Made by a program: the position numbers and the translations under genes | From: a virus | Direction: 5' to 3' (one strand) | IMG/VR virus record: IMGVR_UViG_3300046003_005071 | Coordinates: 1-28,286 of that record | DNA: 28,286 bases | The notes under the pieces: generated by a model | Told to the model about the DNA's origin: nothing | Database searches by the model: none | What the model saw: only the letters and a program-made list of their open reading frames with translations | Shown here: positions 1-28,286 of the stretch, one piece after another | Position numbering within the stretch: position 1 is the stretch's first letter | Layout of the letters: every line of letters begins with the position of its first letter

Positions 1-939
1 AATTATGGTTTATATGAGAATCAATTTGTAGCTTTAGATGTACCAATGATTGAAGAAGAAACTAATCCAACTGATAAAATCACTATGGATGTTCCTTTAT
101 TTATTCGTATGTTAGAATACGCTAGAGAAGATGCTAAAACTGATATGGATTTGCATGATGTGACAGAAAAAGCGCTTGCTTTAAGTACCTCTGGTGAAAC
201 GCTGACTATGGCGAACTATGAGAGTATTGCAGGTAAATCGTTGAATGAAGCTGAATATTCCGGTTTTAATTTTTATAATTATGTTCCTTATTCTTTTTCT
301 CCTGACACTAATACTTTAAATAAAGAAGAGCATGATGTTATGATGAGGGATTTAAAAAAAGATAGAATAAAATTTATAGATTACATAGAATTTGTTAATT
401 CTATGAAAAATATAGATCCAATATATAAAAGTATTTTTAGTAAATTAGTTAATTCAAATGGGAAAAAACTTAAATTTGCTTTAGATCAAGATATGCTTTT
501 AGATGATTTAAAAGATGATGATGTTAATTATATTAAACTTCAAAAATTTAAAAAGTTTTATGAAGAATATAAAGAATCATTTCCTAATTGGGCTTCTGAA
601 AATGAAAGATTATACAGAGATGTAATACAAGCATTAAATTCTTCTTTAAATGAAGCTGAATATCATGGTAAGGAAGTATCTCTTGGAAAACCTAAACGTG
701 GTGGGTCTAAAAAATTCTTTGTTTATGTGAAAGATGGAGATAAAGTTAAAAAAGTACAATTTGGGGATACAACAGGTCTTTCAACTAAGGTAAATAATCC
801 TAAAGCTAGAAAAGCATTTGCTGCTCGCCAAAACTGTGATAGAAAAAAAGACAGAACAACTCCTGGATACTGGGCTTGTAATATTGGAAAATATTGGAAG
901 TCATTAGGGGGAGCTAAAAATTTTAGTGGATACTGGTAA
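1..939 (+). CDS. Modular virion-associated protein, 5' end outside window
   Basis: The frame is open from base 1, so the gene begins upstream of the window; the first in-window ATG is at 46. Numbering from that ATG, residues 15-60 form an acidic helical segment (MDVPLFIRMLEYARE). Two near-identical junctions follow, SLNE-AEYSG at residues 65-72 and SLNE-AEYHG at 200-207, bracketing a lysine- and aspartate-rich helical middle part. The C-terminal part (about 215-297) is basic and contains FVYVKDGDKVKKVQFGD, a KARKAFAARQNC segment and a final aromatic GYWAC...YW pattern. I recognise this small domain type from marine T4-like phage head-cluster proteins but cannot name it. Both SLNE junctions fit the [LI]xE rule of T4 gp21 processing, so the protein may be cut into pieces in the prohead. 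That is inference. The stop overlaps the next ATG (TAATG). Confidence 0.75.
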   Translation, partial: NYGLYENQFVALDVPMIEEETNPTDKITMDVPLFIRMLEYAREDAKTDMDLHDVTEKALALSTSGETLTMANYESIAGKSLNEAEYSGFNFYNYVPYSFSPDTNTLNKEEHDVMMRDLKKDRIKFIDYIEFVNSMKNIDPIYKSIFSKLVNSNGKKLKFALDQDMLLDDLKDDDVNYIKLQKFKKFYEEYKESFPNWASENERLYRDVIQALNSSLNEAEYHGKEVSLGKPKRGGSKKFFVYVKDGDKVKKVQFGDTTGLSTKVNNPKARKAFAARQNCDRKKDRTTPGYWACNIGKYWKSLGGAKNFSGYW

Positions 940-1307
940 TGGATAATTTAAACGAGAAAAAAGCAGATAGATGTTTACGTATTGCCAGACGTAAAAACCC
1001 AAAATCATCAGCATATAGATCAGGTCAAATTGTTAGATGTCGTCAAGGTGATATTTGGAAAAATATAAAAGAAGCCTTTAATCAACTTCTTCAAGAAGAT
1101 GAATCACTTTATAAGTGGTTTAAACGTCAAGGTCCTAAAGGTAAAGAAGGTGGATGGGTAGATTGTAATGCTCCTGATGGAAAAGGAGGATATAAAGCCT
1201 GTGGTAGAAAAAAAGGTGAAAATAGATCTAAATACCCTGCTTGTAGACCTACTCCTGCTGGATGTAAAAGAAAAGGTAAAGGTAAAACTTGGGGAAAAAC
1301 AAAATGA
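939..1307 (+). CDS. Small basic cysteine-containing protein, candidate head-packaged
   Basis: The protein has 122 residues and starts in a TAATG overlap with the preceding stop. Residues 7-40 are basic (RCLRIARRKNPKSSAYRSG). A helix ending LLQE at 50-53 is followed by DESLYKWFKRQG and a glycine-, lysine- and cysteine-rich C-terminus (GGWVDCN, KACGR, YPACRP, GCKRKGKG). The C-terminal part resembles a short recurrent phage/viral domain with the GWVDC and YPACRPT signatures, whose function I do not know. Its strong positive charge suits DNA contact inside a head, which is inference. The LLQE-D junction is a possible prohead-protease site, as is the very early LNE at 4-6. The stop TGA overlaps the next start (ATGA), so translation is probably coupled. 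Confidence 0.7.
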   Translation: MDNLNEKKADRCLRIARRKNPKSSAYRSGQIVRCRQGDIWKNIKEAFNQLLQEDESLYKWFKRQGPKGKEGGWVDCNAPDGKGGYKACGRKKGENRSKYPACRPTPAGCKRKGKGKTWGKTK

Positions 1308-1849
1308 TAAAACTTAGAAATATATTAAATGAGATTAAAGTTAACCCTAAAGAAAAAATAGGCTATGGGGATGAGGGAAGCATATATAATATAGGAACAA
1401 ATAAAGTTGTTAAAAAATCCACCAGAGGTTTTACCCAAAATGAAATAGAAAATTATCAACTTTTTAATCAATATCCTGATTTGTTTCCCCATATTTATAA
1501 ATTAACTAAGGATTATGTTATTATGGACAAATTAAATTCTCCAGGGAAACCATTAATGGATGTTTATAATTTTTTAGATAATATAGATCCATCAACAAAA
1601 AATTCTATGCCTTGGAGAGAAGAAGATTATTTAACAAACTTATATTATGAAGATAATAATTTAGAAATATTCAATCAAATTCTTCAAAAAGCAAAAGAAT
1701 TAAATAGGATGGATGTATATAATACATTAAAAAAATGTTTAAATTTCATAACTAAATTAAAAAAATTCTTCAAAAATAAACCTATAGATGTACATTTAGG
1801 AAATGTAGGAATTGATAATAATGGAGAAATAAAAATATTTGATTTATAA
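1304..1849 (+). CDS. Minimal kinase-like protein with capsid-targeting-type leader
   Basis: From the ATG at 1304 the protein has 181 residues. An in-frame ATG at 1289 exists, but 1304 gives an ATGA overlap and places the leader MIKLRNILNE at the very N-terminus, matching the next genes. After the leader comes IKVNPKEK and then a glycine-rich loop, G20-x-G22-D-E-G25-S-I-Y28. A candidate beta-3 lysine lies in VVKKS (36-39), a helix NEIENY (46-51) could supply the paired Glu, and a hinge-like strand YVIMDKL is at 71-77. The end of the protein reads D162-V-H164-L-G-N167 followed by IKIFDL, matching a kinase-type catalytic loop (DxHxxN) and metal-binding Asp (D180). It stops directly after this Asp, so no activation segment or C-lobe helices remain. 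A minimal phosphotransferase delivered with the virion is plausible; a non-catalytic pseudokinase is the alternative. Confidence 0.65.
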   Translation: MIKLRNILNEIKVNPKEKIGYGDEGSIYNIGTNKVVKKSTRGFTQNEIENYQLFNQYPDLFPHIYKLTKDYVIMDKLNSPGKPLMDVYNFLDNIDPSTKNSMPWREEDYLTNLYYEDNNLEIFNQILQKAKELNRMDVYNTLKKCLNFITKLKKFFKNKPIDVHLGNVGIDNNGEIKIFDL

Positions 1850-1851
1850 TT

Positions 1852-2265
1852 ATGATAAAATTGCAAAACATATTAAAAGAAATAGAAGGTAAATGTCCTG
1901 AATCAACTCAAGATATTAATCTTAATTTACAAAATAGACAAAGTGCTATTAAAAATCAAGGATATGGCCCTCTAAATCCAAATTTACCTAATGATAAATT
2001 TTGGGATAAAAAGGTACAAATGTGGCAATTAGATAATGTTGAGGAAGCCAAACAATCACTCTGTGGTAACTGTGCTGCTTTTGATATAACAGAAAAAACA
2101 TTAGACTGTATTGCTAAAGGTATTGGTACAGATGAAGGTAGTGAAGATCCACATGATGTAATTGAAGCTGGAGAGCTAGGATACTGTAGATTTTTAAAAT
2201 TTAAATGTGCAGCTTCGAGAACATGCGATGCCTGGGTTGTAGGAGGTCCTATAACAAATAACTAA
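1852..2265 (+). CDS. Cysteine-rich small protein with MIKL-type leader
   Basis: The protein has 137 residues. Its leader MIKLQNILKE (1-10) is almost the same as those of the flanking genes and ends in L-K-E followed by I. The body carries a cysteine pattern, C71-x2-C74, C86, C112, C119 and C125, embedded in CGNCAAFD, ELGYC and KCAASRTCDAW, ending in GGPIT. This spacing could ligand a metal or iron-sulfur cluster. I recall similar Cys-rich C-termini in marine T4-like phages, without an assigned role. It starts in the TAATTATGATAAAA context two bases after the previous stop, the same arrangement as the genes at 2268 and 2646. The likely fate is packaging in the head with leader removal, by analogy with T4 internal proteins. 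Confidence 0.7.
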   Translation: MIKLQNILKEIEGKCPESTQDINLNLQNRQSAIKNQGYGPLNPNLPNDKFWDKKVQMWQLDNVEEAKQSLCGNCAAFDITEKTLDCIAKGIGTDEGSEDPHDVIEAGELGYCRFLKFKCAASRTCDAWVVGGPITNN

Positions 2266-2267
2266 TT

Positions 2268-2636
2268 ATGATAAAGCTTTTAAATATATTAAGTGAAATA
2301 CGAATTAATAAACCTGGTATTCCTAAATTTAAAAATAATGATGAATTAGCTAATTATTTAAAAAAAAATTCATTAGGTAAAAAACGATTAATAGATCTTA
2401 TATGGGATGATCCTGAATGGGATCGTCAAGGAGAGGGTTGGGAAGATGTATTAAATGGGTGGTATAATGCTGATATAATACAATACAGTAATTATAATGA
2501 AGAAGATGAAATAATGATTGATGATGATAATGATAATAGAGTTTATATATCAATTGTTCCTTTACCTTATGATCCGGGTCTTATAGATCATAAAGTAGAA
2601 TTTGGTCTTAATACAATTTATTGGCAATATTTTTAA
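2268..2636 (+). CDS. Acidic small protein with MIKL leader and EIRINKP junction
   Basis: The protein has 122 residues. The leader MIKLLNILSE (1-10) is followed directly by IRINKPGIP, the same junction found repeatedly in the long ORF at 7603. The remainder is very acidic and aromatic (DDPEWD, GEGWEDVLNGWYN, EEDEIMIDDDND) and ends in a hydrophobic, probably beta-rich part. I recognise no enzyme motif. The gene links the two groups: it combines the N-terminal leader of the genes at 1304, 1852 and 2646 with the NKP junction of the polyprotein. An acidic DNA-mimic-like role is conceivable from the charge but unsupported by homology. Confidence 0.7.
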   Translation: MIKLLNILSEIRINKPGIPKFKNNDELANYLKKNSLGKKRLIDLIWDDPEWDRQGEGWEDVLNGWYNADIIQYSNYNEEDEIMIDDDNDNRVYISIVPLPYDPGLIDHKVEFGLNTIYWQYF

Positions 2637-2645
2637 ACAATAATT

Positions 2646-2990
2646 ATGATAAAATTAAACAATTTACTAAACGAAGCAGCATTTGATAAAATATTCCATC
2701 TTAATGGAATTCTTATTGTAGATGGTACCGCTAGAAATCAAAAAGACATGTTATCTGATGTTCGTGCTTTACCTGGTATTACAGTAGTACGAAATGTAGA
2801 GATGGAACAAGATCCAACTTCAAGATATTTTAGAAGTAGACTAGAAATGAAAATAGATCCTTATCCATATGTTAAACAAAATAAATTTAACGGAGAAGAA
2901 ACAATCCAAATTATAGCGAATAATATTAAAAAAGTACCTGGTGTAATAGGATTTAAACAAGAGGGCACTATTACTACTTCTGAAGTATAA
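2646..2990 (+). CDS. Ferredoxin-like-fold small protein with MIKL leader
   Basis: The protein has 114 residues and starts in the same AATTATGATAAAA context as the two genes before it. The leader MIKLNNLLNE (1-10) is followed by AAFD rather than the IxxNKP junction, so the part after the E varies while the leader is kept. The body alternates hydrophobic strands and helices: a strand GILIVDGTA, a helix with DMLSDVRALPG, strands ITVVRNVEM and SRLEMKIDPYPYV, a helix IQIIANNIKKVPG and a final strand VIGFKQ. This order is consistent with a beta-alpha-beta-beta-alpha-beta (ACT/ferredoxin-like) domain. The fold call is from pattern only and no catalytic residues are evident. The stop overlaps the next start (TAATG). 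Confidence 0.65.
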   Translation: MIKLNNLLNEAAFDKIFHLNGILIVDGTARNQKDMLSDVRALPGITVVRNVEMEQDPTSRYFRSRLEMKIDPYPYVKQNKFNGEETIQIIANNIKKVPGVIGFKQEGTITTSEV

Positions 2991-3256
2991 TGAAACCTTA
3001 TCAAGAAGTTATGGATAAAGATAATTCACGTTTACGTGAATTTAAAATTGATATAGACTCTACTGAGTTAGTATGGCATAAAGATGAGAAAGATCGTTAT
3101 GTCACTATATTAGAAGGTAAAGGATGGCAATTTCAAAAAGATAATGAATTGCCTTTTACTCTTAAAGAGGGAGATACTATATTTATAGCTAAAGAAACCT
3201 ATCATAGAGTAATAAAAGGCTCTTCAAATTTATTAATTAGTATAATAGAAAAATAA
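2990..3256 (+). CDS. Small single-domain cupin-like protein
   Basis: The protein has 88 residues and begins in TAATG, coupled to the gene upstream. It has no [LI]xE leader. The sequence alternates short strands and turns: STELVWHKDEKDRYVTILEGKGW, then LPFTLKEGDTIF and KETYHRVIKG. A His/Asp pair in WHKD, the Glu of LEGKGW, and the His of ETYHRV fall where cupins place metal ligands, and GDTIFIAKETYH resembles the second cupin motif. It is much shorter than typical cupin enzymes and may be only a structural barrel. Similar short proteins occur in marine T4-like phages as far as I recall; the substrate is unknown. Confidence 0.6.
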   Translation: MKPYQEVMDKDNSRLREFKIDIDSTELVWHKDEKDRYVTILEGKGWQFQKDNELPFTLKEGDTIFIAKETYHRVIKGSSNLLISIIEK

Positions 3257-3981
3257 TGTTAGAATTAACTCTAAATCAAATTAGAAATGGGATTGGTGAT
3301 AAACCTGTTAGGTTTAAAAAAGATCCTAAAATGACTTACTATTTAAATAATGCTCAAAATGATGATTTTGGCTTTTTTAAAGACAAAAATGGAGTTAATG
3401 CAAAAAGATATTTTAAAAATGTGTTAAGCATTAATGGAAAACCTATACAAGTAAAATCAGCTCTTAAAGAATTAAAACAAATGATTAAAGAGGAAATTGA
3501 AGATTTTAAATCTTCTGAACCTCTTACATTTGAAGGTAACCCATTAGAATTTATCTTACAAAAATATCCTTCATTAGATGCTACCATGGTAGATCTATTA
3601 ACTCCATCTTTTAGAGATTATGTAACTGGAATATTCATTATAGCTCCTAAACCAACTACATTTAGAATTTTACTCCATAATAATCAAGAATTTCATTTAA
3701 TATATAGCCCTCAAGCTTATATAGCTAAAATAGCAGGTAAAAAATATAATTTAATAAATTTATCTGAAGAAGAATTTGCTATTAATTCCCTAGCTCAATT
3801 ATTAGAATTAGGTATGCCTCCAGGAAGTGAAGGACCTGCTGAAGAAAATAATAATGAAGCTGATCTACAAAATACTGCTCCTGAAGAAACACCAATAGAA
3901 ACACCAGCAGAAACTCCACCTGAAGAAGAAATAGCTCCTGAATTAAAAGAATCATTTAAAAGATTTAGAATAAAAATGTAA
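3256..3981 (+). CDS. Unrecognised 241-residue protein with acidic Pro/Glu tail
   Basis: The protein starts in TAATG, coupled to the cupin-like gene. Residues 1-75 are mixed strand and turn with several Asn and Lys. Residues 75-95 form a charged helix (ALKELKQMIKEEIEDF), and 100-190 form a hydrophobic globular part (PLEFILQKYPSLDATMVDLLTPS, TTFRILLHNNQEFHLIY). Residues 195-230 are a low-complexity Glu, Pro and Thr-rich linker with several ET-P repeats. The last ten residues are basic (KESFKRFRIKM). No enzyme motif is visible. A tail of this type, with an acidic linker and short basic end, is common in phage structural proteins, but that is only analogy. A hairpin terminator follows, so this is the last gene of its transcription unit. 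Confidence 0.65.
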   Translation: MLELTLNQIRNGIGDKPVRFKKDPKMTYYLNNAQNDDFGFFKDKNGVNAKRYFKNVLSINGKPIQVKSALKELKQMIKEEIEDFKSSEPLTFEGNPLEFILQKYPSLDATMVDLLTPSFRDYVTGIFIIAPKPTTFRILLHNNQEFHLIYSPQAYIAKIAGKKYNLINLSEEEFAINSLAQLLELGMPPGSEGPAEENNNEADLQNTAPEETPIETPAETPPEEEIAPELKESFKRFRIKM

Positions 3982-3989
3982 ATAAATTT

Positions 3990-4012
3990 GGCTCCCCAAA
4001 GGAGCCTTATTA
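3990..4012 (+). terminator. Rho-independent-type hairpin
   Basis: GGCTCC (3990-3995), a five-base loop CCAAA and GGAGCC (4001-4006) form a perfect six-pair stem followed by TTATTAC. The T tract is weak. The same GGCTCC...GGAGCC stem recurs at 12475-12491, which supports a genuine terminator family. Confidence 0.7.
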
Positions 4013-4038
4013 CATTATACTAATTTAACAAACTTGTT

Positions 4039-4824
4039 ATGAACAAACTTAATAAAAAAAGATTATTTTTCGATATTGAAACTAGCCCAAACATTGGATT
4101 TTTCTGGCAGTCTGGATATAAATTAAATGTGCCATACGGTAATATTATAAAAGAAAGAGCTATTATTTGTATTTGCTATAAATGGGAAGGTGAAGATAAA
4201 GTATATTCTTTAAATTGGGATAAAAATCAAGATGATAAGGAATTACTAGAAAAGTTTATCACTGTAGCTAATGAAGCTAATGAGTTAGTAGGTCATAATG
4301 GAGATCGATTTGATTTACCTTGGATTAGAACTCGTTGTTTATTCCATAGAATTTCTTGTTTTCCTAACTATACTACACTTGATACTTTAAAACAAGCTCG
4401 TTCTAAATTTAGATTCAATAGTAATACTTTAAATTATATAGCTCAATTTTTAAATGTGGGTGAAAAATCTGAAACTGGAGGATTTGATTTATGGAAAGAT
4501 ATAGTACTAAATAACAGTCAAACTGCTATGAAAACTATGGTTGAATATTGTAAAAATGATGTTGTTATTTTAGAAAAAGTATTTCATCATCTTAAAAATT
4601 ACGTTCCTCATAAATCACACTTTGGAGTATTAACAACTGGAGAAAAAACATCTTGTCCTGAATGTGGATCAGAAGATTTAAGACATTCTCAAACTCGTTA
4701 TTCCGCTGCTGGAACATCACGTATTCAAGTACAATGTAATGATTGTCATAAATATCATACTGTAGCTAATAGAACATACGAAGGTATAGTTACTAAACAA
4801 TTACAAGAGAAAATTAAAAAATAA
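4039..4824 (+). CDS. DEDDy 3'-5' exonuclease-like protein with zinc ribbon
   Basis: The protein has 261 residues and a RNase H-like exonuclease core of the DnaQ/family-B polymerase exonuclease type. Exo I is D12-I-E14 in LFFDIETSP, Exo II is around D92 in VGHNGDRFDLPWI, and Exo III is Y170-CKN-D174 in MVEYCKNDVVIL. All four acidic residues and the Tyr are present, so it should be active. After residue 200 comes a zinc ribbon, C206-P-E-C209 paired with C233-N-D-C236, a likely nucleic-acid contact. Processing of DNA or RNA 3' ends is the expected chemistry; the exact substrate is unknown. It sits alone between a terminator and the leader-bearing small genes. Its start context CTTGTTATG matches other unit-first genes. 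It carries no [LI]xE leader. Confidence 0.88.
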   Translation: MNKLNKKRLFFDIETSPNIGFFWQSGYKLNVPYGNIIKERAIICICYKWEGEDKVYSLNWDKNQDDKELLEKFITVANEANELVGHNGDRFDLPWIRTRCLFHRISCFPNYTTLDTLKQARSKFRFNSNTLNYIAQFLNVGEKSETGGFDLWKDIVLNNSQTAMKTMVEYCKNDVVILEKVFHHLKNYVPHKSHFGVLTTGEKTSCPECGSEDLRHSQTRYSAAGTSRIQVQCNDCHKYHTVANRTYEGIVTKQLQEKIKK

Positions 4825-4831
4825 TATTTAT
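4823..4831 (+). promoter_or_regulatory. AATATTTAT spacer element
   Basis: AATATTTAT lies 23 bases before the ATG at 4846. The same nonamer, or its core ATATTTAT, occurs in seven other spacers of the window (5543, 18597, 20120, 22501, 24461, 26041, 28050). The reverse complement contains TATAAATA. Confidence 0.4.
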
Positions 4832-4845
4832 TTGTAAATAATACT

Positions 4846-5070
4846 ATGAAGTTAAATGAATATTTAAAGGAAATACAAGAAGTTCAAATAAAAGTTGGAG
4901 ATAGTTTTGCTTTAAGAGGAGACATTGGTATATTTAAAAAAGGAGAAATGGTCAAAGTTACTGATAAAAAAATGTTTGGTAATGATGTTGAATTAACATT
5001 ATCAAATGGTAAAGGTAAAGAAGATAAATTCTATTTAGATAAAAATGATAACTTTGAAGAATTAGGATAA
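4846..5070 (+). CDS. Small beta-barrel-like protein with MKLNEYLKE leader
   Basis: The protein has 74 residues. The leader MKLNEYLKE (1-9) ends in L-K-E and is followed by IQEVQIKVGD, an imperfect version of the EIxxN junction. The body (about 16-74) is strand-rich with a VGDSFALRG turn, a KKGEMVKVTDKK turn and DVELTLSNGKG, suggesting an SH3- or KOW-like small barrel. No catalytic motif is seen. It is the first gene after the exonuclease and its stop overlaps the next start (TAATG). It is grouped with the presumed head-packaged proteins because of its leader, an inference from position and pattern. Confidence 0.65.
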   Translation: MKLNEYLKEIQEVQIKVGDSFALRGDIGIFKKGEMVKVTDKKMFGNDVELTLSNGKGKEDKFYLDKNDNFEELG

Positions 5071-5525
5071 TGAAAAAATCAGAACTAAAAGAGATCATTA
5101 AAGGAGAATTAAAACGTATTCTTAGAGAACAAGATCCTGAACAAGATCCTGAACAAGATCCTGAACTTAATATTGGAGCTAGAGTAGAACCTGAACCAAT
5201 ACCTGAACCTGATAAACCTGAATCTGAAATTCCTGAAGAACAACCACTTCAAAATATTTCTAAATTAGAAGCAGCTCAAAAGATACGAGATACTAAAGGT
5301 AAAATGTTCACTGTTACTTTTATTAAAAAGTCTAATGGTGAAAAACGAACAATGAACGCTCGTTTAGGTGTTAAAGCATATTTAAGGGGAGGAGTATTAC
5401 CTTATGATCCTAATACAAAAGGATTAATACCTGTATATGATATTCAATCCAAAGATTATAGAATGGTTAATATTCAAGGTATTGTTAATCTAAAAACCGG
5501 AGGTATAGAATACAATGTAATTTAA
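5070..5525 (+). CDS. Leader, QDPE-repeat linker and SH3-like domain protein
   Basis: The protein has 151 residues. A basic amphipathic helix MKKSELKEIIKGELKRILRE (1-20) ends in L-R-E. It is followed by three exact QDPE repeats and a Pro/Glu-rich linker to about residue 65. The C-terminal domain (about 66-151) includes GKMFTVTFIKKSNGEKRTMNAR, LGVKAYLRGG and a final strand IEYNVI. I recall this domain, a small beta-barrel with the FTVTFIK...RTMNAR signature, in phage proteins labelled SH3 beta-barrel fold. Arrangement of leader, flexible linker and globular domain suits a packaged or capsid-anchored protein. Start is in TAATG. Confidence 0.7.
   Translation: MKKSELKEIIKGELKRILREQDPEQDPEQDPELNIGARVEPEPIPEPDKPESEIPEEQPLQNISKLEAAQKIRDTKGKMFTVTFIKKSNGEKRTMNARLGVKAYLRGGVLPYDPNTKGLIPVYDIQSKDYRMVNIQGIVNLKTGGIEYNVI
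5130..5165 (+). repeat. Three exact 12-bp tandem repeats (QDPE codons)
   Basis: CAAGATCCTGAA occurs three times in a row at 5130-5141, 5142-5153 and 5154-5165, encoding QDPE x3 immediately after the putative leader end at residue 20. The lack of any base difference suggests recent slippage expansion. Confidence 0.95.
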
Positions 5526-5542
5526 ATTAGATATTTATTCCT

Positions 5543-5552
5543 AATATTTATA
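5543..5552 (+). promoter_or_regulatory. AATATTTATA spacer element
   Basis: AATATTTATA begins 24 bases before the ATG at 5567, the same spacing as at 4823 and 18597. A related GATATTTATT lies just upstream at 5530. Confidence 0.4.
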
Positions 5553-5566
5553 TCAAAATTAATATA

Positions 5567-5842
5567 ATGGATAATAAACAACTTAGAATTTACATTAAAA
5601 AATCTATACAAGAAGTCTTTGAAGAAGTTTTAAACGAAAACAAACCACAAACTTCTCCATCAGGGCCAGAAACTTCACCAGGAGTTTTAGAACCTGGTAC
5701 TAAGGAACCTATTAAACCAAAACGTAGAACTTTACGTCCTGGTAAAGATGCTCCAGACTCAACACCAGCTAAAGCTTTAATGAAAGAAAACGAAAAAGAA
5801 ATTCTTAAAAAAATTGCACAACGTTTTAAAAATTTAAAGTAA
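5567..5842 (+). CDS. Small Pro-rich protein with long helical leader
   Basis: The protein has 91 residues. The first 24 residues (helix with IYIKKSIQEVFEEVLNE) end in L-N-E followed by NKPQ. Residues 25-68 are a Pro/Ser/Gly/Thr-rich, probably disordered stretch that turns basic (KPKRRTLRPGK). The end is a short helix with basic residues (ILKKIAQRFKNLK). No known domain is seen. The leader type, an unstructured body and a basic end suggest an internal head or scaffold-associated peptide. A small core protein analogous to T4 gp67/gp68 is possible, but sequence similarity is not evident. It is followed five bases later by the next gene. Confidence 0.6.
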   Translation: MDNKQLRIYIKKSIQEVFEEVLNENKPQTSPSGPETSPGVLEPGTKEPIKPKRRTLRPGKDAPDSTPAKALMKENEKEILKKIAQRFKNLK

Positions 5843-5847
5843 TAAGC

Positions 5848-7161
5848 ATGGAGTATCAAGATATATTTAGCCCTCAAACTTTAGAAAAATTAAATAAAAA
5901 GTCAGCCGAAACATTGAAAGATATGTTAGGTAATAAGACTTTAATGCAAACCCTTATTTCATCACAAGATATATTAAATCAAATAGCTAAAGCTGAGGCT
6001 CCTTATAAGTCTCAACTAGAACAATTAGCTGTTAACATGATGAAAGAACTTTATCCTGTTATAGATGAAGAAGGAATTATCATAGATGCTAAACTAGGCA
6101 GTATATCTGACGTAAATAAATCATTAGATGAAACTCTTACTCCTGAAGGTCGCCGTCGTATCATAAATGGTATTACACAAGGTGCTGCTTTAAAAGGAGC
6201 ATTTGCTTTTTATTTATTTAAAGAACATTTAGATGAATTAGATCCATCATTAGTAGAAAAGTATAGTCAAATCATGAAAAATTCATTTGGGATATATCAT
6301 GATCCAAATGCTGTAGCTATGATGTTAGCTCAATTAGCTCAAGGGCATAAAATGGCTGGTGGTTCTTCTAAAGTTATTATGAAAGAAATAGAAGATTCTG
6401 GTATTACAATAAAAGCCCGTGCTATATGTTTTCCAATGTTAATTCATGAAATTAATAAAGGATTACACGAATTAATTTCATTACAAGGATTTAAAGGAGA
6501 TAAAGCAGCTAACCAAGCAGTAGTTAATAAAGTAGATACTTTAGCTAACGAACCTAACGATATAAAATATGGTCAAATAATTTATGAAGCATTAAACGAT
6601 CTATTCATAGACAGTAAATACTCAGATGAACCTAGACTTAGAGAATATTTCTTACAAGATGTATATCAATTAGAAGATGATGAGTTTTTATCATTAGTTG
6701 AAAATTCTATTAATGAAGAAGTAACTCCTCAACAAAGAAAATGGGTAGATGATACTTTAAGAGATATAAAAGATGATCTAAAAGCTGATGATTATGATTC
6801 TACTGGATTAGATGAAAATTTTAATTTAAGAAAATATCTATCTAAAAATAAACTTCTACAGGAAATCAAAGTAAATAAGCCTACAACAATAGATTTTAAA
6901 AAATGGGGATTAGGTTATGCTACTGACTATATTTTACATATTCATCCTATTGATAATTATAGACCATGGATTGATGGTAAGGTTTCTGGAAATAAAGTAA
7001 CATTATGGACTGAAGGAGATGATTTAGAGGGTATAAAATTTTTAGATAAACTAGGAAAACAATTAAATAGTAAACTAAAATCTGGTAATTATAATACTAT
7101 AGAATTAAATGTCTTTGAACAAGATTTACAAAAATTACTTAATTTTAAAAATGATGACTAA
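5848..7161 (+). CDS. Chimeric protein: helical structural domain plus EIKVNKP module
   Basis: The protein has 437 residues. Residues 1-300 are largely helical and globular, with a conserved-looking core IKARAICFPMLIHEINKGLHELISLQGF (around 190-217). I do not recognise a named family, though similar cores occur in unassigned marine phage proteins. Residues 300-330 are charged helices. At 331-339 a leader-like helix LRKYLSKNKLLQE ends in L-Q-E, followed by IKVNKPTT and a 98-residue C-terminal module that looks like one of the polyprotein segments. The ORF thus appears to be a large protein with a leader-plus-cargo cassette fused to its end. Cleavage after E339 would release the cargo. It overlaps the next gene by about 11 bases. 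Confidence 0.7.
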   Translation: MEYQDIFSPQTLEKLNKKSAETLKDMLGNKTLMQTLISSQDILNQIAKAEAPYKSQLEQLAVNMMKELYPVIDEEGIIIDAKLGSISDVNKSLDETLTPEGRRRIINGITQGAALKGAFAFYLFKEHLDELDPSLVEKYSQIMKNSFGIYHDPNAVAMMLAQLAQGHKMAGGSSKVIMKEIEDSGITIKARAICFPMLIHEINKGLHELISLQGFKGDKAANQAVVNKVDTLANEPNDIKYGQIIYEALNDLFIDSKYSDEPRLREYFLQDVYQLEDDEFLSLVENSINEEVTPQQRKWVDDTLRDIKDDLKADDYDSTGLDENFNLRKYLSKNKLLQEIKVNKPTTIDFKKWGLGYATDYILHIHPIDNYRPWIDGKVSGNKVTLWTEGDDLEGIKFLDKLGKQLNSKLKSGNYNTIELNVFEQDLQKLLNFKNDD

Positions 7162-7603
7162 CTTTAACATTAAACAATACATCACAGAAAATAAACTTTT
7201 ACAAGAAATTAAAATAAATAAACCTGGAGTTAATTTTTATTTTGAACAAGATGAATCTGATGATGAATCTTATGACTATCATGATAATCAAGGTGGTTAT
7301 TATTTATTTATGGGTGATGAGTATTTAACAATGAATTCTCATTTAGATGATGAATTAGGTTATGATGATAAAGAATTTGCTCCTAATATTGATGAAAATA
7401 ATCCTGAAGAAATTGATGATTTAATAAGTTTTATAGAGGATATAGATCCTACTTATGACACTGATGAATTAAAAATTATGATAAATAATTTTAGAAAATA
7501 TAAAATTCCAATTTATGAATTTAGTTTAGATGGAGATGGAGGATATATTTTTGTTAATTTAACTATACGTCATCAAGATATTTTACCTTATATTAAAAAA
7601 TAA
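7151..7603 (+). CDS. Acidic small protein with ITENKLLQE leader and IKINKP junction
   Basis: The frame is open from an ATG at 7109, but the tandem ATGs at 7151/7154 overlap the previous stop and put the leader at the N-terminus, so these are preferred. From 7154 the leader is MTNFNIKQYITENKLLQE (18 residues), followed by IKINKPG. The leader matches the internal one of the gene upstream (KNKLLQEIKVNKP). The remaining 130 residues are extremely acidic (QDESDDESYDYHD, EENNPEEIDD) and end in short strands and helices. No enzyme motif is seen. The stop overlaps the start of the 1615-codon ORF (TAATG), so the two are probably co-translated. Confidence 0.65.
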   Translation: MMTNFNIKQYITENKLLQEIKINKPGVNFYFEQDESDDESYDYHDNQGGYYLFMGDEYLTMNSHLDDELGYDDKEFAPNIDENNPEEIDDLISFIEDIDPTYDTDELKIMINNFRKYKIPIYEFSLDGDGGYIFVNLTIRHQDILPYIKK

Positions 7604-10600
7604 TGAACGAAATTAAAATAAATAAACCTAAAATTTCATCACCTTTATCTGAGGAAACTAAAAATATTATCAAAGATAGAGTTGTAAAGTATATAAAAGC
7701 AACAATAGGAGACTATAACAATTTAGTTTTATATGATTTACTTGATGATACTTACATATCTGAAGGAGATAGTAATTATGATATAGTTGCTTCTTTTATT
7801 ATAAAACAAATGATAGCTAACAATTATGAATTATATTATGATGGTGAGGAAATATTACTTACTAATTCTAATTCTAATCTTGTAACTAGAGAAGATATTG
7901 AAAATTATCTAGAAGAAAATACAACATTAAAAAAATATTTAGAAAAAATAACTTGGGAGTATTATTTTGATGAAATTAATATAGATAATATATATTCTAA
8001 ATGTATTAAATATGTTAGAGATTATATAGAAGGTTGGGGAGAAGGAGAATTTGATAAATATGATTTTGAAAAAATGACTGATAAGACTTTAGATAATCAA
8101 GATCATCTACAACCTGATGATATTTTTAATTATAATCCTGAATTTCAAGATTATCTACAAGTTAAATTTTTAAAAGCAGATAAATTAAGTGAAATTCAAA
8201 TTAATAAACCAGGCCAATTTATTAAACTTAACCTACCTAAAGATTTAGATAGACTAGTTGATACTATTGATTATGGTAATATTGAGGATTCTGTGAAGGA
8301 ATTAATAGTATTAAATCCTCAAATACCTTCTAATATAATTTATCAGGAAGGAGCTATAGATGATGTACATCATGAATCAGAATATCCAATTTCTTCTTTA
8401 AAAGATATTATTAAAATTTATTTTAGATTTGTACCTGTTTATTTATTTTATTATTATAATGGGTATAACCAAGAAGAAACTGAAGAACAATATAAGGAAA
8501 TGGATAGATTTGCTAAAGAAGCTATGAATGGAAAATGGACAATTATACCCCAAATAACAGACTTTAAAAATGACAAACCTTATGATGAGGATTTAAATGA
8601 AATCAAAGTAAATAAACCTGCAGTAGGTGTATATTTTTTAACTCCTACAGTTAAATATTATATTAAAAATCCCGATATTTGGGAAAATGATACAGATGCA
8701 GATGATTTATATGATTATTTAAAATATAATGAGAGTGAAGATATAGCGGATGCTTTTATTATAGTTATAGAATTAACTAAAGATAATAAAACTATATCTA
8801 AAACTGATATAGCTAACTATATAAAAGAGAATGAATTAGATAGTACAGTTGAAGATTATATAGAATTCCTTAAAGATTATGGAGCTATAATGAATAATAA
8901 TAACTTAGATGAAAATCAACTTCTTAGAGAATACCCTGAAAGCACAGTATCTAAAATATTAACTAAATGGGAAATGGATCCAAATCCTCAATCCCAAGAT
9001 TCTAAGGTAAAAGCAGCAAGAGCTTTAATTACTCGTTTTGAGCAAATTAAAAGTAGTATCCCCCAAAAATTAGATATATTAGTTATACCTGATGAAATAA
9101 AGAGAAAAGATCCTAGAAATATAGAACTTTATTCATTAGAAGATATGATTAAATTAATCAAATCTTACCCTGAAAATCCTGATAAAGTTAAAAAAGATGC
9201 AATTGAAAATTTTGCAACAAAATACCAAATTGATAAAGCTACAGCTCAATCTTATGTAGCTCGTTTTATGACTAAAAAGGATAATTTAAAATACGCTGTA
9301 GAAAATGGAACTGAAGACGGAAATTTTACCAAAGAAGAAGTATTAGAATTAATACCAAAACGTTTACTCCAAAATAATCTTTATTTAGATCCTCGTAACT
9401 GGCAATGGCAACCTTTTGAACAGGCATTAGATTCTTTATTCCCTTCACAAAAACAAGTAACTGGAGAAGAAGGAGATAATGAAGCTACAACAGACGCTGA
9501 TAAAGTTTATGATAAAGATGGTATAGAAATTTACCAAGGAGATGATGTTCATAAATGTATCTCATATAATCCTGTTGATACTCAAACTAAAAGAAAAAAA
9601 TATGGTTGGTGTGTGACTCAAATAGGTAATACTAATTATGATTATTATAGATTTGCAGAATCTTCACCTACATTCTATTTTGTATTTGATAGATCTAAAG
9701 AATCAACCCCAGAACATTCTCCTTTTAAAGATCAATGGCATGCATTTGTAATTCAAGTTAATACTGACGGAGAATCTTATGTAATTACATCAGCAGATAA
9801 TAGAGGAGATACAAGAGCTGCATCATGGGAAGCGATACCAGAAATAGTACCAGCTGATACGTGGGCTAAAATTAAAAACTTAAAACAATATTTTAAACCT
9901 ATAGCTTTATCAGCAGTTGAAAGAGGAAGAAAATTTGTATCAGGTAAAAATTTATCTTTAGATGAATTTAAGGAATTAAATCAAGATGAAAAAATACTTT
10001 ATATACAAGGTAAAGCCTCTAAAAATACTTTATCTAATGATATTTTAAGTATTTTATCTCAATATAAAATTAGTTTAGAAGGAAGATCAACTACTTTAGC
10101 TAATGTAGCTATTGATAGTGGACAAACTTTCCCTTATTCTATCTTAAAAGATAATGAAGCTTTAGCTAAAAGATATGCTATATTTAGATTTAGACATACT
10201 AATTATGGATCAACTCCTATCCCTCTACCTTATGTTAAATATCTAGATGAACCTGGTCAGAAAAAATACTATGAAGAATTTGGTAAAGGCGGTTCTGAAG
10301 AATCATTTTTAACTTTTGAATTAATAGAAAAGTATTTTGGAAAAGAAGTAACTAAACAATATGTTAATTCACAATTGAAATATTTAGGTTTTTTACCTCC
10401 TGAAGCTGTTAATTATATTGATAATCCTAAATTAAAAATTTTATTTAAGGCGGTATCTAAATTATATGAACCTTGGAAATATGGTAAGTATACTAATATA
10501 TCTGATGAAGAATTAGCAGATGCTAAATCACAACCTCCTCAAGATGTAACACCTATACCTATAGATGTTAAACAATGGGCTAAATTAACTTCAGAAGAAA

Positions 10601-12450
10601 GAAAAATCCTTATAGAATTAACTGAAAAATATAACAAAAATCCAGATTATCTTGAATTAATGTATGCTTCTCCTTTTATTATAAAAGATAAAGGACAAAC
10701 TTTAATTTTACTACCTGAACCTAGTTCAGATGGTACTTATGATAAATGGGTATTAATAAATGATCAAGATAAAGTAATTAAAAGAAACATATCAGGTGAT
10801 TCCACTTTAGGTGGAGACCCAATAGCATCAGGATATACTAACGGTGCAACTGATGACTTAAAAAGAGTATATGATATGAGTGATTTAGAGATAGAAGAAT
10901 CTGATTCTAAATCATTAGACGAAATTAAAGTAAATAAACCTAATGATCCTGTAAATTCTTTAACAAGATTATTAGACAATATTCCTAATGAAAAATATTT
11001 CCCTGAATTAGAAGATTATGAAGGAGAAGAAAGATATGACGATAGTGATATGGTAGATGCACTTTATTATCCTATTTTTGATGATTATATAAAAGGTAAA
11101 CCTGGAGTAGAAGGAGATAATTTTGATAAATGGGCTAAAATAGAAAGAGAAAAAAATGATGGTGAAACAGGCCCTTTAGAAAGATTATTAATTGATAAAA
11201 TCCTAGATATAATAAAAGATTATAGAAACCAACAAGAAGAATTAGGAGAAATTCAAATTAAAAAACCTGCAATAGGTAAAATTTGGATAGGAAGAGAATT
11301 AAAATCAGCTTTAAGGGATAAGGGAATGGATCTTAATGATATTTTGATATATTATAAAAATGATTACATATTACTAAATATAGATACTTATAAAAAATAC
11401 AAAGAAGAAGAAATTAGTAATTATTTAAAATCTTTAAAATTCCAACCTACATCTATTCTTGAACAAACAGTGCCTTCAGTTCATGGTGGTGATTATTATA
11501 CATGGATGGTAAAATGTATAAATCCTAATCCTGAAAAATCTGAAATTAATGATGGGAATGATCTTTGGGAATTAATGAAACCTGAATTTGAACTTGATAT
11601 AAAAGAGTTATTAGATGAAATTCAAATAAATAAACCAGGAAGGGGAAAATTAGAAGTAGAAGTAAATATAAATACTAGGTCAGGAAATATTTATTTTACC
11701 TTTAATTTAAATGGTGATAATTTTTTAATTTCTACATCTTATTTTTCAAAAGATTATGTAAGTGTTAACCTTGATGAAGAAGATATATATTCTGATAGAT
11801 TACATGAAGATGTGATAAATTATTTAAATAAGAATAGAATTCCTTTTGCAATTAGTAATGAGGATAATGATTCTATAATAGATGGTGATAAATTTGAAAT
11901 ACCTGAAGATCCTGAAGATATGTTTAATCGTGATATACTCATAAATAAAAAAGATTGTTTAGTACCTAAAAAACATCAAGAAAACTTTAATAATCTAAAT
12001 GAAATTCAAATAAATAAACCTAAAATTGGAAGTACAAAGGATCAAATACTTGATAAAGGAGAATATAAAATTAATGGAAACACTTATGAGGTATTAGAAT
12101 TTGATCCTTGGGGAGGAGGATGGGGAGGTACGCATCCTCCTACTAAAAATCATGTTTGGCTCCAAAAAAAAGGAACAAAAGCTAGTGATATACACCGAGG
12201 AAATTATGTAGATTATAGAAAAATATTAGATACTCTAAATGAAATTCAAGTTAATAAACCTAATACACTTAAATCTTTAGTTACATCTTATACAAAGTAT
12301 TTAGAAAGTATTTCTCGTGCTGAAATGTTTGATGAAAGTGGTAATTATAATTCTACATTAAAAAATTATCATAATAAATTAAAATATTATGCTGAAAATG
12401 GAACAAAAGAAGAACAAACCTCTGCTAATTTTATATTAGGCTTAATATAA
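7603..12450 (+). CDS. Candidate head-packaged polyprotein, 1615 residues
   Basis: This uninterrupted ORF starts MNEIKINKPK, already at the junction motif, and repeats [L]xE-I-[KQ]-[IV]-[NK]-KP after E197, E333, E1107, E1216, E1339, E1467 and E1547; a diverged LLRE-Y junction is at E443. The motif divides the protein into segments of 194, 136, 110, 664, 109, 123, 128, 80 and 68 residues. The segments are mostly dissimilar, so this is not a simple tandem repeat protein, and only the junctions are conserved. T4 gp21 cuts after [LI]xE, and the same junction follows the leaders of separate genes at 2268, 6859 and 7154. My reading is a polyprotein of internal virion proteins processed by the gp21-like protease encoded at 27361. 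A multi-domain tail or ejection protein with a repeated linker motif is the main alternative. Confidence 0.75.
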   Translation: MNEIKINKPKISSPLSEETKNIIKDRVVKYIKATIGDYNNLVLYDLLDDTYISEGDSNYDIVASFIIKQMIANNYELYYDGEEILLTNSNSNLVTREDIENYLEENTTLKKYLEKITWEYYFDEINIDNIYSKCIKYVRDYIEGWGEGEFDKYDFEKMTDKTLDNQDHLQPDDIFNYNPEFQDYLQVKFLKADKLSEIQINKPGQFIKLNLPKDLDRLVDTIDYGNIEDSVKELIVLNPQIPSNIIYQEGAIDDVHHESEYPISSLKDIIKIYFRFVPVYLFYYYNGYNQEETEEQYKEMDRFAKEAMNGKWTIIPQITDFKNDKPYDEDLNEIKVNKPAVGVYFLTPTVKYYIKNPDIWENDTDADDLYDYLKYNESEDIADAFIIVIELTKDNKTISKTDIANYIKENELDSTVEDYIEFLKDYGAIMNNNNLDENQLLREYPESTVSKILTKWEMDPNPQSQDSKVKAARALITRFEQIKSSIPQKLDILVIPDEIKRKDPRNIELYSLEDMIKLIKSYPENPDKVKKDAIENFATKYQIDKATAQSYVARFMTKKDNLKYAVENGTEDGNFTKEEVLELIPKRLLQNNLYLDPRNWQWQPFEQALDSLFPSQKQVTGEEGDNEATTDADKVYDKDGIEIYQGDDVHKCISYNPVDTQTKRKKYGWCVTQIGNTNYDYYRFAESSPTFYFVFDRSKESTPEHSPFKDQWHAFVIQVNTDGESYVITSADNRGDTRAASWEAIPEIVPADTWAKIKNLKQYFKPIALSAVERGRKFVSGKNLSLDEFKELNQDEKILYIQGKASKNTLSNDILSILSQYKISLEGRSTTLANVAIDSGQTFPYSILKDNEALAKRYAIFRFRHTNYGSTPIPLPYVKYLDEPGQKKYYEEFGKGGSEESFLTFELIEKYFGKEVTKQYVNSQLKYLGFLPPEAVNYIDNPKLKILFKAVSKLYEPWKYGKYTNISDEELADAKSQPPQDVTPIPIDVKQWAKLTSEERKILIELTEKYNKNPDYLELMYASPFIIKDKGQTLILLPEPSSDGTYDKWVLINDQDKVIKRNISGDSTLGGDPIASGYTNGATDDLKRVYDMSDLEIEESDSKSLDEIKVNKPNDPVNSLTRLLDNIPNEKYFPELEDYEGEERYDDSDMVDALYYPIFDDYIKGKPGVEGDNFDKWAKIEREKNDGETGPLERLLIDKILDIIKDYRNQQEELGEIQIKKPAIGKIWIGRELKSALRDKGMDLNDILIYYKNDYILLNIDTYKKYKEEEISNYLKSLKFQPTSILEQTVPSVHGGDYYTWMVKCINPNPEKSEINDGNDLWELMKPEFELDIKELLDEIQINKPGRGKLEVEVNINTRSGNIYFTFNLNGDNFLISTSYFSKDYVSVNLDEEDIYSDRLHEDVINYLNKNRIPFAISNEDNDSIIDGDKFEIPEDPEDMFNRDILINKKDCLVPKKHQENFNNLNEIQINKPKIGSTKDQILDKGEYKINGNTYEVLEFDPWGGGWGGTHPPTKNHVWLQKKGTKASDIHRGNYVDYRKILDTLNEIQVNKPNTLKSLVTSYTKYLESISRAEMFDESGNYNSTLKNYHNKLKYYAENGTKEEQTSANFILGLI
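7612..8193 (+). other. Polyprotein segment 1 (residues 4-197)
   Basis: The segment begins IKINKPKIS and has no leader beyond MNE. It is helical and acidic, with a part LVTREDIENYLEEN that resembles KTDIANYIKEN of segment 3, suggesting these two segments are diverged duplicates. It ends at KLSE-I. Mature boundaries are predicted only. Confidence 0.4.
8194..8601 (+). other. Polyprotein segment 2 (residues 198-333)
   Basis: The segment begins IQINKPGQF. A hydrophobic aromatic stretch (IKIYFRFVPVYLFYYYNGYN) sits in its middle, followed by charged helices. It ends DLNE-I. No known fold is recognised. Confidence 0.4.
8602..8931 (+). other. Polyprotein segment 3 (residues 334-443)
   Basis: The segment begins IKVNKPAVG and is helical and acidic. 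Its C-terminal half resembles segment 1 (DIANYIKEN). It ends with LDENQLLRE, a full leader-like helix that precedes the large segment 4. Confidence 0.4.
8932..10923 (+). other. Polyprotein segment 4, large 664-residue module (444-1107)
   Basis: This is the only segment that starts without IxxNKP (YPESTVSK). Residues 444-640 are helical and charged. Around 645-760 lies a domain with HKCISYNP, KYGWCVTQ, SPTFYFVFD, WHAFVIQVN and YVITSADNRGD; I recall this Cys/Trp/Tyr pattern from large phage proteins but cannot name it. It is followed by a helical motif of the type LSLDEFKELNQDEKILYIQG and further helical regions to about 960. A final beta-containing part (LILLPEPSSDGTYDKWVLIND) leads to an acidic linker and SLDE-I. 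The size and layering suggest an ejected enzyme or structural protein. Confidence 0.45.
10924..11250 (+). other. Polyprotein segment 5 (residues 1108-1216)
   Basis: The segment begins IKVNKPNDP, is rich in Asp, Glu and Tyr (ELEDYEGEERYDDSD), and ends with a helix QQEELGE. No known fold is recognised. Confidence 0.4.
11251..11619 (+). other. Polyprotein segment 6 (residues 1217-1339)
   Basis: The segment begins IQIKKPAIG, the only copy with K instead of N in the NKP part. It contains a basic helix (GRELKSALRDKGMDLND), short strands and an aromatic GGDYYTWMVKC part. It ends with the leader-like helix DIKELLDE. Confidence 0.4.
11620..12003 (+). other. Polyprotein segment 7 (residues 1340-1467)
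   Basis: The segment begins IQINKPGRG and is followed by a clear beta-strand series (KLEVEVNINTRSGNIYFTFNL, FLISTSYFSKDYVSVNL), then a helix DVINYLNKNRIPFAIS and an acidic tail. It ends FNNLNE-I. Confidence 0.4.
12004..12243 (+). other. Polyprotein segment 8 (residues 1468-1547)
   Basis: The segment begins IQINKPKIG and has a compact glycine- and tryptophan-rich middle (EFDPWGGGWGGTHPP) with probable short strands. At 80 residues it is among the smallest. It ends KILDTLNE-I. Confidence 0.4.
12244..12447 (+). other. Polyprotein segment 9 (residues 1548-1615)
   Basis: The segment begins IQVNKPNTL and is a single helical stretch (SLVTSYTKYLESISRAE, YHNKLKYYAENG) that ends the ORF. It is the only segment with no further junction. 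Confidence 0.4.
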
Positions 12451-12474
12451 TTTAAAAAACTAATTAATAAGTTT

Positions 12475-12498
12475 GGCTCCTATAAGGAGCCTTCTTAT
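12475..12498 (+). terminator. Rho-independent-type hairpin after the polyprotein ORF
   Basis: GGCTCC (12475-12480), loop TATAA and GGAGCC (12486-12491) followed by TTCTTATATTT. The stem is identical to that at 3990-4006. Confidence 0.75.
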
Positions 12499-12503
12499 AT
12501 TTA
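12496..12503 (+). promoter_or_regulatory. TATATTTA promoter-like box
   Basis: TATATTTA lies just after the terminator and 25 bases before the ATG at 12521. It matches the Bacteroidota -7 consensus TAnnTTTG except for the last base, and the same box heads the elements at 14302, 15550 and 16693. Confidence 0.45.
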
Positions 12504-12520
12504 AAAATAAAATTTAAAAC

Positions 12521-13858
12521 ATGAGTAAAAATATTGTAATTGTAGGTGCAGGAGTAGCAGGTATTAATGCTGCAACTAAACTAATAGATAACAACTATAA
12601 AGGTAAAATTACCATTATTGATATGGGGAAAGATCCTCATAAACGATTACCAAGCGAAGTAATGACAGGTTTCCTCGGAGCGGGAGGGTGGAGTGATGGT
12701 AAATTAACTTACCACACTGCCATTGGAGGTCAATTAAAAAAATACTGTGGTGAAGATAAAGCAATGGAATTAATGGATCAAGTTATCACTAACTTTAAAC
12801 GTTTTCACCCTAAACCTGAAGAGGTACAATGTTCAAATCCTGATGCTGAACCTGACTTTATTAAACCATACTTTGGTTTACGTTTATTTCCTGTATGGCA
12901 CGTTGGAACTGATTATTTATTAGAAATTGCTAAAAATTGGTATGAGTATTTAGTTGATAATGGAGTTGAATTTGTATGGGAAACTAAAGTAACATATATT
13001 AATTTTAAACCATCTACTCCTGAATATAAAATAATGGTTCATTTAAACCCATTATCTGAACCAGGTAAAACCTATTACTTAGGAGGAGATACATTAATAT
13101 TTGCTGTAGGTAAATCAGGTATTGACTTTGGTAAACAGTTAGCTGAAGAATATGATCTACCAACTGAACCTAAATCAGTACAAATTGGTGTTCGTTTTGA
13201 AGCACCACAACATCATTTTCAAAAACTAATTGATATTTCATATGACTTTAAGTTATATAGAAAATTTGATGATAAAGGAGTATCACTACGTTCATTCTGT
13301 ACTAATAATAATGCCGCTTATGTTGCAGTAGAAGAAACATATGGAAACTATACTTACAACGGTCATGCTAAGAAAGACGAACGTTATCGAAATGATATGA
13401 CTAACTTTGGTATTATAATGGAGTTAAATGGTATTGAAGATCCATTTACTTGGAGTAGAGAAGTTGTAAAACAATGCCAATCAATAGATCATAGAGGGTT
13501 ATATTATTCTCCTTCTCGTAAACCATCTACTACTTCAGAAAATGAGCTGGTAGAAGCTTTCCAAATAACTGATGCTGATATGACTAGTGTGAGAAGAACA
13601 TTTGAAGGTTATTTTAACTACATAGATGAATTTATTGATGATATGAAAAAAGTATTCCCAACATTAAAAGATGATTGGGGGATTTATATACCGGAGGTAA
13701 AATATCTTAGTCCTGAGCCACTCGTTGATTATACTAATTTAGCTTTAACTAAATTTCCAAATGTCCATTTTGTTGGTGATGCTTTAAGTGCTAGAGGTAT
13801 AACAGTGAGTGGTGCACAAGGTATTTATGTGGCTGAAGATATATTAAAATCTAATTAA
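12521..13858 (+). CDS. FAD-dependent oxidoreductase
   Basis: The protein has 445 residues. The N-terminus IVIVGAGVAGINAATKL is a Rossmann dinucleotide fold (G9-x-G11-x2-G14), followed by an acidic residue in TIIDMGK at the end of the second strand. A GGWSDGKL motif near residue 57 and a C-terminal FAD-closing motif (FPNVHFVGDALSARGITVSGAQG, around 415-437) fit the NAD(FAD)-utilising dehydrogenase group related to COG2509. It is full-length for the family. The substrate cannot be inferred. As a monocistronic unit between two terminators, with its own promoter-like box, it looks like an acquired metabolic gene. Its GC content seems slightly higher than the small genes to the left, but I have not measured this. 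Confidence 0.88.
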   Translation: MSKNIVIVGAGVAGINAATKLIDNNYKGKITIIDMGKDPHKRLPSEVMTGFLGAGGWSDGKLTYHTAIGGQLKKYCGEDKAMELMDQVITNFKRFHPKPEEVQCSNPDAEPDFIKPYFGLRLFPVWHVGTDYLLEIAKNWYEYLVDNGVEFVWETKVTYINFKPSTPEYKIMVHLNPLSEPGKTYYLGGDTLIFAVGKSGIDFGKQLAEEYDLPTEPKSVQIGVRFEAPQHHFQKLIDISYDFKLYRKFDDKGVSLRSFCTNNNAAYVAVEETYGNYTYNGHAKKDERYRNDMTNFGIIMELNGIEDPFTWSREVVKQCQSIDHRGLYYSPSRKPSTTSENELVEAFQITDADMTSVRRTFEGYFNYIDEFIDDMKKVFPTLKDDWGIYIPEVKYLSPEPLVDYTNLALTKFPNVHFVGDALSARGITVSGAQGIYVAEDILKSN

Positions 13859-13864
13859 TTAAAA

Positions 13865-13888
13865 GGGAGGCTTGGCCTCCCATTTTTT
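13865..13888 (+). terminator. Strong rho-independent terminator
   Basis: GGGAGGC (13865-13871), loop TTG, GCCTCCC (13875-13881) and then ATTTTTTAT. The stem is nearly the same as at 15517-15535. Confidence 0.88.
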
Positions 13889-13892
13889 ATTT

Positions 13893-13905
13893 TATATTTT
13901 TAAAC
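13893..13905 (+). promoter_or_regulatory. TATATTTTTAAAC promoter-like element
   Basis: The element lies between the terminator and the ATG at 13915, followed by AAAAAGGTTATG. The leader is shared with the genes at 15582 and 16724. Confidence 0.4.
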
Positions 13906-13914
13906 AAAAAGGTT

Positions 13915-14274
13915 ATGGAATATTCTGACATTCATATAATAGATGAAAAAACATATGATCAATTATTAGAAATGATTGGTTCTAAAGAAGAAGGTAATGC
14001 TGAAATGGCAACTGAAATCTTAATAAATGCTGATACTAATGATTTAAATACTTGTCATTTTGTAGAGAATATAGCATTAATGTGTATATTTTCATCTAAA
14101 CCTTATTCTAAAAAGATATCTGAATATTATTTACATTTAAAACAACAACCTAATTGGAAAAAAGTTCAAGACGCTCATTTAGCATTCTATGATGAGTTAT
14201 TTAGTATAGAAGAGGAATTAATTTATGATTACAATGAAGCTGGAACTTTATTAAATGTTAGAGCTAAAACATAA
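13915..14274 (+). CDS. Small helical protein sharing a motif with the gene at 15582
   Basis: The protein has 119 residues, is acidic and all-helical in appearance. Residues 17-40 read LLEMIGSKEEGNAEMATEIL plus INAD, which aligns with residues 241-266 of the protein at 15582 (TLDSMFDSKDQDNINMALEML) over ten or more identities. The rest (CHFVENIALMCIFSSKPYSKK; YYLHLKQQPNWKK) is unrecognised. It lies immediately upstream of the MoxR-type ATPase gene, separated by a promoter-like element. A regulatory or adaptor role with the ATPase/VWA pair is suggested only by position and the shared motif. The sequence after its stop looks like the right half of a terminator. Confidence 0.65.
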   Translation: MEYSDIHIIDEKTYDQLLEMIGSKEEGNAEMATEILINADTNDLNTCHFVENIALMCIFSSKPYSKKISEYYLHLKQQPNWKKVQDAHLAFYDELFSIEEELIYDYNEAGTLLNVRAKT

Positions 14275-14301
14275 GTTTGGCTTCCCCTTTTATTATTCAT
14301 A

Positions 14302-14322
14302 TATTTAAGTATTATTAATTTA
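14302..14322 (+). promoter_or_regulatory. Conserved 21-bp upstream element, copy 1
   Basis: The element TATTTAAGYATTATTAATT followed by TA starts here and ends 12 bases before the ATG at 14335. Copies at 15550 and 16693 differ at one base only. The box ATATTTA near its start resembles TAnnTTTG. Confidence 0.55.
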
Positions 14323-14334
14323 TAAATAAAAGTT

Positions 14335-15510
14335 ATGTCAAAACAAAATCTAGTATCGGTTAATGTAACCGAATTAAAAACTTTCTTATCTCATATTATT
14401 GAGAACAATCGATTTTTACAAAGTCAAGGTAAAACACCTGTATCAACTGAAGTAATAGGTGAATCAGGTATTGGTAAAACATCTGCTATCATTCAATTAG
14501 CTAAAGAACAAAATTTAAGTTTTGTTAAGTTAAATTTAGCCCAAATTGAAGAAATTGGTGATTTAGTAGGTTTTCCAATCCGTCAATTTGAAGTAAAAGA
14601 TGATAAAGAAACAGTTTGGGTAGATGAACATGCATTTGATGAATATCTTAAACTAGGTTATAGTTCGACTGGTCAAAATAGAATGAGTTATTGTCCACCT
14701 GAATGGATAGCTAACAAAACCAATGGTGGGATTTTATTATTAGATGACTGGAATAGAGCTGATATTAGATTTATACAAGCTGTAATGGAATTAATTGATA
14801 GACAACAATATATTAGTTGGTCTTTACCAAAAGATTGGCATATTATATTAACTGCTAATCCTGATAATGGAGATTATTTAGTTAATAGTATAGATAATGC
14901 ACAAAAAACACGTTTCATTTCAGTACAATTAAAATTCGATATTAATTGTTGGGCTAAATGGGCTGAGGAAAATAAAATTGATGGTAGATGTATTAATTTC
15001 TTATTAATGCATCCAGAATTAGTTACACAAAGTATAAATAGTAGAAGTATATCTATGTTTTTTAATTCAATATCATCTATTCAGAATTTTAATGATTCAT
15101 TACCTCTTATACAAATGGTAGGTGAGGGTTCAGTAGGACCAGAATTTAGTAGTTTATTCACTATGTTTATTAATAATAAACTAGATAAAATGATTTCACC
15201 TGAAAATATAATGAGTCAGGATGAACAGTATGTATTAAATACTTTAAAATCATTAACAGGTAAAGAAGATAAATATAGAGCAGATATTGCATCAACTTTA
15301 TCAACTAGAATAATTAATTTCTTAGATTTATTCTCTAAAGAAAATCCAATAGAAAAAACAGTAACTGAAAGGTTATCTAAAATTGTTAACGAAAAAGTAT
15401 TTACAACTGATATTTGTTACAATATGGTAAAATCAGTTTACAATAATAATCCATCTAAATTTAAGGTTATGATGATGGACAAATCGTTAGTTGAATTTAT
15501 AATGAAATAA
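14335..15510 (+). CDS. MoxR-type AAA+ ATPase
   Basis: The protein has 391 residues. Walker A is GESGIGKT (42-49), Walker B is GGILLLDDWNRA (131-142) and sensor 1 is TANPDNG (173-179). A Q-K-T-R-F segment (190-194) is where an arginine finger is expected, and the following part is the small helical lid. The order and the DDWNR motif fit the MoxR branch of AAA+ ATPases, which commonly act as chaperones for VWA-domain partners by metal insertion or remodelling. The partner here is very likely the DUF2201/VWA protein at 16724, with an unknown protein between. The role in the phage is unknown. A strong terminator follows. Confidence 0.9.
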   Translation: MSKQNLVSVNVTELKTFLSHIIENNRFLQSQGKTPVSTEVIGESGIGKTSAIIQLAKEQNLSFVKLNLAQIEEIGDLVGFPIRQFEVKDDKETVWVDEHAFDEYLKLGYSSTGQNRMSYCPPEWIANKTNGGILLLDDWNRADIRFIQAVMELIDRQQYISWSLPKDWHIILTANPDNGDYLVNSIDNAQKTRFISVQLKFDINCWAKWAEENKIDGRCINFLLMHPELVTQSINSRSISMFFNSISSIQNFNDSLPLIQMVGEGSVGPEFSSLFTMFINNKLDKMISPENIMSQDEQYVLNTLKSLTGKEDKYRADIASTLSTRIINFLDLFSKENPIEKTVTERLSKIVNEKVFTTDICYNMVKSVYNNNPSKFKVMMMDKSLVEFIMK

Positions 15511-15516
15511 AAATAT

Positions 15517-15540
15517 GGGGAGGCTTGGCCTCCCCTTTTA
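15517..15540 (+). terminator. Strong rho-independent terminator
   Basis: GGGGAGGC (15517-15524), loop TTG, GCCTCCCC (15528-15535) and TTTTATTATT. This is an eight-pair stem. Confidence 0.9.
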
Positions 15541-15549
15541 TTATTCTTA

Positions 15550-15570
15550 TATTTAAGCATTATTAATTTA
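15550..15570 (+). promoter_or_regulatory. Conserved 21-bp upstream element, copy 2
   Basis: The element ends 11 bases before the ATG at 15582 and is followed by AAAAAAAGGTTATG. It differs from copy 1 by C for T at position 9. Confidence 0.55.
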
Positions 15571-15581
15571 AAAAAAAGGTT

Positions 15582-16685
15582 ATGTTATATCCAAATTCAA
15601 TTATCTTAACAACTCAAAATAATAAATTACGTTACATTTATTGGGAAGGAGCATCTGATGTTATAATGTTCACTGAACAAGAAAGAACTGATTATTTAAC
15701 TTTCTTAGAGTCTATAATCAATCAGTCTAAAAATGTTGATTTACCTGGAAAAACTTATACAGGAAAATTATCTAATATCCCTAGACATAAATTAAAAGAA
15801 TATTTTGAAACAACTAAGGGTAAAAAAACATCAAGAGTTGAACAATGTGATAATATAATTATTAATAAAAGTTATATAAATGAATTATATGTACAAATCA
15901 GAAAATCAATATCAGATAATTATTTCAAAATAGACCAAACCTCAGAAAATTATAAACTATTAAAAGAGATAACTCCAGATAGTGATAAAACTGGTTATAA
16001 TAATCGCAAGGATGGTCTTCTTCCTAAAGATCGTATGAAATTTACAAATGAAGATCATCTTTTTATACATAATGATTTTTATTTAAATAATCCTATATCT
16101 CATACTCTTAAAGAATTTATCTATAAACAAACTTCATTAGAATTTTACAAATGTAAAGAAATTTGGGGAGGAAGTTTAATTGATACTTACAGTTTATTAG
16201 AATATGTTTTTAAAAATCCTAATATTAAAATTGCATTTGATAATGATATTCTAGAAACACTTAATAGTGATGGAATTGAATTAGACAAAGATTATTTAAA
16301 GACATTAGATAGCATGTTTGACAGCAAAGATCAGGATAATATTAATATGGCATTAGAAATGTTAAGTAATGTTAATATTGAAAAAGATTCACTTAAAATT
16401 GCACTTCTTTTAAATAAACATATAGATAAATTTAATTGGGGTAGTGGTAAAAGTATAAATAATCATAGAAGTTTTAAAAGTATTATAAAATATTATAATA
16501 CTAAAAACATCAATTTTAGAGATGATTGGGTAAAATTTAGTTTAAGTCTATATAAAATCCACCAAAATGATGAAGAATCTAAAGAAATTATTACTGACTA
16601 TGTCAAAGATAAAATCAATATAATGTTATCAATAGATCCTAATTCACTAATTCTATCAGAAATTAGTTTGGCTCTTAAGTCTTAA
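15582..16685 (+). CDS. Unknown protein between MoxR ATPase and VWA protein
   Basis: The protein has 367 residues. Residues 1-110 include strands (SIILTTQNNKLRYIYW) and a long linker; 110-180 have no recognised motif; 180-367 are mostly helical. Residues 241-266 (TLDSMFDSKDQDNINMALEML) match the motif in the small protein at 13915. I know MALEML-type motifs in phage proteins near MoxR/VWA pairs but have no function for them. Being flanked on both sides by copies of the same promoter-like element and sitting inside the ATPase/VWA set implies co-function, for example as a scaffold or substrate. This is inference. Confidence 0.65.
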   Translation: MLYPNSIILTTQNNKLRYIYWEGASDVIMFTEQERTDYLTFLESIINQSKNVDLPGKTYTGKLSNIPRHKLKEYFETTKGKKTSRVEQCDNIIINKSYINELYVQIRKSISDNYFKIDQTSENYKLLKEITPDSDKTGYNNRKDGLLPKDRMKFTNEDHLFIHNDFYLNNPISHTLKEFIYKQTSLEFYKCKEIWGGSLIDTYSLLEYVFKNPNIKIAFDNDILETLNSDGIELDKDYLKTLDSMFDSKDQDNINMALEMLSNVNIEKDSLKIALLLNKHIDKFNWGSGKSINNHRSFKSIIKYYNTKNINFRDDWVKFSLSLYKIHQNDEESKEIITDYVKDKINIMLSIDPNSLILSEISLALKS

Positions 16686-16692
16686 AATAGTA

Positions 16693-16713
16693 TATTTAAG
16701 TATTATTAATTTA
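16693..16713 (+). promoter_or_regulatory. Conserved 21-bp upstream element, copy 3
   Basis: The element is identical to copy 1 and ends 10 bases before the ATG at 16724. No hairpin precedes it, unlike copy 2. Confidence 0.5.
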
Positions 16714-16723
16714 AAAAAAGGTT

Positions 16724-17902
16724 ATGTCTATCTATCACGAAGTTACTAAATTTTCTAAAAGTTTAATGTTAAAAGAACCATTCTATGGTTTATTTTTAAT
16801 TTCACTCAACAAGGAATTAACTACATCTATTCCTACTGCTTGTGTTACACCAGATAACATAAACATTAAACTTTGTATTAATCCCGACTTTTGGAAATCA
16901 TTAGATGAGAATACTAAATTAGGTGTTCTAAAACATGAATTACTTCATATTGCATTTTTCCATTTACAACATTTTGATAGATTTCCTAATAAGAAATTAT
17001 ATAATGTTGCTGCGGATTTAGAAATTAACCAATATATTCAAGCTGATTATAAAGGTGAAAAATGGGATGGATTAGAATTGGATGAGGGTATTTATAAACC
17101 TTTAAATTTACTTCCTAAACAAGGTACTAAATATTATTACGAAAAACTTCAAGACGAGTTAGATAATAATCCGAACGGAGACTTTGCTGATTTTATGAAT
17201 GGTATGGAAATTGATATTCATGAGTTGTGGGAAGCAATGGAAGGAATGAATGAAGCTGAACGTAAATTAATAGGTAAACAAGTTGATCATCAATTAAAAG
17301 AAATAGCAAGTCAATTAGAAAAACGTGCTAAAGATAGGGGTTTAATACCATCAGAAATGAAGGATTATATTAGTTCTTTATTTGAAGTACAAGAACCTGT
17401 ATTAGATTGGAAAGCCTATTTACGTAGATTTAGTAACACATCAAATAAAGTATTCACTAAAAAAACAAGACGTAAACCTAATAAACGTTTTTATGGTAAT
17501 CCTGCTTTAAAAATTAAACTTAAAAAATCAACATTAGTTGCAATTGATACATCAGGTTCAGTCTCTAATAGTGAATTAGCAGAATTTTTTAATGAAATAT
17601 ATCATATCTATAAAACAGGTACTAAAGTAACAGTAGTAGAATGTGATGCTAATATTCAAAGAGTTTATGAATACAAAGGTAATTTAGAAGACTTATCTGT
17701 TCAAGGTAGAGGTGGTACTGATTTTGAACCTGTAATGAAGTATTTAGTTGAACATAAAAATGAATTTGATAATTTAATTTATTTAACAGACGGAGAATGC
17801 TGTTCACCTGCTACTAAACCATTAAAACCTATATTATGGGTGCACAGTTCAAAATCAAAAATAAACGATGAATTACCAGGTACTAAAATTAAAATCCAAT
17901 AA
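16724..17902 (+). CDS. DUF2201-type metallopeptidase-like and VWA domain protein
   Basis: The protein has 392 residues. The N-terminal domain has H71-E-L-L-H75 in VLKHELLHIAFFH, a zinc-binding HExxH motif, followed by NVAADLEINQYI (94-105), where the third ligand is expected. This is the layout of the putative metallopeptidase domain of DUF2201 proteins. The C-terminal half is a VWA-like domain with MIDAS residues D275-T-S-G-S279, a GGTDF motif at 330-334 and YLTDGE at 353-358. All catalytic-type residues are present, so activity is possible although peptidase activity of this family is not established. It pairs with the MoxR-type ATPase at 14335, as in many bacterial MoxR-VWA loci. It carries its own copy of the shared upstream element. 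Confidence 0.9.
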   Translation: MSIYHEVTKFSKSLMLKEPFYGLFLISLNKELTTSIPTACVTPDNINIKLCINPDFWKSLDENTKLGVLKHELLHIAFFHLQHFDRFPNKKLYNVAADLEINQYIQADYKGEKWDGLELDEGIYKPLNLLPKQGTKYYYEKLQDELDNNPNGDFADFMNGMEIDIHELWEAMEGMNEAERKLIGKQVDHQLKEIASQLEKRAKDRGLIPSEMKDYISSLFEVQEPVLDWKAYLRRFSNTSNKVFTKKTRRKPNKRFYGNPALKIKLKKSTLVAIDTSGSVSNSELAEFFNEIYHIYKTGTKVTVVECDANIQRVYEYKGNLEDLSVQGRGGTDFEPVMKYLVEHKNEFDNLIYLTDGECCSPATKPLKPILWVHSSKSKINDELPGTKIKIQ

Positions 17903-17904
17903 TT

Positions 17905-18588
17905 ATGTTTAAAAATATATTAAGTAGAATACATAATGGTTATAAACCAAATACAGTTAATAATTTACCTCAAAAGTATGACGATATTATTCTTCCATTA
18001 ACTAATTTAAGTGATAAATTAATTTTAGGTGGTAGTTTAGGTTTATATATAATGGGTATTGTAGAATATGATTTTAAAAATCGTAAACCTGATATTGATT
18101 TTAGTTTAACTGAACCATTAACTGAAGATGAATTATTAGTTTTTAAAGATTTCTTTAACTTAAATTATGTGATAGGTAAAGGAGATTATGATACTACAGA
18201 AATGAATGGGCATAAAATAAAAGGTAATAATAAAACTGATAAACATTTTGCTCAAAAAGAATTAATCCAATTATACAAATTTTCTACAGAATGGGTTACA
18301 CCATCAGGTGATAATGGTAATATAGAATATACTATAGATTTTTTTAATAGCCAGTATATTAAACCTAAAGATATAATTTATGTTGATTATAATGGGGTAA
18401 AACTTAAAGTAAATCATCCATCAATTACATTATCTCATAAATCGAGATATGCCTATGATAATAGAGTAGGCAAACAATATAAACATTTTGTAGATATTGG
18501 TGCTATAGATTGGAAAAAGTATTTTACTATTATTAAAAAGATTAAATCTCAATGGGTTGATAATACATGGTATAATGAATTTTCTTAA
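17905..18588 (+). CDS. Nucleotidyltransferase-fold protein
   Basis: The protein has 227 residues. Residues 39-68 read LILGGSLGLYIMG then RKPDIDFSL, giving the G42-G-S44 and D63-x-D65 pattern of the polymerase-beta-type nucleotidyltransferase superfamily (as in AbiEii/MNT-like proteins). A later strand YTIDFFNSQYI may provide the third carboxylate. The C-terminal part (HPSITLSHKSRYAYDNRVGKQYKHFVDI) is helical and resembles the substrate-binding helices of such enzymes. Possible products are nucleotidyl transfer to protein or tRNA-like acceptors; the target is unknown. It begins two bases after the VWA gene, so it is in that operon. Confidence 0.75.
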   Translation: MFKNILSRIHNGYKPNTVNNLPQKYDDIILPLTNLSDKLILGGSLGLYIMGIVEYDFKNRKPDIDFSLTEPLTEDELLVFKDFFNLNYVIGKGDYDTTEMNGHKIKGNNKTDKHFAQKELIQLYKFSTEWVTPSGDNGNIEYTIDFFNSQYIKPKDIIYVDYNGVKLKVNHPSITLSHKSRYAYDNRVGKQYKHFVDIGAIDWKKYFTIIKKIKSQWVDNTWYNEFS

Positions 18589-18596
18589 TATTTTAC

Positions 18597-18605
18597 ATAT
18601 TTATA
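18597..18605 (+). promoter_or_regulatory. ATATTTATA spacer element
   Basis: ATATTTATA lies 24 bases before the ATG at 18621, the same spacing as at 4823 and 5543. Confidence 0.4.
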
Positions 18606-18620
18606 TTAAAATCATTATAA

Positions 18621-19103
18621 ATGTCTACTATAGTATTATTAAGCTGCACCAAATCTAAATTAGATAAGCCGTCTCAAGCGCAGGATTTATATTCTGCGTC
18701 GCCTACATTCAAAAAAACTTTAGAGTACGGTAAGTCGCTTAAACCTGACAAAATGTTTATTTTATCTGCTAAACATTATCTAGTTCCTTTAACTAAAGTC
18801 CTAGAACCTTATGATAAAACTCTTAAAGAAATGCCTAAAGATGAAAAAGAAGCTTGGGGTGCAGAAGTAGCAAAACAAATGAAATCTCATGACATTAATC
18901 CTGAAACTGACCATTTTATATGTCTAACAGGAACCGAATATATGAAACCCTTACTTAAATACATCCCAGAAGATCATATTGAAACTCCTATGGCGGGAAA
19001 ACGTATGGGTGAACGTATGCAGTGGTTAAATACTCAAATTAAAAATATTAAAGAAATTGTTAAACATGTTAAAAAAATGATATATGAATACTTCTCAAAA
19101 TAG
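18621..19103 (+). CDS. DUF6884-like protein
   Basis: The protein has 160 residues. The N-terminus IVLLSCTKSKLDKP, then DLYSASPTFKK, FILSAKHYLVPL and LEPYDKTL match a small family I know as DUF6884, found in phages and bacteria. The conserved Cys/Thr/Lys in the SCTKSK loop and the SAKHYLV segment look like an active site or ligand pocket. The function is not established, and links to base modification have been suggested only loosely, so no reaction is claimed. Its 3' end overlaps the next gene by about 20 bases. Confidence 0.7.
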   Translation: MSTIVLLSCTKSKLDKPSQAQDLYSASPTFKKTLEYGKSLKPDKMFILSAKHYLVPLTKVLEPYDKTLKEMPKDEKEAWGAEVAKQMKSHDINPETDHFICLTGTEYMKPLLKYIPEDHIETPMAGKRMGERMQWLNTQIKNIKEIVKHVKKMIYEYFSK

Positions 19104-19329
19104 GTTACAAAAATATATAGAATTATATTTAAATGATATTGAAGATTATGGAGAAGGCGCAGAGTATATTTTAGCTGAAAGTGCTTTAACTCCTCTTAAA
19201 CAGCTTCTTGTAGAATCTTTGGATACCATAGATATTAATATTATATTAAGCGAAGCTTATAAGAAAGCAACACCTGCTAAACAGGAAATTATTAAAGATT
19301 TTATATCTTTTATAGAACAAACCAAATAA
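19084..19329 (+). CDS. Small helical protein of unknown function
   Basis: The protein has 81 residues, is acidic and predicted helical throughout (RLQKYIELYLNDIEDYG; LKQLLVESLDTIDINIILSEAYKK). It begins inside the end of the preceding gene with a 20-base overlap. It contains LxE sequences, but with no leader position, so these are probably chance. No similarity is recognised. Confidence 0.55.
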   Translation: MNTSQNRLQKYIELYLNDIEDYGEGAEYILAESALTPLKQLLVESLDTIDINIILSEAYKKATPAKQEIIKDFISFIEQTK

Positions 19330-19337
19330 AATTTCCA

Positions 19338-19589
19338 ATGGAAAACGTTACGAATATTGATTATAAATCAAGAACCCTTACATCAACTGATGGTAGGACT
19401 ATTATATACTTTGATGGGAAGCTCCACTCATGGGATGAACCTGCTCTTAAGTATGCTAAGGAATTAAAGAAAAAAGACGAATACTATTTATATGGTTTTC
19501 AATACACTAAAGATGAATGGTTAGAAGCCCGTAGAGACAGACATGGAGTACCACCAGAAAAAAATCCACAAGTAACATCAAGATTTTAA
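19338..19589 (+). CDS. Small protein of unknown function
   Basis: The protein has 83 residues. The N-terminal half is strand-like (TNIDYKSRTLTSTDGRTIIYFDGKLHSW) and the C-terminal half has EYYLYGFQYTKDEWLEARRDRHG, a short motif I recall from small phage ORFs without function. It is followed one base later by the P-loop gene. It is kept as real because of tight packing and an intact frame. Confidence 0.55.
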   Translation: MENVTNIDYKSRTLTSTDGRTIIYFDGKLHSWDEPALKYAKELKKKDEYYLYGFQYTKDEWLEARRDRHGVPPEKNPQVTSRF

Positions 19590-19590
19590 T

Positions 19591-20121
19591 ATGAAAATAG
19601 GTTTATGTGGCACAGTAAGTGTCGGGAAAACAACATTAGTTAATGCTTTAAAAGAATTACCACAATTTAAAGATTATAAATTTTCTACTGAACGTAGTAA
19701 ATATTTAAGAGATTTAGGTATTCCTTTAAATACTGATTCTACAATGAAGGGTCAAACTGTATTTCTATCAGAACGTTGTGCTGAATTAATGCATGAAAAC
19801 TTAATTACTGATAGAACAGTTATTGATGTAATGGCTTTTACAAGTGCTGCTAAGTCTATAAAAGAGGCAGATAAAATTTCATATGAAGAGTATGCTCGTA
19901 ATTTTATCAATGAATATGATTATATTTTTTATGTTTCTCCTGAAGGAGTAGAAATAGAAGATAATGATGTAAGGGAAACTAATGCTGAGTATAGGGACTT
20001 AATTGATTTTATAATTAAAGATATTTGTAAAAATTATAACCATAGAATTAAAAATTCTCATACATTATCAGGTACAACTGAGGAAAGAATTAAACAAATA
20101 TTAGAAGTAATTTCTTTATAA
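19591..20121 (+). CDS. P-loop nucleotide kinase-like ATPase (AAA_28 type)
   Basis: The protein has 176 residues. A P-loop GTVSVGKT (7-14) follows the first strand MKIGLC, and a strand-plus-Asp LITDRTVIDVMAF (71-83) gives the second metal/substrate site. A later strand DYIFYVSP (around 110-117) is as in NadR and nucleoside kinases. The length and the ERSKYLRDLG helix fit the AAA_28/NadR kinase-like group. A role in phosphorylating a nucleoside, nucleotide or ribosyl substrate is likely; which one is not visible. It ends the middle gene group before a spacer with an AATATTTATAT element. Confidence 0.75.
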   Translation: MKIGLCGTVSVGKTTLVNALKELPQFKDYKFSTERSKYLRDLGIPLNTDSTMKGQTVFLSERCAELMHENLITDRTVIDVMAFTSAAKSIKEADKISYEEYARNFINEYDYIFYVSPEGVEIEDNDVRETNAEYRDLIDFIIKDICKNYNHRIKNSHTLSGTTEERIKQILEVISL

Positions 20122-20130
20122 TATTTATAT
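20120..20130 (+). promoter_or_regulatory. AATATTTATAT spacer element
   Basis: The element lies 39 bases before the ATG at 20159, at the boundary between the middle genes and the packaging/head block. Confidence 0.45.
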
Positions 20131-20158
20131 CAAAACCAATAACTTAAAAAATAAAAAA

Positions 20159-20872
20159 ATGAACATTAATAGTGATTTTGATTTAAAAAAAGCAAAGAAT
20201 TTTCTTTTAACTGAAAATTTTGATGCTTCTTATTTACAAGAAGACGATTTAGAAGAAAATGAAATGTTAGATGAAATGGCTTCATTCTATAAAGTAACAG
20301 ATGATTCTCCAGAAGCTAAAGAAGCAATTGCAGCTAAAAAAGCAAAATTTAGACCTGGATCAGCTATGTATAACACATTAGATGCTTTAGAAAAAGAAGG
20401 TGAAGCTGATTATAAAGAATTTAAAAAAGCTACTATTAGCCCTGAAAATCCTCAAGGTAAAGATATCGCTACTTGGAACAATCCAAAATCAAGAGAAGTA
20501 TTAGAAAAAGATTTAGCTCAATATATTGCTGCTTCATCTTCTCCAACAGCTGTAAGAACAGGACGTCCTGCAGATCCTAATAAACCTGCTGCTGAACCTA
20601 AAGAGCCAAAAGCTGCTAAAACTCCAGGAGAACAAAAAATTAAAATTACTCCATCTAAAGCTAAATCTGAACCATCAGCTGATGATAAAATCGATACTAA
20701 AGTTGAAAAAGACTCAAGAAGTAAAGATGAAATGATTAAAGCTTTAAGAGCTCTTAAAGATGAAAGATTAGAAGTAAACAAAGCTTTTAAAGGTGGTGAT
20801 AAAACAGCTATATCTAAATTAAAAGACTTAACTGCTCAAATTAATAAATTAAGTAAAAAATTAGGAGTATAA
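20159..20872 (+). CDS. Unassigned protein upstream of the terminase gene
   Basis: The protein has 237 residues. The first 40 residues are acidic and contain three [LI]xE sequences ending LLTE (16-19), YLQE (25-28) and MLDE (36-39), the last followed by MASFYKV. The middle is charged (FRPGSAMYNTLDALEKEGEADYKEF). Residues 140-190 are a Pro/Ala/Lys/Glu low-complexity linker, and the last 45 form a lysine-rich coiled-coil-like helix (EMIKALRALKDERLEVNKAF...LTAQINKLSKKLGV). It sits where T4 has the small terminase gene 16, but no helix-turn-helix or known gp16 signature is visible, so it is not called TerS. The cluster of LxE sites suggests a head protein with N-terminal processing. Confidence 0.6.
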   Translation: MNINSDFDLKKAKNFLLTENFDASYLQEDDLEENEMLDEMASFYKVTDDSPEAKEAIAAKKAKFRPGSAMYNTLDALEKEGEADYKEFKKATISPENPQGKDIATWNNPKSREVLEKDLAQYIAASSSPTAVRTGRPADPNKPAAEPKEPKAAKTPGEQKIKITPSKAKSEPSADDKIDTKVEKDSRSKDEMIKALRALKDERLEVNKAFKGGDKTAISKLKDLTAQINKLSKKLGV

Positions 20873-20889
20873 AGCTTTCTAAATTAGTT

Positions 20890-22494
20890 ATGTCTGAAAT
20901 ACAACAACAACTCCCTTTAAAGGAAATTATAAAATTAGAATGGATCCGCTGCTCGCAGGATCCAGTCTATTTTATGAAAAAATACTATTGGATTCAACAC
21001 CCACAAAGGGGTAGGATCCAATTTAATTTATACCCATTCCAAGAAAAAGTATTACAGCAGATTCAAAAAAATGAGTATACAATTATTAACAAATCAAGAC
21101 AATTAGGGATATCAACATTAGCATCAGCTTATTCTTTGTGGTTAATGTTATTCCAAAAAGACAAAAATATACTTTGTATCGCTACTAAGCAAGAAACTGC
21201 TAAGAATATGGTTACTAAAGTACGTTTTGCTTATGATGCTTTACCTAAATGGTTAAAATCTGGAGATAAACCATCAGAAAATAATAAACTTTCATTAAAG
21301 TTAAATAATGGTTCACAGATTAAAGCAGTAGGAGCGACAGCAGATGCTGGTAGATCAGAAGCTGTTTCTTTTCTTATTATTGATGAGGCGGCTTTTATTG
21401 AAGGTATTGATGAAATTTTTGCCTCTGCTCAACAAACTTTAGCTACTGGAGGACAATGTCTTGCTTTGTCTACACCTTATGGTACAGGTAATTGGTTTCA
21501 TAAATCTTTTACTAAAGCACAAAATAAAGAAAACAAATTTGTTCCTTTATCTTTACCTTGGACTGTTCATCCTGAACGAAACCAACAATGGAGAGATGAT
21601 CAAAATGAAATTCTAGGATTACGTCATGCCGCACAAGAATGTGATTGCGATTTTAGCACATCTGGAGACACAGTTATTGAACCTGATATGCTTAATTTCT
21701 TAGAAGCTTCATTTACATCTGACCCTATAGAAAGAAGAGGGATAGAGGGAGCTTTATGGATATGGGAAATACCTGATTTTACAAAAACTTATATGGTTGT
21801 AGCAGATGTTGCTAGAGGAGATGGTAGTGATTACTCGGCATTTCATGTGTTTGATATTGAGGCTGCTAAACAAGTAGCTGAATATAGAGCACAAGTTCAA
21901 ACAAGAGATTATGCCCATATTTTATTTTCAATAGCAACTGAATATAATGATGCTTTATTAGTAGTAGAAAACGCTAATATAGGATGGAGTGTTTTAGAAC
22001 ATTTAATAGAAAGGGGATATAGAAATTTATATTACTCTTCTAAAGCCGATACTACAATGGGAGCTAATGAAAATCAATTAGCTAGAATGGAGAACGGGCA
22101 AGGTATGATACCTGGCTTTACAACTTCACAAAAAACACGTCCATTATGTGTTTCAAAATTAATTTCCTACATACAAGAAAAATCTGTCACAATACAATCT
22201 AAAAGATTGCTAGATGAGCTAAGAACTTTCGTTTGGAAACATGGCAAAGCCCAGTCACAAAACGGTTATAATGATGACTTAGTAATGGCATTCAGTATTG
22301 GTTTATTCTTACGTGATACTGCGTTAAGATTTAGACAACAGGGTATGGATTTAACACGTGCTACATTAGGTAGTTTTCATGTCACAACTCAACAATCTCC
22401 TGGTATATATTCACATAGTCCTCAAGCTCAAAATCCATATAAAATGGATAATGGTATGGGAGGGATGGAGGACATAGATTGGCTTCTTGGTTAA
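20890..22494 (+). CDS. Large terminase subunit (gp17-like)
   Basis: The protein has 534 residues and is the ATP-driven DNA-packaging motor and headful nuclease. The ATPase domain has Walker A KSRQLGIST (68-76), a coupling region, and Walker B FLIIDEAAF (161-169). The nuclease domain carries D306 in VVADVARGDGSDYSAF, E360 in LVVENANIG and D462/D463 in NGYNDDLVMAF, the three acidic positions of T4 gp17-type RNase H folds. The length is slightly short compared with T4 gp17 (about 610), as in other marine T4-like phages. It precedes the portal gene by 33 bases, in the conserved order of T4 head genes, though tail genes 18 and 19 are not between them here. Confidence 0.97.
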   Translation: MSEIQQQLPLKEIIKLEWIRCSQDPVYFMKKYYWIQHPQRGRIQFNLYPFQEKVLQQIQKNEYTIINKSRQLGISTLASAYSLWLMLFQKDKNILCIATKQETAKNMVTKVRFAYDALPKWLKSGDKPSENNKLSLKLNNGSQIKAVGATADAGRSEAVSFLIIDEAAFIEGIDEIFASAQQTLATGGQCLALSTPYGTGNWFHKSFTKAQNKENKFVPLSLPWTVHPERNQQWRDDQNEILGLRHAAQECDCDFSTSGDTVIEPDMLNFLEASFTSDPIERRGIEGALWIWEIPDFTKTYMVVADVARGDGSDYSAFHVFDIEAAKQVAEYRAQVQTRDYAHILFSIATEYNDALLVVENANIGWSVLEHLIERGYRNLYYSSKADTTMGANENQLARMENGQGMIPGFTTSQKTRPLCVSKLISYIQEKSVTIQSKRLLDELRTFVWKHGKAQSQNGYNDDLVMAFSIGLFLRDTALRFRQQGMDLTRATLGSFHVTTQQSPGIYSHSPQAQNPYKMDNGMGGMEDIDWLLG

Positions 22495-22500
22495 AACTTT

Positions 22501-22509
22501 AATATTTAT
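22501..22509 (+). promoter_or_regulatory. AATATTTAT spacer element
   Basis: The element lies 27 bases before the portal start at 22528. Confidence 0.4.
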
Positions 22510-22527
22510 TAATATATAATTAGATTT

Positions 22528-24456
22528 ATGGTAGATACATCATTTTTTGGTAGATTACAACGATTATTTTCAACAGATGTTATAATAAGAAACGTTGGGG
22601 GTAATCAGTTAAAAGTAATGGATACAGACCGTATTCAACAACTTGGTACTATCCAAACAAACTCTTTATTTGACAGATATAATAAAGTATATACTACTAC
22701 AGGAGGATTAAATTTTAACTTTAATAATGATACTTCATATCCAACTACTCGTATTCAACTTTATACTGACTATGAGTTAATGGATAGTGATTCTATTATT
22801 GCTTCTACATTAGATATATTAGCTGATGAAACTTGTTTAAGAAATGATATGGGGGAAGTATTACAGATACGTTCTTCTGATGAAACAATACAAAAAATAC
22901 TTTACAATTTATTCTACGATGTATTAAATATTGAATTTAATCTTTGGTCTTGGACTCGTAATATGTGTAAATATGGAGATTTTTATCTTAAATTAGAAAT
23001 ATCAGAAAAATTTGGAGTATATGGTGTAATACCATTTTCATCTTATTCAATTATTAGACTAGAAGGTAGAAACCCAGAACGCCCACAAGAAGTAAAATTC
23101 AAATATGATCCTACTTTTTCATCTCAGCAATCTACAATGGGTCCTCAAAACATCTCTCAATATAGCCGTAACAATGATAGCGATATTCAGTTTGATAATT
23201 ATGAAATGGCTCACTTTAGATTACTATCAGATTTTAATTATTTACCTTATGGTAGATCATTTATTGAACCCGCTCGTAAAATATTTAAACAATTAACTTT
23301 AATGGAAGATGCGATGTTAATACATCGTATTGTTAGAGCACCTGAAAAACGTACATTCTTTATTAATGTTGGTAATATTCCACCTAATGAGGTAGAAAAT
23401 TTTATGCAACGTACTATTAATAAAATGAAAAAAACACCTTATGTTGATCCAAACACAGGTGAGTATAACTTAAAATATAATATGCAAAACATTCTTGAGG
23501 ATTTTTATATTCCTGTAAGAGGTGGTGATGCAACAACTAGAATTGAAACTACAAAAGGTTTAGATTATACAGCTATTGAAGATGTTAATTATCTAAAAGA
23601 TAAATTATTTGCTGCTTTAAAAGTACCAAAAGCCTATTTTGGATATGAAAAAGACTTAACAGGTAAAGCTACATTGGCAGCGGAGGATATTAGATTTGCT
23701 CGTACAGTAGAAAGACTTCAACGTATAATAATATCAGAATTAACAAAAATTGCCCTAGTACATTTATACGCGCAAGGATATGATGGGGAATCATTAACTA
23801 ATTTTAATTTATCACTAACTGTTCCTTCAATTATATATGAGCAAGAAAAAGTAGCATTACTGAAGGAAAAATCAGCATTAGCTATTGAATTAATCCAAAA
23901 CAAAATTGTTCCAACTGATTGGGTTTATGATAATATCTTCCATTTTAGTGAAGATCAATATGATGAATATAGAGATTTAATTATTGAAGATGCTAAACGT
24001 AAATTTAGACTAGATCAAATAGAAACTGAAGGTAATGATCCATATAAAACTGGAGAAGCTTATGGTACACCACATTCATTAGCATCACTTTATGGTTCAA
24101 GTAGATACCCAGGTACTGAAGGTACTCCTAAAGGATATGATGAAAAATCAGATACCTATCCTGAACAAGTATTAGGTCGTCCTAAAGAGAAAGCATCTAG
24201 TTATAATACTCAAGATAGTGCATTAGGTAAAGATAGATTAGGTAGGGATGCTATGAAAAAAGATGATTCTGAATCTAAAGGATTTAAAACTGCTTACAAA
24301 GGTGGATCTCCTCTAGCACTTGAAAATTTCAATACTCAGATAGCTTACAATCAAATGTCCAATTCTTTAAAAGATATGTTCCCTAAACAAAAAGTTAAAT
24401 TATTTGAAGAAAGTAATTTATTAAATGAAGATAACCTCTTAAAGGAAGATAAATAA
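22528..24456 (+). CDS. Portal protein (gp20-like)
   Basis: The protein has 642 residues. It forms the dodecameric ring at the head vertex through which DNA enters. The N-terminal region contains ELMDSDSIIASTLDILADETC, the conserved early helix of gp20-like portals, then the basic wing and a core with YEKDLTGKATLAAEDIRFARTVERLQ (around 371-396), typical of the stem and clip area. The C-terminal 120 residues are charged and Gly/Ser/Pro-rich. They end with LLNE (631-634) and LLKE (637-640), motifs of the gp21 cleavage type. T4 gp20 is about 524 residues, so the tail is an extension. A gp21-like protease is encoded downstream. Confidence 0.95.
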   Translation: MVDTSFFGRLQRLFSTDVIIRNVGGNQLKVMDTDRIQQLGTIQTNSLFDRYNKVYTTTGGLNFNFNNDTSYPTTRIQLYTDYELMDSDSIIASTLDILADETCLRNDMGEVLQIRSSDETIQKILYNLFYDVLNIEFNLWSWTRNMCKYGDFYLKLEISEKFGVYGVIPFSSYSIIRLEGRNPERPQEVKFKYDPTFSSQQSTMGPQNISQYSRNNDSDIQFDNYEMAHFRLLSDFNYLPYGRSFIEPARKIFKQLTLMEDAMLIHRIVRAPEKRTFFINVGNIPPNEVENFMQRTINKMKKTPYVDPNTGEYNLKYNMQNILEDFYIPVRGGDATTRIETTKGLDYTAIEDVNYLKDKLFAALKVPKAYFGYEKDLTGKATLAAEDIRFARTVERLQRIIISELTKIALVHLYAQGYDGESLTNFNLSLTVPSIIYEQEKVALLKEKSALAIELIQNKIVPTDWVYDNIFHFSEDQYDEYRDLIIEDAKRKFRLDQIETEGNDPYKTGEAYGTPHSLASLYGSSRYPGTEGTPKGYDEKSDTYPEQVLGRPKEKASSYNTQDSALGKDRLGRDAMKKDDSESKGFKTAYKGGSPLALENFNTQIAYNQMSNSLKDMFPKQKVKLFEESNLLNEDNLLKEDK

Positions 24457-24460
24457 AGTT

Positions 24461-24470
24461 AATATTTATA
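24461..24470 (+). promoter_or_regulatory. AATATTTATA spacer element
   Basis: The element lies 37 bases before the ATG at 24498. Confidence 0.4.
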
Positions 24471-24497
24471 ATTAGTAGTTAACTATACAAAACATAA

Positions 24498-25358
24498 ATG
24501 GCTAATATTAAGCATAATAAATTCCGTAATACAGGTATACTATTTGAACTTCTCGTAAGAAAAATTACAGCTGATACAATGTCTAATCATGACTCTAAAG
24601 CTGTATCTTTAATTAAAAAATATTTTGTTAATACTGAATTATCTAGAGAAAATAAATTATATCAATCATTATCAAAAACTCAGAATATTAGTGAAGCCAA
24701 AGCTGAATCTATTATTTCTACTATATTAGAGATAAACAAATCTTTAAATCAAGTTAAATTATCTAAAGAAAAGTATAATTTAATTAAAGAAATTAAATCT
24801 AATTTTGATATTGATGATTTCTTTAAAGCTAAGATTAATAATTATAAATTATTGTCTTCAACTTATACCTTATTAGAAGCTAATTTATTCCCTTCCCATC
24901 ATATTGATACTATACTTACCTCTAAAATGAATATTTTGGAGCATATAGCTCAATCTCAACTTGTAAAAGAAATACAACCAACAGTAAGTGAGTTTGAAAC
25001 TTTAGATAAAGGTACTCGTGCTTTAGTTTATAAAATAATGCTAGAGAAATTTAATACTAGATTTGAAACATTATCCAATGATCAGAAAGAAGTATTAAAA
25101 GAATATATTAATAATATTTCTAATACTACTAATCTTAAAAAGTATGTAGATACTAAATTTACATCTTTAAAAGAATCTCTTTTAAAATTATTACCTAAAA
25201 TAGAAGACGCCACAATTAAAATTAAAGTAAATGAGACAATAAATCTTATTAATCCTATTTTAGAATCTAAAACTGTAAAAGACGATAATATTGTTGCTTT
25301 ATTACAATACCAAGAGTTGCACAATGAATTAAAAAAGATTCATAATGGAAAAAAATAA
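24498..25358 (+). CDS. Conserved helical head-cluster protein
   Basis: The protein has 286 residues, almost entirely helical. The N-terminal signature KHNKFRNTGILFELLVRKITADTM is one I recall from unassigned proteins beside the portal in marine T4-like phages. It has many Lys, Ile, Asn and Leu residues and coiled-coil-like stretches (ENKLYQSLSKTQNISEAKAESIISTIL; EVLKEYINNISNTTNLKKYV). It lies where T4 has the small core genes 67 and 68 between portal and protease, so a prohead core role is plausible. This is positional inference. It overlaps the next gene by 14 bases. Confidence 0.75.
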   Translation: MANIKHNKFRNTGILFELLVRKITADTMSNHDSKAVSLIKKYFVNTELSRENKLYQSLSKTQNISEAKAESIISTILEINKSLNQVKLSKEKYNLIKEIKSNFDIDDFFKAKINNYKLLSSTYTLLEANLFPSHHIDTILTSKMNILEHIAQSQLVKEIQPTVSEFETLDKGTRALVYKIMLEKFNTRFETLSNDQKEVLKEYINNISNTTNLKKYVDTKFTSLKESLLKLLPKIEDATIKIKVNETINLINPILESKTVKDDNIVALLQYQELHNELKKIHNGKK

Positions 25359-25896
25359 ACTAAAAGAATTAGTAAAATCTTATATAGATGAAATGTCTGC
25401 TACAACAGGTGCTGGAGGATTTATGGGTAAAATGATGGTTAAAAATCCTCAAAAAGAAGGTACTACTAAAACTTTTAATCGTAACCCTGCTCGTACTAAA
25501 ACTGCACAAGATGTTAACTCACCTACTGGGTTTGAATCAATGCCTGATTCTGCTAAAACTTACATTAAAGGAAAATTTAGAATAATTAAACCTGAGGAAA
25601 GAATTGATGCTAAAGATTTATGGAAAGAAGAATCACTTAATGAGGTTCGCTATTCTCAGTTTAAAACTCAATCTAAAACTCGTTCCCCTCAAGAACAATT
25701 ACATATGGGAGTTAAAGAAATATATCGTAAATTAGACGAAATTAATAAATTAGTTGAATTTACATCTCGTATGAAGACAGAATTAAAAGGTGACGCTGAT
25801 GAAATGAATTTTTTAAAACGTACTCATAATTCACTATTTAAAATAAACGAGAAAATTCAATTAATTAACGATAAAATAAAAGGTTTAACTGAATAA
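25345..25896 (+). CDS. Head-cluster protein with leader-like N-terminus
   Basis: The protein has 183 residues. The N-terminal helix MEKNKLKELVKSYIDE (1-16) ends in I-D-E followed by MSATTG, a leader pattern like those in the left region. Residues 17-75 are Gly/Thr/Lys/Asn-rich and likely flexible. A second site, ESLNE-VRYSQF (around 98-108), precedes a lysine-rich helical C-terminus with coiled-coil features (EIYRKLDEINKLVEF; NSLFKINEKIQLINDKIK). It sits between portal and protease, as do T4 gp67 and gp68, which are cut by gp21. Similarity is positional only. The stop overlaps the start of the next small gene (TAATG). Confidence 0.65.
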   Translation: MEKNKLKELVKSYIDEMSATTGAGGFMGKMMVKNPQKEGTTKTFNRNPARTKTAQDVNSPTGFESMPDSAKTYIKGKFRIIKPEERIDAKDLWKEESLNEVRYSQFKTQSKTRSPQEQLHMGVKEIYRKLDEINKLVEFTSRMKTELKGDADEMNFLKRTHNSLFKINEKIQLINDKIKGLTE

Positions 25897-26042
25897 TGGC
25901 TACAAAAATAAAATCCAACTCAACAGGTACAAAAACTGAAGTATCTAAAATAAAAAGACCGGGTGTTCATGCAAAATGTAAAACATCTAAATTAAAAAGT
26001 TCTAAAAACTATAGAAAATTAAACAGGGGACAAGGAAAATAA
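25896..26042 (+). CDS. 48-residue lysine-rich basic protein
   Basis: The ATG at 25896 overlaps the previous stop (TAATG) and the frame stays open for 48 codons to TAA at 26040-26042. The protein is very basic ([21 protein letters not shown]) and ends [14 protein letters not shown]. The [30 protein letters not shown] pattern is one I recall from small proteins in the head clusters of marine T4-like phages. A DNA- or core-binding role suits the charge, but this is unproven. Evidence for expression is the start overlap and conserved ending. Confidence 0.75.
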
Positions 26043-26050
26043 TATTTATA
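26041..26050 (+). promoter_or_regulatory. AATATTTATA element close to the start codon
   Basis: The element sits only three bases before the ATG at 26054 and overlaps the stop of the gene before it. A promoter -10 box here would give a very short or absent leader. This weakens a pure promoter reading. Confidence 0.3.
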
Positions 26051-26053
26051 CAC

Positions 26054-27361
26054 ATGACAGTTCAAAACTTATATACTCAATATTTAGATGGTAAAGTAAC
26101 CAAAGCTAAATTTCTTTACGAGGTGCGCAGAGATCAAAATCTTACTATGATTTCACATCATAATAATTTCGATGATACTGTTAAAATCCTTAAAAATAAA
26201 AATATCATCTCAGAAAAAGCTTCAAAAGAGTCTAAACAACCAACTGGAAAGCAAGAAGTAGATGTTATAGCTAAAACTATTGATATGGTTAACCCATATG
26301 AGTATTCTAGAGGTATGAAATATGAACTTGAAGTATTAGAAACACCAGTTACATCAGCTGATTTATCAGAAGATAATGTACTTAAAGCTCAAAAGAAAGT
26401 ATTAGCTAATCTTACTAAAAATTCACAATTTTATTTTGATAAAATTTATGGTGGAGATAATAAAGTTGTAAGTGATAAATGGATTGAAACTACTAAGAAA
26501 AATATCGATGCCATTGGTAAAGGTAAAGCTGCTAAAGGCTTAATGAGAGAAGGAATAGAACCTAAAAAAGGTGATGAAATTGTTTGGATAGCACCGCCTA
26601 AAGAAGTTGCTAGACTAGTTAGAGTTATGACAGGTGCTAAAGGTAAATATCTAGGTAGAGAAGGTGGTGAAGAAGTTGTATCTTTTAATGGTTATAATTT
26701 TTATACTAGTAGAGGAACTTTTGAATTAACTAATCAAAATCATATTAGAGAAGGATATGACAATAGTGGTCTAGTAAAAGAAGATCAACAAAATGCTATC
26801 TTTGAAAAATACGCTCAAGCTACAGGTATTCCTTTAGAAAATCTTAAATCTATGGTTAGAGATGCTAAGGAAAAAAAAATAAAAGAACATGGACAATATT
26901 CTGATAGGGTAGCTGATGTTAATGCTGATTCATCTCCTATAAATGAAGAATGTGATGATTGTGAAAGAGAAACTACTAGTGAAGATATAGATTTAGGTCA
27001 TCAAGATAATGAACCTCGTATGATTAAAGGTGAATTATACCAAATTGTTAAACAGGCTACTGAATTATACAAAATAATTGATTCTGTAGATAATATGGGA
27101 GAAATTGATTTTCCTCATTGGTGGCAAGCAAAAATTGTTTTAGCTAAAAATTACTTACAAGGATCTAAAGATTACTTAGATAGTGCTTTAGCAATAGGTA
27201 ATGAAGAAGGAGAAATGGATGATGAATTAGAAGAAGATATTTTTAAAAAAGGAAATCAACAAGTAGTAGCAAGTACTCAACAATCTAAAACAGCCTTAAG
27301 AACTGCAGGATATCAACAGATTCCTAATACTTCAGATGTAACTTCAATAAGTAAAGGGTAA
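26054..27361 (+). CDS. Multi-domain head-cluster protein upstream of the protease
   Basis: The protein has 435 residues. Residues 1-55 ([25 protein letters not shown], then [16 protein letters not shown]) form a helical module that I recall from marine T4-like phages. Residues 170-230 are a small strand-rich part ([44 protein letters not shown]). Residues 325-380 are helical ([38 protein letters not shown]), a W-x-Q-x-K-I motif common in such head proteins. The tail is acidic, then Gln/Ser/Thr-rich. No T4 counterpart is clear. The stop overlaps the protease start (TAATG), so it is probably co-translated with it. Confidence 0.7.
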
Positions 27362-27975
27362 TGAGTAAATCACTATTAATAGAATACGCCTTATTCACCC
27401 CTAAATCAGTACTATCTGAAGGAAGAGGTGATAGAAACTTAATGGTTGAAGGAGTAATCCAAAGAGCTGACTCTAAGAATCAAAATGGTAGAGTTTACCC
27501 TAAAGATATTCTTGAAAGAGAAGTTGAAAAATATGTTCAAGGGCCTATCTCTGAAAATAGAGCCTTAGGTGAATTAGATCATCCTGAATCAATGGTGATC
27601 AACCTAAAAAATGTATCTCATAATATTAAAAAATTATGGTGGAATGGAGATGATTTAATGGGTAAAATAGAAGTATTACCTACTCCAAGTGGTAATATAT
27701 TAAAAGAATTATTCATAAATAAAATAACTGTAGGTATTTCATCTCGTGGTATGGGCTCTGTTCAATCATTAGGAGAAGGTACAGTAGAAGTACAAGACGA
27801 TTTTGAATTACTATGCTGGGACTTCGTATCTACTCCATCAACACAGGGCGCTTTTATGACACCAACAGGATTAAGTGAAGGATACAAACCTCAATACGAT
27901 AACAAATACTCAAAAATAAATACACTAATATCAGATATTATTTGCTCACAAGCTGGTATCTGTTGTATAAGATAA
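27361..27975 (+). CDS. Prohead protease (gp21-like)
   Basis: The protein has 204 residues and is a serine protease of the herpesvirus assemblin/T4 gp21 fold. The signature VIQRADSKNQNGRVYPKDIL (33-52) starts the fold; the catalytic His is H74 in LGELDHPES, and the nucleophile is S127 or S128 in VGISSRGMG, with D154 in CWDFVSTPS. T4 gp21 cuts scaffold, major head protein and internal proteins after [LI]xE and also itself. The length is near T4 gp21 (212). It is preceded by a TAATG overlap and followed by a terminator. This enzyme is the candidate processor of all the [LI]xE-leader proteins and the polyprotein to the left. Confidence 0.95.
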   Translation: MSKSLLIEYALFTPKSVLSEGRGDRNLMVEGVIQRADSKNQNGRVYPKDILEREVEKYVQGPISENRALGELDHPESMVINLKNVSHNIKKLWWNGDDLMGKIEVLPTPSGNILKELFINKITVGISSRGMGSVQSLGEGTVEVQDDFELLCWDFVSTPSTQGAFMTPTGLSEGYKPQYDNKYSKINTLISDIICSQAGICCIR

Positions 27976-28007
27976 ATAACCATCCTCCTTCTACATTTAT
28001 GTAGAGT

Positions 28008-28037
28008 AATGCACTCCCTAAGAAGAGTGCATTTTTT
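28008..28037 (+). terminator. Rho-independent terminator between protease and scaffold genes
   Basis: AATGCACTC (28008-28016), an eight-base loop CCTAAGAA, GAGTGCATT (28025-28033) and a T tract (TTTTTTGTCC). A smaller palindrome CTACA TTTA TGTAG lies just upstream (27991-28004). A promoter-like ATATTTAT follows at 28050. The spacer 27976-28156 holds nothing else recognisable. Confidence 0.85.
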
Positions 28038-28049
28038 GTCCTTTTTTAT

Positions 28050-28057
28050 ATATTTAT
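28050..28057 (+). promoter_or_regulatory. ATATTTAT spacer element before the scaffold gene
   Basis: The element lies after the terminator, about 107 bases before the ATG at 28157. If it is a promoter, the leader of the scaffold mRNA is unusually long. Confidence 0.35.
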
Positions 28058-28156
28058 GGATATCTTAAAGATAGATTATCCCAATATAATCTCCCTCAAA
28101 TAAACAATTCTATATTACTTTCCAATAAGTAATCACAAAATCAAAAAAACAATTTT

Positions 28157-28286
28157 ATGTCAAACACAAACACTAAAATTTTTAGTGAAGCAATTGCTGA
28201 GGCTAAATCTATTAGAGAAACCGCAATGGTAAATGCTAAACTAGCACTTGAAGAAGCTTTTGCTCCTCGTATGCAAGAAATGATGT
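28157..28286 (+). CDS. Prohead scaffold protein (gp22-like), 3' end outside window
   Basis: Only the first 43 codons are present. The sequence KIFSEAIAEAKSIRET, then MVNAKLALEEAFAPRMQEMM, matches the alanine- and glutamate-rich start of T4-like scaffolding proteins. A LALEEAFAPR segment is conserved in marine T4-like phages as I recall. It contains I-A-E at 13-15 followed by A, the same [LI]xE-A processing pattern as T4 gp22 (LIAEAQ) and the T4 internal-protein leader. Its place directly after the protease gene agrees with the T4 order 21-22-23. Confidence 0.8.
   Translation, partial: MSNTNTKIFSEAIAEAKSIRETAMVNAKLALEEAFAPRMQEMM

Follow-up and report, generated by a model that had tools for sequence, protein, structure and literature searches.

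T4 injects an ADP-ribosyltransferase, Alt, together with its DNA, and the locus described here raises the question of whether a kinase might be delivered to the host by a comparable route. The window, meaning the whole stretch of 28,286 nucleotides of viral DNA that was analysed (IMG/VR record IMGVR_UViG_3300046003_005071, positions 1 to 28,286), carries near its start a gene whose 181-residue product an initial annotation had read as an unusually short kinase behind a packaging leader, and had proposed to be a virion-delivered phosphotransferase acting early on host proteins. Every motif quoted there (the leader, G20 to G25, VVKKS, YVIMDKL, D162 to N167, and IFDL) is present in the translation. 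The features of the gene are listed below, with the evidence for each in brackets.

1304..1849, plus strand: gene for the minimal kinase-like protein, 181 aa (ORF translation and relatives)
1304..1333, plus strand: leader MIKLRNILNE, a capsid-targeting-like propeptide with predicted cleavage after E10 (leader pattern and the T4 CTS rules of PMC9026906)
1334..1846, plus strand: predicted mature kinase-like body, residues 11-181 (AlphaFold2, Foldseek, and hhalign)
1361..1378, plus strand: glycine-rich loop G20-Y-G22-D-E-G25 (G20 in 20 and G22 in 22 of 23 family members)
1412..1414, plus strand: beta-3 lysine K37 (invariant, 23/23)
1514..1534, plus strand: beta-5/hinge segment YVIMDKL, residues 71-77 (AlphaFold2 and alignment)
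1787..1804, plus strand: catalytic-loop-like D162-V-H-L-G-N167 (D162 in 21/23; Asn or Gln at 167)
1829..1849, plus strand: metal-binding strand IKIFDL, residues 176-181, and stop codon (K177 and D180 invariant; the chain ends at D+1)

The reading frame opens with the ATG at 1304 and closes with the stop codon at 1847-1849. Its ATG overlaps the stop codon of an upstream DUF5872-like gene (ATGA), and the next gene starts 2 bases past its own stop. Orthologs with 57-70% identity occur in three other viral contigs, and a fourth contig holds a decayed copy; the presence of these orthologs indicates that the open reading frame is a real gene. As a rule, DUF5872-like, Cys-rich, and cupin-like genes recur in their neighborhood. 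The upstream neighbor in the window (939-1307), which is conserved near the kinase-like gene, encodes a small basic Cys-containing protein with weak similarity to DUF5872 (E=8e-5, under the cut-off), and its start, MDNLNE, likewise holds an L-x-E motif. At L009:3950-4010, the kinase-like gene is without its 5' end, there is a frameshift near a run of A, and an upstream ORF reads into the gene; this damage could reflect either decay or sequencing error. Relatives of the kinase-like protein were absent from the bacterial and archaeal genomes searched, and tblastn against named phages gave no usable match for the window protein, its ortholog, or two relatives, so that no cultured phage can be named for the protein.

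Taken alone, the window protein had no phmmer match in the PDB and only a chance match in Pfam (IL3, E=0.045), while as a single sequence it matched PHROG 15752, a T7 gp0.7 kinase family, at E=7e-4. A single sequence thus gave almost nothing in Pfam or the PDB, and it was the addition of relatives that made the case for a kinase firm. Gp0.7-type kinases of 11 phages were aligned to build a profile, which in hhalign was matched by four members with P=2.2e-7 and a score of 51.4 (maximum of 60 column shuffles, 21.6), and by ten members with the leader removed with P=1.4e-10 and a score of 72.0 (maximum of 100 column shuffles, 20.6). Specificity was controlled by comparing 127 leader-carrying bodies individually with this T7 profile; kinase-like candidates took all of the first 12 places, and no other body scored above 21.1. 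Independent matches, though weak, also led to kinases: one relative matched PHROG 18305 at E=1.9e-6, relatives matched the Pfam families ABC1 (E=1e-4) and Kinase-PolyVal (E=1.4e-3), and the best sequence match in the PDB was the type III effector kinase NleH1 (E=8.5e-5). The general protein kinase model PF00069 was matched by one relative only, at E=0.094.

Structure prediction points the same way. With five sequences, AlphaFold2 gave a model with a pLDDT of 78.4 and a pTM of 0.70, in which the elements follow the order b1-b2-b3-aC-b4-b5-helices-b7-b8; a single-sequence model was poor (pLDDT 45.5), and a fold search with it returned no matches. The predicted N-lobe comprises the glycine loop, the beta-3 lysine, five strands, and helix C, so that the kinase N-lobe and nucleotide-pocket residues, the absence of which had been named as grounds for abandoning the kinase assignment, are predicted to be there. 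The comparison with kinase and APH folds that had been proposed as a check gave APH(2'') and methylthioribose kinase as the best Foldseek matches in the PDB (E=1.6e-4, probability 1.00); TM-scores to solved kinases are low (0.34-0.47 normalised by query), and the model is based on five sequences. The best viral matches were phage proteins, several of them annotated as kinases, down to E=6e-8. The kinase-like identity claimed at the outset is therefore borne out by the gp0.7 profile match, the kinase-fold matches, and the conserved catalytic residues.

A wider search brought the family to 23 distinct members with an intact C-terminus, falling into 14 clusters at 60% identity. All 23 aligned sequences have K37, K177, G169, Y28, and D180; the catalytic Asp is aligned in all except two, and the Asn position is Asn or Gln throughout. 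Two of the initial readings need adjustment in this light. The lysine pointed out in VVKKS does lie in the beta-3 segment (NKVVKKS, residues 33-39), but the conserved residue is K37 rather than K38; and the DVHLGN loop holds up at D162 and at position 167 but not at H164, which is replaced by W, Q, N, or A in relatives.

The chain ends exactly at D180+1 in 19 of the 23 members (as FDL, LDI, LDF, and so on), the others ending at D+3, +3, +7, and +10; this common end point makes the short length a trait of the family rather than the result of damage. Kinase motif VII reads [VI]K[IL]xDFG, and the terminal segment of the family, G-x-[IL]-K-[IL]-[FL]-D-[LIF], resembles it, from which it follows that the proteins stop inside the DFG. 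The full C-lobe of a canonical protein kinase, with its activation loop, APE motif, and helices F-I, is absent, and with it the usual peptide-binding platform. It is not provided by the next gene, a possibility that was rejected because the downstream gene differs between relatives. The protein is thus unusually short when set against ordinary kinases, as the initial annotation had it, but not against its own family, and the shortening has published precedents in polyvalent-protein kinases that have lost the entire C-terminal subdomain (PMC5512222) and in bacterial effector kinases that are injected and retain only motifs I-VII (PMC4588518). Judged on sequence, the comparisons establish a relationship with the protein-kinase family, conserved catalytic residues, and a conserved truncation.

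Other leader-carrying proteins end in the same way without clearly joining the window family. A kinase-like group (L072, L092, L128, and L135) with the pattern DFRPENIM...MIDW-stop matches the T7 kinase profile and is possibly separate from the window family, and a 145-aa protein at L079:3546-3980 also matches that profile. One contig, L155, holds two different leader-carrying kinase-like genes near each other.

The leader is shared well beyond the kinase-like proteins. Four genes in the window, namely the kinase-like gene and the three after it, begin with MIKLxNhLxE, where none would be expected by chance; the three that follow, each recognized by the leader pattern, are:

1852..2265, plus strand: second leader-carrying protein, MIKLQNILKE, with a Cys-rich body
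2268..2636, plus strand: third leader-carrying protein, MIKLLNILSEIRINKP
2646..2990, plus strand: fourth leader-carrying protein, MIKLNNLLNEA

A degenerate DNA pattern for the leader found at least 119 stretches in viral contigs, and pattern loci together with earlier loci gave at least 236 unique leader ORFs in at least about 75 body clusters, counts that show the diversity of the cargo and not the frequency of the leader in each cargo family, because the leader itself was the bait. By Pfam, the cargo includes zeta-toxin-like P-loop kinases, GNAT acetyltransferases, alpha/beta hydrolases, and a match to RNA 2'-phosphotransferase; several other cargoes resemble ADP-ribosyltransferases by eye. 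The first ten residues are conserved, in part because the search pattern dictates them, and conservation drops past position 11. Among 216 leaders there are 206 distinct 30-mers with many synonymous differences, so that a recent DNA repeat was rejected as the origin of the leader and selection is taken to act on the peptide. Less biased evidence comes from the closest family found by protein similarity, where the leader is on all four intact members, the window protein included; in the kinase family as a whole, it is on 21 of 21 members with a present and intact N-terminus (that of L053 in a variant form), a frequency that is partly by construction, since some of the relatives were fetched with leader-containing patterns.

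The conserved positions of the leader are 4, 7, 8, and 10, with an L-x-E motif at its end. In T4 IPIII, packaging needs no more than the first 10 residues, of which 4 and 7 are important in targeting and 8 and 10 in processing; the protease gp21 cuts after L/I-x-E (PMC9026906). A candidate for the corresponding enzyme is encoded in the window:

27361..27975, plus strand: gp21-type prohead protease, candidate leader-cleaving enzyme (PHROG 207, head maturation protease, E=1.9e-55)

In the same direction as this gene lie terminase and portal genes, and together they mark the window as a piece of a tailed-phage genome with head proteolysis of the T4 kind; the kinase-like gene lies about 19 kb upstream of the terminase and portal genes and is co-directional with them. 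The prohead protease is also present in three of the five contigs with relatives. What was called a packaging leader accordingly has the length and conserved positions of a T4 CTS in a phage that encodes a gp21-type protease, although packaging as such is inferred. Because the leader so closely resembles a T4-type head-packing tag, the protein is probably injected with the phage DNA, a conclusion drawn from sequence comparison.

The account that we favor, with moderate confidence, is that of a virion-delivered minimal phosphotransferase of the protein-kinase superfamily, relieved of its leader and acting on host proteins at the onset of infection. Residues 1-10 would serve as a capsid-targeting propeptide that brings the precursor into the prohead core, where the gp21-type protease would cut it after E10. 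By alignment and prediction, the remaining 171-aa body consists of an N-lobe, with the glycine loop and K37, and the part of the C-lobe that holds the catalytic loop (D162 and N167) and D180. This mature body would be ejected with the DNA and would use ATP to phosphorylate one host protein or a few as infection begins, much as T7 gp0.7 does once it has been synthesized. The absence of the remaining C-lobe would be accounted for by selection for a cargo small enough to be accommodated among the DNA and to go through the portal. The main doubts concern catalysis, a protein as the substrate, and whether the leader really serves in packaging, and the alternatives divide along these lines.

On the matter of substrate, the protein might instead be a virion-delivered enzyme that phosphorylates a small molecule or a nucleic acid component, akin to APH and methylthioribose kinase, which are its best Foldseek matches in the PDB; the D-x-H-x-x-[NQ] loop, moreover, is common to APH-type and T7-type enzymes. 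APH-type enzymes, however, owe their small-molecule specificity to a helical C-terminal subdomain that the window protein lacks, and by sequence profile the best links are to the gp0.7 protein kinases and NleH1, and we consider such a role distinctly unlikely. It is likewise unlikely, if slightly less so, that the fold has been kept in a pseudokinase or ATP-dependent binding protein acting through the binding of a host factor or through other nucleotidyl chemistry. A full C-lobe and activation loop are missing, and the variable H164, the change of Asn to Gln at 167, and the two members without an aligned D162 mean that some members may be inactive; yet K37, K177, and D180 are invariant and D162 nearly so across 14 divergent clusters, the pattern that selection for catalysis would produce, and the class of effector kinases includes minimal kinases restricted to motifs I-VII (PMC4588518).

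Doubt about the leader would be met by an ordinary kinase-like protein that is synthesized inside the infected cell and whose leader does something other than direct packaging, serving for instance as a common helix meant for a different partner. T7 gp0.7 sets the precedent, as it is not packaged and works from early expression, and the searches found no family model of the MIKLxxILxE leader. Against this stand the T4 CTS length, conserved positions, and L-x-E motif of the leader, its occurrence on many unrelated bodies in phages with a gp21-type protease, and its conservation at the amino-acid level despite many synonymous differences, by which it is not just a DNA repeat; we rate this reading as improbable. 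Finally, the stop directly after the metal-binding Asp and the damaged L009 copy might suggest a kinase gene that has been truncated or has decayed, or a resemblance arising by chance. This was refuted by the alignment, in which 19 of 23 members share the same end point, and with the controlled profile similarity and the conserved catalytic core it is left with a negligible probability.

The favored account, a packaged minimal protein kinase, combines ingredients that are each already known: T4 Alt and internal proteins, T7 gp0.7, polyvalent-protein kinases, and NleH/OspG-type kinases. With the gp0.7 family (PHROG 2828/15752/18305), the window protein shares a compact phage kinase domain with G-loop, beta-3 Lys, and D-x-H-x-x-N loop, the metal Asp being reached near the domain end; gp0.7 differs in having an N-terminal extension, residues past the metal Asp, and usually a basic C-terminal part, and in being without a leader and made early rather than packaged. 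The window protein has neither the gp0.7-type C-terminal basic/host-shutoff region nor a location in an early region before an RNA polymerase gene. T4 internal proteins and Alt resemble it in the 10-residue leader, its key positions, the L/I-x-E cleavage motif, and a gp21-type protease in the genome, whereas the leader sequence differs (MIKLxxILxE against MKTYQEFIAE of IPIII), cleavage is here predicted, and the cargo is a kinase-like body and not the Alt ADP-ribosyltransferase. Polyvalent-protein kinases, found in phages and prophages and as stand-alone proteins in Bacteroidetes, lack the C-terminal subdomain in its entirety (Iyer et al., 2017; PMC5512222), and in this respect the window protein resembles Kinase-PolyVal (PF18762); this model had no match to the window protein, and one relative reached 19.1 bits, under the 27-bit cut-off. 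NleH/OspG-type effector kinases are also minimal, with motifs I-VII only and no activation loop (PMC4588518), and NleH1 is the best PDB sequence match; they differ in being secreted by a type III system into eukaryotic cells, with another leader and other targets.

No description of this combination, or of the family, was found in the literature searched. A broader proposition, which we advance tentatively and would give slightly less than an even chance, is that a clade of mostly uncultivated T4-type phages loads a large range of interchangeable effectors via one shared ten-residue tag, MIKLxxILxE, among them exceptionally small kinases that end inside the D-F(-G) metal-binding motif with their own C-terminus at the active site. 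If it is right, the leader would be a sequence handle for predicting the injected proteins of uncultivated phages, dozens of small uncharacterised proteins would become testable effector candidates, and the leader-carrying bodies in L030-L148 provide a candidate catalogue of injected phage effectors. The family would also show how little of a kinase suffices, since all complete members end within 10 residues of the metal-binding Asp and most at the next residue, and would represent a packaged counterpart of T7 gp0.7, active before any phage gene is expressed.

Leader-like sequences occur elsewhere in the window in a different arrangement. A 1615-aa ORF (7603-12450) contains eight xxEI[KQ][VI][NK]KP sites, of which one lies at its start and the other seven are internal and separate distinct segments; it was not found in the contigs of relatives, a negative result obtained without a control, and is possibly a polyprotein cut by the prohead protease into many packaged proteins. 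The same motif, as LLQEIK[VI]NKP, lies inside two further ORFs, 5848-7161 (residue 337) and 7109-7603 (residue 31), ahead of the C-terminal or main domain.
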